From assembly GCA_016926155.1 (NCBI GenBank), contig JAFGPC010000089.1:1-64000 (forward strand): a stretch of DNA of 64,000 nucleotides, in the 5' to 3' direction. The notes beneath the pieces were generated by a model. It was not told the DNA's origin, searched no databases, and saw nothing but the letters and a program-made list of their open reading frames with translations. The position numbers and the translations under genes are program-made. This document shows, piece after piece, positions 1 to 64,000 of the stretch (positions are counted from its first letter, which is position 1; every line of letters begins with the position of its first letter). This DNA comes from Sedimentisphaerales bacterium. GTDB lineage: Bacteria; Planctomycetota; Phycisphaerae; Sedimentisphaerales; Anaerohalosphaeraceae.

Positions 1-92
1 GCTTTACATAACATGGCAGGTATAAAGCCAAACAAGTATGTGGCCATAGTGGCGTAAATGAGATATCCCTGGGGATTAAGCTTAAGCTGCAT
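1..92 (-). CDS. Cytochrome c assembly protein, CcsA/CcmC-like, 5' end only
   Basis: Partial gene running off the left edge. An ATG at 92-90 opens a frame that stays open to base 1 (30 codons). It begins MQLKLNPQGYLIYA and continues with a hydrophobic stretch, as expected for the first membrane segment of a polytopic protein. The start overlaps the last codons of the upstream resB-like gene, a sign of translational coupling. ResB and CcsA together form the system II cytochrome c synthetase, so CcsA is the natural partner. The assignment rests mainly on this context because only 30 residues are visible. It could be another membrane protein. Confidence 0.55.
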   Translation of the reverse strand, partial: MQLKLNPQGYLIYATMATYLFGFIPAMLCK

Positions 93-1293
93 GGGCGATC
101 TTCCTGTTGGAGAAATATTTCCGTGCGGGATTGATCCACTGATGCCAGATAATGCCGCCTGCCAGGAGGATATAGCCAGCCCAGACAAACCATAGGCCGG
201 AGTCGGACGTAACTGAAAGAATAGTAAACCGACCATTTCGGGCGTCATAAGAAGTCTGATAGAAATGGTATCCTTTATAGTGCAGCGGATCGTTGACCTG
301 GATGGTCTTTTCCCGGACTACTTTGCCTTTCTCAAGTACCTCAAGATCACTGAAGTAATCTTTGGGCATTCCCCCCTCGGCCTGATACGTCAGGTGAAAA
401 ATCTGGTCGTCCCGCATATGCCCGGGAAACTGTGCAAAGGCAAATTGTTCTTTTTGTGTGCCGTCGACCATATTGAAGCGAACCCAGACGGCCGGGTTCG
501 AACCGGGCCCGGGATGATCATAAGGTATCATCGTGTCGTTTTCTGTGGTGAGCTTGAAGTTCTTAAAAATTTCCAGAACGGTTACCGTACCATAACCATC
601 AAGCTGGTACTCGGCCCCTTTGATCACGGGGCGAATCTGCCAGCCCTGATCGGTATCGGTATCGATATACAATGTGGGTGGATCGTAATATTCAATGTAA
701 AAATCCTTGAGCCGAATCCGGAAAGGAAGATGGAACAATCGGGGATCATCATTATGAAGAATAACCGGTGTATCATCATCCTGAAAAACGACCCGACCCT
801 CTTTGTTGATTTCTACGATGAGGATATTATTATTGGGATCGGGGATATAGGCAAGCAGGGCATCCTCTTCAATAACTCGGTTTTCGGATAGCCCTTCATA
901 GACCTGAATTTGTCCGGAGGGTATTTTTTCAAGGCCCAGATTTGACGCCTGGAATCGGTGGCCCGCCTTGCTGCCCCACATACCTCCAAGAAAAACCAGG
1001 ACACATCCAAGATGCATGGCAAGAAGACCGGGTACATGAAGCAAACGTTTAAATACGATAATGCCTATCAATAGGAGTACAATAAACAAAGTCCAGTAGA
1101 CAGTCAGTGGAATGGAATTAAAAAATTGTTGTGCCGGTCCGGCATTGATAAACGCTCCGTATACACTGAAAACAAATAACAATGCTATCAGGCTCAGCGC
1201 CAACCATAAAATCAGTCTACGAAACTGCCCCATGAGCATCCCATCAATGTTAATAAAAAGACGTACTATGCCTTTGCTTACATAATTTAGCAA
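82..1293 (-). CDS. resB: ResB-like cytochrome c biogenesis protein
   Basis: A 403-residue membrane protein of the ResB/Ccs1 family, the partner of CcsA in system II haem delivery and attachment to apocytochromes c on the outer face of the membrane. Three hydrophobic segments lie near residues 27-49, 63-80 and 88-105. A long soluble beta-rich region follows (about 110-365), and one more membrane segment near 370-388 precedes a basic tail. The domain contains the KDFYIEYY and YKGYHFYQTSYD stretches typical of ResB. It is shorter than many ResB proteins, which have about 450-600 residues. It overlaps the downstream CcsA-like gene by 11 bases. It implies that the organism makes c-type cytochromes although it carries anaerobic hydrogen metabolism. 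Confidence 0.85.
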   Translation of the reverse strand: MLNYVSKGIVRLFINIDGMLMGQFRRLILWLALSLIALLFVFSVYGAFINAGPAQQFFNSIPLTVYWTLFIVLLLIGIIVFKRLLHVPGLLAMHLGCVLVFLGGMWGSKAGHRFQASNLGLEKIPSGQIQVYEGLSENRVIEEDALLAYIPDPNNNILIVEINKEGRVVFQDDDTPVILHNDDPRLFHLPFRIRLKDFYIEYYDPPTLYIDTDTDQGWQIRPVIKGAEYQLDGYGTVTVLEIFKNFKLTTENDTMIPYDHPGPGSNPAVWVRFNMVDGTQKEQFAFAQFPGHMRDDQIFHLTYQAEGGMPKDYFSDLEVLEKGKVVREKTIQVNDPLHYKGYHFYQTSYDARNGRFTILSVTSDSGLWFVWAGYILLAGGIIWHQWINPARKYFSNRKIAHAA

Positions 1294-1335
1294 GGATTTT
1301 TGATCAGGATTTGTACGTCAATGATCGGATTCGGT

Positions 1336-2073
1336 TCAGGTGGTTCGCCAGGGAGCTACGGCGGAGTTAGCTTGCGATACCTGGCCGGGTTCAAACCGCC
1401 GCATGTCCTGTAAAACCTGATCGCTGTAACGGTAATGGAACCCATTACCAACGAACAGGGCGACCAGATAGGCACCCCAAACGGCGGCAGAACCGGCGGC
1501 TGACCATGGCAGAAAAAACTGGAAAATATCTTCCCAGTACCAGACAGGATTTTCCAAAATATGGCGAACCGAGTCAATCATTCCAGGGATCAAGGGAAGC
1601 AGGGACAGAAAAGCCAGGATGAGTAATGGTTTTGTAAATTTTTTTCGTATACGACTGCGACGTCCGATAGCAAAACCGCGAACCAGAAACAGACCGGCCA
1701 GATAGATAATCCAGGCGCCGGTAAATCCGATTGCCCAGATAATCAGGAATCGGAGGGAATTGTCAATGGGTTCGCTGAAACTGGCATTCAGCGTATAAAG
1801 ATCTCTTGCCGCAATGACAGCCCAGATAATTGGTCCCATAAGAAAGGAGGCTACCAGGACTAAGCGTTTGAAACCTTCTCGCAGATTTACGCCGCCATTG
1901 AGAGTGTCATATTGCATCACTTTATCGGTCGCAGCACTGTGCGGAGAGACGGCCTTGGATTGTTCAATATCGATCCGGACCTGGCCTTTGCACTTGGTAC
2001 ATTCTACAAGCTGGCCTATACGATCCCTTGCGACATAGAAATTATTATTACAATTCGGGCAATTCGCAAACAT
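1336..2073 (-). CDS. Zinc-ribbon membrane protein, function unknown
   Basis: A 245-residue protein. It starts with a CPNC..CTKC zinc ribbon (residues 5-28), followed by a short linker and four or five hydrophobic segments (about 72-90, 108-130, 148-165, 190-210). No catalytic motif is visible. It lies 42 bases upstream of resB on the same strand and probably shares its transcript, so a link to cytochrome maturation or membrane redox proteins is possible but unproven. Zinc-ribbon plus membrane architectures of this kind are common in Planctomycetota. The family function is unknown to me. Confidence 0.7.
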   Translation of the reverse strand: MFANCPNCNNNFYVARDRIGQLVECTKCKGQVRIDIEQSKAVSPHSAATDKVMQYDTLNGGVNLREGFKRLVLVASFLMGPIIWAVIAARDLYTLNASFSEPIDNSLRFLIIWAIGFTGAWIIYLAGLFLVRGFAIGRRSRIRKKFTKPLLILAFLSLLPLIPGMIDSVRHILENPVWYWEDIFQFFLPWSAAGSAAVWGAYLVALFVGNGFHYRYSDQVLQDMRRFEPGQVSQANSAVAPWRTT

Positions 2074-2319
2074 TTTCAGTTTCCAACTTCATTCATCAGA
2101 ACCTTTTTTAATATTTTTCCGTGTTAGCCCTTGATGCCGGAGCGAATTCCGAGCGCGCAACAGGACTCGACTCTATTTATTACGACGGTTTGGAAGGTGT
2201 ACTTAAGGGAGATACGACAAAGAACCCTGGAATTGTACTGAGTTTGGTCTGTTCTTTCGAGCCTTCATCTGTATGATGAGTGAGAAAAGAAGATTGGACA
2301 CCGTGGGGATAAACCGTGG

Positions 2320-4743
2320 ATGGATACGAGACAAGATATGGAAACGGACAAATTACGAATGGTCGATATTGTAGATATTGATTCGTATATAGAAGAAGGA
2401 GCAGCAGGGCGCAAAAACCGTAAAGGGGCCTTTAGCCTGCCGTCGGAGATTGGGATTCTGCCGATTCGCAGTGCTGTGGCTTATCCGGGTACGGTTATGC
2501 CTCTGGCGATCGGGAGACGGCGAAGCCGTCGGTTGGTAGAGGATATAGTTCCCCAAGAGACCATCTTTGGTTTAATCGCCCAGAAGGATCCGGAAATCGA
2601 AGAACCCGGACCGCAAGATTTATATCGGATCGGAACCGCGGCATCGGTCTTAAAGGTCATCCAAATGCCGCACGGGACAATTAACATTATCGTCCATGGA
2701 ATTGCCCGGTTTCGCATTCTGGAGTTTGTATCGGCCCGGCCTTATCTCCGGGCCCGGGTCGAGTTGGTTCCGGTTCAGGTTCGACGAACAAAGAAGCTGG
2801 CAGCGCTGATGGTTAATGTTCGTCATGCCGCCTCTCGTGTGGTTTCGCTAAGCCCGAATGTTCCGGATGAAGCGGTAATGCTGCTGGAAAACATTGAGGA
2901 TCCCTCCGGGCTGGCGGATTTCCTGGCGGCAACCCTGAATATTCCCCTGGAAGAAAAACAGGCCCTTCTTGAGGAGCCTGATGCCCATAAGCGGCTGGAG
3001 GTTGTTTCCGTGGCTTTGGCTAACCAGTTGGAAGTTCTGGAACTGAGCCACAAGATTCATAACCAGGTACGGGACTCGATTGATAAAAGCCAGCGGGAAT
3101 ATTTTTTGCAGGAGGAATTAAAAGCTATCCAGGCGGAACTGGGGCAGGGAGATCGGCGTTCGGAAGAACTGAGCGAACTTCGAGAAAAGATCCACAAGGC
3201 GGAAATGCCAGAGATGGTGCAAAAAGAAGCGCTGCGAGAATTGGATAGGCTCAGCAGGATTCCTGTTGCCTCTCCGGATTATGGAGTGATCCGTACTTAT
3301 CTGGACTGGGTGTGCGAGTTGCCGTGGGCAAAAAGCAGTGTAGATGCATTTGATATCAACCGCTCGGAACGAATCCTGAATCACGACCATTACGGCCTGG
3401 AGAAGATCAAACGACGTGTGCTGGAATTTCTGGCGGTACGCAAGCTGAATCCAGAAGGTAAAAGTCCGATCCTGTGTTTCCTTGGTCCTCCCGGTGTGGG
3501 AAAGACGAGTCTTGGACGGTCGATCGCGCGAGCGATGCATCGCAAATTCGTGCGGATTTCGCTGGGCGGGATTCGCGATGAAGCTGATATCCGCGGCCAC
3601 CGGCGGACCTATATTGGCGCGCTGCCGGGACGGATCCTGCAGGAGCTTCGCAAATGCGGAACGCGCAACCCGGTGTTTATGCTGGATGAGATGGATAAGA
3701 TAGGGCAGGATTTTCGGGGAGATCCGGCCTCGGCACTGCTGGAAGTGCTCGATCCAGAGCAGAATAACAGCTTCACGGATCACTATCTGGATCAGCCGTT
3801 CGATCTGTCCGGCGTGATGTTTATCGGGACAGCCAATATCATCGAGCCGATCCCGCCGGCCCTGCAGGATCGGATGGAGACGATCGAGCTTCCGGGGTAT
3901 ACTGAGCGGGAAAAACTGCAGATCGCCAAAAAATATCTGATTCCCCGCCAGCTCAGGGAGCACGGACTTGGCAAAAATAAACTGACAATTCGCCCCGAAA
4001 CCATTGAGGCGATTATTCGTGATTATACCCGGGAAGCAGGAGTGCGGAACCTGGAGCGAACGATTGCCTCGGTCTGCCGCTGGACTGCGACGCGGATCGC
4101 CAAGGGGACAAGCCGACGGATGACGATTCGCAAAGAGCAATTGGCTGAGATTCTTGGGGCGCCAAAATATGAACCAGAGTTGGCAATTCGCACTGCGATG
4201 CCCGGTGTGGCGACGGCTCTGGCCTACACTGCCGTGGGTGGAGAAATCCTGTTTATCGAATCGGCAGCAACGCCGGGGAAGGGCCAATTGGTGCTGACTG
4301 GGCAAATCGGTGATATCATGAAAGAAAGTGCGCAAGCGGCGTTTTCAGTGATCAAAGCCAATGCCGACCGGTTCAAGCTTGATGCCGAACAGTTCGGCGC
4401 GCACGACTACCATGTGCATGTGCCTGCCGGAGCGGTGCCCAAGGATGGACCCAGTGCCGGGATTGCGATCTTTACTTCGCTGGCATCGCTTCTGATGAAG
4501 CGCCCCGTTCGGTCGGATGTGGCGATGACGGGGGAAATCACGCTCAAGGGACTTGTTCTGCCGGTAGGGGGCCTTAAGGAAAAAGTGCTGGCCGCTAAGC
4601 GGGCGGGCGTAACGACCGTGATCTGCCCGGCCCGCAACAAAAAGCATATCGAGGAACTGCCGCGCCAGGCCCGGACAAAAATGAAATTCGCCTATGTCAA
4701 ACAGGCCGATGAGGTTCTTAAAATCGCAATTCAGAGTAAATAA
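2320..4743 (+). CDS. lon: ATP-dependent protease Lon
   Basis: An 807-residue, full-length Lon (LonA type): N-terminal substrate-binding domain (about 40-240), coiled coil, AAA+ module and C-terminal serine protease. The Walker A motif GPPGVGKT is at residues 389-396. The catalytic dyad is Ser712 in PKDGPSAG and Lys755 in GGLKEK. Their 43-residue spacing equals that of E. coli Lon (S679/K722). It degrades misfolded and regulatory proteins in the cytoplasm. The start at 2320 has a GGGGA about 9 bases upstream; a second in-frame ATG at 2338 is possible. It stands alone, with a 246-base upstream gap shared with the divergent zinc-ribbon gene. I saw no CIRCE-like repeat there. Confidence 0.97.
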   Translation: MDTRQDMETDKLRMVDIVDIDSYIEEGAAGRKNRKGAFSLPSEIGILPIRSAVAYPGTVMPLAIGRRRSRRLVEDIVPQETIFGLIAQKDPEIEEPGPQDLYRIGTAASVLKVIQMPHGTINIIVHGIARFRILEFVSARPYLRARVELVPVQVRRTKKLAALMVNVRHAASRVVSLSPNVPDEAVMLLENIEDPSGLADFLAATLNIPLEEKQALLEEPDAHKRLEVVSVALANQLEVLELSHKIHNQVRDSIDKSQREYFLQEELKAIQAELGQGDRRSEELSELREKIHKAEMPEMVQKEALRELDRLSRIPVASPDYGVIRTYLDWVCELPWAKSSVDAFDINRSERILNHDHYGLEKIKRRVLEFLAVRKLNPEGKSPILCFLGPPGVGKTSLGRSIARAMHRKFVRISLGGIRDEADIRGHRRTYIGALPGRILQELRKCGTRNPVFMLDEMDKIGQDFRGDPASALLEVLDPEQNNSFTDHYLDQPFDLSGVMFIGTANIIEPIPPALQDRMETIELPGYTEREKLQIAKKYLIPRQLREHGLGKNKLTIRPETIEAIIRDYTREAGVRNLERTIASVCRWTATRIAKGTSRRMTIRKEQLAEILGAPKYEPELAIRTAMPGVATALAYTAVGGEILFIESAATPGKGQLVLTGQIGDIMKESAQAAFSVIKANADRFKLDAEQFGAHDYHVHVPAGAVPKDGPSAGIAIFTSLASLLMKRPVRSDVAMTGEITLKGLVLPVGGLKEKVLAAKRAGVTTVICPARNKKHIEELPRQARTKMKFAYVKQADEVLKIAIQSK

Positions 4744-4791
4744 TATTGCTTTTTATATCTTAAAACAAACTCAATTGAGCTTGCCTAAACG

Positions 4792-4819
4792 TTGACGAGG
4801 GGCGGTAAATCCGTACACT
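4792..4819 (+). promoter_or_regulatory. Predicted sigma-70-type promoter of pgi
   Basis: TTGACG (4792-4797), 16-base spacer, TACACT (4814-4819). It lies 48 bases before the chosen pgi start. The -10 hexamer TACACT is the same as in the promoter predicted for the DAHP synthase gene. Pattern match only. Confidence 0.5.
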
Positions 4820-4866
4820 ACATACTTCTGAAAGTACGAAACTAAAACCAGATAAGGAGTATGTAC

Positions 4867-6276
4867 GTGTCCCAGGCGAAGGTGAATCTGTACTATAAGA
4901 ATGTAACTGCCGAGGTTATCGGCAAAGAACACGGCATTACACAGCAGCAATTCTCGCAACTGGCCCAGGCCGCGGCTAGCGCTGTGGACAAGGTAAATCG
5001 TGCTCGCGAGGAGGGAAAAACGCCGTATCGTGACCTGCCCTACAATACTGACTATCCGAAGTCCGTAAAAGCCGTCGCTTCCGAGATCGAGGGCAGGTTT
5101 GAGAATTTCGTCGTTTTGGGCATCGGCGGCTCGGCCCTGGGTAATATTGCCGTACAGACTGCCCTGAATCCCTATATGTATAACCTCGATCCGGCTCAGC
5201 GGAAGGGGCCCCGACTGTTTGTATTCGATAATGTCGATCCGATGCAACTGGGCAGCTTTTTGGACTGGATCGAACCCCAGCTTGATAAGACGATTTTCAA
5301 TGTGATCAGCAAGAGTGGACGCACTGCCGAGACCGCCGCCCAGTTCCAGATCATCCGGGCTATACTGCTTGAAAAGCTCGGCTCTGACGCCCTTAAAAAG
5401 CACGTCGTCGCTACGACCGATGCCAATCAGGGCACGCTGCGGACCATTGCTGATCAGGCAGGCCTGCGAACGCTGGTTGTGCCGGACGGAGTGGGAGGGC
5501 GATTCAGCGTACTCAGTCCGGTTGGTCTGCTTAGTGCAGCAATTTGCGGAGTAGATATCAACCAGCTTCTGGCCGGTGCGGCAGCGATGGATGAACGGGT
5601 CAAGTCGACCGATGTCATGAAAAATCCCGCTGCGATCAATGCCGCGATCAACTGGCACTATTACAATCGTGGTAAGCCGATCAGTGTGATGATGCCCTAT
5701 TCCTATGCCCTCAAGGACCTGTCCGACTGGTATCGTCAGCTATGGGCTGAAAGCCTCGGCAAGACCAACGCAGTGGATGGGGCGAAAGTATTTGTCGGCC
5801 CGACACCGGTCAAGGCCCTGGGTACAACCGATCAGCACAGCCAGGTGCAGCTATACCGGGAAGGTCCCAATGATAAGCTGTTTACCTTCCTGCAGGTCAA
5901 GGAATTCGAACGGGATGTGACTATCGGCCCGGCACCGGAGACGGCTCCAGAATTAGGGTATCTGGCAGGCACAACGATGTCCAAGCTCCTAAACAGCGAA
6001 AAAATTGCTACCGAATATGCGCTGCTCCACGACAAGCGACCATGCATGACAGTCTTGTTTGATAAGATTGATGCTTTCACGATCGGACAGTTTATTTATC
6101 TGTTTGAAGTGACCACTTCGATCACGGGGCGGCTGTTCAATATCAACACGTATGATCAACCGGCTGTGGAATTGGGAAAGGAGGCGACATTTGCCCTGAT
6201 GGGACGGGAAGGCTACGAAGAGCTTGCCGGCAAGATTGCCCCGGTGGCGAAGATCGATCCGGAGTTTCTTGTATGA
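4867..6276 (+). CDS. pgi: Glucose-6-phosphate isomerase
   Basis: About 469 residues. It interconverts glucose 6-phosphate and fructose 6-phosphate in the cytoplasm. The PGI signatures are visible: GIGGSALGN for phosphate binding, the SKSGRTAET sugar-isomerase loop, and VGPTPVKALGTTDQHSQVQL with the conserved active-site region. I place the start at GTG 4867 rather than ATG 4861. The Shine-Dalgarno AAGGAG (4854-4859) leaves only one base before the ATG but seven before the GTG, and GTG-TC starts recur nearby (8091, 8972). The next gene, a mannose-1-phosphate guanylyltransferase, begins 28 bases on, so the two probably form one unit feeding hexose phosphate into activated sugars. Confidence 0.95.
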   Translation: MSQAKVNLYYKNVTAEVIGKEHGITQQQFSQLAQAAASAVDKVNRAREEGKTPYRDLPYNTDYPKSVKAVASEIEGRFENFVVLGIGGSALGNIAVQTALNPYMYNLDPAQRKGPRLFVFDNVDPMQLGSFLDWIEPQLDKTIFNVISKSGRTAETAAQFQIIRAILLEKLGSDALKKHVVATTDANQGTLRTIADQAGLRTLVVPDGVGGRFSVLSPVGLLSAAICGVDINQLLAGAAAMDERVKSTDVMKNPAAINAAINWHYYNRGKPISVMMPYSYALKDLSDWYRQLWAESLGKTNAVDGAKVFVGPTPVKALGTTDQHSQVQLYREGPNDKLFTFLQVKEFERDVTIGPAPETAPELGYLAGTTMSKLLNSEKIATEYALLHDKRPCMTVLFDKIDAFTIGQFIYLFEVTTSITGRLFNINTYDQPAVELGKEATFALMGREGYEELAGKIAPVAKIDPEFLV

Positions 6277-6304
6277 TCCAAATCCTGAAAGCAGGAGAGG
6301 CGTA

Positions 6305-7393
6305 ATGGACTATGCGATAATCATGGCAGGGGGGACGGGTAAACGGCTCTGGCCGCTGAGCCGGAAAAACCGGCCCAAACAGGTCCTGCGACTGTTCGAG
6401 GGCAGGACCTTGCTGCGACGCTGTTTTGAACGCCTCCGGCCTGCTTTTGCGCCGGAACAAATCTTCGTGCTGACCAATGCTGCTTATGTGCAGACGGTCA
6501 GCGAGGATTTGCCTGAGTTGGCTGAAGGACATGTCATTGCCGAGCCTGCTGTGCGTGATACGGCCGGAGCGATTGGATTGGCTTCGGCCATTTTAAGCAG
6601 GCACGACCCGGATGCGACACTTACGGTTGTCACAGCCGATCAGGTGATTGAACCGCTTGAAACCTTTGCTACTGTGTTACGAGACGGTGTAACCTTTGTA
6701 AATCATCATCCGGAATCGATTATTACATTTGGAATTCAGCCCACTTTTCCAAGCACACAATTGGGTTACATTAAGCTCGGTTCCGATCAACAGGAAAGAG
6801 ACTGTACCAATCCAGTCTGCCTGGTAGAAGCCTTCCGTGAAAAGCCCGATGAAGCGACGGCGAAGGATTATATCGCTTCGGGCCAATATTGCTGGAATTC
6901 GGGGATGTTCGTATTCAAGGCGGCAACGATGATCGAACACCTGCGGATGTTTCTTCCCGACAGTATCGAACCGTTGTTGATGATTCGTGACGCATGGGGC
7001 ACACCCGATCAACAGAGGATTCTTACAGAATGGTTCCTCAGGATTCCCAAAATCAGCATTGACTTTGCCGTGATGGAAAAGGCTCCGCATGTTCATGCTA
7101 TTCGTCTGGCATGCCGCTGGCTGGATATGGGCTCGTTTTTATCTCTGGCTGAGATGATCCGGCGCGACACAGATAATAATGTGATCGTAGCCGGATTTCA
7201 TAAACTGCTTGACAGCAAGGATAACATTCTTGTCACGGAAGAAGATGGGCACCTGATCGCACTGATTGGCGTTCAAAACATGGTCGTTGCTCACAGCAAG
7301 GACGCAACACTGATCTGTCCGATCGATCAGACCCAACGCCTAAAGGAGCTTGTGGAAACTCTTGAGCGGCAGCATGGGGATCGTTTTGTTTAA
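6305..7393 (+). CDS. manC: Mannose-1-phosphate guanylyltransferase
   Basis: 362 residues. It makes GDP-mannose from mannose 1-phosphate and GTP for glycan synthesis. The nucleotidyltransferase signature MAGGTGKRLWPLSR is at residues 7-20 and is followed by KQ(V) at the sugar-binding loop. The EKP motif near residue 180 and WNSGMFVF are also typical. It has the short form without the C-terminal mannose-6-phosphate isomerase domain. The start ATG at 6305 is preceded by GCAGGAG at correct spacing. The frame remains open further upstream into pgi, but that part is not coding. It is co-directional with pgi and ruvX. Confidence 0.92.
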   Translation: MDYAIIMAGGTGKRLWPLSRKNRPKQVLRLFEGRTLLRRCFERLRPAFAPEQIFVLTNAAYVQTVSEDLPELAEGHVIAEPAVRDTAGAIGLASAILSRHDPDATLTVVTADQVIEPLETFATVLRDGVTFVNHHPESIITFGIQPTFPSTQLGYIKLGSDQQERDCTNPVCLVEAFREKPDEATAKDYIASGQYCWNSGMFVFKAATMIEHLRMFLPDSIEPLLMIRDAWGTPDQQRILTEWFLRIPKISIDFAVMEKAPHVHAIRLACRWLDMGSFLSLAEMIRRDTDNNVIVAGFHKLLDSKDNILVTEEDGHLIALIGVQNMVVAHSKDATLICPIDQTQRLKELVETLERQHGDRFV

Positions 7394-7407
7394 GGATACG
7401 GGAAACA

Positions 7408-7845
7408 ATGCGGTTTCTGGCAATTGATTATGGAAACAAGCGAACAGGACTTGCGATCTGTGACAACAGCGAAACAATCACCTCTCCCCTGGAAGTGGTG
7501 GCTTCGGATGGCAGCCTGCTTGATCGTGTAGCTTCAGTAATTCGGAGAGAACAGGCTCAAGCCATTGTGATTGGCCTGCCGTTGAACATGGACGATTCAG
7601 AAGGTCCCCAAGCCAGACGTACGCGAGAATTTGCCGGCAAACTTCAACAAAGAATCAAGGTTCCAATGGAGTTTTTTGATGAACGTCTCTCCAGTTTTGC
7701 CGCTGAAGACAGACTCGTCGAACTGGACCTGACCCGCAAGGGGAAAAGGAAACGACTCGATGCCGTTGCTGCTGCCGCGATCCTGGAGGCATTTCTAGAA
7801 AACCGACATGAAAAGAAGATCACACCGACTGATGAGTCCTCGTAA
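7408..7845 (+). CDS. ruvX: Putative pre-16S rRNA nuclease / Holliday junction resolvase, RuvX (YqgF)
   Basis: 145 residues, the full length of the YqgF/RuvX family, with an RNase H-like fold. Visible motifs are AIDYGNKRTGLA (first acidic residue), IVIGLPLNMD, FFDERLSS (second acidic) and RKRLDAVAAAAILEAFL with the final Asp. It acts in the cytoplasm on 16S rRNA 5' processing and perhaps on branched DNA. It starts 14 bases after manC with AAGGATA as Shine-Dalgarno, so it is probably the end of the pgi-manC-ruvX unit. Confidence 0.93.
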   Translation: MRFLAIDYGNKRTGLAICDNSETITSPLEVVASDGSLLDRVASVIRREQAQAIVIGLPLNMDDSEGPQARRTREFAGKLQQRIKVPMEFFDERLSSFAAEDRLVELDLTRKGKRKRLDAVAAAAILEAFLENRHEKKITPTDESS

Positions 7846-7974
7846 ATTTACTTTTCTTATGATACCAAGCAGAATGAACAAAACTATTTTCAGCAATCTT
7901 TGTATTTCACCATCTTATACAAGTTAATTAGCATTGCTTATCTTGTTTTTTTGACAAACCCACTTCTGCAGTAT

Positions 7975-8003
7975 TGAAAAACGGAGTGAGGAATAGTATA
8001 GTT
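7975..8003 (+). promoter_or_regulatory. Predicted promoter of the nfnAB operon
   Basis: TTGAAA (7975-7980), 17-base spacer, TATAGT (7998-8003), giving a leader of about 80 bases. A further TTGACA at 7952-7957 lies just upstream with poorer spacing to any -10. No Rex-like operator is visible here. Confidence 0.5.
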
Positions 8004-8090
8004 TTCAGTTCATGCCGGGTGTTCTTTTCTGGCAAGGACCTTCGAGTTAGTTGTTTGCGTATTGGGGATGTTCTGTTCAAAGAGGTGAGT

Positions 8091-8948
8091 GTGTCGTACA
8101 AAATTGTATCGAAACAGCAATTGTCGGAAAATGTCTTTACCATCGAGGTAGAGGCTCCTCTAATCGCACGCGCCCGGAAGGCAGGCCAGTTCGTCATCGT
8201 GGGTGTCAGCAATGAATATGGAGAACGTATCCCGCTGACAATTGCCGGGGCCGAGCCGGTCAAGGGTACGATCCGTCTGATTTTCCAGCGGGTCGGTAAG
8301 ACGACCACCCAGATGGCCGACATGAACGTCGGTGATTCGTTTGGTCATGTCGCAGGTCCCTTGGGCAAGCCCACGCATGTCCAGAAATTCGGCACCGTTG
8401 TCTGTGTCGGAGGAGGCATAGGCAATGCTCCTCTGCTGCCTATCGCCCAGGCCATGAAACAGGCCGGCAATACAATCCTGAGTATTCTCGGATCTCGAAA
8501 TAAAGAACTCCTGATCCTGGAAGAGGAGTTTAAAATCATCAGTGACGAGTTGATTATCGTGACCGATGACGGCTCATATGGAAGAAAAGCCATGGTTACC
8601 GAGCCCTTGAAAGAGCTTTGCCGGCGAAATCCTAAACCCGACCTGGTCGTCGCTATCGGTCCGACCATTATGATGAAGTTTTGTTGTGAAACAACCCGCC
8701 CCATGCAGATTCCGACCGTCGTCTCTCTCAACACGATCATGGTCGATGGGACTGGTATGTGCGGTGGTTGCCGGGTTGAGGTCGGCGGCAAGACGAAATT
8801 CGTCTGTGTGGATGGACCTGAGTTCGACGGTCATCAGGTGGACTTTGATCAGATGATGAAACGAATGACCGCCTACCGCAAGTTGGAACAGCAGGCCCTC
8901 GATGCATATCAGGAACATCGCTGCAAGATCGGGCTGGATCAAAGGTAA
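8091..8948 (+). CDS. nfnA: NADH-dependent ferredoxin:NADP+ oxidoreductase, small subunit NfnA
   Basis: 285 residues. An FAD/NAD-binding ferredoxin reductase-like subunit (also annotated as sulfide dehydrogenase subunit beta) of the electron-bifurcating transhydrogenase. The N-terminal FAD barrel has ERIPLTIAG. The NAD-binding loop is VCVGGGIGNAPLLP. A C-terminal [2Fe-2S] site has C-x2-C (GMCGGC) and a later Cys (KFVC), with further Cys residues at MKFCC. The start GTG 8091 follows AGAGGTGA; the frame is open upstream but lacks family sequence. The nfnB partner follows after 23 bases. It balances NADH, NADPH and ferredoxin in anaerobes. Confidence 0.9.
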   Translation: MSYKIVSKQQLSENVFTIEVEAPLIARARKAGQFVIVGVSNEYGERIPLTIAGAEPVKGTIRLIFQRVGKTTTQMADMNVGDSFGHVAGPLGKPTHVQKFGTVVCVGGGIGNAPLLPIAQAMKQAGNTILSILGSRNKELLILEEEFKIISDELIIVTDDGSYGRKAMVTEPLKELCRRNPKPDLVVAIGPTIMMKFCCETTRPMQIPTVVSLNTIMVDGTGMCGGCRVEVGGKTKFVCVDGPEFDGHQVDFDQMMKRMTAYRKLEQQALDAYQEHRCKIGLDQR

Positions 8949-8971
8949 ATCAACCTATCGAGGAAATCATC

Positions 8972-10438
8972 GTGTCCCTAGACGAAGCAAGGTTACATGA
9001 GTTATTACAGAAACAGCAAGCCGGCCAAGTGAAGGCGAAAGACCGGTATGAAATTCCCTCCCAGCCGATGCCCGCTCAGGATGCCGTAGTGCGACGAAGC
9101 AATATTAATGAGGTCGCCCTGGGTTATACTGAGACGCAAGCCCGGTTGGAAGCCATGCGTTGTCTGCAATGCAAAAACGCTCCATGCGTAGAAGGTTGTC
9201 CGGTACGGATCCGGATTCGTGATTTTGTTGCTGCTATTGCCGACGGTAAATATGACGAAGCCCTGGCTATTATTCGTGAAAATTCACTTCTGCCGGCAGT
9301 CTGCGGACGCGTCTGTCCACAGGAAGTTCAGTGCCAGGAAACCTGCACAGTCGGACGGAAGTTCAAGGATGTGGATAAAAGCGTCTCCATCGGGCGGCTG
9401 GAGCGGTTTGTCGCCGATCGGCACAAGGGAGGATTACTGCCGAAAATTGCTCCCCCAACCGGTAAGAAAGTTGCTATCATCGGCTCCGGTCCGGGTGGGA
9501 TCGTTTGTGCGGCCGATACGCGGCGTGCAGGACACGATGTTACAGTGTTTGAAGCCTTTCACAAGCCTGGTGGCGTGATGGTTTACGGGATCCCGGAATT
9601 CCGTCTGCCCAAAGCGATTGTCCAGGAGGAAATCGATGTACTCAAAAAGATGGGCGTCAAGATCGTCTGCAATTTTATCGTCGGACGTACAAGGACCATT
9701 GGCGATCTCATGAAAGAAGACGGATTCGACGCCGTGTATGTCGGAGTCGGTGCGGGTCTGCCGCGGTTTATGGGTATTGAAGGGGAACAACTAGTCGGTG
9801 TCTATAGCGCCAACGAATATCTCACGCGGTCAAACTTGATGAGAGCCTATGCGTTCGGCAAAGGATCGGATACACCCATCGCCCAGTCAAAGCGGGTCGC
9901 TGTCGTCGGGGGTGGTAATGTGGCGATGGATGCCGCTCGCACTGCTGTCCGTCTGGGAGCGGAAAAGGTCTACCTCGTCTATCGGCGCAGTGAGAAGGAA
10001 ATGCCTGCACGGGTTGAAGAAGTGCATCATGCCAAGGAAGAAGGGATCGAATTTCATATTCTTCAGAATCCCAAGAGGATTTTGGGGAATGAAATGGGAC
10101 ACGTTGTCGGCATCGAGTGCCTACGATATGAACTGGGTGAACCGGATGATTCGGGCCGACGACGTCCTGTCCCCATTGATGGCAGCGAGTTTATGCTCGA
10201 TGTGGATACCGTCATTGTCGCTATCGGAAACGGCGCCAATCCTCTAATTCAGCAGACCACACCGGAACTGGAATTCAATAAGTGGGGAAACGTCATCGTA
10301 GATGAAAAATGCGCTACATCCATGAAAGGCGTTTATGCAGGCGGGGATATTGTACTTGGAGCGGCCACGGTTATCCTGGCGATGGGACAGGGGCGCATTG
10401 CCGCCGCCGCCATCAACGAATATCTCGCTAAAGGTTAA
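8972..10438 (+). CDS. nfnB: NADPH-dependent oxidoreductase large subunit NfnB (glutamate synthase small-chain like)
   Basis: 488 residues, homologous to the GltD small chain of glutamate synthase. Two N-terminal [4Fe-4S] motifs are visible (CLQCKNAPCVEGCP near residues 63-76, and CGRVCPQEVQCQETC near 111-125). They are followed by an FAD Rossmann motif (GSGPGG) and an NADPH Rossmann motif (VVGGGNVAMDAAR). The adjacent nfnA, and the absence of a glutamate synthase large chain here, favour NfnB over GltD. GTG start at 8972 with GAGG upstream. The complex couples reduced ferredoxin plus NADH oxidation to reduction of two NADP+. Confidence 0.9.
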   Translation: MSLDEARLHELLQKQQAGQVKAKDRYEIPSQPMPAQDAVVRRSNINEVALGYTETQARLEAMRCLQCKNAPCVEGCPVRIRIRDFVAAIADGKYDEALAIIRENSLLPAVCGRVCPQEVQCQETCTVGRKFKDVDKSVSIGRLERFVADRHKGGLLPKIAPPTGKKVAIIGSGPGGIVCAADTRRAGHDVTVFEAFHKPGGVMVYGIPEFRLPKAIVQEEIDVLKKMGVKIVCNFIVGRTRTIGDLMKEDGFDAVYVGVGAGLPRFMGIEGEQLVGVYSANEYLTRSNLMRAYAFGKGSDTPIAQSKRVAVVGGGNVAMDAARTAVRLGAEKVYLVYRRSEKEMPARVEEVHHAKEEGIEFHILQNPKRILGNEMGHVVGIECLRYELGEPDDSGRRRPVPIDGSEFMLDVDTVIVAIGNGANPLIQQTTPELEFNKWGNVIVDEKCATSMKGVYAGGDIVLGAATVILAMGQGRIAAAAINEYLAKG

Positions 10439-10439
10439 T

Positions 10440-10832
10440 CTATACCGCCAACTCCGACCAGAGGCGATCCCGATCCAGATGGCTGTGTTCCTTGCGGACC
10501 AGATCGAGCACTTCGGCAACATCCTTGTAAAGGGCCCCTGCGGCCACGGTTCGTCCCCCCTTTTTCTTTTCGAAAAGAATCACACAGGCATCATCGCTTA
10601 GATCTTTCGGCGACATTCCCGCCCGGGCATCCAGATCCACGATCGGAATATTGTTCCCTTTCAGTGTGATCGTACCGCGTACAAATCGCGGCATATTGCT
10701 TGCCGAATGCAGTTTCATACAGCCGGCAATCATGATCTGGAAACCACTTTCGTTTTCGGTGGCGGTAAACGTAGTGACATGATGCTCGCCAGAGGACTGA
10801 TCGGAGGAGTTTGAGGAATTTGGGTGTACCAT
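10440..10832 (-). CDS. CheW-like domain protein
   Basis: 130 residues. After a Ser/Asn-rich N-terminus (1-20), a CheW-like fold is suggested by NMPRFVRGTITLKGNNIPIVDL (residues about 52-73), the hallmark region of CheW where an arginine precedes a hydrophobic strand and the PIVDL motif. The domain is short and lacks the N-terminal strand pattern of complete CheW. The start has AAGGAG at good spacing. No other chemotaxis gene lies nearby, and the gene ends 1 base after nfnB on the opposite strand. It may be a stand-alone adaptor rather than a true CheW. Confidence 0.6.
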   Translation of the reverse strand: MVHPNSSNSSDQSSGEHHVTTFTATENESGFQIMIAGCMKLHSASNMPRFVRGTITLKGNNIPIVDLDARAGMSPKDLSDDACVILFEKKKGGRTVAAGALYKDVAEVLDLVRKEHSHLDRDRLWSELAV

Positions 10833-10978
10833 TTTATCTCCTTAAATCATTGCAAGGCAGTGGTTTGTGGTGGGGTGCGGAATGCTTTTCAGATGCCTGA
10901 TCCGAATCCTTGGATGCAGAACTCGACCCTTACCTTGACTTGTCAGCATATTATTATCGGACGATATTGTCATTTTCT

Positions 10979-12043
10979 TTACTTTTTACACTGCACAGGC
11001 TCCATGGTTTTACATATATCATCAATTGAGACCCTCGCTCCTGCGGTATACTGGTCTGCGGCACCGTAATAGATAGTCACCCAACCAGTGTCATTTGTGA
11101 CAGCGCCGCAGGAAAAAATCACATTTCCATAAAAACCCCGTATTTCATAGTCTGCTTCCGGCTGCATCAGGGCCTCTCTGGGACGGGCCAGAACACGGCT
11201 TGGATCCTGCAGATCCAGCAGGGCGGCTGCAAGCGTATATCGATCCTCCTGGTCGGAGCCGTGGTAAATCACCAGCCAGCCCTCGTCAGTGCGGATCGGA
11301 ACGCAGCTTCCGCCGGTTTTTCCGTCATGGAAGCTGTCCGGTTCGGGAAGCAGCAGGGGCCGATGGTCGCCCCAATGCATTAAATCCGGGGAAGAAGCGA
11401 TCCAGATGCCTCTGGGGCCGATGTAGCGGGGTACCGGCCGGGTCAGGGCCCAGTATTTGCCGGCGATTTTTTCCGGAAAAAGGACCACATCGATGTTTTC
11501 CGGGCAAAAGACGACTCCATGCCGCTCAAATGTGCGAAAATCGGTGGTGCTTGCCAGAGAAGTGCAGATCCCCTTATCGCTGACGGATTTGTAGGTAATG
11601 TAGTACGTCTGGTCAATCCGGGTAATCCGAGGATCTTCCAGGCCGAAGGTTTCGCTCCAGAGACTCGGAAACATGGTCGGTGTGGAATCGACGGTAAAAT
11701 GAATCCCGTCATCACTTCGGGCCAGACGCAGATGGGAAATACTGGTCAGGAACATCTGGCCATCAACGTAAAAGGACCGGCTGTCCGGGATGTCGGTAAT
11801 GCGGGGATCGTCGTTTTTCATCCGGAAATGCTCGATCTGACCGGTCTGGGGATTCAGGATTGGGGCAATCTGCTCATCCGGAGTCTTATTTTGGGGGCAT
11901 TCCGCGACCCGTAGGAGCAGCAGGGTCTGGTCTTTGAAAAGAGTTGCTCCCGGATTGAATGCCCCGACGACCTGGTAATCATCCCGGCTGGGGAACACAT
12001 CGACGGGTGTAATAAGCGGGTTTTCGTCAAATCGTTTGACCAT
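10979..12043 (-). CDS. Glycoside phosphorylase/hydrolase, GH130-like
   Basis: 354 residues with a five-bladed propeller of GH130 type, related to beta-mannoside phosphorylases, which cleave mannosyl linkages with phosphate in the cytoplasm. Family signs are GAFNPGATLF, SETFGLEDPRIT, YYITYKSVS, DVVLFPEKIAGKYWALTRP and WLVIYHG. No signal peptide is visible from this start. The start ATG at 12043 has GAGGG eight bases upstream; in-frame codons further upstream read into promoter DNA. It follows the GH-A glycosidase and double FAD genes on the same strand but has its own predicted promoter. A second GH130 gene lies at 48791-49726. Confidence 0.88.
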   Translation of the reverse strand: MVKRFDENPLITPVDVFPSRDDYQVVGAFNPGATLFKDQTLLLLRVAECPQNKTPDEQIAPILNPQTGQIEHFRMKNDDPRITDIPDSRSFYVDGQMFLTSISHLRLARSDDGIHFTVDSTPTMFPSLWSETFGLEDPRITRIDQTYYITYKSVSDKGICTSLASTTDFRTFERHGVVFCPENIDVVLFPEKIAGKYWALTRPVPRYIGPRGIWIASSPDLMHWGDHRPLLLPEPDSFHDGKTGGSCVPIRTDEGWLVIYHGSDQEDRYTLAAALLDLQDPSRVLARPREALMQPEADYEIRGFYGNVIFSCGAVTNDTGWVTIYYGAADQYTAGARVSIDDICKTMEPVQCKK

Positions 12044-12106
12044 ACATGCGATCCCTCGGGTTGAATTTATCATCGTAGAACGGCCCGGATGCCCAAAAGT
12101 ACAAAT

Positions 12107-12135
12107 AGTATAGCACACAGGGCAAAAGAAGACAA
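12107..12135 (-). promoter_or_regulatory. Predicted promoter of the GH130 gene
   Basis: On the minus strand: TTGTCT (12135-12130), 17-base spacer, TATACT (12112-12107). It lies about 64 bases before the GH130 start, giving a short leader. Pattern match only. Confidence 0.5.
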
Positions 12136-12290
12136 GCTTAGAAAAGTAAATTACTAAATCGGATGTCACACGGATGGATAATAGACGTCAAATAAATGAG
12201 CACTAACAAGGATGATATAAAGAAATAGCCCTATACGCGGACCTTTTTCACCTACCGTTATCCATTCGACAAAAAAATGTCAGGATAAGG

Positions 12291-15200
12291 TTATTGAGAC
12301 TCAGTCAATACAGCGGCGGCATGGCGGGCATAATAACCGCGTAAATCTTTCGTATATTGTTTTAAGATCGCTTCACCCTTTCCGTTATAGTCACCGCAGC
12401 GGTAAAGCGCGCGGGCCAGTACCAGTTCGGACAGAGATCGTTCACGGGTGGTATTGTCGGTGCTGCTGGATGGCTGCTTAGCGATGGCCTGGTTGATGTC
12501 CAGGTAAGCATATCCGGACATTTTGGGCTTGGCGAGAAGATCGGAAAGGGCCTTTGCGGCACGTTTGTCTCGCATGGACTCTGTGGCTATTGCAACAGCA
12601 CGGTGATGTGAGAATTCACTGGAGGCGTCAAGCTCTTTAATTTTATCCATAATCGGCCCCAATGCTTTGGGAGATCCTGTGCGTCCCAGGGCGATGATCA
12701 GACTGTCGACCTTGCTGAGACTCATTCCGAACTGTCCCATGCCCGTAAACCGCCAGCCTTTATCCCATTCAGCTTCATTGACGGCTTTTACAAGGGAATC
12801 GGTACCTGTGTCGTTCCCCAGCATCCCGAGGATGTGGGCATAGATCACTTTCTCTTCGGGATTCTTCGTTTGTGTATAAGCCCTCCTCAGTAAAGGCATA
12901 GACCGGTCGGGATCGACCAGAACAGTCTGGATGTTGTTATAGTTGTTTCCGACTTGTCGGACCGCTTCGGCGATCCGAGCGTCGGGAATTGGAAATGAAT
13001 CGGTATCGGTCAATACACGCGGGGATAGGTTTCCTTTTTCGATGAGGTGACGCTGAAGGGCTTTGATGTCAAGGTTACGTGTGGACGCGCCGGACTCGGC
13101 AAGCATGGCGGCGGCAACACCCATGGCGTACCCTTGATTCTGAATATCGGGCTGCATGCGGATAACGGGCATAGCGTCACGATGTGCGCTGACAGCGAGG
13201 CCGGTGACAATAATACCGTCCAGCCCCTTGGGCAGCAGAGCGCGATAGGGGACGTCAACATCGATGTCTTCCCTGTCGGGCGGACGAATGGCAAAAACGG
13301 GATGGATAGTATAACCATGTGAATCGAAATTACTACGCGCGATGACGATGGTGTCGGGATACGTGCGTTTGTTCCAGATATCCAGCGGACCGATGGTAAT
13401 GTCGCCCATAATCCTGCGTCTTTCCCGTGTGTCAATGAGCTGACCGAGGTCGTAGGCGGATTCATATTTGGCGCGCGACATGACAAAGACCCGCCAAATG
13501 TCGATAATATCTATATCATCAACAAAAGTATAATCGGTATTGGTATATCCGGCTCCGAGAGAACGGGGAGGCAAACCGGTTCCCTGGACGGCAACATTTT
13601 CAGAACTGATATGCGTACACTGGGCACCGGCCGCGGCAGCAATAGCCGCATTGCCGGTCGCGTCGATGACGACTTTAGCCAAGATGGCTCCTCGTCCGTG
13701 ATCCGTGGCTATGACGACGCCTTTGACACGGTTGCCTTCCATGACCGCCCCTGCGCCGAGTGAGCCGAGCCAGATATCCGCCCCGGCCTTGCAGAGTTCG
13801 GAACGATACCATTCCATCTTCCATTCCACATTCCATCGACCGGGTCGATTATCGGGATGTTCACCATAAGCGGCCACACCTGCATCGATTTCGCTGGTAA
13901 AGCCGACACGGTTACCATGATAATAACTGCTGATCAATCCCATCGTACCGACGCCACCAAGGCCGTGAAGATACTCAACAAGAAGCGTTTTGGCACCCTG
14001 TCGTGCTGCGCTGATGGCGGCCGGGGCGCCGCCGGTGCCGCCACCGACGACAACAACATCATATTCACCCAAGACAGATATGGATCCGGCATCCGCAGGG
14101 ATGGTAGTGAGCGGAGCTCCACGGAGATTGACATAAGTGAGTGTTTCTGCAGTATCAATTTTCGATTCTTTTTGTTGTACAACGCTACGGAGGCGGATCT
14201 CCTGAGGATTCGGTACTTCTTTGGCCTGCCTGGCAGCTGCAGTCCCTATTCGTGTACCGATGGTGAGCATATTCAGTGGGCGAGCCAGTTGTTCGGCGAC
14301 CTTACGGGAAATATCGGCACAGGGACCGGCGATATAGAAGCGGTTAACATCGGCAGGGCGAAAGGCAGTAAGATTGATTTTATCTGCACCGGACCAGGTA
14401 TCGAAATAAGCCTTTTGTGCGAACATGGGATCCGGCGGGATTTGGAAGAGAGTCTCGGAAGCATCTACCTGTCCACGTGTCCAGGTCATATCCCGCGCCA
14501 CCTGCTCGGCGTGAGCGAATGCCCTAGGTGATCTGTCAGGCATGGGCAGGGTGAGCGTGTATTCGGTCGCGATATAGTTTCTTGTCGGATTACCGGCATC
14601 CTGCATGGAAGTCAGGATTGTGCGAGAAGCAAGACCAAGCCGCTGTACTACTTGCCCACCCACAACCACACGTTTGAAGCGGTGTTCGCCTAGCGGATAA
14701 TCACTGAATTGCACTCCGGCAATACGGGCCAGGGAAGCTCGCCATGTGGCGTCGATGATAACCTTGGCCTTGACGGACTGTCTGCCTGACTTGTTAGTCA
14801 TGACAACGCCGGCCGGATTTCCCTGTTTGTCATGGAGCACTTCGGTGGCATAGCAGCCAAACAGAAATTCGACACCCGCATCGAGCAAAGCCTGGTCGAA
14901 GGTGCGTTTGATCTGCATAGGTGTGACCATGACAGGTATGGGTTCGGCCTGTTTTGACCGTTCCTCGTTTTTCTTTGTCTCAATGATAATCTCGGCCAGT
15001 AGGATTCGCTCGACTTCGGGAGTTTTCTCTATATCAAAACGGATAAATTTGGTTGTCTGGTTAATGGAAGCTGTCAGGGCAATTGGAAGGCTTTCGAAAG
15101 AACCGCTGTTGAGCTTTTTATTTTCGATGATTGTACTTCTCTGCCAGCTTTGCTTATCCTCACTGGTCAGAATGGACACGGATTCAACTTCGAAATCGTC

Positions 15201-15734
15201 CGTTCGCTGATAAACCAGGACATGGACATTGGTTATCATTTCTTTCCGGGCGAGAGCGGCGGTGATTGAGACAGGACCATCGTACTGAATACTTTGGGAT
15301 GGAGCGTCGCCGAATTTGCCATCGGTTAGTAGTGAAGGTATCTTGGTATCGGGATGTTTTGAAGCCGAAGGCAGACTGGCTTTATAGGTAAAGGGAACAC
15401 CTTGCCCCAGGAGGCGAGCTGTAAAGGATTGTGAAAAAAGTGCTTTCCCCAATTCCGTTGTCGGCGTTTCTCCCGGCTCAAGCCAGAGACGATATGTACC
15501 GCACAAATCCTCCCCAAGATAAGGGCGGGATGTGATGAGTAGAACTTTGGCCTCTTGCTGCGCGGCGGCAATGGCGGCGGAAACACCCGCACTGGTTCCT
15601 CCGACCACGACAACATCGACATCATGCGTAACGGGAAGCTCTCGTGGGGATTCGAATACGGAAATCCCCGATACCATACCTGCGACGGAAAGAAACGTTA
15701 GTCCGATTATGAATGATTGATTTCTTTTTCTCAT
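12291..15734 (-). CDS. Secreted tandem FAD-dependent oxidoreductase with HEAT-like tail
   Basis: 1147 residues with an N-terminal signal peptide (1-24). Two FAD-dependent oxidoreductase domains of the Pfam FAD_oxidored type follow. The first Rossmann motif is GGTSAG at 45-50, the second GGGTGG at 564-569 with DATGN at 691-695. The first domain is interrupted by a beta-rich discoidin-like segment (about 150-255). The region from about 915 to the end is helical and HEAT-like. Shine-Dalgarno AAGGAG precedes the start. It begins 22 bases after the GH-A glycosidase, so it is in the same operon. Such oxidoreductases are abundant in planctomycete polysaccharide loci. The substrate, probably a sugar or polyol, is unknown. 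Confidence 0.82.
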   Translation of the reverse strand: MRKRNQSFIIGLTFLSVAGMVSGISVFESPRELPVTHDVDVVVVGGTSAGVSAAIAAAQQEAKVLLITSRPYLGEDLCGTYRLWLEPGETPTTELGKALFSQSFTARLLGQGVPFTYKASLPSASKHPDTKIPSLLTDGKFGDAPSQSIQYDGPVSITAALARKEMITNVHVLVYQRTDDFEVESVSILTSEDKQSWQRSTIIENKKLNSGSFESLPIALTASINQTTKFIRFDIEKTPEVERILLAEIIIETKKNEERSKQAEPIPVMVTPMQIKRTFDQALLDAGVEFLFGCYATEVLHDKQGNPAGVVMTNKSGRQSVKAKVIIDATWRASLARIAGVQFSDYPLGEHRFKRVVVGGQVVQRLGLASRTILTSMQDAGNPTRNYIATEYTLTLPMPDRSPRAFAHAEQVARDMTWTRGQVDASETLFQIPPDPMFAQKAYFDTWSGADKINLTAFRPADVNRFYIAGPCADISRKVAEQLARPLNMLTIGTRIGTAAARQAKEVPNPQEIRLRSVVQQKESKIDTAETLTYVNLRGAPLTTIPADAGSISVLGEYDVVVVGGGTGGAPAAISAARQGAKTLLVEYLHGLGGVGTMGLISSYYHGNRVGFTSEIDAGVAAYGEHPDNRPGRWNVEWKMEWYRSELCKAGADIWLGSLGAGAVMEGNRVKGVVIATDHGRGAILAKVVIDATGNAAIAAAAGAQCTHISSENVAVQGTGLPPRSLGAGYTNTDYTFVDDIDIIDIWRVFVMSRAKYESAYDLGQLIDTRERRRIMGDITIGPLDIWNKRTYPDTIVIARSNFDSHGYTIHPVFAIRPPDREDIDVDVPYRALLPKGLDGIIVTGLAVSAHRDAMPVIRMQPDIQNQGYAMGVAAAMLAESGASTRNLDIKALQRHLIEKGNLSPRVLTDTDSFPIPDARIAEAVRQVGNNYNNIQTVLVDPDRSMPLLRRAYTQTKNPEEKVIYAHILGMLGNDTGTDSLVKAVNEAEWDKGWRFTGMGQFGMSLSKVDSLIIALGRTGSPKALGPIMDKIKELDASSEFSHHRAVAIATESMRDKRAAKALSDLLAKPKMSGYAYLDINQAIAKQPSSSTDNTTRERSLSELVLARALYRCGDYNGKGEAILKQYTKDLRGYYARHAAAVLTESQ

Positions 15735-15756
15735 TTACAGGAACTCCTTGATTTGC

Positions 15757-18312
15757 CTATTTCGTCAACAGATACCACATCGTCTGGTATTTGGGCGAGA
15801 TCGATACGATGGATTTATTGTTGCTATTGTTTACCGGTACAACCGTTCCGAGTGTTCCATCCGGCTTGAGGGCATGGCATGTCCATTGGGCCGGAGGCAC
15901 TTCCACCGTACCGGCAGGGGCTTCGATCCGGGCGGGAGGCGTGCCCCATCGCGTTCCAATGGTTCGACGATCCTGAGAAAATCCCATTCCAACGTTTTCA
16001 CATCGACCGCAGACAGAGAGTAGGATTTTGTCGGCTTCAACCCACTTATTTCCATTCAGGATTGTTAGAGCAACAACCACGAAATCGGGAGATTGCATCA
16101 TGATGCGCTGTCGGCTGACGCGGGCGACCATCTCACGATCTCCCGCACAAAACATGACACCCGGCCCCAGGGCACTGTAACCCCCTTTCTGGTTGTTGAT
16201 TTGCCAGTCAATATAACTCTTGAAGGCCGGATTGAACGGTTGTGGCACGGCGGAAGAATCCAAAACGTATCCGACTCTTTCGATCGTAAGATTATACCAT
16301 CGATAGGGGGATTTCCGGCCCATGGCCTCGAACATGTTTCGATCATACTGAGCATGAACTTTGGCAAGACCGGTCAAAAGGGGAGCCTCTTCGGTCAAAG
16401 GAATCCATTTTTCCCGGCCGAGAGGATGGAAACCATATTTGAGGAAAATCGCCGCTCCTGCAGGAATAAAGCCCCACTTGCCGGGATTGGCATGGATGTC
16501 GAAAAAGCTGGTAAACTGATTTTTTCCCCAAGCGTTATTGCTATGGGAATACGAATAAAGCCAGACACCGTCCCAGTCCTGTGCGGCGGCAAAGGAAGCG
16601 ATCAGAGGTACGCATTCGGCCTGGGAATCCAGCGGTGCGGGATGGTTGTATTCCGTGACCGTAAAAGGTTTTCCTGCCAGCCGCTCACACGCCAGGCGGA
16701 ACAGGATTGCTTCTTCGGGATTGTTGATCATGGATTTCTGCTCGATAAGCCAGTCATTCTGGTCCCATGGACGATTGGGAAATCGCGGATGCTGCCAATA
16801 GGCGTGGGCATCGATGAAGTCCATATCGCTTTGTCCGTACAGCCCCAGCGGGCCGAAGACGATAGTTCCCGTAACCAGTGATTTGGAACCGAGAGTGTTT
16901 TTGATATGCGATCTCATGCCATCGAAAAAAGTTTTTTCCGTCTCGGCCAGAAAGATCAGACGGTCAAGCTTACGAGCTTCAACTTCGTTGTCACCAAAAA
17001 GAGCGATATTGGACTGAGCAAGAGATTCGTTTTTATCCAGACCGACTTGGCCGCCGGGACGTAACTGGACATGGGCCAAAAAGACATCCGTTTCATCGGC
17101 ACCTAGAACGAAGCTGAGGCGGGCGTTGTCGTCAGAGGCATTTGCCGTAAAGCCCAGACGGAATTCCTGCCACGTCGGAGACAACGTGATAGATCGGGCA
17201 AGGCCCATGTTAGACCAGGGCTCGTGGGCTATCGTGATGTTGCAGTTGATCTTTTTGGAGGCCGGCGCTGCAGCCCAGAAGGAGACTGTATAATATTGGC
17301 CCTCTTTAAGAGACAAACCATTTTGGTTGAACTGGATATGCCATTCGGTGCTGTCGGTCTTTTTGATATCGATTTTGACGCATTGGCGATCAAGGTAACC
17401 GGCTTTGGCTGTACTGGCTTTACATTCCCCATGCTGTTCCGTATTCCAGTTTGCCGGTACACCGCTGTTTGTAACTTGAGAGAAAGTGCCATTTTTTAAA
17501 AGTGTTGTTCCCAGAGGTTCGGCTTCTTTGTTCCATGCTGCCGCCAGGGCTTGTTGTGAGGTATATTTTTTCTTGAGCCAGTCATTGAACTGCTGCTGCA
17601 AGAGTTTATTATAATAGAGGGGCATTGTCCGGATAGTCTCCTCCGAAGACCACATGAAAAAGCTGTTTTCATTGGTGATCTCGATGATTGCAATCGCCGG
17701 ATCATCGGCATATCTCATCTTGCGGTAAGGATTGAAATGGGTGAGCATCTTGTGGGCAAATTCCTTTTGCGCATCAATCAGCGCCGGGGTAAAAAGGTTG
17801 GAAATTTTATCATACTGGCGGTTGGATTCGGGGATATCGAGAAATCGACTGTGCGGATGCCCTACATGCAGGTTGAGGTCGATGTAGATTCCCACCTTAG
17901 CCAGCTCATTGATGAAAAAATCGAGCCGATCCAGGGCTTCGGGATAGATTTCATCGGGCTTTTGAGGATCCCACAGTCCTTGGGGCCAGTGGCTGGTATC
18001 CATATGGTGGCAGCGAATGGAATTGATCCCCGCCCCGGCCAGTCGACGTGCAACAATAGGAGCGTCGTTCTTTTCGGGAAAGTTGGCGGAAAACGAAAAA
18101 TTCACGCCCCAGAAACGTATCGGTTCCTGGCCCCGGTAGAAATGACCGTTTCGAACCACAATTCGATCCTTCTCTGTGAGAATGGGATCCGAGGTAAAAT
18201 GAATCGCGGAATTCGGTGACGGTTCTGCAGGAATCACAAAAGGGATAAAATCATCGGCAAAGGCAATAGTAGTCAGGTACAAGGTAAAAAAAGATACAAT
18301 TCGCTTCTTCAT
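15757..18312 (-). CDS. Secreted GH-A clan glycoside hydrolase (GH5-like) with inserted CBM
   Basis: 851 residues from ATG 18312, which has AAGGA eight bases upstream. Signal peptide 1-19. A TIM barrel of the GH5/GH-A type begins with IRFWGVNFS near 65. The likely acid/base is Glu215 in EITNEN and the likely nucleophile is Glu554 in TVTEYNHP. Between them, residues about 270-425 form a jelly-roll carbohydrate-binding module of CBM4/9 type (LLKNGTFSQ at the start, WQEFRLGF near the end). A C-terminal beta-sandwich (about 690-851) follows. It probably cleaves a plant or algal beta-glycan, with mannan favoured by the GH130 gene downstream. Exact family and substrate are uncertain. Confidence 0.78.
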   Translation of the reverse strand: MKKRIVSFFTLYLTTIAFADDFIPFVIPAEPSPNSAIHFTSDPILTEKDRIVVRNGHFYRGQEPIRFWGVNFSFSANFPEKNDAPIVARRLAGAGINSIRCHHMDTSHWPQGLWDPQKPDEIYPEALDRLDFFINELAKVGIYIDLNLHVGHPHSRFLDIPESNRQYDKISNLFTPALIDAQKEFAHKMLTHFNPYRKMRYADDPAIAIIEITNENSFFMWSSEETIRTMPLYYNKLLQQQFNDWLKKKYTSQQALAAAWNKEAEPLGTTLLKNGTFSQVTNSGVPANWNTEQHGECKASTAKAGYLDRQCVKIDIKKTDSTEWHIQFNQNGLSLKEGQYYTVSFWAAAPASKKINCNITIAHEPWSNMGLARSITLSPTWQEFRLGFTANASDDNARLSFVLGADETDVFLAHVQLRPGGQVGLDKNESLAQSNIALFGDNEVEARKLDRLIFLAETEKTFFDGMRSHIKNTLGSKSLVTGTIVFGPLGLYGQSDMDFIDAHAYWQHPRFPNRPWDQNDWLIEQKSMINNPEEAILFRLACERLAGKPFTVTEYNHPAPLDSQAECVPLIASFAAAQDWDGVWLYSYSHSNNAWGKNQFTSFFDIHANPGKWGFIPAGAAIFLKYGFHPLGREKWIPLTEEAPLLTGLAKVHAQYDRNMFEAMGRKSPYRWYNLTIERVGYVLDSSAVPQPFNPAFKSYIDWQINNQKGGYSALGPGVMFCAGDREMVARVSRQRIMMQSPDFVVVALTILNGNKWVEADKILLSVCGRCENVGMGFSQDRRTIGTRWGTPPARIEAPAGTVEVPPAQWTCHALKPDGTLGTVVPVNNSNNKSIVSISPKYQTMWYLLTK

Positions 18313-18476
18313 GGAACGATCCTTCAAATGCAGTTTTCCATATCAGCAGTTTTCCCACTATATATAACAAAGGATTATTATAGGGGATAACGGTCACAGG
18401 TGCAACCACCGCAGGTGGAAACATCTTGTACGTAGGACGAAAAAGATTGTCACATTTAACCAGGGAAGATATACTT

Positions 18477-18899
18477 ATGGAGCAGGGCGGTTCATGTGGG
18501 GCCGTCAGAACAAACCTTTTGACAGATATTGTAGGAGGCGCCAAATTGATCGTCGTAAACACGGAATATATCCCCGGTAAGCGGATTACATCAATCAAGG
18601 GATTGGTTCAGGGCAATACAGTTCGCGCCAAGCATATCGGCAAGGATATCGGCGCCAGTCTGAAAAATATCATTGGGGGAGAATTGAAAGGATACACAGA
18701 ACTCCTGATTGAGTCCCGGCGGGAGGCAATGAATCGAATGCTGGCGCAGGCTCAGGAGCTTGGGTGCAATGCTGTGGTGAACGTGCGTTTTGCGACCAGT
18801 TCGATCACATCCGGGGCGGCCGAATTATACTGTTACGGTACGGGTGTTATTGTGGAAGACCAACCAGCCGCACCGACTTCGGCGACGAGACAGATGTAG
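18477..18899 (+). CDS. YbjQ family (UPF0145) protein
   Basis: 140 residues from ATG 18477, preceded by AGGGAAG at good spacing. The YbjQ fold is recognised by KRITSIKGLVQGNTV, the conserved GGELKGYTELL and REAMNRMLAQAQELGCNAVV, ending in a short strand with YCYGTGVIV. YbjQ proteins are pentameric, soluble and of unknown function; some are called heavy-metal-binding. The N-terminal 30 residues are extra. It lies 9 bases before a second YbjQ-type gene and in one run with a PrsW-like protease. Confidence 0.85.
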   Translation: MEQGGSCGAVRTNLLTDIVGGAKLIVVNTEYIPGKRITSIKGLVQGNTVRAKHIGKDIGASLKNIIGGELKGYTELLIESRREAMNRMLAQAQELGCNAVVNVRFATSSITSGAAELYCYGTGVIVEDQPAAPTSATRQM

Positions 18900-18908
18900 G
18901 AGGATGGT

Positions 18909-19364
18909 ATGGAAGGTCTGGCGGTATTTGGAATGAGTCTTGGCCTTGTAGTGGTTGGTCTGGTTGTGGGTAGGATTATGGAGAACAATCACTTGAGGCA
19001 ACTGGCGGTTCGGGAACAGCAGCTCAGGGGCGTAGTGGCCTGCAATTTAAAACGGATCCCTCCCAGTTTGAACATCCAGCAGTGCTTTTTGGTGACCGGT
19101 TCGGCTGTGATCGCAACAGATTACTTCAAAATTTTCGTGGCTGGATTGCGCAACCTGTTCGGCGGGGAAATGAAGAGCTATCGGTCTTTGATGGAGCGGG
19201 CCCGGCGTGAGGCGACGGTGCGAATGATGGAACAAGCGGCTCATGAGGGGGCGAAGATTATATGGAATGTGCGGTATGAGACTACCTGTATCGGTGGACA
19301 GGAGAAAAAAAAGCCCGGCGGCGTAGAGGTAATCGCCTATGGTACGGCATTAAAAACGGCATGA
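18909..19364 (+). CDS. Membrane-anchored YbjQ-like protein
   Basis: 151 residues. An N-terminal hydrophobic helix (residues 5-23) is followed by a charged linker and a YbjQ-type domain with GGEMKSYRSLMERARREA and AHEGAKIIWNVRYET. It differs from its neighbour by the membrane anchor, so the two may form a soluble/anchored pair. Its stop overlaps the start of the PrsW-like gene by 4 bases (ATGA), a sign of translational coupling. Function unknown. Confidence 0.8.
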   Translation: MEGLAVFGMSLGLVVVGLVVGRIMENNHLRQLAVREQQLRGVVACNLKRIPPSLNIQQCFLVTGSAVIATDYFKIFVAGLRNLFGGEMKSYRSLMERARREATVRMMEQAAHEGAKIIWNVRYETTCIGGQEKKKPGGVEVIAYGTALKTA

Positions 19365-20104
19365 AAGAACACGAGCGATTTTCAACCGAGTTTGAGCCTG
19401 CGCTGCATGGGGAGAACTTCAAGGTTGATCCTTCGGAAAAACGCGTTAAGCCCTTGGATGGCAAACAGGGTGAGCTTGAATCGGTGCGTGATTCGGTATA
19501 CAGCGAACCCGCCTTGGCAGGTACCGGGGCAGAGGCCAATCTGGCTGAATGGATTGCTCGCAAGCGGCGGCAATGTTCATGGTCGGGAAATCTGGCGTTT
19601 CTCTTACTGGCAGCTTTGTTGAGCGGGCCGTTTGCTGTTGTGGGGGCGTTTCTGAGCGGGCAGTATGGTGTTTATGGATTGGGATACGCGATTCTGTTTG
19701 CACCGATCATCGAGGAATTATTAAAACAGTCCGGTATGATATATGTTCTGGAACGGCAACCCTATCGTATTGTTGCCCCGTGGCAATTTATAGCCTCGGC
19801 AGGGATCGCGGCCCTGGTTTTTGCATCGATTGAAAATGTCCTTTATACCTGTGTCTATGTCGGACCGGAAGATGTCCGATCCTGGGCCTTTTTTGTGTGG
19901 TTCCGCTGGACGGTGCCAACGACGATGCATGTCACGGCTTCGGTGATTGCTTCGCTGGGATTGATCCGTATATGGCGAAAGCAGCTTGCCGATGGAAAGA
20001 TGGCGGACCTGTCGGCGGCATTCCCGCATTTTGTCGCGGCGATGGTCCTTCACGGTGGGTATAACTTTATCGTCATCCCCTTGAGTATTTTGTTTATCCA
20101 ATAG
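19361..20104 (+). CDS. PrsW-family intramembrane protease
   Basis: 247 residues. A charged N-terminal tail (1-70) precedes six or so membrane helices. The PrsW active-site pattern is visible: EE at 118-119 in IIEELLK, Glu158-Asn159 in ASIENV, His190 in TTMHVTA and His231 in VLHGGYN. These glutamic-type intramembrane peptidases cleave anti-sigma factors or other membrane proteins. No anti-sigma factor or sigma factor is encoded nearby. It is translationally coupled to the membrane-anchored YbjQ-like protein, which is therefore a candidate substrate or partner. Confidence 0.85.
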   Translation: MKEHERFSTEFEPALHGENFKVDPSEKRVKPLDGKQGELESVRDSVYSEPALAGTGAEANLAEWIARKRRQCSWSGNLAFLLLAALLSGPFAVVGAFLSGQYGVYGLGYAILFAPIIEELLKQSGMIYVLERQPYRIVAPWQFIASAGIAALVFASIENVLYTCVYVGPEDVRSWAFFVWFRWTVPTTMHVTASVIASLGLIRIWRKQLADGKMADLSAAFPHFVAAMVLHGGYNFIVIPLSILFIQ

Positions 20105-20139
20105 CAAATCTTGTCCAACGTCGAACAGACTCTGTTTTC

Positions 20140-20439
20140 TTATTGTGGATGGTGAGTAGATGCCCTTCTTTTAACAAGATACAAAAGAAAAGAAAAAATC
20201 CCGGCGAATTTATAGGAAGGATCGACATACTTTTCGATGACATAGAAGAGAAAGTAGTAAAAGCGAGCAGACGACCATACCGTCAAAGCCAGCAGGGCGG
20301 AAAGCTTCCAGGAAAAATGATCAATGAGAATAATGGTTACGGAGAGCAGCAGGATCGTCAGAAACAGAAAGCCCTTGCAGTAAATCCATCGGGCACTTTT
20401 GAGGTCACCTGTCGTTGTCGGGAAATGATACCGATTCAT
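20140..20439 (-). CDS. Small membrane protein, unknown
   Basis: 99 residues with two or three hydrophobic stretches (about 24-42, 46-68, 80-92) and basic ends. AAAGAGA precedes the ATG. No family recognised. It converges with the PrsW-like gene 36 bases away. A frame on the opposite strand is also open but lacks protein-like composition. Confidence 0.55.
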   Translation of the reverse strand: MNRYHFPTTTGDLKSARWIYCKGFLFLTILLLSVTIILIDHFSWKLSALLALTVWSSARFYYFLFYVIEKYVDPSYKFAGIFSFLLYLVKRRASTHHPQ

Positions 20440-20499
20440 GAAAAATCTCTTTCCGGTTAATGCTCCTGATATTTGTGCTATTGTAAATTGAATGTGAAC

Positions 20500-22041
20500 T
20501 TAGCCATTTGTACGAATTGAAAAAGGCCCGTTTGCATTTGCGACAATACACCGATTATTATCCGTCCATCGGCCTCGATACCAGCTTGAAGCGGGAAAAG
20601 TATCGTTAAGTCGGGCCATCTTTGCCTTCAGCATCTCTCTGTACTTTTGCAGTTGGGCCGTATAGCGTGGATCTTCCACGAGGTTTTTCATTTGCAGCGG
20701 ATCATCGACATGATCGAATAAGACTTCCTTGCGAGGCAGGTTTCTGTTGCCGCCACCGCGGAACATGGCATACGTGAAACGTTTGTCGCGTAAGCCCCGC
20801 CATTCGTGGCCATCTTCCCAAACAGCACAGGCTCCGGTGTTCATTAAAAAGGCGGCTTCAGGCTCCGATCCCGGCTTGCCTTTGACAAGTTGACTCAAAT
20901 CCATACCTTCAACCTCATCCGGAATTTGCGAACTCAAACCAGCTAAACCGAGTAAAGTGGGCATGATATCGGGGGTATTAAGACAGGCATCCGAAACGGC
21001 ACCTGCCGGGATTGTGCCTTTCCATTGCATGAGGAATGGGATACGGGCGGCTTCTTCGTAGAAGATGTTCTTTTTCATACGGCCATGTCCGCCGAACATC
21101 TCGCCGTGATCGGAGCTGAAAACGATGAGTGTGTCCTCGGAAAGGCCTCCTTTATCCACGGCCTGGAGAATGCGGCCGATGTTCCAGTCGAGATTGGCGG
21201 TCATGGCGTAGTAGTTGCGCATCCACTCATCGATCCTTTCCGGACTCTTTTCAATGTTGGACCAGCCGTCGCCATAGGGATCCATATCGTCGGAGTAATT
21301 CGCAGGAACATCGAATTTAACATCCTTATACATCTCATAGAATCGGGCAGGAACATTGCTCTTGACCCATGGATCATGCGGAGTGCCATAGGAGACCATG
21401 AGGAAGAAGGGGGAATCGTCGGTGGCCTTTTTAGAGATAAAATCAAGGGCCAGGTCGGTCTGAGCATCCGGCTCAAAGACACCTTCTCCATAAAAGATTT
21501 TTTCCGGCGACTCGGTATGATAATAGCTGCCGTAATACTCATGATGAAAATTATAGGCCGCCCAATACCCGTCGAAACCAAGGCGGTGGGGTCCGCGCGG
21601 AACAAATGAATTCTTTGGATCAAAATGATTGCCAAGCTGGTTGGCATACAAGTGCCATTTGCCGATATATCCAGTCTCATAGCCGGCCTCGGTAAGGACG
21701 TGCCCCAGACACGTATGGTTGGGATTCATCCGCAATTCGTTGATGACCATCGCTGTGCCCGTTGTATACTTGCCGGTAAAGAACGAGGCGCGATATGCCG
21801 AGCAAACCGGCATGTGCGAAACGGCCTGCTGAAAATCAACACCTTCGGAGGCCAGGTGGTCAATATTCGGTGTAATGGCCTTCTCATCGCCGGCATATCC
21901 ACAGGATTGGTAACGCAATTGGTCGGCAAGGAGAACGATAATATTGGGACTTTTCTTTTGAGCCCCCAGAGGCGAGTGGCAGCCAAGGGTGGTAGCTCCA
22001 ACTCCGACGGCGATTGTCTTTAGAAAATCACGACGATCCAT
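20500..22041 (-). CDS. Type I sulfatase, Tat-exported
   Basis: 513 residues. A twin-arginine signal (MDRRDFLK, hydrophobic to residue 20) indicates export in folded form. The formylglycine motif reads CSAYR (Cys80-Arg84), fitting C-x-[PA]-x-R and maturation by anSME or a similar enzyme. Metal ligands include Asp40 in LLADQLR; the usual DD is AD here. C-terminal FSSDHGEMFGGHGRMKK carries further ligands. It hydrolyses sulfate esters, probably of sulfated polysaccharides. No sulfatase-maturing enzyme is encoded in this window. An extended -10 promoter lies upstream. The isomerase-like gene 22853-23797 is the nearest metabolic neighbour. Confidence 0.93.
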   Translation of the reverse strand: MDRRDFLKTIAVGVGATTLGCHSPLGAQKKSPNIIVLLADQLRYQSCGYAGDEKAITPNIDHLASEGVDFQQAVSHMPVCSAYRASFFTGKYTTGTAMVINELRMNPNHTCLGHVLTEAGYETGYIGKWHLYANQLGNHFDPKNSFVPRGPHRLGFDGYWAAYNFHHEYYGSYYHTESPEKIFYGEGVFEPDAQTDLALDFISKKATDDSPFFLMVSYGTPHDPWVKSNVPARFYEMYKDVKFDVPANYSDDMDPYGDGWSNIEKSPERIDEWMRNYYAMTANLDWNIGRILQAVDKGGLSEDTLIVFSSDHGEMFGGHGRMKKNIFYEEAARIPFLMQWKGTIPAGAVSDACLNTPDIMPTLLGLAGLSSQIPDEVEGMDLSQLVKGKPGSEPEAAFLMNTGACAVWEDGHEWRGLRDKRFTYAMFRGGGNRNLPRKEVLFDHVDDPLQMKNLVEDPRYTAQLQKYREMLKAKMARLNDTFPASSWYRGRWTDNNRCIVANANGPFSIRTNG

Positions 22042-22077
22042 AAACGAATCCTTTCAAATACACGGTAGAACGTTCGT

Positions 22078-22086
22078 ATTATAGCA
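22078..22086 (-). promoter_or_regulatory. Predicted extended -10 promoter of the sulfatase gene
   Basis: TGC-TATAAT on the minus strand (22086-22078), an extended -10 element, 37 bases before the sulfatase start. No good -35 is seen. Confidence 0.45.
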
Positions 22087-22221
22087 GATACCAGGTTAAA
22101 CGGTAGTAAGTTTTGGGTTGCGTGTTTGATGGGCTCTAGAGTATACTGGTTCGTGGAGGCATCGGGATCGACAGTGATGTGATAGGGTGGTCGATTGGCA
22201 ACCTTTGGGAAGGAGAACACG

Positions 22222-22530
22222 ATGGCGGAAGATTATTCGAAGGTTATGTATGAAGTCCATGAACTGCCGCATGTCAAAAAACAGATCAAGAGTGAGGCGC
22301 ACGGGCACTGCGAAAAATGTTTTTATTGGCAGAGCCTCAAGAACGGATTTCCCACAGCGGAAAACAACGTCCGGGGGCGCATAGGAGAGCATATCGGCGA
22401 GTGTCGTTTTGGGGCGCCGCACCCGACCGAACAGGATGCCCACTGGCCGGTGACATATGACTTTGACTGGTGCGGGATGTTCAAAGCCCGTGCCGGCACG
22501 GGCGGCCTGGCGGGCATGGCCAATTTCTGA
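22222..22530 (+). CDS. Small cysteine protein, unknown
   Basis: 102 residues from ATG 22222, which has GGAAGGAG seven bases upstream. Four cysteines form a C-x2-C (CEKC), a GECRFGAP and a final DWCGMF. This spacing recurs in small bacterial and phage proteins, where it suggests a zinc or iron site. No membrane segment is seen. It stands alone between convergent and divergent genes. I assign no function. Confidence 0.65.
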   Translation: MAEDYSKVMYEVHELPHVKKQIKSEAHGHCEKCFYWQSLKNGFPTAENNVRGRIGEHIGECRFGAPHPTEQDAHWPVTYDFDWCGMFKARAGTGGLAGMANF

Positions 22531-22571
22531 GAATGTTGTATATTATTGGTTTGAAGAGTGCCGCTCTCCTC

Positions 22572-22838
22572 TTATAGTTCTTCAATCCATCCTTCTGGCT
22601 GCACACAGAATTCAAATGGGGCTTGATCAAGAGCAGCCTCAAGAGATTCGTGATAGGTATCTGTAAGTTCTGCTCCTTTATTATCCAGGTAAAGAAGATA
22701 ATATCCATTATCATTGGGGCATTGTACAATCTGAAGTAAAACGATTTGTTGGGTTATCTCTACAGTGCCAGAATAGTGACGTGTTGCTCCTGTACTTTTG
22801 TGTTTATTGCCAAGATGAATAGATTTGATTATTCGCAT
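22572..22838 (-). CDS. Small protein, unknown
   Basis: 88 residues from ATG 22838, with AGGACA upstream. It has alternating strands and a helix (HESLEAALDQAPFEF), ending in GWIEEL. It begins 14 bases after the isomerase-like gene on the same strand and probably shares its transcript. The frame is open further upstream into that gene, but no start there has a ribosome site. Not recognised. Confidence 0.5.
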   Translation of the reverse strand: MRIIKSIHLGNKHKSTGATRHYSGTVEITQQIVLLQIVQCPNDNGYYLLYLDNKGAELTDTYHESLEAALDQAPFEFCVQPEGWIEEL

Positions 22839-22852
22839 AAGCAAATGTCCTA

Positions 22853-23797
22853 TTATACAAACGTCAATCCGATCTGTGCAGCAACGGAGCGGATATAGTC
22901 GGCGGCCAGTTTGTACTCTTGCTGGGTGGGCAGATGCTCCATCATCAGTGGCGTATCGGGCTGTTTGGCCAGTTGGCGCAGCAGTTCGGCATAATCGAGG
23001 CTGCCGGTACCCGGGCGGCATTCGGACAGATGCGGCGTATAGATGTCTTCGTCGATAGTGATGTCCTTGGCATGGCAGGAGCGGATGTGCGGCCCGACTT
23101 TTTCAAACATTTCACGGATCATCCGACCATTGAAGAAGTACACCCGCGGACTGACGACCAGATTAACCGGGTCGAAGTGGACGGCAAAGGCCTTCCGGTC
23201 GATGGCCTCGATCAGGCGAAGATAGGACTGGACCGAGTCGGGAAACGACCAGGGCATACATTCGAGTGTAAAATATGTTCGTGTGGGATTTACGGCATCG
23301 ATGATGTCACGGGTGGTTTCGACGACTATTTCGAAGGTCTCTCGCGTAAGATTGTCCTTATGCGGACCGGCCCATTTATCCGGATTGCGCGAACCGGCTA
23401 CATTGACACAGCAGTTGGCCCCGATTTGCTCGGCCAGGGCCAGTTGCGTCTTGCATTTCCGGATAGCATCCTTCCGCATGGTTTCATTAGTGGCGATCGG
23501 ATTGGACCAGGCCCCGACTTCGGCGATCACGATGTCATTTTTGTCGGCGGCCGCTCGATAGGCCCTGATCAGGTCGTCGGAAGCGTCGGCCTCGACAGGG
23601 CAATACGCCGCCCGATAGCCCAGCTCTTTGCAGGTTTTTACCCAGGAATCGGGATCTTTGGCGGAAATCGGACCGCCCAAACGAAGTGGTTTTTTGCCCT
23701 GTGCCCGACTGGCCGAAGCGAACAAAAGAGAACCGGCTAACACACCGGTAACCGAGGCCTTGGTAAACTGACGGCGTGACATCTGAATCTTTCGCAT
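22853..23797 (-). CDS. Sugar phosphate isomerase/epimerase-like TIM barrel, Tat-exported
   Basis: 314 residues. The N-terminus MSRRQFTKASVTGVLAGS is a twin-arginine signal. The body is an AP-endonuclease-2/xylose-isomerase-like TIM barrel with metal-ligand type positions in FTLECMPW, AVHFDPVNL, IRSCHAKD and GTGSLDY. Members isomerise or epimerise sugars and inositols. The exported form is a frequent planctomycete variant of unknown substrate. AGGAGA precedes the ATG by 6 bases and a good promoter lies upstream. Confidence 0.85.
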   Translation of the reverse strand: MRKIQMSRRQFTKASVTGVLAGSLLFASASRAQGKKPLRLGGPISAKDPDSWVKTCKELGYRAAYCPVEADASDDLIRAYRAAADKNDIVIAEVGAWSNPIATNETMRKDAIRKCKTQLALAEQIGANCCVNVAGSRNPDKWAGPHKDNLTRETFEIVVETTRDIIDAVNPTRTYFTLECMPWSFPDSVQSYLRLIEAIDRKAFAVHFDPVNLVVSPRVYFFNGRMIREMFEKVGPHIRSCHAKDITIDEDIYTPHLSECRPGTGSLDYAELLRQLAKQPDTPLMMEHLPTQQEYKLAADYIRSVAAQIGLTFV

Positions 23798-23829
23798 GGC
23801 TTTCTCCTGATTGTTCCTGTTTAGAAACC

Positions 23830-23858
23830 ATTATACTGGATTAGACGAAAGGAAACAA
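23830..23858 (-). promoter_or_regulatory. Predicted promoter of the exported isomerase-like gene
   Basis: On the minus strand: TTGTTT (23858-23853), 17-base spacer, perfect TATAAT (23835-23830), 32 bases before the start codon. Confidence 0.55.
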
Positions 23859-23940
23859 AAAATCCTTGCGTGATTTAACAGCTCAATTCTGTTAGGATGT
23901 GTTTGCCGGAAATGTCAAAAGATGTTTGGAGGTATGTCTG

Positions 23941-26900
23941 ATGAAGCTTCGATTTGTATTGATGCTTTTATTTATTCTACCCTTGAAAGTAGGGGCCTTT
24001 AACGGGCATATTGTGGCGGAAGGACCGGTCCGGCTGGAAATCGGACAGATCGAGGGGGTGGTCGCCTACGATACACCCTATCCAGTTACTGTGACGGTAA
24101 GCAATTCGGGTAATGCGGTCATTGATGGTAAGATAAGGTTGGCCGGATTGGTGGATGAATGGCGAGCCGTCGGAGCGACGGAAAAGGCAGTGACTGTAGA
24201 ACCCGGTAGAAGCCAGACCATCACATTTCAGGTTGCGGCAGGGAAGGGGGCCTATTCCGCTCTCTATCCCGTGCATGTTTATGCCGGATTCAGGCATGGG
24301 GACACAGAATATAAGCTCCATGCCGTACAGGTTTTTGAGACACAATTCCCCTCGACTCAATCAGAACAACCAAGGGAAATACCAACCGTATCCATACCGG
24401 CCAAGGGCACAGTCTTTTTGACGAATCTCAAAACACAGCAGGTGGCCTGGCAGTTTTTCGGCCAGCCCTTGGTTCGGATGCCGGTGGGATGGAAAGGTTC
24501 CGTCGAACCATCCCGGGCCAGTTTCTCGATTCACCCAGTAAGCCGGGGTGCAACCAAGCAGGCCATAGACATGCATCCGGCCTGGTATGGCGGACGAGGG
24601 AATGTTTTTGTCGGGTACAAATTGAAATTGTCTGAAGAGAAACCGATTCTCTTCTCATTTGCTAATGCAATACGGGATAACAATGAAAATGAACCGGCCA
24701 GTGATGGTGTGACTTTCCGGGTTTGGGTGGATGAGGAAAAGGTCTTTGAGCGGCATACCGACAGTAAAGTCTGGCTGCCGGGCACAGTGGATCTGAGCCA
24801 ATATGCCGGTAGGACGATCCTGCTGCGGCTGGAGAGTCATCCCGGTCCGAAAAACGATACCACCTGTGACTCCTCCTATTGGGGTGAACCGGCTATAACG
24901 GTTGGAAAGCCGCCCAGAATCCTGAGCGATCAGGAACGGCAGGCCATGGCCAAAAAAGCCGTTAAGATGCTTTCTACAGGCAAGACTACTAAAGATCAGG
25001 AATTATTCTTTCTCCTTGATGACGGATATCGTGTTGGTCTGGTGCTTGGGCCGAGCGGTCTTCTCGATGCCATAATTGCTTTTGGAACAGTTCAGAAGAG
25101 CCTCGTATTGGATGGAATTCATGCCTCTGTTCTCCAACAGGTCCTCGGTTCGGAAAATGGCCAGACGTCCCCCTATGAAGTACAGATTCAGAAGGAGGCA
25201 GGGCAAACGATTATTCACCACCTTTTTGAAGACGGCCAGGGAAAGTATGAGCTGCAGGCTCAAATTTTTCAAAATCATAGAGGGCTTCAAATCGGACTCC
25301 AATCAATCCGTCGTATCACAGATCTAGCCGCAGGCTCGTTTGACCAGAAGGCTGAACGGGTATACTACGGGCATGGGTATGTGATCGAGGAGCCGCAATC
25401 CTTCCGTGCCGGTTATGGTGGGCACAATCTATCGACCAGCCATGTGGGATTTGACTTTGAAGGGGGAATGTCGCTGTTGATGGCAGTCGATAATCCGCCG
25501 GATTTCCTCGAAGTAGATCCTCAGTCAAAGCGGTATACACTGCATACGCACATGGATGCCAAACTGACATTTGTGCCAAGCACTAAAGGAGCCTTCGACG
25601 CGACTTTCGAATATCGGCAGATCTATGATCGAAAACCTTCACCGGGTTTCGCGAGAAAGGCCGGTCGTTTTGTGTTTGACATCTGGGGAGGAAGTTATGC
25701 CGACAATGCCCGCATCATGCAGAAGATGATTGATTACGGTTTGACCGATTCGCTTTTGACCCTACACGTCTGGCAAAGATGGGGCTATGACTATCGACTG
25801 CCGGATATTTATCCTCCCAATCCGGATATGGGCACAATTGAGGATATGCGGCGATTGGGCGCCGTCTGCGAAGCGGCAGGAATTCCTTGGGGATTGCATG
25901 ACAACTACATCGATTTCTATCCGGATGCCCAAGATTACAGTTATGATCATATTTGTTTTACCGAAGACGACCGACCGATCAAGGCCTGGCTGAATGCCGG
26001 TCGGGGCGCTCAGAGCTACCGCTGGCGACCGGACCATATTATGCCGTTTGTTAAAAGAAATATGGAATTGATCGGGCCGAACCTCAAGCCGACTCACTAT
26101 TTTATTGATGTGTTTACCTCCATCGATATGTTCGATTTTTATGACCGTCATGGCCAATTCCACTCGTTCCTGGAGACTCGCCGGCATTGGGGAAATTGCT
26201 TCCGATGGATTCAGGATACTCTGGGGCCCAGTACGATAACGACATCCGAGGCGGGGGACGATCAGCTTGTCGGCTGGCTCGATGGGGCCGACTGCCAGCA
26301 CCTCAACCTGTCCAGCGAGCCCCAGCGATTCAACCTGCATATCCAATGCAAGGATTGGCAACGGACACCCTGGTTCGATGCCGTACTACACGACAAGTTC
26401 AGCTTGCACGGAGTGGGATATCCCGGTCGCTATGAAGGGGGCCGCAGCCGGTTGCATCACGGTATCGAAAGCGACGATTACATCAGTGATGAAATCCTGC
26501 TTGGACATGCCCTGATGATCGATCGGCGTGGATTTGGCAGAGGGGCAATTCGTAAGTATTGGCTCGCGCAGGATTTTATCCGCAGTATTGCAACCGATAC
26601 GATCAAAGATGTTCAGTTCATTGATGGCAATATTCACCGTACTTGCATTATATGGAGTAATGGAGCCAGGGTATATGTAAATCGCAGTCCTCAGGACTGG
26701 ACAGTAGCAGGCAAGATACTTCCGGAATATGGTTACTATGCGGTAAATGGCAACATAGAAACCAGTATAGAACGGATTGATGGAGTGATTGTAGAGCAAT
26801 CCCGCAAAAGGAATTCGTTTTATGTGAACGCCCGCGGAATGAATCCGGAAAATCGCCTGGCGATCTCCGTCTCCGGAGGGAAGCTGGATTATCTGGGAGG

Positions 26901-27570
26901 TCGGCGATTCAAGCTGCCGATTATCTGGGAAGCAAAAGAATCCACCCCAAGGGACGCTCTAGTGTTCGTACACTTCAAGACAGACCGCTCAGAACGGTAT
27001 GACAGGATTGCCTTCCAAGCTGATGCCCGCCCTGAAACGCCCACAAGCCAATGGAATGGAACAATTGCTGTGAATGCAAATCAACCTGTGGAAATCCCTG
27101 CCCGGTTCGGCGCGGGGCGGTATGATGTGCATGTGGGTCTCTACAGTTCCGGAGAAGGGCGGTATGCCCTGGAAGGAGAAGAAACCGACGATCGAACCTA
27201 CATTCTCGGAACACTGATAGCCGAGGGGAATGGCGAGAATGTAACAAATATTCGATTCGAATCCGTTGTCAGGAAACCTGGCCCGGAGCCACGCTGGAAT
27301 GTCCGGCGAAAGCAGGTTGACTTCGGACCGGTTCAAACCAATGGAGCTTTTCGCTGTGAAATGGAATCAACGGGAATGATTCTTACTCCATTGCCGGACA
27401 TGCCTTCCTTCGAAGTAAGATATAAGGAAGGTTCTCAAATCCGGTCTTTTTGGGCAATTGATGCTCAAGGCAACGTCCTTCGTGAAGTGCCGTTCGAAAT
27501 ACAGGGTGGACAGTTGCATTTCATAACGAAAACCGGAGAATTCGCTTATAAACTCAGCAAGGGAAAATAG
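23941..27570 (+). CDS. Very large secreted glycosidase-like protein, family unassigned
   Basis: 1209 residues from ATG 23941, with GGAGG eight bases upstream. Signal peptide 1-19 (MKLRFVLMLLF..). An N-terminal CARDB-like beta-sandwich (about 25-125) comes first. An NPCBM-like jelly roll (about 160-320, with GVTFRVWVDEEKVF and WLPGTVDLSQYAGR) follows, then another beta domain. A central TIM-barrel-like region (about 570-860) has FDIWGGSYADN, LLTLHVWQRWGYDYR, GIPWGLHDNYID, PTHYFIDVF and TTSEAGDDQLVGWLDG. The barrel resembles GH101/GH129/GH36-type or DUF5696 proteins, with Asp and Glu in FIDVF and TSEAGDD as candidate catalytic residues. Beta-rich domains close the protein. It probably acts on an alpha-linked glycan outside the cytoplasm. 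Family not settled. Confidence 0.65.
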   Translation: MKLRFVLMLLFILPLKVGAFNGHIVAEGPVRLEIGQIEGVVAYDTPYPVTVTVSNSGNAVIDGKIRLAGLVDEWRAVGATEKAVTVEPGRSQTITFQVAAGKGAYSALYPVHVYAGFRHGDTEYKLHAVQVFETQFPSTQSEQPREIPTVSIPAKGTVFLTNLKTQQVAWQFFGQPLVRMPVGWKGSVEPSRASFSIHPVSRGATKQAIDMHPAWYGGRGNVFVGYKLKLSEEKPILFSFANAIRDNNENEPASDGVTFRVWVDEEKVFERHTDSKVWLPGTVDLSQYAGRTILLRLESHPGPKNDTTCDSSYWGEPAITVGKPPRILSDQERQAMAKKAVKMLSTGKTTKDQELFFLLDDGYRVGLVLGPSGLLDAIIAFGTVQKSLVLDGIHASVLQQVLGSENGQTSPYEVQIQKEAGQTIIHHLFEDGQGKYELQAQIFQNHRGLQIGLQSIRRITDLAAGSFDQKAERVYYGHGYVIEEPQSFRAGYGGHNLSTSHVGFDFEGGMSLLMAVDNPPDFLEVDPQSKRYTLHTHMDAKLTFVPSTKGAFDATFEYRQIYDRKPSPGFARKAGRFVFDIWGGSYADNARIMQKMIDYGLTDSLLTLHVWQRWGYDYRLPDIYPPNPDMGTIEDMRRLGAVCEAAGIPWGLHDNYIDFYPDAQDYSYDHICFTEDDRPIKAWLNAGRGAQSYRWRPDHIMPFVKRNMELIGPNLKPTHYFIDVFTSIDMFDFYDRHGQFHSFLETRRHWGNCFRWIQDTLGPSTITTSEAGDDQLVGWLDGADCQHLNLSSEPQRFNLHIQCKDWQRTPWFDAVLHDKFSLHGVGYPGRYEGGRSRLHHGIESDDYISDEILLGHALMIDRRGFGRGAIRKYWLAQDFIRSIATDTIKDVQFIDGNIHRTCIIWSNGARVYVNRSPQDWTVAGKILPEYGYYAVNGNIETSIERIDGVIVEQSRKRNSFYVNARGMNPENRLAISVSGGKLDYLGGRRFKLPIIWEAKESTPRDALVFVHFKTDRSERYDRIAFQADARPETPTSQWNGTIAVNANQPVEIPARFGAGRYDVHVGLYSSGEGRYALEGEETDDRTYILGTLIAEGNGENVTNIRFESVVRKPGPEPRWNVRRKQVDFGPVQTNGAFRCEMESTGMILTPLPDMPSFEVRYKEGSQIRSFWAIDAQGNVLREVPFEIQGGQLHFITKTGEFAYKLSKGK

Positions 27571-27595
27571 AGAAATAACGATCAGGGAGAGGATC

Positions 27596-29635
27596 ATGGT
27601 TCGAGTCATGTTGTATTGGATTATCGTTTTTTGTGGAATTTCGGTGGCTGGGGATGTCAAACACCCCTTTAATGCGGATGATTTAATGTCTATAAAGCAG
27701 ATCAGCGATCCGCAGGTTTCACCGGATGGAGTCTATCTGGTCTTTGTCGTTAAAACGATAGATCTGGAAGCTGATCGTGGCCGAACCGATCTGTGGCTGA
27801 TGCGGACCGATGGGAGCAACTTGAAACAATTAACGACACATCCTGAAAACGATTCTCAACCTCGATGGTCTCCGGATGGCAAGTGGCTATATTTTCTTTC
27901 AAGTCGAACTGATACGACACAGGTCTTTAAAATCTCCCTGGATGGAGGTGAGGCTGTACCTGTAACAAAGCTGCCCCTGGATGTGGGAAATCTGGTTATC
28001 TCCCCTTTGAGTACCCATATTGCATTTAGCATGGAAGTATTTCCGGGCAGTTCGTACAAGCAAACAAAGGATAAACTGAGCGAGATAGAAAAACGTAAGG
28101 CAAGCGGAAAAGTGTATGACAAGGCGTTTGTAAGACACTGGAACACATGGAAAGACGGGCGACGGTCGCATGTGTTTGTGATGGCGGTCGATGCCAATGA
28201 ACCTGTCGATGTGATGAGGGATATGGATGCCGACAGTCCCTCTATACCTTTTGGAGGGGCCGAGGAGATTTCATTCACGCCGGACGGCAGAAAGATCCTT
28301 TTTACTGCACGCGATGTCGGACGAATCGAACCATGGTCAACGAATTTCGATCTTTTTATCGCCCCGATCGATGGTAGCAGTAAGCCCGAATCAATTACTC
28401 CAAAAAATCTGGCCTGGGATTCCACTCCGCTCTTCAGCCCTGACGGCAAAACACTGGCTTATCTGGCCATGGCCCGGCCGGGATATGAATCGGACCGGTT
28501 TCGAATCCTCCTGCGGGATTGGCAGACCGGCAAAGAACGAGTGCTTGCACCGCAGTGGGACCGCAGTCCATCCGGTATCTGCTGGTCGAGTGACGGCAAG
28601 AAGATGTTTGTTACGGCAATGAATCTCGGACAGCAATCTCTCTATGCCATTGATATTGCAACCGACAAAGTAAGTCTTGTCGTAAGAGATGGTCGAATTT
28701 ACTCACCGAGTGTCTGTGGGAGTAAAATCTTTTTTGGCCTGTGTAACCTTAAAAATCCCGTCGAGGTTCACTCGGTCTTCTCAGATGGTAAAGACCTGAA
28801 GAAATTAACCAGTTTTAACGATAAAAAGCTGGCATCGATACAGATGGGAGATTACGAGCAATTTACCTTTCCGGGCTGGAACGAGGAACCGGTCTACGCC
28901 TATGTGCTCAAGCCTGCTGAATTTGACCCCTCGAAACAATATCCCGTGGCATTTCTGATCCACGGCGGACCACAGGGCTCCTTCAGCAACACTTTCCATT
29001 ATCGATGGAATCCGCAGATCCAGGCAGGAGCCGGATATGCGGCGGTGATGATCGATTTTCATGGCTCAGTTGGTTATGGGCAGGAGTTTTGTGATTCAAT
29101 CCGCGGCGACTGGGGCGGCAAACCGCTGGAGGATCTGCAAAAGGGCCTAGCCGCTGCCCTGGAGCGATATCCCTGGATGGACGGTGATCAAGTTGGGGCC
29201 ATGGGTGGTTCTTTTGGTGGATATATGGTCAATTGGATTGCGGGGCAGTGGCCGGATCGGTTTAGGTGTCTGATCAGTCATGCGGGCAATCTTGACGAGC
29301 GGATGGCCTACTTTGATACCGAAGAGCTGTGGTTTCCGGAATGGGACCACACGGGCACACCCTGGACCAATCCTGAATCCTATGAAAAGCATAATCCGAT
29401 CAACCATATACAAAAATGGAAGGCTCCCATGCTGATCATTCATGGGGCTTTGGATTATCGTGTGGTCGATACGCAGGGATTGTCCGTCTTTAATGCCTGC
29501 CAACGGCTGGGAATCCCCAGTAAACTGCTTTACTATCCAGATGAAGGACACTGGATACAAAAGCCGCATAACGCCATTCAATGGCAGAATACAGTCCTGG
29601 ATTGGCTTAACCAGTGGGTAAAAGATGGGGATTGA
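27596..29635 (+). CDS. Secreted S9 family serine peptidase (acylaminoacyl-peptidase/DPP type)
   Basis: 679 residues with a short signal peptide (1-19). A seven-bladed beta-propeller with repeated SPDG units (ISDPQVSPDG, PRWSPDGKWLY, FTPDGRKILF, LFSPDGKTLAY) is followed by an alpha/beta-hydrolase domain. The triad is Ser539 in GGSFGGYM, Asp620 in GALDYR and His652 in DEGHW. It cleaves oligopeptides from the N-terminus, probably in the periplasm. It follows the large glycosidase by 25 bases on the same strand. GGGAG lies before the start. A second ATG at 27608 is possible. Confidence 0.92.
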   Translation: MVRVMLYWIIVFCGISVAGDVKHPFNADDLMSIKQISDPQVSPDGVYLVFVVKTIDLEADRGRTDLWLMRTDGSNLKQLTTHPENDSQPRWSPDGKWLYFLSSRTDTTQVFKISLDGGEAVPVTKLPLDVGNLVISPLSTHIAFSMEVFPGSSYKQTKDKLSEIEKRKASGKVYDKAFVRHWNTWKDGRRSHVFVMAVDANEPVDVMRDMDADSPSIPFGGAEEISFTPDGRKILFTARDVGRIEPWSTNFDLFIAPIDGSSKPESITPKNLAWDSTPLFSPDGKTLAYLAMARPGYESDRFRILLRDWQTGKERVLAPQWDRSPSGICWSSDGKKMFVTAMNLGQQSLYAIDIATDKVSLVVRDGRIYSPSVCGSKIFFGLCNLKNPVEVHSVFSDGKDLKKLTSFNDKKLASIQMGDYEQFTFPGWNEEPVYAYVLKPAEFDPSKQYPVAFLIHGGPQGSFSNTFHYRWNPQIQAGAGYAAVMIDFHGSVGYGQEFCDSIRGDWGGKPLEDLQKGLAAALERYPWMDGDQVGAMGGSFGGYMVNWIAGQWPDRFRCLISHAGNLDERMAYFDTEELWFPEWDHTGTPWTNPESYEKHNPINHIQKWKAPMLIIHGALDYRVVDTQGLSVFNACQRLGIPSKLLYYPDEGHWIQKPHNAIQWQNTVLDWLNQWVKDGD

Positions 29636-29661
29636 ATCAACGGTCGATTCTATCGTTTGGT

Positions 29662-29690
29662 TTGACAGTTTGAACGACTTATTCTAGGAT
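29662..29690 (+). promoter_or_regulatory. Predicted promoter of the MBL-fold hydrolase gene
   Basis: TTGACA (29662-29667), 17-base spacer, TAGGAT (29685-29690), about 55 bases before the start at 29745. The same TAGGAT -10 recurs in the GH127 promoter. Confidence 0.55.
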
Positions 29691-29744
29691 ACTGCCGACC
29701 AATTATCTGAAAAAAAGTGAAATCAATCCGATTGAAAGGTATAT

Positions 29745-30614
29745 ATGCCCAGTCACAGTCTGGCCAGGATTGCAGTAGACGATATCGAGATCATCGGCTA
29801 TTCGGTGGCCGGGGAAGAGACGGTCGTAGCGGTACCGCAGTTGGATGTCTGTTTTGACATCGGCAAAGCGCCGGATCAGATTATTCCGATTAATCATGTT
29901 CTGCTGACTCATGGACATATGGACCACGCGGCTGGTCTGGCCTATTACCTGTCCCACCGGAAATTCTGTGGGCACACCGAAGGCACAGTGCTGGCACCGG
30001 TGGACCTGATCCCGCATATCCGTCAAATCCTGGATGCATGGGGAAGACTCGACGGCACGTATGTCCCGGCCAATCTGGTAGGAGTCGTGCCGGGAGATGA
30101 ATACAAAATCAAGCCGAACCTGATTGCGAGGGTGTTCCCTACCAAACATTGTCGCGGATCCGTGGGCTATTCCATCATCGAAACCAGACGAAAGCTTAAG
30201 ACCGAATACACCGGTCTGACCGGTCCGCAGATTGTAGAGCTGAAGAAACAGGGATTCCCCATCGACAATCCTATGGAGATTCCTCTTGTGACCTATCTGG
30301 GTGATACGAAGTATGTAGATTTTTCGTCTCTCGACTATGTAGCCAACAGTAAAGTAATGATCGCCGAATGTACATTTTTCTTTGAAGAACACCTGGATCG
30401 AGCGGATGCGGGACGACACATGCATATTGACGAATTCGGTCGGCTGTTGGAAGGGCTGCATAATGATCATATTGTGGTTACCCACCTGACCCAACGAACA
30501 GCAATTCGTGAGGCCAAGGCGATGATGAAGGAAAAACTGGACAAAGATATCTATGATAGGATTACGATCCTGATGGATCGCCGGAGTATGAATCGAATCA
30601 ATAATAAGAAATAA
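29745..30614 (+). CDS. MBL-fold hydrolase, RNase Z-like
   Basis: 289 residues. A metallo-beta-lactamase fold with the zinc motif THGHMDH (H-x-H-x-D-H), a later TKHCRGSVGY, Asp in YLGDTKY and His in VVTHLTQR. These match the tRNase Z / arylsulfatase-like branch. The family processes the tRNA 3' end or hydrolyses phosphoesters. The typical RNase Z flexible arm is not obvious, so I keep the call broad. It is cytoplasmic, with no signal peptide. It is followed 20 bases later by a PQQ-like propeller gene. Confidence 0.82.
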   Translation: MPSHSLARIAVDDIEIIGYSVAGEETVVAVPQLDVCFDIGKAPDQIIPINHVLLTHGHMDHAAGLAYYLSHRKFCGHTEGTVLAPVDLIPHIRQILDAWGRLDGTYVPANLVGVVPGDEYKIKPNLIARVFPTKHCRGSVGYSIIETRRKLKTEYTGLTGPQIVELKKQGFPIDNPMEIPLVTYLGDTKYVDFSSLDYVANSKVMIAECTFFFEEHLDRADAGRHMHIDEFGRLLEGLHNDHIVVTHLTQRTAIREAKAMMKEKLDKDIYDRITILMDRRSMNRINNKK

Positions 30615-30634
30615 TTCTGTCAAAGGGGTATATA

Positions 30635-31864
30635 ATGCGAAGTGTTAAAATATGGATCGGTGTAATGTCTGCCATGTTAGTGGTCTCTTCTTTATCCCGG
30701 GCACAAGATCTGGGTAATTGGCCCTGCTGGCGTGGCCCTAACCATGATGGGAAAAGTACAGAGACAGGCTTATTAAAGGCCTGGCCGCAAGGGGGACCAA
30801 TCCAATTATGGAAAGCCGATGGCCTGGGGAAAGGTTTTTCGACCGTATCAATTGCCGATGGGACAATCTATGCCACCGGAGATGTGGACAATGAGTTGAT
30901 TCTGGTTGCCCTGGACGGCCAGGGGCATAGAAAGTGGCAAACTCGTGCGGATAAGGCCTGGACCCGGAGCACGCCCGGCTCACGATCCACTCCGACAGTC
31001 AATAAGGATTGCGTGTATTTACTTTCGGGCAATGGTGTTCTAGGGTGCTTCAGAGCAGAGGATGGAAAGGAAGTATGGTCGAAAGATCTTACGGATCTTG
31101 GTGGAAAGCCTGGTGGATGGGGATATGCCGAGTCGGTTTTGATTGTAGGGGACTTGGCAATTGCCAAGCCGGGCGGGAACAATTGCATTGTGGCTTTTGA
31201 TAAGAAAAATGGGAGCATCCAATGGACATCCACCGGCTTTAATGCCGGGCCGGAATATGGTTCCTGCGTTCCGATTGTAACAGGCCGTACGAAAATGATC
31301 GTAACAGGCACAAACAGAGGAATCGTTGGCGTTGATGCAGCCTCCGGAAAAATGTTATGGTCCAATGATTTCAGTGCTCGCAATACGGCTAACTGTCCGG
31401 ATCCGGCTTATTCGGATGGGTATGTGTTCTGGGCCAATGGCTATGGAAAGGGAGGAATCTGCCTGACATTGGAATCGGCAGCTTCAGGAATTCGGACAAA
31501 TGAGGTGTATCGGACAAATGACATGGTCTGCCATCATGGGGGATATGTCATTGTTAATGGATATGTGTATGGCAATCATAACAACGGTTATAGCTGTCTG
31601 GAATTGACAACCGGTAAGGTCAAATGGAACATTCGAGGCCCGGGCAAAGGTTCTCTGGTTTATGCCGATGGCATGTTGTATCTTTTTGGTGAAAGCAACG
31701 GTAGGGCGGCCCTGGCAACATGCAATCCCCAATCCTGTGAAATTACAGGGGAAATGAGTGTTGAAGGCAGTGGACCTAGTTGGGCTCATCCCGTCGTCGC
31801 AGGAGGCAGGTTGTACCTGAGGTATGACGAAAATCTGTACTGTTTCGATGTTAAAGCAAAATAA
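30635..31864 (+). CDS. Secreted PQQ-like beta-propeller protein
   Basis: 409 residues with signal peptide (1-23, ending SRAQ). It is an eight-bladed-type propeller with repeats such as GTIYATGDVDNELILVALDG, CFRAEDGKEVW, AFDKKNGSIQW, GVDAASGKMLW and LELTTGKVKW. These AxDxxxGxxxW repeats are PQQ-like (BamB/quinoprotein) blades. The opening WPCWRGPNHDG is the planctomycete type. No Trp-docking PQQ catalytic site is apparent, so it is likely a structural or binding propeller. It overlaps the start of the GH144-like gene. Confidence 0.85.
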   Translation: MRSVKIWIGVMSAMLVVSSLSRAQDLGNWPCWRGPNHDGKSTETGLLKAWPQGGPIQLWKADGLGKGFSTVSIADGTIYATGDVDNELILVALDGQGHRKWQTRADKAWTRSTPGSRSTPTVNKDCVYLLSGNGVLGCFRAEDGKEVWSKDLTDLGGKPGGWGYAESVLIVGDLAIAKPGGNNCIVAFDKKNGSIQWTSTGFNAGPEYGSCVPIVTGRTKMIVTGTNRGIVGVDAASGKMLWSNDFSARNTANCPDPAYSDGYVFWANGYGKGGICLTLESAASGIRTNEVYRTNDMVCHHGGYVIVNGYVYGNHNNGYSCLELTTGKVKWNIRGPGKGSLVYADGMLYLFGESNGRAALATCNPQSCEITGEMSVEGSGPSWAHPVVAGGRLYLRYDENLYCFDVKAK

Positions 31865-33428
31865 CATACATCAATTGGTTTTCTACTTTACATGTGTTTT
31901 GGCCTTGAATTCTGTCTCATCAGGGCAGGGGAGAACATACTTTTCCTTTTTATTGAAGGCGGAAGGGCATGACAGTCGAATCGATTTGCACTGGGAAGGA
32001 GGTCTTTTAAAACAATTCAATATTTATCGCTCTGTCTCGACGGAAGGGCCGTTTCAAAAGATTGGTGAAACGTCCGGGGAAATTCCTGTTTATAGCGATT
32101 TTCTGGGGGTAAATGACCTACATCGCTTCTATCGAATTACAGCAATCAATCAGCAAAATCTGGAGTCACCGCCTTCAAGGATTGTCTCGGCCCGATCCAG
32201 AGCCATGACAGATGAGGAACTTCTGACCTCAGTGCAACAGGCTACGTTCCGGTATTTCTGGGATTATGGTCACCCGATCAGCGGCTTGGCCCGAGAACGA
32301 TCCGGAAGTGGTGATACCTGCACGAGTGGTGGAACCGGCTTTGGAATCATGGCAATTGTTGTAGGAACCGAACGAGAATTCGTTCAACGCAGGGAAGCCG
32401 CCAATCGTATGCTGAAAATGGTCAGGTTTTTACAGCAAAGAGCACGTCGTTATCATGGGGCGTGGTCTCACTGGATTAACGGCCGTACCGGTCAGACGAT
32501 CCCATTTTCAAAATATGACGATGGTGCCGATATCGTTGAAACATCTTTTTTAATGCAGGGTCTCCTTACCGCAAGACAGTATTTCGATGAATATAATCCC
32601 ACAGAGGACGAAATACGCAGGAGAATTGAATCCCTGTGGCGTCAGGTTGAGTGGAACTGGTTCCTTCGTGAACCCGATGGAAAAATGCTCTATTGGCACT
32701 GGTCACCCAATCATGCATGGAAGATGAATCATACAATTGGAGGCCACTTCAATGAATGCATGATTACCTATTTGCTTGCAATTGCTTCCCCTACATTTCC
32801 CATCCCTGCTTCCTGTTATGAGAAAGGGTGGATCGGCGAAACAAAAGGGGGATATTTCAATGGGAATACCTATTATGGACAAAAGCAATGGGTTGGCTGG
32901 CCAATGGGTGGACCTCTGTTTTTTACCCATTACTCGTTTCTGGGATTTGATCCACGTGGCAAGAGAGATCGTTTCTGTAACTATTTCGAAAATAATCGTA
33001 ACATTTCGCTCATCCATCAGTCCTATTGTGCGGCAAATCCCGGCAAACACAAAGGATATAACAGACTATTATGGGGTTTGACGGCCAGCGACGATCCGGA
33101 TGGCTACAAGGCACATGAACCGCGGAACGATAATGGCACCATCTCCCCTACGGCGGCAATAAGCGCCATGCCTTATGTCCCAACCGAATCTCTGGCTGCG
33201 CTGAAACATTTCTATTTTACGTATGGCAGGAAAATCTGGGGCCCATTTGGATTCCGAGATGCTTTTAACCTGGATCGGGACTGGTTTGCTCAGAGTTACC
33301 TGGCGATTGACCAGGGACCAATCATTATCATGATCGAAAATTATCGTACAGGCTTATGCTGGAAATACTTTATGGCCAATACGGAGATTGGAGCAGCATT
33401 AAAGACTGTAGGTTGGAAAAAGGAATGA
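31848..33428 (+). CDS. Secreted glucoamylase-like/GH144 beta-1,2-glucanase
   Basis: About 526 residues from ATG 31848, which gives a clean signal peptide. An in-frame ATG at 31824 is the alternative. An Fn3-like beta domain (about 30-115, with HWEGGLLKQFNIYRS) precedes the PF10091-type alpha/alpha barrel. Family blocks are ERSGSGDTCTSGGTGFGIMA, VETSFLMQGLLTARQYF, GGHFNECMITYLLAIASPT and GGPLFFTHYSFLGFDPRG. Characterised members of this family, GH144, cleave beta-1,2-glucan endo-wise. The gene overlaps the propeller gene by 17 bases, so the two are coupled. Periplasmic location is inferred. Confidence 0.85.
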   Translation: MLKQNNIHQLVFYFTCVLALNSVSSGQGRTYFSFLLKAEGHDSRIDLHWEGGLLKQFNIYRSVSTEGPFQKIGETSGEIPVYSDFLGVNDLHRFYRITAINQQNLESPPSRIVSARSRAMTDEELLTSVQQATFRYFWDYGHPISGLARERSGSGDTCTSGGTGFGIMAIVVGTEREFVQRREAANRMLKMVRFLQQRARRYHGAWSHWINGRTGQTIPFSKYDDGADIVETSFLMQGLLTARQYFDEYNPTEDEIRRRIESLWRQVEWNWFLREPDGKMLYWHWSPNHAWKMNHTIGGHFNECMITYLLAIASPTFPIPASCYEKGWIGETKGGYFNGNTYYGQKQWVGWPMGGPLFFTHYSFLGFDPRGKRDRFCNYFENNRNISLIHQSYCAANPGKHKGYNRLLWGLTASDDPDGYKAHEPRNDNGTISPTAAISAMPYVPTESLAALKHFYFTYGRKIWGPFGFRDAFNLDRDWFAQSYLAIDQGPIIIMIENYRTGLCWKYFMANTEIGAALKTVGWKKE

Positions 33429-33433
33429 TGATG

Positions 33434-33460
33434 CGTAAAAAAAGCCCTTTTATAAGGGCT
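33434..33460 (-). terminator. Rho-independent terminator
   Basis: On the minus strand, the 7-bp stem AGCCCTT/AAGGGCT (33460-33454 with 33449-33443) has a 4-base loop and is followed by a run of seven Ts. It lies 25 bases after the stop of the 33486-33812 gene. The same hairpin lies 14 bases after the GH144 stop on the plus strand but has only a weak CTTTGC tail there. Confidence 0.8.
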
Positions 33461-33485
33461 CTTTGCTCGGGATGGGATTCGTTGA

Positions 33486-33812
33486 TTACACCACCGAAAC
33501 CGGTTCGGTCTCGGTCTCCTTTTTAAAAGACTTGAGCGATTGTGGTTCGGCGACTTTACGATATCCCAGTGCCTTGATTACTTCCAGCACTTCCGTCCAT
33601 GTAGGGAAGGGACGCTGATTGGCACGCTTGTATTCGTCGATAGCCATGAGAAATTCAAATTGATCGTCGGTCATCTCCCCCTCTTCGGCGGCGCGACGCT
33701 CTTCGGTGCGTCGATGTCCGGGGCCTCGACGGCGGTCCATTCCGATTCGACGATCTATAACGGCATTACGCCGTTCGATAAAACTCTTGTCCTTTTCACT
33801 CTTTTCACTCAT
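33486..33812 (-). CDS. Arg-rich small protein, unknown
   Basis: 108 residues from ATG 33812 (AAGGA seven bases upstream). The N-terminus has repeated Arg patterns ([19 protein letters not shown], then HRRTEERR). A compact helical part ([38 protein letters not shown]) follows. The helical part looks like a small winged or helix-turn-helix type domain common in Planctomycetota, but I cannot assign a function. It is in one unit with the DUF2007-like gene upstream, and a strong terminator follows. Confidence 0.7.
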
Positions 33813-33844
33813 GGGATATTCCTTCTTGCCGTTGTCAGGACCGA

Positions 33845-34162
33845 TTAACAATCTTCATCATATAACTCATCTTCCAGGATATCGTCGTCTTCTTCATGAA
33901 AGACCATATCGTAGAAATCACTACATGCTCCTTCAGATTCGATAAGAAGATGAGCTTCATCCAGGAACTCTTCCGGAACCATCACGGCTACGCCGGGGAA
34001 GGAAGAGCCGGGGTCCGGTCCGGTTTTAACGGCAGCAGGGATATTACTGTCGTTGAGAAGTTTCTTGTATTGCTTGGCCAGATCGACATCTTCGGCAAAG
34101 GCTACCGTAACAAACTCCTCCAGGGAGACCGTCTCGCTTTTTTTCCTGCGCCTTGGCGCCAT
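33845..34162 (-). CDS. DUF2007-like putative signal-transducing protein
   Basis: 105 residues. The N-terminal basic tail [10 protein letters not shown] is followed by a small ferredoxin-like fold typical of DUF2007 proteins: [46 protein letters not shown]. The C-terminus is very acidic ([16 protein letters not shown]). The family is predicted to act in signalling on sequence grounds only. GGAGA precedes the ATG by 8 bases. It lies 32 bases before the Arg-rich gene on the same strand. Confidence 0.75.
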
Positions 34163-34471
34163 AGGTCCATCTCCGATCTTGAAGGGTTAACAAAGGATTA
34201 CCAGACACCCATCTGTGCGTTCATCGTCCTGGAAGGAGTACCAATTAATTGAAAATCAAAGAAATCCCTACAGGAATGGCTTCTCTTTAGACAATCTGGA
34301 CTGTTAGATGCAGACTTTTTGGGTTATACGTTCTGTACGTGCAAAATTTTTAAGGAAGGGGCATTTTTTTGTTGCATTACCTCAAGGTTGGTCTCAAAAT
34401 ACCCCCGAAATGGTTGGTTGGCACACGGGTGCCTGATTTTATTGGAACTTTAGTTACATGGAGGTATCAGA
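34163..34471 (+). other. 309-base intergenic region
   Basis: The divergent region between the DUF2007-like gene and the histone-fold gene. It is rich in short T-runs and contains one clear inverted repeat (34420-34433), listed separately. No convincing sigma-70 promoter was found on either strand. No gene seen. Confidence 0.4.
34420..34433. repeat. Inverted repeat before the histone-fold gene
   Basis: GGCAC-ACGG-GTGCC, a perfect 5-bp inverted repeat with a 4-base centre, 38 bases before the histone-fold start. It could be an operator or a small mRNA hairpin. The GG-to-GC spacing is one base too short for a sigma-54 promoter. Confidence 0.4.
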
Positions 34472-34687
34472 ATGGCAAAGGCAAAGAAGAAAGCCGCCAA
34501 GAAGTCTGCCGGCAAGGATCCGCTGATCGTGGCAAGCAAGGTCAAGGCATACATCAAGAGCAAAGGCCTGATGACCTCATCGGATTCCCTTGGGGCGTTA
34601 AATGCCAAAGTTTGTGCTCTGATTGATGAGGCGGGCAAAAGGACCAAGTTGAATCGTCGCAGCACCGTGAAGCCTCAGGATCTGTAA
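34472..34687 (+). CDS. Bacterial histone-fold DNA-binding protein
   Basis: 71 residues. A lysine-rich tail (7 Lys in residues 1-15) precedes a histone-like fold. Helix 1 is about 16-31 (DPLIVASKVKAYIKSKG), loop 1 holds MTSSD, and helix 2 is about 37-61 (SLGALNAKVCALIDEAGKR). Loop 2 is NRRSTVKPQDL, matching the archaeal GRKTIKAEDI motif. The chain ends immediately after it, so helix 3 is essentially absent. Truncated-helix-3 histones are known in bacteria and archaea. It is probably dimeric and DNA-binding in the nucleoid. GGAGG lies 7 bases before the ATG, and a strong terminator follows, so it is monocistronic and likely well expressed. Confidence 0.82.
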   Translation: MAKAKKKAAKKSAGKDPLIVASKVKAYIKSKGLMTSSDSLGALNAKVCALIDEAGKRTKLNRRSTVKPQDL

Positions 34688-34728
34688 CAAGATGGGCTCT
34701 TGATGGGGCCGTTTTGAAAATGAGATGC

Positions 34729-34768
34729 ACGAGCCGCTCCCGAGGGGGGCGGCTCGTTCTTTCTTTTT
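34729..34768 (+). terminator. Strong rho-independent terminator
   Basis: A 9-bp GC-rich stem (ACGAGCCGC with GCGGCTCGT) whose loop can pair further (CTCCC/GGGGG), followed by TCTTTCTTTTT. It lies 42 bases after the stop of the histone-fold gene. Confidence 0.9.
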
Positions 34769-34826
34769 AGAGCAGACAGATTCCCGTAAGTGATGGTCGA
34801 AAGGCATATTTTCCGGCTATTCTCGT

Positions 34827-34912
34827 CAAGAAAACGGTTCTATTGGGCCGATATATAGACGAAAGATGGATAAATTTCCGTAGATTGACACAAAGAAAAC
34901 GGCATCATTGGG
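34827..34912 (+). repeat. Two imperfect 21-base direct repeats
   Basis: Copy A 34827-34847 and copy B 34892-34912 share AAGAAAACGG then four variable bases then ATTGGG (16 of 21 identical), 65 bases apart. Each is followed by an AT-rich ATATA stretch. They lie between the histone terminator and the alpha-glucan cluster and may be activator sites. Confidence 0.45.
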
Positions 34913-35126
34913 AAATATAAGTATGAGGGATTGATGACGTGGAGCCAAGGATGGCGGAAGACGGGCCTGATACATCAAATTTTTTTAAAATTTCATGGAC
35001 GAATGTCTATATGCTTCCCTATAATACACGGGTGTGGAGTCTAAACGGGCCGGGCATGGTCCGCGATGACAAAAGGGAGTTTGACTCGTGGCGCAAGGAA
35101 AGTAGGCACAGGCCAGGGGGCGTAGA

Positions 35127-36464
35127 ATGAAGGTATTCATGCTCGGTTGGGAATTTCCCCCCTTCATCAGTGGTGGTCTGGGTACAGCATGTTATGGTCT
35201 GACCAAGGCAATGAGTCAGGCAGGAATTGAAGTCATTTTTGTTTTACCTCAATCCATCGACATACCGCAGGCCACACATGTTAAGATGCTCACTCCATAT
35301 TCAAGTTTTCGGGGAGACCGGTTTTCCCATGATTATTCCGGCCTGGAGCATATTCGGATTAAAACCATTGACTCACCCTTACAGGCCTATGCAACTCCCG
35401 ATCAATATCAGAAACAATTACAAGCTCTTATAGACCTTAAGCGGTCAAAACATCGTATTTCCGAAGTGCATGGTCAGGAGGTACTCGAAGAATTACTCCG
35501 TATGCATGGAGGCGATGCGCCCCGCTCCGGCCATTACGGCGGGGATATGTTTTCCGAAATCCACCGATACGCCGGTTCGGCGGTTCGACTGGCACTGGAA
35601 GAAGATTTTGATGTTGTTCACGCACATGACTGGATGACCTATCCTGCGGGTATCGCCGTATCCGCTGTTATGGGAAAACCGCTGATCGTGCATATTCACT
35701 CGACGGAATTTGATCGTAGTGGAGAGCATGTCAACCAGGGAATTTATGATATCGAGCGACGGGGATTGCACGCGGCCGATCGGATTATTGCGGTAAGCCA
35801 TATGACCCGAAATATCGTAATCACGCGATACGGCGTTCCGGGAGAAAAAGTCGAGGTCATTTACAATGGCGTCGAACGAAATGCGCGGCAAAACTGGAAT
35901 TTCACCCCGACGCCTATCCGTAGTGATGAAAAAATCGTTCTCTTTCTGGGTCGCATTACTATGCAGAAAGGGCCGGAGTATTTTCTTATGGCGGCCAAAA
36001 AAGTCCTGGAGGAGATTGAAAACGTCAAGTTCGTGATGGCCGGTTCGGGCGACATGATGCAAAGAACGATTGAAATGGCCGCAGAAATGGGGATCGGCCA
36101 GAAAGTACTCTTTACCGGTTTTTTACGAGGTGAAGATGTAGAACGCGTATATAAAATGGCCGACTTGTATGTCATGCCGTCGGTTTCTGAACCTTTTGGA
36201 ATTGCGCCACTGGAAGCGCTAAATCATGATGTTCCTGTTCTGATCAGTAAACAGAGCGGTGTTTCGGAAGTCTTGACTCACGTACTTAAAGTGGATTTTT
36301 GGGATGTGGTCGAGATGGCCAATAAAATTGTTGCCGTCCTGAAATATCCTCCTTTACAGATGACTTTACGTGAGCATGGCAACTTTGAGGTGCGCAAACT
36401 TCGCTGGGCCGACGCCGCCGAAAAATGCGGACGCATCTACGAGGAACTGCTTGTCCAAGTGTAG
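35127..36464 (+). CDS. Glycosyltransferase family 4, glycogen synthase-like
   Basis: 445 residues. A GT-B fold with N-terminal GGLG in FPPFISGGLGTACYGL (nucleotide-sugar lid), VVHAHDWMTYPAG, AVSHMTRN and the C-terminal EPFGIAPLEAL with the acidic E-x7-E pattern of GT4 retaining enzymes. The GH57 and debranching genes immediately downstream point to alpha-glucan (glycogen) synthesis. It is expected to be cytoplasmic, transferring glucose from ADP- or UDP-glucose. AGGGGG precedes the ATG. The gene is 10 bases from the GH57 gene. Confidence 0.88.
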   Translation: MKVFMLGWEFPPFISGGLGTACYGLTKAMSQAGIEVIFVLPQSIDIPQATHVKMLTPYSSFRGDRFSHDYSGLEHIRIKTIDSPLQAYATPDQYQKQLQALIDLKRSKHRISEVHGQEVLEELLRMHGGDAPRSGHYGGDMFSEIHRYAGSAVRLALEEDFDVVHAHDWMTYPAGIAVSAVMGKPLIVHIHSTEFDRSGEHVNQGIYDIERRGLHAADRIIAVSHMTRNIVITRYGVPGEKVEVIYNGVERNARQNWNFTPTPIRSDEKIVLFLGRITMQKGPEYFLMAAKKVLEEIENVKFVMAGSGDMMQRTIEMAAEMGIGQKVLFTGFLRGEDVERVYKMADLYVMPSVSEPFGIAPLEALNHDVPVLISKQSGVSEVLTHVLKVDFWDVVEMANKIVAVLKYPPLQMTLREHGNFEVRKLRWADAAEKCGRIYEELLVQV

Positions 36465-36473
36465 CGGGGAATT

Positions 36474-37685
36474 ATGCCGACAATTTGTTTTTATTTTCAG
36501 GTACATCAGCCGTTTCGACTGCGTCATTATACGGTGTTTGAACGATCCAGTTCCTATTTTGACGAATTCAAGAATGCTTCCGTCTGCCGCAAGGTGGCGA
36601 ATAAATGCTATCTGCCGACGAATCGGCTGTTATTGGAAACCATCCGGCGTTTTGACGGCCGGTTTCGAATCGCGTTCAGCATAACCGGAGTTCTTCTGGA
36701 ACAGTTTGAAAAATATTGTCCGGAAGTCATCAGCACATTTGACGCCTTGGCGCAAACCGGATGTGTGGAGTTTCTGGCCGAAACGTATTATCACAGCCTC
36801 AGTTTCCTGTATTCTCCGGACGAGTTTGTCGAACAGGTCGAACAACATGTCCAAAAGATTCAAGACATGTTTGGGCAAACCCCGCGCATCTTCCGTAATA
36901 CCGAGTTGATCTACAACAATGATCTGGCTCATGCCGTGGAATCTATAGGACGCTTCGATGGAATCATTACCGAAGGCGCCGACCATATTCTTGGCCACCG
37001 TAACGCTAATTTTGTGTATCGTCCCCCAAATAGCGAACGGCTGAAGCTTCTATTGAAAAATTATTCCCTCAGCGACGATATTGCCTTTCGGTTTTCGAAT
37101 CGTCATTGGGAAGCATTTCCATTGACAGCGGAGAAATTTGCGCAGTGGGTTAACAGTGTTAACGGGAACGGTCATGTTGTAAACCTGTTCATGGATTACG
37201 AGACGTTTGGGGAGCACCAGTGGGAGGACACGGGTATCTTTCAGTTTATGGCCCACCTTCCGGAAATGGTGCTCCGACATCCGGACAATAACTTCATGAC
37301 GCCCAGCGAAGTAGTAGATGCGTATCCGGCCATGGACGTGGTGGATGTCCCGCATATTATCAGTTGGGCCGATACCGAACGAGATCTTTCGGCCTGGTTG
37401 GGCAACGCGATGCAATCCAACGCGCTGCATGAGGTATATCGTCTGGAAAAGATGATTAAGAATGTTCGGGATGAGCGGCTTCTGGCGGACTGGCGAAGGC
37501 TGCAAACATCCGATCATTTTTATTACATGTGCACGAAGTACTTTTCCGATGGGGATGTGCACAAGTACTTCAATCCATACGATTCTCCGTATGATTCCTA
37601 CATCAACTTCATGAATGTACTGGACAATCTAAAACGAAGATGCAACCTGCTGGCGGCCGAACGGGTAAGTCAGAGCTTGGCTTAA
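36474..37685 (+). CDS. Glycoside hydrolase family 57, alpha-amylase/glucanotransferase type
   Basis: 403 residues. GH57 hallmark start ICFYFQVHQPFRL with the conserved HQP. The likely nucleophile Glu is in FRNTELIYNND and the catalytic Asp in FMDYETFGEHQW. The family includes amylases, 4-alpha-glucanotransferases and branching enzymes. The short length and the cluster suggest cytoplasmic alpha-glucan processing rather than secretion, and no signal peptide is present. It lies between the GT4 gene and the debranching enzyme. Confidence 0.9.
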   Translation: MPTICFYFQVHQPFRLRHYTVFERSSSYFDEFKNASVCRKVANKCYLPTNRLLLETIRRFDGRFRIAFSITGVLLEQFEKYCPEVISTFDALAQTGCVEFLAETYYHSLSFLYSPDEFVEQVEQHVQKIQDMFGQTPRIFRNTELIYNNDLAHAVESIGRFDGIITEGADHILGHRNANFVYRPPNSERLKLLLKNYSLSDDIAFRFSNRHWEAFPLTAEKFAQWVNSVNGNGHVVNLFMDYETFGEHQWEDTGIFQFMAHLPEMVLRHPDNNFMTPSEVVDAYPAMDVVDVPHIISWADTERDLSAWLGNAMQSNALHEVYRLEKMIKNVRDERLLADWRRLQTSDHFYYMCTKYFSDGDVHKYFNPYDSPYDSYINFMNVLDNLKRRCNLLAAERVSQSLA

Positions 37686-37761
37686 GCGATTTGCGGAGTT
37701 GGCGGAGACCACGAAGCGGGACGGTCGCGATAAAGCATACGATCCAGGGAAGGATAAGCGG

Positions 37762-39783
37762 ATGCTGACCTCCACATACGATGCAGGCAAACAAACCCAA
37801 AGATTCTCGGTCAAGGGACGGTCGATGGAAGACCTGCTCAATACCGAGTGGCTTCTGTGCAACAGCCGAGGCGGTTTTTCCAGTGGAACCATCGCCAGCT
37901 GCAATACGCGTCGCTATCACGGCTTGTTGGTTGGTTCCCTGAATCCTCCCGCCAATCGAGTAGTTTCTTTATCGGCGCTGCGGGAAGTTGTTATTGCCGA
38001 CAAAGACCAGGGTGAACTAGGCAACTTTACATTTGACGGATATATGTCCGATCGGGGAATGAAATATCTGGTTGCCTTTCGTAAGGACCGTGGAGTCCAT
38101 TTTGATTATGATCTGGGTGTGGCGGAACTGACCAAATCAGTCTATCTCATGCCCGATTCGGATGCCGTGGCCGTGGTTTATGATTTTGTTCGCGTGTATT
38201 CACCTCTGGAATTCTCAATACGGCCCCTGGTGGCCATGCGCGATTTTCATGCTCTCCAGAAATCCCAGACTCCGCTGCGTGCGATTTCACGCGGCAAGGC
38301 TTGGGCTGTCCGTACCGATGCCGGATATACGGGCGAATTGCTGCTGCAAAACGATAAGATGCAATATACCCCGGACAGTCAATGGTGGTTTAATTTTTGT
38401 TATTGTGTTGAACAACAGCGAGGGCAGGATTACCTGGAAGATCTGTGGTCACCTGGTTATTATCAAAGCCGCATTGAATCGCCGCAACAAATCGTGTTAT
38501 GGGCGGGATTGGAACGATGCGTCGATCCGGACCAGCTGGTAGAGGTGGATATCGATCCGGATATCGCCTTGGATGCCCTCAGACTGCGTGAAATAGATTG
38601 GCAAGGCCAGGAGCGCCGGTCACAGCATATATGGCGACGCCTATGCAATGCTGCTTCCCAATTTATCGTTGAACGGCGGATCGAAGGACGTTCGACCCCG
38701 ACTATTTTGGCTGGTTACCCGTGGTTCCTGGATTGGGGCCGGGATACCTTTATTTCATTACCCGGATTGTTGCTTTGCACCGGGCGTTTTCAAGAGGCTG
38801 CCGGTGTACTGAAAACTTTTGCACATGCAGTCGATGAGGGTATGATCCCAAATCGGTTCGATGACTATGGCAATGATCCACACTATAATAGTATCGACGC
38901 ATCCTTGTGGTTCGTTCATGCCGCTTTTTCCTTTTTACAGGCTAGTGGCGATGAGGAAACCTTCCGTAAAAAACTTCTCCCGGCCATCCGTTATGTCATG
39001 GAATCCTATCGTAAGGGTACACGTTTCGGAATCCACGCGGATGAGGACGGTTTAATTACTGGTGGCGATGAACAGACACAATTGACATGGATGGACGCCA
39101 AATGTGGAGGGGTGGCTTTTACCCCTCGCTACGGTAAGGCCATAGAAATCAATGCCTTATGGTATAATGGTTTGCAGAATCTGGCTGAGTTTTACAAGGC
39201 TCGAAATGAGGATGAAACCCGCTTTTACGGCGAATTTGCCGAAAAGGTAGCCAATAGTTTTCGACGTTTGTTCTGGAATTCGGAAACGGAATATCTCAAT
39301 GATTGTATCCTGCCTGACGGCAGGGCGGATTCCAGCCTGCGTCCAAATCAGATCTGGGCAGTCTCATTGCCACATTCACCGCTTCCCTTCAATTGGCAAC
39401 AGCGAATTGTCGATGTCGTCGAGCGGGAATTACTCACGCCTTATGGTCTCCGGACGCTGAGCCGGCACGATCCACGTTATATTGGCCGATACGAAGGAGA
39501 TCAGATGAGTCGGGATCGTGCCTATCATCAGGGTACAGTATGGTCACACCTGATCGGCCCGTTTATCGAGGCCTTTTTGCGTGTGCATCGGTTTGATAAG
39601 GTCAGCCGGGAAGAGGCCGGTGGATTCCTGCAGCCCTTATTGGACCATATGGACAACCAAGGCTGCATTGGGACAATCAGCGAGATTTTTGATGGGGATG
39701 AACCCCACACACCGCGTGGCGCCTTTGCCCAGGCATGGTCTGTTGCCGAGGTTATGCGAGCTTACCAGCTTGTCAATGGCTAG
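37762..39783 (+). CDS. Glycogen debranching enzyme (amylo-alpha-1,6-glucosidase, GH133)
   Basis: 673 residues from ATG 37762, with GGGAAGGA upstream at good spacing; the open frame further upstream starts at a TTG without ribosome site. An N-terminal GDE_N domain (about 25-240, with CNTRRYHGLLVGS) precedes a C-terminal alpha/alpha six-barrel with WFLDWGRDTFISLPGLLL, GDEQTQLTWMDAK and YHQGTVWSHLIGPFIEAF. It removes alpha-1,6 branches during glycogen breakdown in the cytoplasm. Third gene of the alpha-glucan cluster. Confidence 0.95.
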   Translation: MLTSTYDAGKQTQRFSVKGRSMEDLLNTEWLLCNSRGGFSSGTIASCNTRRYHGLLVGSLNPPANRVVSLSALREVVIADKDQGELGNFTFDGYMSDRGMKYLVAFRKDRGVHFDYDLGVAELTKSVYLMPDSDAVAVVYDFVRVYSPLEFSIRPLVAMRDFHALQKSQTPLRAISRGKAWAVRTDAGYTGELLLQNDKMQYTPDSQWWFNFCYCVEQQRGQDYLEDLWSPGYYQSRIESPQQIVLWAGLERCVDPDQLVEVDIDPDIALDALRLREIDWQGQERRSQHIWRRLCNAASQFIVERRIEGRSTPTILAGYPWFLDWGRDTFISLPGLLLCTGRFQEAAGVLKTFAHAVDEGMIPNRFDDYGNDPHYNSIDASLWFVHAAFSFLQASGDEETFRKKLLPAIRYVMESYRKGTRFGIHADEDGLITGGDEQTQLTWMDAKCGGVAFTPRYGKAIEINALWYNGLQNLAEFYKARNEDETRFYGEFAEKVANSFRRLFWNSETEYLNDCILPDGRADSSLRPNQIWAVSLPHSPLPFNWQQRIVDVVERELLTPYGLRTLSRHDPRYIGRYEGDQMSRDRAYHQGTVWSHLIGPFIEAFLRVHRFDKVSREEAGGFLQPLLDHMDNQGCIGTISEIFDGDEPHTPRGAFAQAWSVAEVMRAYQLVNG

Positions 39784-39792
39784 TTATCCCTG

Positions 39793-40407
39793 ATGTATTA
39801 TACTTTATTCTTCATCTTTATCCCTTACGTGGCGATCGGCTTTGGCCTATTCGTGTTACAAAATGTATGGCTGGCCGGGGCTCTCTATTACATCGGAACT
39901 GTGATCGCTGTCTGGATGCATAGACAGCCAAAAGAAATAAAACTTTCCGGCTGGAGTTGGACAGGTCTTGGTTTGGCAATATTGGCAGCAGGGGGGATCT
40001 ATGGAGGAATCCTGCTTTTATGGCCATGGGCAGTAAAGGAAGAACTGGTTCTGGGCGAAGTGCTCTCAAAATATGGCCTAAGCAGCAGTAATCTTGTCTT
40101 TTTTATCCCTTTGGCGTTAGTTTTGAATCCTATAATCGAAGAATTGTTATGGCGGGGGCTTCTGGATACAGGTTCGGCCCGGTTTTCCTGGCTTGATCTG
40201 GCTTTTGCGGGTTATCATATCCCTGTTCTGGCTTTAGCAGTCAAATGGCCGTTCGTGTTTGACGCAGCCGTCGCTTTGACCATGGCATCGTGGGCTCTAC
40301 GCTGGGCGAAACACACCTTTGGAGGAATGGCAATCCCCTGGCTGGCTCATGCATTGGCGGATGGGGTGATTGTGGCTGCATTAGCGCGAATCCTATATGC
40401 AAAGTAG
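39793..40407 (+). CDS. CPBP family intramembrane metalloprotease
   Basis: 204 residues with six or so membrane helices. The CPBP (Abi) motifs are visible: EELLWR (Glu116, Glu117, Arg121), FAGYH (His142) and WLAHALAD (His186). These relatives of Rce1 cleave prenylated or other membrane peptides, or act as immunity proteins. It is 9 bases after the debranching gene with a poor ribosome site, so it is probably read with the cluster. A role in glycogen metabolism is not implied. Confidence 0.8.
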   Translation: MYYTLFFIFIPYVAIGFGLFVLQNVWLAGALYYIGTVIAVWMHRQPKEIKLSGWSWTGLGLAILAAGGIYGGILLLWPWAVKEELVLGEVLSKYGLSSSNLVFFIPLALVLNPIIEELLWRGLLDTGSARFSWLDLAFAGYHIPVLALAVKWPFVFDAAVALTMASWALRWAKHTFGGMAIPWLAHALADGVIVAALARILYAK

Positions 40408-40451
40408 GTAGTTGTTTATCGTTTCAGTGGTTGTTTCATGAAAGTAATGTA

Positions 40452-40952
40452 TTATTCCTGAAGAGATTTTTCAAGACGACAAGTCCAATGATGAGCCAGC
40501 CAGAGGGGGACAAGGGCGAGTATCCCAAAGCTCGAATCAAAGGGGAGCCAGAACCATGGCCATCCACGAAGAGGAGCGGAGATCAGAACCGTAAGAACGG
40601 AGAGAACCGAAATGAGGATTCCCCATTCGATCACCCAACGATTCCGTACCGGATTCCGTATTGGCCCCCAGAAAGCCAATCCGACAATGATCATGGCAAA
40701 CGCCACCCAGTCTGTGCAATAAAACACAAATGCATGATCTCGATGAACATCTATAGTAGCCTCGTGCATCCTGTCAATCCAATAAGCCATAGGTGAAAAA
40801 ACAGTTTCGACCCATGTCCCGGGACCGCACAGGCGAACCAGTAAATCTAACTGCTGTTTTAACGGGAAAAAGATAATCCCTGAAAGGATTAATCCGATCG
40901 CAAAAAGAATGAGAACAAAGCGGATGCGATATAAGAGTTTCTGTTGTTTCAT
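40452..40952 (-). CDS. Membrane protein, unknown
   Basis: 166 residues with four hydrophobic segments (about 9-28, 78-96, 107-126, 133-150) and basic ends. AAAGGAA precedes the ATG. No motif is recognised. It converges with the CPBP gene and diverges from the DAHP synthase gene. Confidence 0.65.
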   Translation of the reverse strand: MKQQKLLYRIRFVLILFAIGLILSGIIFFPLKQQLDLLVRLCGPGTWVETVFSPMAYWIDRMHEATIDVHRDHAFVFYCTDWVAFAMIIVGLAFWGPIRNPVRNRWVIEWGILISVLSVLTVLISAPLRGWPWFWLPFDSSFGILALVPLWLAHHWTCRLEKSLQE

Positions 40953-41034
40953 TTTGTGTTTCCTTTCAAAACCATGTCTGCCCCTTAAATAGGACGTTTA
41001 ATGGTCCGACTGGCTTTCATGGATTCAAAGGGAT

Positions 41035-41062
41035 TTGACAACAGGCTCCAAGTCTGTACACT
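41035..41062 (+). promoter_or_regulatory. Predicted promoter of the DAHP synthase gene
   Basis: TTGACA (41035-41040), 16-base spacer, TACACT (41057-41062). It gives a leader of about 60 bases that contains the hairpin at 41075-41097. Confidence 0.6.
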
Positions 41063-41074
41063 ATTTGTTTCTAG

Positions 41075-41097
41075 CCCTGCCCTTTGAAAGGGCAGGG
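41075..41097 (+). promoter_or_regulatory. Leader hairpin before the DAHP synthase gene
   Basis: CCCTGCCC and GGGCAGGG form an 8-bp stem around TTTGAAA, within the predicted leader and 31 bases before the start codon. No U-tract follows, so it is not a simple terminator. It could be a regulatory structure or protein site. Confidence 0.5.
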
Positions 41098-41127
41098 GAC
41101 CTAACAACAAAAATTGATGGTAATAAC

Positions 41128-42165
41128 ATGGAACTGACCGACAATCTAAATATTAAACAATTTAAACCGTTGCTGACGCCCGCCCAGTTGAAAGATGAAC
41201 TGCCGCAAACCGATGAGGAAAGTGTTCTGGTAGCGGGGACGCGCCGTCAGGTGGCAGATATTCTGACCGATCCTCCAACCCGACGTATGGTAATTACCGG
41301 TCCCTGCTCACTGCATGATCGGGATGCTTCGCTGATGTATGCCGAAAAGCTCAGACATTTACAGGAAAAAATAGGCCCTAAGCTATTGTTAATCATGCGG
41401 GCTTATTTTGAAAAGCCTCGAACCACCCTTGGCTGGAAAGGGATGCTGTACGACCCGGGTCTGGATGGATCCTATGATATTGAAAAAGGGTTTCGTAAGG
41501 CGCGTGGCCTAATGCTGGAGATTGGAAATATCGGTTTGCCCATCGCAACGGAGTTTCTAGATCCGATTGTGCCACAGTATTTGGCCGACATGGTTACCTG
41601 GGCGGCGATCGGCGCCCGGACTACCGAATCTCAGGTTCATCGGCAGATGGCCAGCGGCCTGAGTATGCCCATTGGTTTTAAGAACTCGACCGATGGCAAT
41701 CTGGCCCCGGCTGTGGATGCAATCAAGGCGGCACGAAGTCCGCATTCCTTCATGGGAATTAACCGGGACGGACAGGTTATCGTTGCGGAGACCTGTGGCA
41801 ATCGATATGGCCATCTGGTCATGCGGGGCGGCGTAAGTGGACCCAATTTTGCCTCTGAATACGTCGCGTTCGCCCGAATCCTGCTGCAAAAAGCTCATAT
41901 TGATACAGGAGTCGTCATTGATTGCAGTCATGCAAATTCTTCCAAAGATCATCGCCTACAGAGATTTGTTTTTGAGGATATCTGTGAGCAGATTCATAGT
42001 GGTGATAATTTGATTGCGGGCATTATGCTGGAAAGTTTTCTTGAAGAAGGAAGTCAGGAAATCCAGGGTGGCCAGTCTTTGCGTTTCGGAGTAAGCCTGA
42101 CCGATATGTGTATCGGCTGGCCGGAAACGGAACAGTGTATTTGTTCGTTGGCTGAACTGCTGTAG
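41128..42165 (+). CDS. aroG: 3-deoxy-7-phosphoheptulonate synthase (class I)
   Basis: 345 residues from ATG 41128, the length and N-terminus (NIKQFKPLLTPAQLKDELP) typical of AroG/AroF/AroH enzymes. It condenses phosphoenolpyruvate and erythrose 4-phosphate, the first step of aromatic amino acid synthesis. Signatures are VITGPCSLHDRDA, KPRTTLGWKG, GARTTESQVHRQMASGLS, GFKNSTDGN and DCSHANSSK. The start has only a weak ribosome site. The allosteric type cannot be told from sequence alone. No other aromatic pathway gene is nearby. Confidence 0.95.
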   Translation: MELTDNLNIKQFKPLLTPAQLKDELPQTDEESVLVAGTRRQVADILTDPPTRRMVITGPCSLHDRDASLMYAEKLRHLQEKIGPKLLLIMRAYFEKPRTTLGWKGMLYDPGLDGSYDIEKGFRKARGLMLEIGNIGLPIATEFLDPIVPQYLADMVTWAAIGARTTESQVHRQMASGLSMPIGFKNSTDGNLAPAVDAIKAARSPHSFMGINRDGQVIVAETCGNRYGHLVMRGGVSGPNFASEYVAFARILLQKAHIDTGVVIDCSHANSSKDHRLQRFVFEDICEQIHSGDNLIAGIMLESFLEEGSQEIQGGQSLRFGVSLTDMCIGWPETEQCICSLAELL

Positions 42166-42420
42166 AAGATTATAACTTTCTCCCATTTGATAGTTGAATC
42201 ACCAGATGTGACCGCCCTTCCAACGTCCCATAATATATGTTATGTTACATTAGGGGATGTGAACGGAACGCTGGAATATCCATTTAATGTTTCATAACTC
42301 ATGAAAATATCTATGGTTACATTGCTTTTAAGCAATCGTAATCAATACATAAGTTCGATTGTTGAAGGATATATGGGAAACATCAAGATTTGTAATGACA
42401 AGCCTGTCTTTTTGCGCTAG

Positions 42421-44319
42421 TCAGATACTCTGTTTTGCCAGTTCTCTTGCCCTTTTTTGTTCCCCACGAATTACCCTCCGTAATCCATATGTATCTTCAT
42501 CTTCCTGCACAAACAAGTCACGAATAATGCAATCTGGAGGCCTAAAATTCCATCGCTGAAAAAACAATAATTGTTCTCGCGGATCAATATAGCTTTTCCT
42601 GCAAATCGATGGTGTGTTTCCTAACATACGTGCTACAATCGATAATACACCAGGATGCCCACGATGACTTTTTGTTTTATTTCTTCCTTGATAAGCGATC
42701 AGAACCTCTTCATATGTCGGATTCGGCTTGCGATGAAGAAACTTCTCCGAATATTGACGAAACAAACGAGTGGCATGAAAATTTCTCATATTATGAACAG
42801 TGCATGGTGAACCTGCGCCGCCATAGGGAAGATTCGCTTCAGCATTCGGTTCAATAGATGCCGTAAAATAGTCATTGACCATTTGCGGTGTATATTGTTT
42901 ACGATCAGTCCGTGTAAAAAGATAGCGTCTTTTTTCCAAAATCAATTCTATCAAGCGATTTGAAATCAACGTCTCCAGAGGATGATCTTTCTGTTCTTGA
43001 CTGGTCCGATAAATCGGGAGGGCGTGCCGTTGAGGCTGGCAATGTTTTCCGCTATATTCGATTATAATATACTCTTTTTTCAACTGCACGTGCTTGCTAT
43101 TTCGTAATGTAGTAATCCCATAGGTTTTTTTGTCTTCTCGTTTTGCCGATGCTTCATTGCCTATTCGCGCACAATATTTGTCAATCAACAGACACATCAA
43201 TGCTCGTACCCATGTATCGCGATGATCGCTTTGTAGATGTTCAATTAGTTTTGCTCGCACCTGGTCAATCACTTGTTCCAGTTTTTCAACCGAATCGTAT
43301 TTAAGTCGTCTTGCCCTACGTTTATATTCGAGGGTATAATGCTTTGTCTTACTGTCACCGACAACGGCCTTGGTCTCACAATAGAAAGTACCATCCGTGA
43401 CAGGATGGATTTTATAGTCCTTATCCGGCTCTTCTGTGCCGTAATTAGGATTCATTGTCACTTCATTGATTGGCGGACTGTCCAGTTCCAAGCCGGCATA
43501 GGTGTAAAAAGTTAATGGATATCCGGTCGGCTGAACACCCACCCTGCCGCGAAACGTCGAAGGCAACAAATCATCCAGTCCTTCCTCTCGGAGATGCTCA
43601 TAAAGGGTCGCACTTTTTACTATAGGGAACCACTCCTGTTCATCAAATATTTCAGTGATTCGCTGCCGGGCGGCTTCTTTTCTATCGCGCATCAGTTTTT
43701 GAAATCTCGCGTATGTTTTTGCCTTTCTTCGACGGACCTGGTTACATAATTCGGGGGTGGGTTCTTTGCCGTTGAAAAGCGCTGTTTCCAGCTTTCGTAA
43801 CTCGGCATTCGCTTTTATGACGGCCCTGGAAGGTGTCCAGCCTCCGGGGAGATAAATCGAACGAGCCAGCCGAACCACATCCTGATCGATCAGACGGGCC
43901 ATGCACTGCAGGTCGGCAAGATGTTGAGCCTTTCCCAGCACATATATTTCATGAAAAAACTTCATCAGTCGAACTTCATGGCCGCGCAATCCAAACACAT
44001 GGCGGTTCTTCCATGCATGAAACCATGCTCTACGCAGATAATGGATCGCATCCGAATTGCTGTCAGGATTTTTGGACTTTGGTTTGGCGGCATCATAAAA
44101 CCGCAACAGTTTGCGATTGGCTTTGGCCAGTTCGGGAGATGATCCAAAAAATAGCGTCTTGTCTTTTTTCAAGGCTTCTACAAAATCGACGGCATTGGAT
44201 ACGTCATTGACCTTAAACCGGTAATCATTACACGTGCGGCAAAACCACGGTAAAAAAAGATACGCGTGCTTGAAAAGGCAACGCGTAAATTCCGGCAGTG
44301 CTGTTAATTCATTGGCCAT
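42421..44319 (-). CDS. Type IB DNA topoisomerase, unusually long
   Basis: 632 residues. The catalytic domain of type IB topoisomerases is recognised by DKYCARIGNEASAK (Arg385), YGITTLRNSKHVQ, HNMRNFHATRLF (Arg512) and the tyrosine loop NTPSICRKSYIDP (Tyr577). It relaxes supercoils by a 3'-phosphotyrosine intermediate. Bacterial poxvirus-like TopIB proteins usually have about 300-400 residues. Here about 230 extra N-terminal residues with unknown fold precede the core, including a C-x2-C pair (FCRTC) near residues 27-30. The start lacks a good ribosome site, so the true N-terminus may be internal. It lies 44 bases downstream of a TPR gene. Confidence 0.85.
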   Translation of the reverse strand: MANELTALPEFTRCLFKHAYLFLPWFCRTCNDYRFKVNDVSNAVDFVEALKKDKTLFFGSSPELAKANRKLLRFYDAAKPKSKNPDSNSDAIHYLRRAWFHAWKNRHVFGLRGHEVRLMKFFHEIYVLGKAQHLADLQCMARLIDQDVVRLARSIYLPGGWTPSRAVIKANAELRKLETALFNGKEPTPELCNQVRRRKAKTYARFQKLMRDRKEAARQRITEIFDEQEWFPIVKSATLYEHLREEGLDDLLPSTFRGRVGVQPTGYPLTFYTYAGLELDSPPINEVTMNPNYGTEEPDKDYKIHPVTDGTFYCETKAVVGDSKTKHYTLEYKRRARRLKYDSVEKLEQVIDQVRAKLIEHLQSDHRDTWVRALMCLLIDKYCARIGNEASAKREDKKTYGITTLRNSKHVQLKKEYIIIEYSGKHCQPQRHALPIYRTSQEQKDHPLETLISNRLIELILEKRRYLFTRTDRKQYTPQMVNDYFTASIEPNAEANLPYGGAGSPCTVHNMRNFHATRLFRQYSEKFLHRKPNPTYEEVLIAYQGRNKTKSHRGHPGVLSIVARMLGNTPSICRKSYIDPREQLLFFQRWNFRPPDCIIRDLFVQEDEDTYGLRRVIRGEQKRARELAKQSI

Positions 44320-44362
44320 CGCCGTTCATTACTTTCGGTCGATTCATTTGCATTTCTGCTTG

Positions 44363-45982
44363 TTATCCTTGATTTTGCTCTCCGATAGCATGGTTCGCCG
44401 TTGCGTTCAGACGCTCCCATGTTGTCGTCGCACGGTCGATCAGGCCAAGATTTTCCAGCACCACTTCAATATTTACCAGAGCATCGGGATCGGTGAATCC
44501 TCCCGTAAATTGCTGATCGAGTCGACATATTGCCTGTGCAAAGCGAGGTTTGTCGCAATACAGGATCGCGGTTTGATAGTGTAGATCCATTGTATTCGAA
44601 CCAAGATGCTCTATTCTGTAAAGGCGTTCTATGGCCTGTTGTTCCTGTCCTGTTTCGCAAAGGCACAGTGCCAGCTTACTCAAGGCCCGATGATGCGTCG
44701 CATTAATACGAAGAGCATTTTCAAAAGCCTCGATCGCTCGCTTGAAGTCCCCTACGACCAGCATCAGAATGCCGAATTTGTAATGAGCATCGGCACTTCG
44801 AGGAGACATGTTCATCTGTCTCTGGTGTGCCTTGATCACATCTTCAATCAGGACGACCTTGTCCGGCGGTTCATCGGATGAAATACCTGAATGTTCATCC
44901 AGAGCAGCCTGTAGATGCAGCGTGGCCGTTTCCGAAAATAAGAGGGTGCTGTTTTGCTGAATGGCACCGGCCAGTGACAAGGTACGATAGGTTTCTTCCG
45001 TTTGCCCGGCCAAATGTTGGGCTATCGCTAATCCTATATAGGCTTCCACAATTTCATCGTTGATTTCAACACCCCGGTTAAACTGCTCGGCGGCGAGGGC
45101 ATAACGATGAAGACGAAGATAATGGGTGCCCAGTTTGATTGTGGCTTCCAGATAATTGGGCTGGATACGCAGGGCTTTCTCATAATGAACGATCGCCTCC
45201 GAGGCCCGCCCGGCCCGACTCAAAATATCGGCCATTTTCACATACAAATCAGGCATAGGTCCGATTCGCCCCATCAGCCATTGCACATTTTCCAGGGCCT
45301 GTTCGAATTGGCCGGTTCCCATGAGTTCATCCATTTGTTCACTGTCACTGTCGTCATGGAAATTATCCGGATGCGAAACAATGGCCATATTGAAGGCGTC
45401 AATCGCCTTTTCATACTGTCGATCCTCTATATATAAATGTCCTAAAAGGACCATAGAAGGAATGTCCTCCGGATGTTCGGCAACGACGGCTTCATATTCA
45501 ATGATCGTCTTGTCCAATCGGCCCCGTTTGAAGTAGATCGCCGCCATACGTTGTCTTGGAAGCTGCAGATGGCCTTTGAATTTAATACAGTCCTGATAGA
45601 ATTCCAGAGCCTCGGCCTCATGACCGCATCGTTCATGGCAAAAACCCAATGTATAAAGAGCCATCGTATTGCTCGGCTGGCGAAGATAGACCGACTGAAG
45701 CTGTACAATCGCTTCCTGGGGTTGATTGCGGTGGAGGCAAATCGCCGCCGCCACCATGCGTCCAAAAACACAATCGGGATGCTCAAAGAGATGAAAATTC
45801 AGCTTCTCTTGTGCACGATCCAGTTTGCGATTGCCCAAAAGTTCGACAATCGTCTCAAATTCGTTCCCGATCCTTTCTTCCCTGAGTGGGCCGCGTTCCT
45901 GCAGAGCCGTCAACCAATGCCAGATCAAATCTGCTGTATCGACCGTGATCGCCCTACCAAAGATCTCCAGCAACTTACTCAT
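44363..45982 (-). CDS. TPR repeat protein
   Basis: 539 residues made of about twelve tetratricopeptide repeats, for example ALYTLGFCHERCGHEAEALE, MVLLGHLYIEDRQYEKAIDA, YVKMADILSRAGRASEAIVH and HYKFGILMLVVGDFKRAIEA. No signal peptide or membrane segment is seen, so it is likely a cytoplasmic scaffold. The N-terminal 60 residues lack clear repeats. It lies upstream of the topoisomerase gene. No partner is evident. Confidence 0.85.
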   Translation of the reverse strand: MSKLLEIFGRAITVDTADLIWHWLTALQERGPLREERIGNEFETIVELLGNRKLDRAQEKLNFHLFEHPDCVFGRMVAAAICLHRNQPQEAIVQLQSVYLRQPSNTMALYTLGFCHERCGHEAEALEFYQDCIKFKGHLQLPRQRMAAIYFKRGRLDKTIIEYEAVVAEHPEDIPSMVLLGHLYIEDRQYEKAIDAFNMAIVSHPDNFHDDSDSEQMDELMGTGQFEQALENVQWLMGRIGPMPDLYVKMADILSRAGRASEAIVHYEKALRIQPNYLEATIKLGTHYLRLHRYALAAEQFNRGVEINDEIVEAYIGLAIAQHLAGQTEETYRTLSLAGAIQQNSTLLFSETATLHLQAALDEHSGISSDEPPDKVVLIEDVIKAHQRQMNMSPRSADAHYKFGILMLVVGDFKRAIEAFENALRINATHHRALSKLALCLCETGQEQQAIERLYRIEHLGSNTMDLHYQTAILYCDKPRFAQAICRLDQQFTGGFTDPDALVNIEVVLENLGLIDRATTTWERLNATANHAIGEQNQG

Positions 45983-46227
45983 GAATACCCACTCTCAAAG
46001 ATTCAGATTACACCAATGCAGTGGGGTTATCGACAGTGCCTACAGACTTCTTAACCGTCTTTTAAGCAGGGAGAAAAATGTCCGGAAGTAACCCCGGATG
46101 AATGGATTAGTTGTGCTGGATGTAACGATTGTCCCATGTCCAACATAACAAACAATGGAATAAAGGGATTTGATCCCGCTGTGAAGTCGGGGAAATTGCG
46201 TCTCTTATGGGACGCCGAGAGTACAGG

Positions 46228-46698
46228 TCATTGTCTTGCTTTTTCCTGAATTTGCGATTCAATTTCGTTCAGATAGGCCAGTGTCCGCTCGAGTTTATCG
46301 GTCAGGTCTTTCAAACGCAGCATTGTTCGTACGCGGGTAGTCAGTTCCCACTTATTAACCGGCTTACTGAGAAAGTCGTCGGTGCCCGAATTAATCGCCC
46401 GCTCGATATCGCCAATCTCATTGAGCGCAGTGACCATAATCACCGGAATGTGCGAAGTATGCGGATCAGCCTTGATCCGGCGACATACTTCGAATCCGCT
46501 CATCCGCGGCATCATTACATCCAATAAAAGCAAATCCACCGGATGTTTATTGATGTACTCCAGCGCTTCCGGGCCATCCATTGCCGAAGCTGTTTCGCAT
46601 TCGACATCTTCAAGATAGGCTATCAGCAATTCCAGGTTCTGTTCGTTATCATCAACCACCAGCACGGTAGGCGGCGTATTTTCACTTTGCGCTGTCAT
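46228..46698 (-). CDS. Receiver-domain response regulator, single domain
   Basis: 156 residues. A CheY-like receiver with VLVVDDNEQN (acidic pair), phospho-acceptor Asp in LLLLDVMMPRMSGFE, Thr in VIMVTAL and Lys in FLSKPVNKWEL. A short coiled C-terminus (about 125-156, LKDLTDKLERTLAYLNEIES) replaces an output domain, in the style of PleD/HD-GYP-type receivers. GAGGAG lies upstream. No histidine kinase is adjacent; the nearest is in the hydrogenase operon at 59027. Confidence 0.92.
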   Translation of the reverse strand: MTAQSENTPPTVLVVDDNEQNLELLIAYLEDVECETASAMDGPEALEYINKHPVDLLLLDVMMPRMSGFEVCRRIKADPHTSHIPVIMVTALNEIGDIERAINSGTDDFLSKPVNKWELTTRVRTMLRLKDLTDKLERTLAYLNEIESQIQEKARQ

Positions 46699-46888
46699 GG
46701 CAATTCGTTCTCCTCAACAGGGATAAACACCGAATTTTATCGGTGACTGGCTTTTGTGTCAATCCTTGATTTGTGTTCATTTCGCCCTTCAAACGGCTAT
46801 TTTTCAGAAAAAACCCCTTGGAGTATTGAATAATCGCCTTTCTATTCCTATATTGATCCTTCCCAAATATTTCACGGAACAGAATCCA

Positions 46889-47581
46889 ATGAAACTAAAA
46901 CAGGAAGAAAATCACTGGGCCGTTATCTTCGACGTGGACGGGACGATGGTGGATAATTATCGATTTCACCAGGCTGCCTGGATCGAACTGGGGCGACGTC
47001 ATAACCTGCCCGTTACTCCCGAATATTATAAGGCCAACATTCATGCACGAAGCAATGATAAAAACGTTACCGCCCTCCTCGGTAACAAGGCTACGCCTGA
47101 ATGGATTCATAAATTAGGCGAAGAAAAAGAAGCTATTTATCGCGAGTTGTTCGGTCCGCATCTTCGGGAAATCCCAGGCCTGAACGCCCTTTTAAACGAA
47201 CTCAACGAGGCTGATATTCCCTGCGGCGCTGCCTCCAACTCCCCCAAAGCCAATGTCGATTTCGTTCTCGACGGCTTGGGGATTCGCTGTTATTTTCAGG
47301 CTATCACCACACGCTGCGATGTCACTATAGGCAAACCAGATCCTCAATTATTCACGATTACAGCCGACAAGTTGGGTGTTCCTGTCCAACAATGCATTAT
47401 TATGGAAGATTCCGCTTCCGGATTTCTGGCCGCTCGCAATGCCAACGCTCTCTATGTTGTCATTAGTGCCGGGGCCGATCCGGACGATCTTCCCCTGGCT
47501 ATCTCTGCCTCATTGATGGTTCGCAACTTTACAGAGCTTTCACTAGATAGACTTATCCGTTGTTTTCCCCAAATAAGCTGA
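46889..47581 (+). CDS. HAD superfamily phosphatase/beta-phosphoglucomutase-like
   Basis: 230 residues from ATG 46889. HAD motif I is FDVDGTMVDN (Asp nucleophile and Asp acid/base), motif II is ASNSPKANVDF, motif III Lys is in GKPDPQLF, and motif IV is IIMEDSASG. The helical cap (residues about 20-90) is of the subclass IA type found in beta-phosphoglucomutase and sugar-phosphate phosphatases. Choosing between mutase and phosphatase is not possible from sequence. It converges with a KdgK-like kinase gene. Confidence 0.82.
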   Translation: MKLKQEENHWAVIFDVDGTMVDNYRFHQAAWIELGRRHNLPVTPEYYKANIHARSNDKNVTALLGNKATPEWIHKLGEEKEAIYRELFGPHLREIPGLNALLNELNEADIPCGAASNSPKANVDFVLDGLGIRCYFQAITTRCDVTIGKPDPQLFTITADKLGVPVQQCIIMEDSASGFLAARNANALYVVISAGADPDDLPLAISASLMVRNFTELSLDRLIRCFPQIS

Positions 47582-47604
47582 CATAATAAACCATAGAATA
47601 GAAT

Positions 47605-48747
47605 TTATCGTGACGCTTTCACTCCCCTGCCGGAGGCACCTCGTTTTACCTCAGCCAAGAGGCGGTCTTCCTCAATCAGGGTCACATCCCCTGGTGTTTC
47701 CTGCACAAGAATGCCGTGCGCGGCTCCCCATTGTACGGCAGTAGAGAGGTCATGTCCTTTAAGGATCGCCGCCAGCACACCGGAGGTAAACGAATCCCCC
47801 CCGCCGGTTCGGTCACGGATAGGGATATTTTCCCGCAACGGGGCGACGTGAAAAACCTCGGATTTGACGTCATATAACACGGCCCCCCAACTGATCAAGT
47901 CGGCGTTATGTGCCCCCCGCCATTGGGTTCCGATCAGGCTCAGATTTGGAAAATCACCGGCAACCTGTTGCACGGTTTCCTTATAAGCTTGTAGCCACTC
48001 GGAAAACGGAGCATTTTTCGCGACTTTTGTTTCATAGCCCAGAGCATCGGACAGGTCCGAATCATTCCCCACCAGAAAGCCCAGATAGGGAGCGATTTTC
48101 TGGTTAATCTGCCTGGCTCGAGACTTGTCCGGCTCAACTTTCGAACGGTAGTTCAGGTCCGCTGTGACAAAGGTGCCCTGCTCATTGGCCGTTTGTACCG
48201 CTTCCAATGCCACCTCCCATGTTGTAGGTGAAATCAATGTAAAAATACCGCCTGTATTGAATACCCTTACACCCTCGGTAAACAGATCCATCCAGTTAAT
48301 ATCTCCCGGGCCGAGTTGGCGGATTGCACTGTTTCCGCGATAATAACAAGTATGGGAGGGGATCACTCCGCTTCCGTTATACGTAAAATTAACGCCATTA
48401 CAAAGTGTCCCCTTTTGATCGGTAGTTAATTTCGAGTCGTCGTTTTTCGTGTTGAACCATATAATCCGGCTCACATCCACTCCTGCTGTACGAAACTGAT
48501 TACGTATATTCCGTCCTACTTCATCATCCACCAGTACTGTCATTACGGCACTTCGGAGTCCGAAAGTGTGCGCCAAGCCGCAGGCCACATTCGTCTCACC
48601 GCCCCCCTGCGAAACACGAAACGTCATAGCTCGGGCGGTTGGCACATCCATCGGATCCAGTCGCAGCATAACCTCCCCCAGCGATATACCATCGTACCGA
48701 CACTGATCTGCCGATTTGATCTGTTTCCAGGTTACAATCTTAGCCAT
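47605..48747 (-). CDS. PfkB-family sugar kinase, 2-keto-3-deoxygluconate kinase-like
   Basis: 380 residues. Ribokinase/PfkB fold with the N-terminal SQGGGETNVACGLA motif and the C-terminal catalytic DRTGGGDSFTSGVLAA. The N-terminus GEVMLRLDP is typical of KdgK proteins, which make 2-keto-3-deoxy-6-phosphogluconate from uronic acid breakdown. AAGGAA lies upstream of the ATG. It is the last gene of the minus-strand run that starts at 53033. Confidence 0.83.
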   Translation of the reverse strand: MAKIVTWKQIKSADQCRYDGISLGEVMLRLDPMDVPTARAMTFRVSQGGGETNVACGLAHTFGLRSAVMTVLVDDEVGRNIRNQFRTAGVDVSRIIWFNTKNDDSKLTTDQKGTLCNGVNFTYNGSGVIPSHTCYYRGNSAIRQLGPGDINWMDLFTEGVRVFNTGGIFTLISPTTWEVALEAVQTANEQGTFVTADLNYRSKVEPDKSRARQINQKIAPYLGFLVGNDSDLSDALGYETKVAKNAPFSEWLQAYKETVQQVAGDFPNLSLIGTQWRGAHNADLISWGAVLYDVKSEVFHVAPLRENIPIRDRTGGGDSFTSGVLAAILKGHDLSTAVQWGAAHGILVQETPGDVTLIEEDRLLAEVKRGASGRGVKASR

Positions 48748-48790
48748 CGAAATTTTCCTTATTCATTGTAAATTATGGCTGTCGTTGGTT

Positions 48791-49726
48791 TTATATTGCC
48801 GGTCGGGAATTACTAAGGCATAAATCGACCAGTTCATCGATATTTGCCGTACCTACACACATTACGGTATCCGCCGCTCCCCAGTAGACCTTAATGCTCC
48901 CATCCTCCTCCGGCACGGCCCCGCAGCAGAATACTACATTATGCACGTAGCCTACGAGTTCCCACGGATCCCGCGGCGTAAGGATCCATCGGTCACTGAC
49001 ACCTAGGATGACAGCGGGATCATCCAGCTTCTGCAGGCATACACCCAGCCGATAGACACTGCCGTCCATTGTAGGAAAGACACCATGGTAGATGTTGAGC
49101 CAGCCTTTATCGGTCCGAATCGGCGGTGCACCGGGACCGATTTTCATCTCATCCCAGTGATACTGCACAGGCTTCATGATAACCCGTGAATCGCCCCAAT
49201 ATCGTAAATCCGGCGAATAACTGATCCAGATCGACCAGGGGCTGATATCCGAATGCGGTCGATCCAGCTTGACATACCGGCCGTCAATCTTCTCCGGAAA
49301 GAGGACCGTATTACGATAATCTGCCTGAGTGAGAAACGCAATCCGTTCGACCGTCTTAAAATCCGTCGTTCGTGCCAGTCCGATTCGTACGCCATGGCGT
49401 GAATAGGCACTATAGGTAATATAATATGCCCCTTCCAGCGGATTGATCCGGGCATCCTCTACACCGAACTCCTCATACTCGGCAAAAATACCCTCCGTAC
49501 TCGGGATCATAAACGGCTCCGGCCGAACCGTAAAATCGAAGCCATTTACACTATCGGCAATCCCCAGGATCGAGCGACCATTATCCCTGTGCGAGCGGAA
49601 GATCATCACGTATTTGCCGTCACGCTTAACTACACCTGCATTATGCACTGTCTCGACCTTATACGGCACATTTTCCCGCGTTAAAATCGGATTGCCTTTG
49701 TATCGCGTCACCAGTTCTTTTAGCAT
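48791..49726 (-). CDS. GH130-like glycoside phosphorylase (second copy)
   Basis: 311 residues from ATG 49726, where GGAGG sits 5 bases upstream. GH130 propeller signs are YKGNPILT, EEFGVEDARINPLEG, YYITYSAYSR, NTVLFPEKIDGRYVKLDRP, GPGAPPIRTDKGWLNIYHG and CCGAVPEEDG. Compared with the first copy it has the shorter N-terminus common to mannosyl-type phosphorylases. It is predicted to be cytoplasmic. The preceding gene is an aspartate/glutamate racemase-like protein and the following one a KdgK-like kinase. Confidence 0.88.
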   Translation of the reverse strand: MLKELVTRYKGNPILTRENVPYKVETVHNAGVVKRDGKYVMIFRSHRDNGRSILGIADSVNGFDFTVRPEPFMIPSTEGIFAEYEEFGVEDARINPLEGAYYITYSAYSRHGVRIGLARTTDFKTVERIAFLTQADYRNTVLFPEKIDGRYVKLDRPHSDISPWSIWISYSPDLRYWGDSRVIMKPVQYHWDEMKIGPGAPPIRTDKGWLNIYHGVFPTMDGSVYRLGVCLQKLDDPAVILGVSDRWILTPRDPWELVGYVHNVVFCCGAVPEEDGSIKVYWGAADTVMCVGTANIDELVDLCLSNSRPAI

Positions 49727-49754
49727 ATTAACCTCCATGTATTGGACGGGTATC

Positions 49755-50459
49755 TTATTGGAACGTCGGTTCGGTAGCAAATTTTACTGCTGTTTCAGCA
49801 TGAATGCGGGTTGAATCAAAGACCGGTACAGATAGTTTTATTCCTTCAAACAGGAGCATCAATTCCGTGCAGGCAAGGACAATCCCCTCAGCTCCGGCTG
49901 CTGCTAACGATTCGGTAATCTGACAACAACGTTGCTGTGACTCGGATACGACTTGAGCCTGACACAATTCATCATAGATCACATTATCGATAAACTGTCG
50001 CTCCTCTTTGCCAGGAAGAAGGGCCTGAATTCCATACGTATTTTTCAATCGATCCATGTAAAATCCATCCTCCATGACAAATTTTGAACCCAAAAGTCCG
50101 ACCGTTTTCAAATTTTTTGATTGTATCGCCCTGCCGGCGGCATCGACAATATGCAGAAAAGGTACATGGATTGCACTCTCGATCTGCTCGGCTATCTTGT
50201 GTACTGTATTACAGCAAAGCAGGATACACTCAGCCCCGGCCGCTTCCAATCGTTGGGCAAAATCAATAATCTGGGCAGAAATTTCATCCCATTGCCCTGC
50301 CTTCTGCAATCGTGCCATCGGATCGAGATTCACGGAATACAGAATAATTTGTGCCGAATTTCGACTGCCCAGTCGGTCATTCACACCCTCATTCAGCAGA
50401 CGGTAATACTCTGCCGTGGAAGGCCATCCCATCCCGCCAATCAAGCCGATCGTCTTCAT
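49755..50459 (-). CDS. Aspartate/glutamate racemase family protein
   Basis: 234 residues from ATG 50459, with AAGGA six bases upstream. The two catalytic cysteines lie in LLCCNTVHK and VLACTELM, and the N-terminus TIGLIGGMGWPST is the YgeA-like type. The family racemises aspartate or glutamate or related compounds. The start overlaps the stop of the upstream secreted propeller gene by 4 bases (ATGA). Its role among carbohydrate genes is unclear. Confidence 0.88.
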   Translation of the reverse strand: MKTIGLIGGMGWPSTAEYYRLLNEGVNDRLGSRNSAQIILYSVNLDPMARLQKAGQWDEISAQIIDFAQRLEAAGAECILLCCNTVHKIAEQIESAIHVPFLHIVDAAGRAIQSKNLKTVGLLGSKFVMEDGFYMDRLKNTYGIQALLPGKEERQFIDNVIYDELCQAQVVSESQQRCCQITESLAAAGAEGIVLACTELMLLFEGIKLSVPVFDSTRIHAETAVKFATEPTFQ

Positions 50460-51466
50460 TGTCTTTCCTTGTCCTTGCCCGACCATTCCCAAGTCTCCAG
50501 GTCCTTGCTCCAGGCGATCCCCAGAGAGGAGTAATTGTCGAAGTGGACACGTTCCGACTCCGGGCCGGAACCGTGAAAAAACATTAGGTATCTTCCAATA
50601 CGCTGATCATCAGTCAAATCCAGTACGGCCCCTGCCGTCAGTCGTCCTTTCGCCCATGGCCAATCGACCTGGCCCAGCGTAATCAGCCCCGTATCCCGCC
50701 AGTTTCGCAGGTCCGTGCTTCGTTTGACGCCAATTCCGTTGGACGGGCTATGGAACATCACATATTCATCGTCATCCACCAATACACAGACATTCTCACC
50801 CGCCCGTGCCTTGCCGAAATATATCCAGGTCTTCAGATCATATGAATAAGACATGCTTATACCGTTTTGTTTATAAAAACACCACCATTTGCCGGGCTGA
50901 TCCTTGTCCCGAAGAAGGTACGGATCGATCATTCGGCCCATTGACTCGACCGGCACATCCGGTCCTTTGACCCGTATCAGTTCCGGCTGTGACCAGTGGA
51001 CCAGGTCATCACTCCGCATCAGAAAAACCCGCGCGGTTGAATCACCGTAGTGGGGGATCTGTTCGACTATATAACCCGGCCTCGGATACGTCTGCAGGCA
51101 TAGTATCCACTGTCTTCCGAACCGGATCACATTGCCCGGGCTGCTGTAGTTCAATCGCTGGTCTTTGGGTGTCAGAAGACGTTTCTCGTTCCATCGCACC
51201 AGATCCCTACTGCTGCTGTGTGCTGTATATGAATAAATCCTGCCGTCCTCCTCGATTTGCACGTAGGTAAAAAACAGATGGAATACACCGTTATGATAAA
51301 GGACTGCGGGATCACGATAGGCCTGTTTTTCATCCCCTTGAAACAGGATTACCGAAGGAATTGCTTTTAAATCAATCTTTCCCTCCAATCCAGTCTGACT
51401 GGCTGCCGTTACGGGAAAGGCCAGGAAAAGGATTAAGAAAAATATACGAATATAAAAAGAAGTCAT
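50456..51466 (-). CDS. Secreted five-bladed beta-propeller glycosidase-like (GH43/GH32-like)
   Basis: 336 residues with signal peptide (1-22). Propeller strands include YRDPAVLYHNGVFHLFFTYV (Asp in the RDPAV motif), SSPGNVIRFGRQWILCLQTYP, SMGRMIDPYLLRDKDQPGK and LMFFHGSG. The RDP and MIDPYLL motifs are typical of clan GH-F/J propellers (GH43, GH32, GH68, GH117). It overlaps the stop of the GT4 gene (ATGA) and the start of the racemase gene (ATGA). The substrate is unknown. Confidence 0.75.
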   Translation of the reverse strand: MTSFYIRIFFLILFLAFPVTAASQTGLEGKIDLKAIPSVILFQGDEKQAYRDPAVLYHNGVFHLFFTYVQIEEDGRIYSYTAHSSSRDLVRWNEKRLLTPKDQRLNYSSPGNVIRFGRQWILCLQTYPRPGYIVEQIPHYGDSTARVFLMRSDDLVHWSQPELIRVKGPDVPVESMGRMIDPYLLRDKDQPGKWWCFYKQNGISMSYSYDLKTWIYFGKARAGENVCVLVDDDEYVMFHSPSNGIGVKRSTDLRNWRDTGLITLGQVDWPWAKGRLTAGAVLDLTDDQRIGRYLMFFHGSGPESERVHFDNYSSLGIAWSKDLETWEWSGKDKERQ

Positions 51467-52536
51467 TTCCTATTCCTCGCAGCTTCTCTTCGAAAAATTT
51501 CTTGATATACCTTTTCATAACCAGAAACCATATAGTCAATCGTAAAATTCTCTTCCACTCGCCGGCGGCAATCGGCTCGGGAAAGGGTCTCGATCCGCCC
51601 TACTGCTTCTATGGCCTCACGGACGTCCTTGACCAGAAAGCCTGTTACTCCATCTTCAATCACTTCCCTGCATGAACCAAGATCCATCGCGATCACGGGA
51701 ACACCAGCCGCCATCGCTTCGGCCATCACCAGGCCGAACCGCTCGGGGATCGTATTCAAATGCAGCGCTGCAAACGCTTTAGCCAGCAGCGCATCACGCT
51801 GTGGCGGATCGACCGGGCCGATATAATGGATTTGCCTTTCATCGATATGAGGCCCAACCTGTGTATCAAAGTATTCCTGATCCTGTATGATCCCGGCAAT
51901 AATCAATTCCTTTCCGCATCGCTGGGCTGTCTCAATCGCAAGATGCACGCCCTTGTCAGGGTGGATTCGACCCAGAAACACAAGCTTATCCCCCCGCTTC
52001 TCTCGAAATGTCAAATTAGTCAAGTCGATGCCGTTGTAGACCGTTGCCAGATACGGCAGTTCGGGATCGCGATCGGAATCACTGATCGATACGAAATAGC
52101 TGTCCTTTTTATACTTTCGATAAACGGCCCGAATCTTGTCGGAGGAAAAGCCGTGAATTGTCGTCAGCATCGGAGTATTGATCAGTCGAGAAAATGCCAG
52201 AGGAATAAAATCATAATTATTATGGATAAGGTCAAATTCTCCCGCTCGTTCCATCACCTCCGAGATATGCAGGATTTCAGCCACCTTCGGATCGAGACTT
52301 TTGTCCTCTTCGTATCCCTGTTCGATTACAGCATGCAGTTTTCCTGTGGTCACCGAGTCAGCCGTTGCAAACAGTGTTACATCCCAGCCCCGTGCTGTTA
52401 ATCCTTCGGCAATATTGCTGGCAACTGTCTCCCATGCACCGTATGCCCTTGGCGGCGTTCGCCATGCCACCGGTGATAACACGGCGATTCGCTTGTCTGC
52501 TTTTATCTCCTTCATATCGGCTTGTATTTCTTTCAA
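51463..52536 (-). CDS. Glycosyltransferase family 4
   Basis: About 357 residues if it starts at TTG 52536, which overlaps the upstream stop by 4 bases (TTGA) and has GGAG upstream. ATG 52515 is the alternative. GT-B fold with PRAYGAWETVA, FDLIHNNYDF, LVFLGRIHPDKGVHLAIE and the GT4 acidic block PERFGLVMAEAMAAGVPVIA. The N-terminus repeats itself (KEIQADM, KEIKADK). It probably makes a cytoplasmic or membrane glycan. Coupled to the LOR-type and propeller genes. Confidence 0.87.
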   Translation of the reverse strand: MKEIQADMKEIKADKRIAVLSPVAWRTPPRAYGAWETVASNIAEGLTARGWDVTLFATADSVTTGKLHAVIEQGYEEDKSLDPKVAEILHISEVMERAGEFDLIHNNYDFIPLAFSRLINTPMLTTIHGFSSDKIRAVYRKYKKDSYFVSISDSDRDPELPYLATVYNGIDLTNLTFREKRGDKLVFLGRIHPDKGVHLAIETAQRCGKELIIAGIIQDQEYFDTQVGPHIDERQIHYIGPVDPPQRDALLAKAFAALHLNTIPERFGLVMAEAMAAGVPVIAMDLGSCREVIEDGVTGFLVKDVREAIEAVGRIETLSRADCRRRVEENFTIDYMVSGYEKVYQEIFRREAARNRK

Positions 52537-53033
52537 TCCCCCACTCCACCATGCCTGTCATCATGGCAGATCATATCGATAGCCACAGTTGTCGCCAAGA
52601 GGATCACATCATCCTGTCCGTCGGCAATATCCACTCCATACGTGTCCGACCAGGAAAACCATTTCCTCGATACCGCCGCGATTGTCGAACCTTCACGGGT
52701 GAAAACATATTCATGATCGGTAAAATTACCCTGAACGTCAAAATCCATCGGCCCGGGCACATCGACAATAAACTTGCTCCGAAAAAATGCCAGTAGTTTC
52801 TTCTTAATAATTGCGTAAAGCTGCCCCTCCCGATACACCTCATAGGTCGGTCTCCAAGCCAGCAGTTTTTGCCGAATAAAGGCCAGTTCACTGCCCGTCA
52901 TATCCTGAAACGAAAGCTTATGTCCGATACTGAAAGCCTTGCCGTCAACAAAAAAACAATCCCGCCCTTCGGCATCCTTGATGATAAAATCATCCCCCCA
53001 TGATAACATCTTTTGTTTCATGACATAACGCAC
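52533..53033 (-). CDS. LURP-one-related (LOR/tubby-like) protein
   Basis: 166 residues. A tubby-like beta-barrel family recognised by DDFIIKDAEGRDCFFVDGKA, SFQDMTGSELAFIRQKLL, YEVYREGQLYAIIKKKL and FDVQGNFTDHEYVFTREG. Such proteins bind membranes or phosphoinositides in eukaryotes; the bacterial role is unknown. The start is GTG 53033 with GGAGG seven bases upstream; ATG 53021 is possible. It is the first gene of a coupled run on the minus strand. Confidence 0.8.
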   Translation of the reverse strand: MRYVMKQKMLSWGDDFIIKDAEGRDCFFVDGKAFSIGHKLSFQDMTGSELAFIRQKLLAWRPTYEVYREGQLYAIIKKKLLAFFRSKFIVDVPGPMDFDVQGNFTDHEYVFTREGSTIAAVSRKWFSWSDTYGVDIADGQDDVILLATTVAIDMICHDDRHGGVGD

Positions 53034-53063
53034 TCCATTTCCTCCCTGCTAAAAAAATTGGGT

Positions 53064-53669
53064 TCATAATTGCCCTAATTTTTTGGCCCACTCCAAAGCG
53101 AAATTCTCAGCGAAACCTTCCCGCATTTTCTGCTTACTGTGTATAAAATCATTGATATGACCGATTTCATGAAGCAATAGATGATAAAGATAATACCTGC
53201 GGATTATTTTATGTGTCCACTGAAGAGTCCAGGCCCCATTTTCATTGCTCCAACAGTCACACCATGGATTCATGTGCTTAATGATTCGAGCGGGAGGCTT
53301 TTCAGGCCAAATCATTTTAAGGTTTTTAGGGAATGAATTGAGAATAATGCATTGGAATCTTCTCCATGCCTCAATTATTAATTTCTCATCTGTTTTAGGA
53401 GTTCGTCGTAACACTATTGCTCGTATGTCTTGAGTAAGACTTTCCGGCAACCTATTAATTACCGATAAAATTTGATTGGATGAACAGGGATGAAAATAAT
53501 TTTTGGATGGATTCTCTGTAATGATTCTAAGTGAATCTGTTTCGTTAGACAGTTTTTGCCATGTGTTTTGAGGAAATAATCGCGACCACTTTTCAGATGG
53601 CTTCCCATTCCAGACTCTACCACCCTGAGTAAGACCAATTTTTTTACTTCTCCGTATTGGTGATCTCAT
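53064..53669 (-). CDS. HExxH zinc-metalloprotease-like protein
   Basis: 201 residues without signal peptide. The C-terminal zincin motif is LLLHEIGHINDF, with a later Glu in REGFAENFALE about 20 residues on, as in gluzincins. The N-terminal 150 residues are not recognised, apart from a Trp/Cys-rich patch (HMNPWCDCWSNENG). Base composition here is more AT-rich than in neighbouring genes. It sits 30 bases upstream of the LOR gene. It may be an orphan peptidase. Confidence 0.65.
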   Translation of the reverse strand: MRSPIRRSKKIGLTQGGRVWNGKPSEKWSRLFPQNTWQKLSNETDSLRIITENPSKNYFHPCSSNQILSVINRLPESLTQDIRAIVLRRTPKTDEKLIIEAWRRFQCIILNSFPKNLKMIWPEKPPARIIKHMNPWCDCWSNENGAWTLQWTHKIIRRYYLYHLLLHEIGHINDFIHSKQKMREGFAENFALEWAKKLGQL

Positions 53670-53731
53670 CTTGCCCCAGTATTACAATGCCACATATAAC
53701 CAGCAGAGAAACTATCTCGTTCGAACAGATA

Positions 53732-56194
53732 TCATTTCACACGCATTTCAAGGATGCCACCGGAGACATTGGGCCTCAGTTGGACTTCAACGCGGAGAGC
53801 TTCGGTCTTGACCGGATCGAATGCAACCTTGTTGAACCGGTCTTTTTCCACACTATAGGTACTTGCCCCGGTAACCGGTTTCCAGTCATCACCTACCTTA
53901 TGCAGCAATCGCCACGAGGCGGGTATACGGCAGCTCCCTGTGCCGGTATCGTCGAACCAGTAGACCTCGACCTGAGAAACGGTTTTCTGGCCGTCAAGGT
54001 TATACTGTACCCATTCTTTACTGCCGCGATGATCCCACCAGGTAAATCGTCGGATATTGTGGTCCTTGCTGCTGGAGGGTATTTTTCCATCCCACAGGGC
54101 CTCTACCGTATCGGATGGATTGCAATGGGACGCCATCTTTGCCGGGGGCGGAGGCGGCGGTCTCCATTCATGGGCATCGGGTCCACTGCCGATTACCGGG
54201 AAGGAGGAAATTCGCAGTCGGGCCGCCCCCATTGGGATCAGAGTGACTTCCTCGATAGGCTCATCGGACCGGGCGGGGCTTTCCTGAATCTCCCCAACCA
54301 GCCCCAGATGATCCAATTGCCATTGTGGTATCTTTTTTGCCCTGGCAACCAACTGGATCGGCGCCGCCTCTGCCTCAAACGGATATCCGGATTTCGGCCA
54401 TTCCTTTTGACGCACTTTAAATGAGGCGGCAGGATTGGCCTCATTGAGCACAAGCCCATAATTCCAAGGTGTTGTCGGATGGATTTCCCAAGCCGGCCAT
54501 TTCTCTGTGCCGCCTTCTCGGACATATTTTTCGCCGATTTTAAGCGAATAGGTCAACGGCCCGCGATCCACAGAGACGCTGTTTTTGTTGGTTGTCCATT
54601 TTCGTAAGCTGGTTTCCATTGGAAGCGTCAACTTAATCGAATCCTGATCAGACCATTCGCGATCGATCATGATATACTCCTGCGGCTTTGCAGAAACGTT
54701 CATAGGTTCATTATTGATCAAAACTTGTGGATTCCTGCACCAGCCGGGCACGCGCAGATACAGTGGAAAACTGACGGATTTTGGCATTGACAGGATCAAG
54801 CCGATCCTTTCGCTGAAGGGATAATACGTAACCTCGCGAATGATTACAGCCGTACCATCCCCTACTTTGGCCGTTACCATACAGGGAGAATATAATACCG
54901 CAGCCAGTCCATTACCGGGTGTGGCCTGCCACAGATTCTGGACATAATATGGCCAGCCGTGTCCCATATTATGCTGACAGCATCGGTGATCATGTGGATT
55001 CATATGCAGCATGGGACCTCCATTTTGAAGACCTGGCGATTTGTTTTGTTTGTCGGATAGGACCATATTCGGAGCTGTCAGATATCGCAAAGCCTTGAAA
55101 TCCGGTGTGACGGAGGCTGGCAGCGAATTAAAGGTCACATCTTCGCATCGATCCGCCCAGATCACATCCCCGCTGATCCGCAGCAGCGTCTCGTGCGAGA
55201 GCATCATCTCGACCATGCCGCATGTTTCCACCGCCTGTCGTGGCCCGATATAGCCCGCCCTGCAGTTCTCATCGCCCCCGAACATCCCGCCGGGTACCTG
55301 ACCGTATGACTGACGCATCTTCTGCCAGTTCCGTTCAGCAGCAAAGAGGTGTTTGGGATCTTTAGTTTGCATATAATAGGTGCCCGCTTCGCCGAAACCC
55401 TGTGACATATTGACGTTGTGCCAATTAATCACATCCTCATCCCATCGGGCTGTGTTGCGGTGTACCTTGTGAGCCAGATCGAGAAGGAATTTGTCTCCAG
55501 TGCGGTTATACAGCCAGTAGACACTATATAGCAGGTCACCGCCCCGCATCTTCGGCCAATAGCCGACCAGAAATTTGTCATCGGGTACGGTCATTAGATA
55601 TTTCATATAGTTGGTCATCAACAAGATTACACGCTGATCGTGAGTGAATTCGTAGTAGTCCTGCAGGCAGAACAGTGCGATCATGTTCGGCCACAGGTCT
55701 TCACGCCCTTGCAGGCCGGTTGCTATCCCCTTCCTGCCCTGGTCCGGTCCAAACCAGCCGTCCGGCTTCTGACTGTTTAAAATTCCCTCGATCCAGATCT
55801 TGCTCTCTGCAATGATCCGCTCGTCTCCCAATACGTATCCGCAATTAAGGAAGCCTTTAAGCCAGTAAACCGGTTCTTCCCAGCCATGTTGTCCGGTATC
55901 GGGAAATAGCCAGGCATTATCCTTTTTTTCCAGGAACTTGCTGATCTCGGTCAGATGACCGTGAAATCCATCTGCCTGCAATCGCAATTGTATTTCCAAC
56001 CAGCCATCGGGTTTAACGGCACCCGGCTCAAGCAGAATCAGTGGACTGGGCAGCAGCGGTTCACGATTACCAATATAATAGTCATTTCCTGTGGAATCTT
56101 GAGGGCGATCTACAATACGAACTGTATCACCATGACAGATCACTGAGAATACTCCTGCAAGTATGCAGATAAAAACAATACTATACCTGACCAT
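53732..56194 (-). CDS. Secreted GH127-like beta-L-arabinofuranosidase with C-terminal lectin-like domain
   Basis: 820 residues from ATG 56194, with AGGAGA six bases upstream. Signal peptide 1-23. The GH127 alpha/alpha barrel has the zinc-cysteine active site: Glu323 and Cys325 in AVETCG, and the pair Cys405-Cys406 in DHRCCQHN. The probable acid/base is Glu309. These line up with E338, C340, C417, C418 and E322 of HypBA1. A proline run (EWRPPPPPPAK) leads to an F5/8-type C domain near the end. It removes terminal arabinofuranose or related sugars in the periplasm. Divergent from the sialidase-like gene. The GH127 clan also includes GH146. Confidence 0.88.
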   Translation of the reverse strand: MVRYSIVFICILAGVFSVICHGDTVRIVDRPQDSTGNDYYIGNREPLLPSPLILLEPGAVKPDGWLEIQLRLQADGFHGHLTEISKFLEKKDNAWLFPDTGQHGWEEPVYWLKGFLNCGYVLGDERIIAESKIWIEGILNSQKPDGWFGPDQGRKGIATGLQGREDLWPNMIALFCLQDYYEFTHDQRVILLMTNYMKYLMTVPDDKFLVGYWPKMRGGDLLYSVYWLYNRTGDKFLLDLAHKVHRNTARWDEDVINWHNVNMSQGFGEAGTYYMQTKDPKHLFAAERNWQKMRQSYGQVPGGMFGGDENCRAGYIGPRQAVETCGMVEMMLSHETLLRISGDVIWADRCEDVTFNSLPASVTPDFKALRYLTAPNMVLSDKQNKSPGLQNGGPMLHMNPHDHRCCQHNMGHGWPYYVQNLWQATPGNGLAAVLYSPCMVTAKVGDGTAVIIREVTYYPFSERIGLILSMPKSVSFPLYLRVPGWCRNPQVLINNEPMNVSAKPQEYIMIDREWSDQDSIKLTLPMETSLRKWTTNKNSVSVDRGPLTYSLKIGEKYVREGGTEKWPAWEIHPTTPWNYGLVLNEANPAASFKVRQKEWPKSGYPFEAEAAPIQLVARAKKIPQWQLDHLGLVGEIQESPARSDEPIEEVTLIPMGAARLRISSFPVIGSGPDAHEWRPPPPPPAKMASHCNPSDTVEALWDGKIPSSSKDHNIRRFTWWDHRGSKEWVQYNLDGQKTVSQVEVYWFDDTGTGSCRIPASWRLLHKVGDDWKPVTGASTYSVEKDRFNKVAFDPVKTEALRVEVQLRPNVSGGILEMRVK

Positions 56195-56264
56195 TTTGTT
56201 TCTCCTCAACTTGTGGCTAGCCCAATTCTGTACGATTCCCCGGGATTCGGGGCACTTCAATAGT

Positions 56265-56293
56265 ATCCTATCACGCTCAGACTGGATTGACAA
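56265..56293 (-). promoter_or_regulatory. Predicted promoter of the GH127 gene
   Basis: On the minus strand: TTGTCA (56293-56288), 17-base spacer, TAGGAT (56270-56265), about 70 bases before the start. The intergenic region also serves the divergent sialidase-like gene, whose own promoter was not clear. Confidence 0.5.
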
Positions 56294-56375
56294 CTGTCCA
56301 TGAGAGAAGGAAATTGTATACTCAGGAGAGATCAATTATACTAACAGGAATAATTTGGTTCTTCTTGTAAGGAGT

Positions 56376-57473
56376 ATGTCATTGGCCTGGTACAATAACT
56401 ATCGCGCATTATTCATTGTTTTATTTGCCTGTGTTGTTCTTGTCACGGTTCGAGCAATTGGAGCTACCACGAATCCGATTCTTAAAAGTGAGTTTATTTT
56501 TCAAGAAGCACCTTTTGCGGAATGCCATGCATCGACGATCGTTGAGACGCCCAAAGGCCTTGTCTGCGCATGGTTTGGGGGGACACGCGAAGGGCATGAA
56601 GATGTGGGAATCTGGTTATCAAGAAATGACAATGGTACGTGGACGCTGCCTCTAGAGGTCGCCAATGGAGTTCAGTCGTCTTCAAGGCGTTTTCCCTGCT
56701 GGAATCCGGTTCTGTTTCTTCCTAAAAGCGGCCCCCTGCTACTGTTCTATAAACTCGGCCCCAGCCCCAGTCAATGGTGGGGAATGCTGATGAGGTCTTC
56801 CGATTTCGGAAAAACATGGGATTCACCTCAACAACTCCCGAAAGGAATTCTGGGTCCGATTAAAAACAAACCCATTCAGCTTGAAAACGGAACGATTTTA
56901 TGTGGATCGAGCACGGAACATGACGGCTGGCGTGTTCATTTTGAAGCAAGTTATGATAATGCGAAAACATGGGAAATGATTGTACCTGAAGACGATGGGA
57001 AACGCTTTGGTGTTATCCAGCCCACCCTTTTACAACATTCCGATGGACAAATCCAGGCCATGATGCGAAGCCGATCAGGAAAGATCATTGAAACCTGGTC
57101 TAAAAATGGGGGGAAAACATGGAGTCCGATGAATCAGAGTACCCTGCCGAATCCAAATGCCGGTTTTGATGCAATGACGCTCCGTGGAAACAGGATGCTT
57201 CTTGTCTATAATCATACGATCCGAGCGGGAAAACGTCCCAGAGCCCGCGAAATGCTGAATATAGCAATTAGCGAAGATGGGAAAACCTGGGATGCTGCTC
57301 TTATCCTTGAAAACACACCTGACAAGGAATTTTCCTATCCTGCTGTTATACAGACCCACGATGGTCTCGTCCATATTATCTACACATGGGATAGAGTCAG
57401 GATCAAACATGTTGTATTGGATCCCGCCAGATTGTATCTAAAGTCCATCCAGGATGGGATTTGGCCTAATTAA
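56376..57473 (+). CDS. Secreted sialidase-like (BNR repeat) exo-glycosidase
   Basis: About 365 residues with a signal-anchor or signal peptide (about 10-33). A six-bladed propeller carries BNR/Asp-box repeats: SSDFGKTWDSP, YDNAKTWEM, SKNGGKTWSP and SEDGKTWDAA. The arginine-type opening FAECHASTIVET and WFGGTREGHEDVGIW are typical of the BNR family Sialidase_2 type. The start is ATG 56376, one base after AAGGAG; TTG 56382 would have normal spacing and is an alternative. Substrate (sialic acid or other) is not determinable. Divergent from the GH127 gene. Confidence 0.83.
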   Translation: MSLAWYNNYRALFIVLFACVVLVTVRAIGATTNPILKSEFIFQEAPFAECHASTIVETPKGLVCAWFGGTREGHEDVGIWLSRNDNGTWTLPLEVANGVQSSSRRFPCWNPVLFLPKSGPLLLFYKLGPSPSQWWGMLMRSSDFGKTWDSPQQLPKGILGPIKNKPIQLENGTILCGSSTEHDGWRVHFEASYDNAKTWEMIVPEDDGKRFGVIQPTLLQHSDGQIQAMMRSRSGKIIETWSKNGGKTWSPMNQSTLPNPNAGFDAMTLRGNRMLLVYNHTIRAGKRPRAREMLNIAISEDGKTWDAALILENTPDKEFSYPAVIQTHDGLVHIIYTWDRVRIKHVVLDPARLYLKSIQDGIWPN

Positions 57474-57509
57474 ATAGCATAATTCTTTCTTGTTTTTTAA
57501 TTACAAGAA

Positions 57510-57980
57510 TTAGTTCTTGGTTTTTAATTGTTCGGCTAATTCCGACCCTACAAGATCAGCACCGGGATAATCGAGAGATTGCGCAAGTACTCCCATGATC
57601 CGAAGTCGTTTTAAGATTTCCTGCTTATTTTCCTTCGGTATGATGTACTTTCCTGTTTCGTCTCCTTGAAGTAGGTCCCCTATTAATTCTGCATGGTTCG
57701 TATCTAATCTGCCGGCAATTGTAAAGAAACCTTGCTGAGCTTCCATTCTCTTAAAGGGGAATGGATAATGGAGTTTTGTAATCCACGGGGGACCATCATT
57801 TTTAAAAGCGGTCTTATTGAGATTTATCTGGCCATTACAGGGATCACGATATCGTTCCATGTCATACTTCCTCCACGACTCATGGACTTTACATTCGAAG
57901 GCTTTCTGATCAAACCACCAGACAGCGCCATCCTTGTCGTGTTCATATATCGATTCGAGTGGTTCTTCATTCCAAGACAT
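57510..57980 (-). CDS. FRG-domain protein, N-terminally truncated
   Basis: 156 residues. The C-terminal half of an FRG domain is clear: SWNEEPLESIYEHDKDGAVW aligns with the LLDWT..PL..A segment, and FKRMEAQQGFFTIAG and IPKENKQEILKRLRIMGV follow. The N-terminal half, including the FRG and QHYG-type block, is absent, and the sequence upstream has no such coding. AGAGAGG precedes the ATG. Either a shortened functional gene or a decayed remnant. FRG domains are often found in defence-linked proteins. Confidence 0.65.
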   Translation of the reverse strand: MSWNEEPLESIYEHDKDGAVWWFDQKAFECKVHESWRKYDMERYRDPCNGQINLNKTAFKNDGPPWITKLHYPFPFKRMEAQQGFFTIAGRLDTNHAELIGDLLQGDETGKYIIPKENKQEILKRLRIMGVLAQSLDYPGADLVGSELAEQLKTKN

Positions 57981-58259
57981 AATTAGCCTCTCTTCATTGA
58001 GGATACATAGGATATTGTTATTTTTGTTTGTTTAGATAGTGGCGTCGATACTTCAGTCTTCACTTTACGACCAATCTTAATCGAGTACTGTGAATACCTA
58101 GGAGGAATTGTAGGAATTAGTGGAGAAAAGACAAGAAAAAGATGGAAATCAAGGTTTTCTCTAAAAAACGTAAATTCTATAAAATAAACGATTTATAGAC
58201 ACATGACGAACATAAAAGAGTGCGAGTCGAACTGTCTACACGAAAAATCTTTACTATTC

Positions 58260-58275
58260 TGTGATATATTTCACA
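58260..58275. promoter_or_regulatory. Putative Rex operator 1
   Basis: TGTGA-TATATT-TCACA, a perfect 5-bp inverted repeat close to the Rex consensus (TTGTGA...TCACAA). It lies upstream of the -35 of the rex promoter. Confidence 0.7.
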
Positions 58276-58282
58276 TTATTTA

Positions 58283-58311
58283 TTGACGGGTACGTTTTTC
58301 TGTGATATATT
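58283..58311 (+). promoter_or_regulatory. Predicted promoter of the rex-hydrogenase operon
   Basis: TTGACG (58283-58288), exactly 17 bases, TATATT (58306-58311). The -10 lies inside the second Rex operator. Confidence 0.65.
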
Positions 58312-58317
58312 TTCACT
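58301..58317. promoter_or_regulatory. Putative Rex operator 2
   Basis: TGTGA-TATATTT-TCACT, one base longer in the centre than operator 1, overlapping the -10. Its centre is 41 bases from that of operator 1, about four helical turns, so both face the same side of DNA. Confidence 0.6.
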
Positions 58318-58397
58318 GTAATCGCCTTGATTGGTGCGTATATATTCTTTTTATTGCTTTTAATATTTGGTTTTCTTAAATTTCAGGGAACTGGTCC

Positions 58398-59030
58398 ATG
58401 GTAGCAAACAGAGCTTGTATTGTACGGCTTTCCACCTACAAGAATGCCCTGAAGCGGCTCAAGGCCCTGGGATTCAAAAAGGTATTCAGCGATAATCTTG
58501 GCGATGCGGCAGGTGTAAGCCCTGCCCAGGTTCGCAAGGATTTTAGTCTTTTTGGAGTGACCGGGAACAAGAGAGCCGGCTATCAGGTTGATGACTTGAT
58601 CGATCAACTCGGTGAAGTATTAGGAAAAAATGAAATTCACAAATTGGTTATCGTAGGAGCCGGCCGGATCGGTGTCGCCTTGTTGCGTTATAAAGGTTTT
58701 ACAGTCGGAGGAATAGAAGTAGCGGCCGCATTTGACATCGATCCAGCAAAGTTTGACCAAAAATCGGATATTCCAATCCTTCCCCTAGAGGAACTTTGCT
58801 CTTACGTGCAGGAAAATAACATAAAAATCGGCATTCTGGCTGTCCCTGACATGTCAGCACAACAGGTTGCCGAACTGATGATTTCAGCAGGTATCAAGGG
58901 GATTTTGAATTTTGCCCCTATCCAATTGCGTGGGGGTGAAGATGTGGTTGTGAACAATATCAATCTTGAATTAGAAATTGAAAACCTGATCTATTTTGTC
59001 AGTGCAGGACATAAGGTCAAAAAAATATGA
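58398..59030 (+). CDS. rex: Redox-sensing transcriptional repressor Rex
   Basis: 210 residues, the usual Rex length. N-terminal winged helix (about 5-80, with VSPAQVRKDFSLFG), then an NAD(H)-binding Rossmann domain with VIVGAGRIGVALL and the C-terminal swap helix. It represses genes when NAD+ is high and releases DNA when NADH accumulates. Operators upstream point to autoregulation and control of the downstream hydrogenase. AGGGAAC precedes the ATG. It overlaps the histidine kinase gene by 4 bases (ATGA). Confidence 0.96.
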   Translation: MVANRACIVRLSTYKNALKRLKALGFKKVFSDNLGDAAGVSPAQVRKDFSLFGVTGNKRAGYQVDDLIDQLGEVLGKNEIHKLVIVGAGRIGVALLRYKGFTVGGIEVAAAFDIDPAKFDQKSDIPILPLEELCSYVQENNIKIGILAVPDMSAQQVAELMISAGIKGILNFAPIQLRGGEDVVVNNINLELEIENLIYFVSAGHKVKKI

Positions 59031-60871
59031 CGCCCAGAAGCCTGAAAACCCGACTGTTCCTTTCCTTTGTCACGGTAGTGGCTGTGCTGGGACTTTGTAT
59101 TTTCAGCCTGGGATATTCTGTTATTCAGACGCAGATTCTCCAGCGTGTTCAAAAAGATGTACAAAGGGACCTTCGCAGCGCAAGAAGCGTATATCAGACA
59201 GAAATTGACCGGATCGGCCAGGCCTTCGAACTGGTAAGCCCGGAACAGGATCTTGATACATTACGGAATAAACTTCGTTTACATTATCTGTTTCTTGTAC
59301 CGGCCAATCAGGCTACTCATAATCCGAGTGCAATTGTAGGAGAGGCCTTTGATAAGCAGACGCCAGTCGGTGGCACTCGAATCATTGATCCACAGGAACT
59401 GGAACAGATGCCTCTGGAGGTTCGGGAGCGTTCTCGCATGCCAATCCAGAAAACACCTCATGCCAGACCGACGGATCGTGATGTGTTGAATCAGGCTATG
59501 GCTAAAGAATATGCGATGCCAATCTTCAACAAGGACGGTCGGTTGGAAGCCATTTTGTATGGAGGCAGGACGATCAATCAGGATTACGCGCTGGTCGACC
59601 GGATTCGCGACCTGGTTTTCGGCCTTGAAATGTACGAGGGAAAACCGATAGGCACCGTCACCATCTTTCAGGGCGATGTTCGAATCTCCACAAATGTATT
59701 GACGGACAAGGGCCAGAGGGCGATCGGTACACGAGTTTCAGATCAGGTATATCATCGCGTAATTGAGCAAGGCCAGAGTTGGCAGGATCGTGCTTTTGTT
59801 GTGAACGACTGGTATAAAACGGCATATGAGCCCATACGGAACATTGAAGGAGATGTCATCGGAATCTTATATGTGGGGATTCTAGAAAAGCCGTTCAATG
59901 ACAGAAATGCCAGGGTGTTACTGGTTTTTGTCGGAATCATCTGTATTACCATTCTTCTGGGTCTTGCCTTGTCTTACCTTCTTTCCGGAATGATTTCCCG
60001 GCCCCTGACCAGTATGCTTCAGGCTACACAGCAAATCTCTCATGGGGATGTTCGTGGAGCCATTGCGACCGGCGGAGACATCGTCGAACTGGATGAACTG
60101 GCAAAAGCATTTAATGAAATGAGCGCCAAATTGGACGAACGGGAAACCCGTCTTCGGATATCCAATGAGAAACTAGCCGAATCCAACCGCAGCTATGTTG
60201 AGCTGATTGGATTTGTCGCCCATGAACTCAAGGGGCTTCTGGCTTCTGCGATTATGAATGCGTATTCAATCCGTGACGGTTTTCTCGGAATGATTAATTT
60301 CAAACAGAAACGAGCCATCGATTCCATTTGCCGCAATCTGGATTATCTCGGAGCCACAGTCAAGAAATTTCTAAATCTCAGTCGAATCGAACGGGGGAAC
60401 CTGGAGCTGAACCGGACTGCCGTTCACCTTAAAACCGATATCTTTGACGTATCGCTGGATACCTTTGCTAAATTGATCTCCGATAAAGATATGCAAATCG
60501 AGAACAACATCGACGAGAAACTGGAAATGAATGCCGATGCCGATCTGCTGCTGATCGTGGCCAATAATCTGGTCAACAATGCCGCAAAATATGGTATGGC
60601 AGGAGGTCGGATTGAGTTGAAAAACCGCATTGAGGAGGATCGGATCATCATCGAGGTCTATAATGATGGTCGGCCCATTACAGAAGAGGACCAGGCAAGA
60701 TTGTTTAAAAAATTCAGCCGCCTCGACGTGCCCGAAAAAAAGAAGGTCAAGGGAACAGGTCTGGGATTGTATATTACCAAACAGATAATCGAAGCTCACG
60801 GCGGGACCATTGAAGTGAAATCCGCTGAAAATGGAAATACTTTTGTCCTTACATTTGAAAGGAGCCAATAA
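59027..60871 (+). CDS. Cache-HAMP sensor histidine kinase in the hydrogenase operon
   Basis: 614 residues. TM1 (about 10-32), a large extracytoplasmic sensor of double-Cache type (33-290, with EYAMPIFNKDGRLEAILYGG), TM2 (about 297-320), HAMP (about 320-375), HisKA with His399 in VAHELKG, and HATPase with NNLVNNAAKYG and GTGLGLYITKQII. It autophosphorylates His399 and passes the phosphate to a response regulator that is not encoded nearby. It is coupled to rex (ATGA overlap) and followed 1 base later by the ferredoxin gene. Histidine kinases are frequently found in such [FeFe]-hydrogenase operons. Confidence 0.92.
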   Translation: MTPRSLKTRLFLSFVTVVAVLGLCIFSLGYSVIQTQILQRVQKDVQRDLRSARSVYQTEIDRIGQAFELVSPEQDLDTLRNKLRLHYLFLVPANQATHNPSAIVGEAFDKQTPVGGTRIIDPQELEQMPLEVRERSRMPIQKTPHARPTDRDVLNQAMAKEYAMPIFNKDGRLEAILYGGRTINQDYALVDRIRDLVFGLEMYEGKPIGTVTIFQGDVRISTNVLTDKGQRAIGTRVSDQVYHRVIEQGQSWQDRAFVVNDWYKTAYEPIRNIEGDVIGILYVGILEKPFNDRNARVLLVFVGIICITILLGLALSYLLSGMISRPLTSMLQATQQISHGDVRGAIATGGDIVELDELAKAFNEMSAKLDERETRLRISNEKLAESNRSYVELIGFVAHELKGLLASAIMNAYSIRDGFLGMINFKQKRAIDSICRNLDYLGATVKKFLNLSRIERGNLELNRTAVHLKTDIFDVSLDTFAKLISDKDMQIENNIDEKLEMNADADLLLIVANNLVNNAAKYGMAGGRIELKNRIEEDRIIIEVYNDGRPITEEDQARLFKKFSRLDVPEKKKVKGTGLGLYITKQIIEAHGGTIEVKSAENGNTFVLTFERSQ

Positions 60872-60872
60872 G

Positions 60873-61229
60873 GTGGTAACACCGCTGGATATTATCAAGA
60901 AAAAGCGAGCCGAGGCCGTCGCCCGGATCATCGGTCGGGGGTATCTTTCGACCAAACGCGTCTATGTCGGGATGGCCACCTGTGAGATCGCCGCCGGCTC
61001 AAAAGAGGTCATGGAGGTCTTCCGCCAGGCCATATCCAACGGAGGACTGACCGATGTCTACCTGAGCCAAAAAGGTTGTGCCGGACGATGCAATCTGGAG
61101 CCGACCGTTGAAATCGTGGAAGAAGGAAATATCCCTGTAAAATACGGCAAGGTCAATCCCGAACGAGCCCGTCAGATTATTGAACATCATCTCAAGAACA
61201 ATGAGGTGATCGAAGAGTGGCTCATTTAA
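60873..61229 (+). CDS. hndB: [2Fe-2S] ferredoxin-like subunit, HndB type
   Basis: 118 residues from GTG 60873, which has GGAG about ten bases upstream. A thioredoxin-like [2Fe-2S] ferredoxin, as in HndB of NADP-reducing hydrogenases. Visible cysteines are Cys37 (GMATCEIAAGS), Cys69 and Cys73 (KGCAGRC). Three are clear; the fourth ligand is not evident. It passes electrons between the NAD-linked and catalytic subunits. It lies 18 bases before the HndC/HydB gene. Confidence 0.85.
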   Translation: MVTPLDIIKKKRAEAVARIIGRGYLSTKRVYVGMATCEIAAGSKEVMEVFRQAISNGGLTDVYLSQKGCAGRCNLEPTVEIVEEGNIPVKYGKVNPERARQIIEHHLKNNEVIEEWLI

Positions 61230-61247
61230 CACGGAAAGGAAACCAAG

Positions 61248-63038
61248 GTGCGAGCAAAATCAATCCTTACTTTGTGTGACGGCCCCACTTGTATCCACAA
61301 GAACAGCCGTGTTATCCGTGAGGCTCTGGAAGCCGAGATATGTAAGCATGGACTCAGCGAAGAGGTGGGCATCCACCTTTCCGGTTGTCTGGGCATGTGC
61401 TCTAAGGGTCCGATTCTTATTATCAATCCGGGCTATACCATTTATGGCGGTATAACCGTAGAAGACATCCCGGAGATCGTCCAGGAACATCTGGTCCATC
61501 GGCAACCCGTAGCTCGTCTTGTAGTCCAGGAAGATCATTTATATAATCGCTTCTTTCGAATCTTTGGAGATGTCGATTTTTTCGGCCGACAGATGCGAAT
61601 TGCCCTTCGAAACTGTGGCATCATCGATCCTGAAAGTATTGACGATTATCTGTCTGTACGCGGTTATGAGGCTCTGGCCAAGGTTTTAACCGGCATGAGT
61701 CCTAGGGAAGTAATTGCCGAGGTTAAAAAAGCCGGTCTTCGTGGTCGCGGGGGAGCAGGTTTTCCTACAGGTCTGAAATGGGACATTACCGCCCGGGAAA
61801 CCAGTGATGAAAAATATGTTATCTGTAATGCCGATGAAGGCGATCCCGGGGCGTTTATGGATCGAAGCGCGATTGAAGGAGATCCCCATACTGTTCTGGA
61901 AGGGATCACGATCGGCGGTTACGCGATCGGGGCAGTTAAGGGGATTGTCTACATCCGAGCCGAATATCCGCTGGCGATTAAACGACTGGAAAAGGCGATT
62001 GCCGCCGCCCGGGAAAACGGGTTGCTGGGTAACAATATCCTTGGCAGTAACTTTTCCTTCGATATTGAAATCCGTCTTGGAGCCGGCGCCTTTGTCTGTG
62101 GAGAAGAAACCGCCCTCATTCACTCCATCGAGGGTCGTCGTGGCATGCCTACGCCTCGACCGCCTTATCCATCTGTCAAGGGCCTGTTTGGCAAACCTAC
62201 ACTGATTAACAACGTGGAGACATGGGCCAATATCCCCGTTATCATTCTCGATGGCGGCGAATGGTTCAGTACCGTCGGTACCGAGACCAGCAAAGGAACT
62301 AAGGTTTTCGCCTTGGCTGGAAAAGTTCATAATACCGGATTGATAGAAGTGCCAATGGGGACAACACTTCGTGAAATTATCTACGACATCGGGGGCGGTA
62401 TTCCTGATGGGAAAAAATTTAAAGCCGTCCAGACCGGTGGTCCTTCCGGAGGCTGCCTGCCGGAAGACTATCTCGACACGCAGATTGATTATGAATCTCT
62501 GGCGGCGGCCGGATCGATTATGGGCTCGGGGGGAATGATCGTCATCGATGAAGATTCCTGCATGGTGAACCTTGCTAAATTCTTTTTGGAGTTCACACAG
62601 GATGAATCCTGCGGCAAATGTACGCCCTGCCGTGGCGGCACCAAACGGATGCTGGAGATCCTGACTCGCATTACGGAGGGCAATGGAAAAGAAGGCGATA
62701 TCGAAAAACTCGAACGGTTGGGCAATATGATTCGAAAGGCATCGCTTTGCGGTCTGGGCCAGTCTGCACCCAATCCCGTGCTCAGTACCCTGAAAAATTT
62801 CCGTCATGAGTATGAAGAGCATATTTATCAAAAGAAGTGCCGTGCCGGGATTTGTTCGAATCTGGTGACATACGAAATCACAGAAAAATGTATCGGCTGC
62901 GGTGCCTGCCGTCGGGTTTGTCCGGTCAACGCCATCGCCGGTAAGCGACAGGAACAGCATGTAATCAACCAGGAAACCTGCATCAAATGCGGGCAGTGTT
63001 TTACTACCTGTAAATTTGACGCGATTGTCAAAGCATGA
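61248..63038 (+). CDS. hndC: NADH/NADP-linked hydrogenase flavoprotein subunit, HydB/HndC
   Basis: 596 residues. N-terminal thioredoxin-like [2Fe-2S] domain (Cys10, Cys15, Cys47, Cys51), NuoF-like FMN/NAD domain with GRGGAGFPTGLKW and GAGAFVCGEETALI, SLBB domain, a [4Fe-4S] site in ESCGKCTPCRGG with a later Cys, and two C-terminal [4Fe-4S] ferredoxin motifs CIGCGACRRVCP and CIKCGQCFTTCK. It oxidises or reduces NAD(P)H for the hydrogenase. GTG start at 61248 with AAGGAAA upstream. It lies 8 bases before the hydrogenase gene. Confidence 0.95.
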   Translation: MRAKSILTLCDGPTCIHKNSRVIREALEAEICKHGLSEEVGIHLSGCLGMCSKGPILIINPGYTIYGGITVEDIPEIVQEHLVHRQPVARLVVQEDHLYNRFFRIFGDVDFFGRQMRIALRNCGIIDPESIDDYLSVRGYEALAKVLTGMSPREVIAEVKKAGLRGRGGAGFPTGLKWDITARETSDEKYVICNADEGDPGAFMDRSAIEGDPHTVLEGITIGGYAIGAVKGIVYIRAEYPLAIKRLEKAIAAARENGLLGNNILGSNFSFDIEIRLGAGAFVCGEETALIHSIEGRRGMPTPRPPYPSVKGLFGKPTLINNVETWANIPVIILDGGEWFSTVGTETSKGTKVFALAGKVHNTGLIEVPMGTTLREIIYDIGGGIPDGKKFKAVQTGGPSGGCLPEDYLDTQIDYESLAAAGSIMGSGGMIVIDEDSCMVNLAKFFLEFTQDESCGKCTPCRGGTKRMLEILTRITEGNGKEGDIEKLERLGNMIRKASLCGLGQSAPNPVLSTLKNFRHEYEEHIYQKKCRAGICSNLVTYEITEKCIGCGACRRVCPVNAIAGKRQEQHVINQETCIKCGQCFTTCKFDAIVKA

Positions 63039-63046
63039 GGATGATC

Positions 63047-64000
63047 ATGGAGAAATCAATTACAATCCATATTAACAACAAACCATATACAGTCGATTCC
63101 GGCCAGACGATCATGCAGGCCGCCGATAAACTCGGTTTTCATATCCCCCGCTTGTGTTATCACCCCAAGCTGAGCATCGAGGGCGCCTGCCGTGTATGCA
63201 TCGTTGAGGTGGAAGGCATGAAGAATTATGTCGCCTCCTGCTCTTTTCCCGTCAACGACGGCATGAAGATCCACACCAACACGACCGAATTGAGACGAGC
63301 CCGAAGGGATATCGTGGAACTAATCCTCGACAATCATCCGCTGGATTGCCACACCTGCGACCGAAACGGAACCTGTGAACTGCAGCGGCTTTCCTATAGC
63401 ATGGGAATCAAGGCACGCCATTTTGAAGGCGAAAGGAAACACTATGACGAAGACCTGTCCAGCCGGGCGGTCGTGCGGAATCCGAACAAATGTATTTTAT
63501 GCGGTCGCTGTGTGCGAATCTGCAGCGAGGTGCAAAATGTGCATAACCTCAGCCAGGCCCATCGTGGATTTCGCACAGTCGTCATGCCGGCCTATAACAT
63601 GCCGTTCAGCGAATCGGTTTGTACGGCCTGCGGACAATGTATTAATGTCTGTCCGACAGCGGCCTTTGTGGAAAAAAGTTATACGCAGGAATTGTTCGAG
63701 CAATTAAACGATCCGAACTTGATTAAAGTCGTCCAGTTTGCGCCGTCGGTTCGTGCTGCCATCGGGGAAGCCTTTGGTCTGGAGCCAGGTCATAATATGG
63801 AAGGCCAATTGGTGGCGGCCCTCCGCAAGCTGGGATTCGATTATGTATTTGATACCCAATTTTCCGCCGATTTAACAATCATGGAAGAGGCTAGTGAGTT
63901 TCTTGAACGTATTCAAAACAAAGGCGTCTTGCCGATGATTACCTCCTGTTCCAGCGCATGGATGAAATGCATGGAGCAGTTTTATCCGGATTTGATCGAT
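63047..64000 (+). CDS. hndD: [FeFe]-hydrogenase catalytic subunit HydA/HndD, 5' part
   Basis: Partial: 318 codons from ATG 63047 (GAGG six bases upstream) run off the right edge. N-terminal [2Fe-2S] domain (Cys37, Cys48, Cys51, Cys65), a His97-Cys101-Cys104-Cys110 [4Fe-4S] site, two [4Fe-4S] ferredoxin motifs (Cys149-159 and Cys192-202), and the start of the H-domain. The first H-cluster motif reads TSCSSAW (Cys301) where the common form is TSCCPxW. The L2 and L3 motifs lie outside the window. It produces or consumes H2. Confidence 0.94.
   Translation, partial: MEKSITIHINNKPYTVDSGQTIMQAADKLGFHIPRLCYHPKLSIEGACRVCIVEVEGMKNYVASCSFPVNDGMKIHTNTTELRRARRDIVELILDNHPLDCHTCDRNGTCELQRLSYSMGIKARHFEGERKHYDEDLSSRAVVRNPNKCILCGRCVRICSEVQNVHNLSQAHRGFRTVVMPAYNMPFSESVCTACGQCINVCPTAAFVEKSYTQELFEQLNDPNLIKVVQFAPSVRAAIGEAFGLEPGHNMEGQLVAALRKLGFDYVFDTQFSADLTIMEEASEFLERIQNKGVLPMITSCSSAWMKCMEQFYPDLID

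Follow-up and report, generated by a model that had tools for sequence, protein, structure and literature searches.

A predicted FtF-type histone, conserved together with its promoter and 5′ leader, in a Sedimentisphaerales bacterium

The stretch of DNA analysed here (64,000 nucleotides from a Sedimentisphaerales bacterium; hereafter, the window) carries a forward-strand gene at positions 34,472–34,687 whose 71-residue product, MAKAKKKAAKKSAGKDPLIVASKVKAYIKSKGLMTSSDSLGALNAKVCALIDEAGKRTKLNRRSTVKPQDL, is very probably an HLp-type face-to-face (FtF) histone: a chromosome-organising protein that is produced from its own promoter and that, as a closed tetramer, wraps about 60 bp of DNA regardless of its sequence. 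The fold, the family, the conservation of tetramer-signature and DNA-contact residues and the layout of the gene support this reading directly. Tetramer formation and DNA wrapping by the window histone are its most likely behaviour, because the protein is homologous to HLp, a histone of Leptospira perolatii. This places a near-universal FtF histone in a planctomycete order that has seemingly had no previous experimental histone study.

The open reading frame begins with ATG and ends with TAA. It is a real, conserved gene rather than a chance reading frame, because 55 of the 59 genomes examined from its own family and order contain a match to its product and because a phmmer search of the PDB matches it to HLp with an E value of 3e-19. 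Among the good-quality genomes, 33 of 35 have an orthologue; identities to the window histone are mostly 51–72%, and the relatives that carry names belong mainly to Phycisphaerae and Sedimentisphaerales. A genome search found the gene to be single-copy in its own genome. Two genomes (G012 and G036) have two matches each, which suggests duplicates. One genome of the same family (G009, 93% complete) yielded neither a histone nor a csrA match, which an incomplete assembly could explain; in its congener G018 (68% complete) the histone matched in part and csrA not at all. Histones that are 59–68% identical were also found on three contigs labelled Patescibacteria, Falkowbacteria and Kerfeldbacteria (L056, L077 and L084), as a result of either transfer or binning error.

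In the same PDB search, HLp (9QT0, 9QT1 and 9QT2) was the best match and was followed by the archaeal FtF histone HTkC (E = 0.007) and by HBb (E = 0.014). A single-chain AlphaFold2 model built from 81 aligned relatives has a core with pLDDT values of more than 90, helices at residues 21–30 and 37–60, a single turn at 68–70 and a disordered tail. Foldseek also returned HLp as the top match to this model (TM score of 0.95 on the target, 0.8 Å r.m.s.d. and 66% core identity), with HTkC and the dimeric HBb, both at 33–34% identity, ranked below it. Searches of the window histone against Pfam and NCBIfam profiles gave zero matches; PF00808 did not match it up to an E value of 10 and matched 8 of the 81 relatives at 0.01. 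A search of the same genome with PF00808 gave only one broken match, below threshold, which was set aside. These results bear out what had been read from the letters alone, namely a histone fold with a lysine-rich N-terminal tail (7 lysines in residues 1–15) and almost no third helix.

The α3-truncated prokaryotic histones are defined by an α3 helix of 3–4 residues and a shortened α2 (PMC11390915), and in the model α2 spans residues 37–60 and the chain ends at residue 71, directly after the turn. Within this group, FtF histones are defined by their tetramer and by conserved R48, N52, R54, T56 and D61 (HMM positions; Schwab et al., PMC11390915). All five residues have counterparts in the window histone (R57, N61, R63, T65 and D70), and these lie in a segment (residues 57–71; 34,640–34,684) that comprises the tetramer residues R57 and N61, the L2 loop motif RxTxxxxD (R63, T65 and D70) and the one-turn α3. 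Across 78 relatives, R57 and N61 are each present in 77, and R63, T65, D70, S22, K23 and K25 in all 78. On the basis of sequence and model, the window histone thus adds a further member to the FtF class, which is already known. The short third helix, which the sequence-only reading had pointed out, is a hallmark of α3-truncated histones in general (PMC11390915) and no oddity of this protein. That reading had also aligned the protein with archaeal histones; the shared fold and the RxTxxxxD loop stand, but the proper comparison is with the FtF subfamily, in which the bacterial member HLp has around 66% core identity and a structure determined with DNA (PMC12701072). The HMfB-type archaeal nucleosomal histones (Pfam PF00808) have the same fold and loop motif but an α3 of around 10 residues and a longer α2, whereas the window chain stops one turn past loop L2. 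The lineage had been described as little studied, which holds for experiments but not for surveys: Planctomycetota are among the bacterial phyla in which FtF histones have been catalogued (Schwab et al., PMC11390915), and the persistence of histones in this phylum was remarked on by Hocher et al.

HLp is the closest characterized relative. It is a tetramer in solution, wraps around 60 bp of DNA and reorganizes the nucleoid of Escherichia coli (PMC12701072), and it shares with the window histone the fold, the truncated α3, most of the residues that contact DNA and a single gene copy. In the phmmer alignment, the tetramer-signature residues R49, N53, R55 and D62 of HLp are equivalent to R57, N61, R63 and D70 of the window histone. 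The residues that contact DNA in the HLp structure (PMC12701072) are K15, K17, K21, T27, G29, K54, T56, T57 and R59, and these align with K23, K25, K29, T35, S37, R62, S64, T65 and K67, respectively. A mild difference lies in the tetramer partners S52, T61 and F63 of HLp, which are L60, Q69 and L71 here; S52 and T61 form part of the hydrogen-bond network of the HLp tetramer (PMC12701072). The N terminus of HLp is short and lacks a lysine run, whereas that of the window histone is a lysine-rich tail. HTkC (Thermococcus kodakarensis, PDB 9F2C) has the FtF class and fold in common (TM score of 0.88), but has only 33–34% identity and 59 residues in total, with a chain that starts near the fold and has no lysine-rich tail.

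By analogy with HLp, two chains would pair into a histone dimer, and two such dimers would contact each other at both ends to give a closed tetramer. These contacts would involve the C-terminal end of α2, loop L2 and the one-turn α3, with R57, N61, R63 and the chain end at the joint. A positive belt, formed by the three α1 lysines (K23, K25 and K29) and the six loop residues (T35, S37, R62, S64, T65 and K67), would then wrap some 60 bp of DNA, whatever its sequence, and the flexible lysine tail may add further nonspecific contacts. Made from a single-gene mRNA, the histone would act beside HU-type proteins in organizing the chromosome. A nucleoid role is likely, and we infer dimerization, DNA binding and abundance. 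The genome encodes two HU-type proteins, whereas the Leptospira hosts of HLp have none, and for this reason the window histone may not be the chief nucleoid protein.

Around 60 loci share a fixed neighbourhood, in which the histone gene lies between an opposite-strand pair of genes (a DUF2007-like protein and a conserved protein without a name) and a group of glycogen genes (a glycosyltransferase, a GH57 enzyme and a glycogen debranching enzyme). This constancy argues for vertical inheritance of the histone gene within the class. The context differs from that of HLp, the gene of which adjoins smc/map in many Leptospira. The DUF2007-like gene of the window (33,845–34,162, reverse strand) is divergent from the histone gene and keeps its synteny; its Pfam score is 22.4 against a threshold of 25.7. 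Beside it, in the syntenic loci, is a conserved 121-residue open reading frame (33,486–33,851, reverse strand) with an arginine-rich first half, 57–82% identity among relatives and no Pfam match. Four histone genes (L022, L024, L025 and L026) lie away from this neighbourhood and lack the conserved promoter.

The gene appears to be a transcription unit of its own. A promoter at 34,364–34,400 on the forward strand consists of an UP-like T-tract, a −35 box TTGCAT (34,372–34,377), a 17-nt spacer and a −10 box CAAAAT (34,395–34,400). Some 50 relatives share this arrangement (T-tract, TTGCAA, around 17 nt, and CANAAT or TAATAA), and the motif in the complete form typical of f1, the family to which the window belongs, occurs once in the genome even with one mismatch allowed. 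Downstream, a terminator scan identified an intrinsic terminator (34,729–34,767, forward strand) with a 13-pair stem at 34,729–34,757 followed by the U-rich TCTTTCTTTT; 4 such sites were found in the window against 0.9 expected. An Rfam match to the DnaX frameshift element on the reverse strand (34,725–34,788) scored below the gathering threshold and was rejected, being this same terminator read on the opposite strand. The strong ribosome site and terminator that had been read from the sequence are thus both present, the former as GGAGG just 5′ of the ATG, and the claim that the gene is monocistronic is supported by the conserved promoter, by the terminator and by the 439 nt that separate it from the following gene.

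An improbable alternative is that the protein has the histone fold but chiefly bridges DNA or regulates particular genes instead of wrapping the chromosome. The crystal contacts of HLp, taken alone, also fitted bridging (PMC12701072), two HU-type proteins are at hand in the same genome, and α-glucan genes adjoin the histone gene in the syntenic loci; however, the DNA-contact residues correspond to those in HLp, a histone that wraps DNA in solution, and a gene with its own promoter and terminator need not be co-regulated with its neighbours. Slightly less probable again is a 'bacterial dimer' histone that, similar to HBb (Bd0055) of Bdellovibrio (PDB 8CMP, 8FVX, 9EZZ and 9F0E), bends DNA as a dimer without tetramerizing: such histones share the truncated α3, the RxTxxxxD motif and a similar fold (TM scores of 0.83–0.88) and are also reported in Planctomycetota, but their class lacks the conserved R48 and N52 (PMC11390915), the counterparts of which, R57 and N61, are present here and in nearly all relatives, and HLp is far closer to the window histone in both identity and E value. 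A wrapping, HLp-type tetramer remains the preferred reading.

The predicted 5′ leader of the mRNA is also conserved. It is around 65 nt long (34,407–34,471), with its start placed about 7 nt past the −10 box. It contains a hairpin, GGCAC-ACGG-GUGCC (34,420–34,433), an invariant box TTATNGGAAC (34,439–34,448) and the ribosome-binding site ACATGGAGG (34,456–34,464), which sits in a conserved ACAYGGAGG context similar to a CsrA site. In f1 leaders the hairpin lies immediately 5′ of the box, and ACAYGGAGG covers the ribosome site; box and ribosome site together occur once in the genome. In most f1 members, the 24 nt that precede the box have more favourable folding than shuffled sequences (mean z of −2.7). 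The stems differ in sequence: each of the five innermost pairs shows 3 to 5 pair types, a covariation seen across related sequences and not a formal phylogenetic test. RNAalifold found no structure in a MAFFT alignment of f1 leaders because the stems lie at differing offsets, and windows fixed on the box reveal the hairpin. Whole-leader folding energies were non-significant (mean z of −0.8 for f1 and −0.2 for the others), and the folding claim is therefore confined to the local hairpin. The terminator scan also flagged the GGCAC/GUGCC hairpin at 34,420; we rejected it as a terminator because its position before the box is kept and the gene lies downstream. Phycisphaerae leaders outside f1 have a CCGG...CCGG-like hairpin.

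We tentatively suggest, from the leader sequences, that CsrA may bind this leader at GGA elements and repress histone translation according to nutrient state. The published binding consensus is RUACARGGAUGU. In Phycisphaerae outside f1, GGA lies in the hairpin loop, with ANGGA in nearly all leaders, and 23 such leaders contain 50 GGA against 17.9 expected, although these sequences are related and the enrichment is not independent. In f1, GGA follows the hairpin (UUAUNGGAAC), the loop of which is usually without it, leaving UUAUNGGAAC and the ribosome site as the remaining elements. Across the genome, ACAYGGAGG rarely precedes an ATG (8 cases against 6 in a reversed control), yet it is kept in the orthologues. 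A csrA gene is present in the same genome and in 34 of 35 good-quality relatives, but csrA is near-universal there and its co-occurrence does not discriminate. Histone autoregulation or plain mRNA stabilization would account for the same observations on the leader. The wider proposal, that Phycisphaerae regulate their chromosomal histone post-transcriptionally through a class-wide leader that lets CsrA set its levels by nutrient state, is slightly less probable; if true, bacterial chromatin compaction would be coupled to carbon status. Our literature searches returned no account of such a histone leader or of regulated bacterial histone synthesis, of which this would be an early case if the leader binds either CsrA or the histone itself.

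The variable part of the protein is its N-terminal Lys/Ala-rich tail (residues 1–15; 34,472–34,516), which has low model confidence, indicative of disorder. Positively charged tails are common in bacterial FtF histones (Schwab et al., PMC11390915). In the relatives, tail length ranges from 1 to 52 residues, mostly as Lys/Ala, Lys/Thr or Lys/Pro runs, and the core is nearly frozen; one core with such a range of tails is a natural series in which the role of bacterial histone tails could be tested directly. Five relatives (L016, L024, L025, L039 and L009) carry lysine-repeat tails of 36–52 residues that recall those of linker histones. In five other relatives, from Bdellovibrionaceae (L097, L101, L102, L104 and L105), a cysteine-rich, zinc-finger-like N-terminal domain is fused to the histone fold, and these are probably the published ZZ histones.
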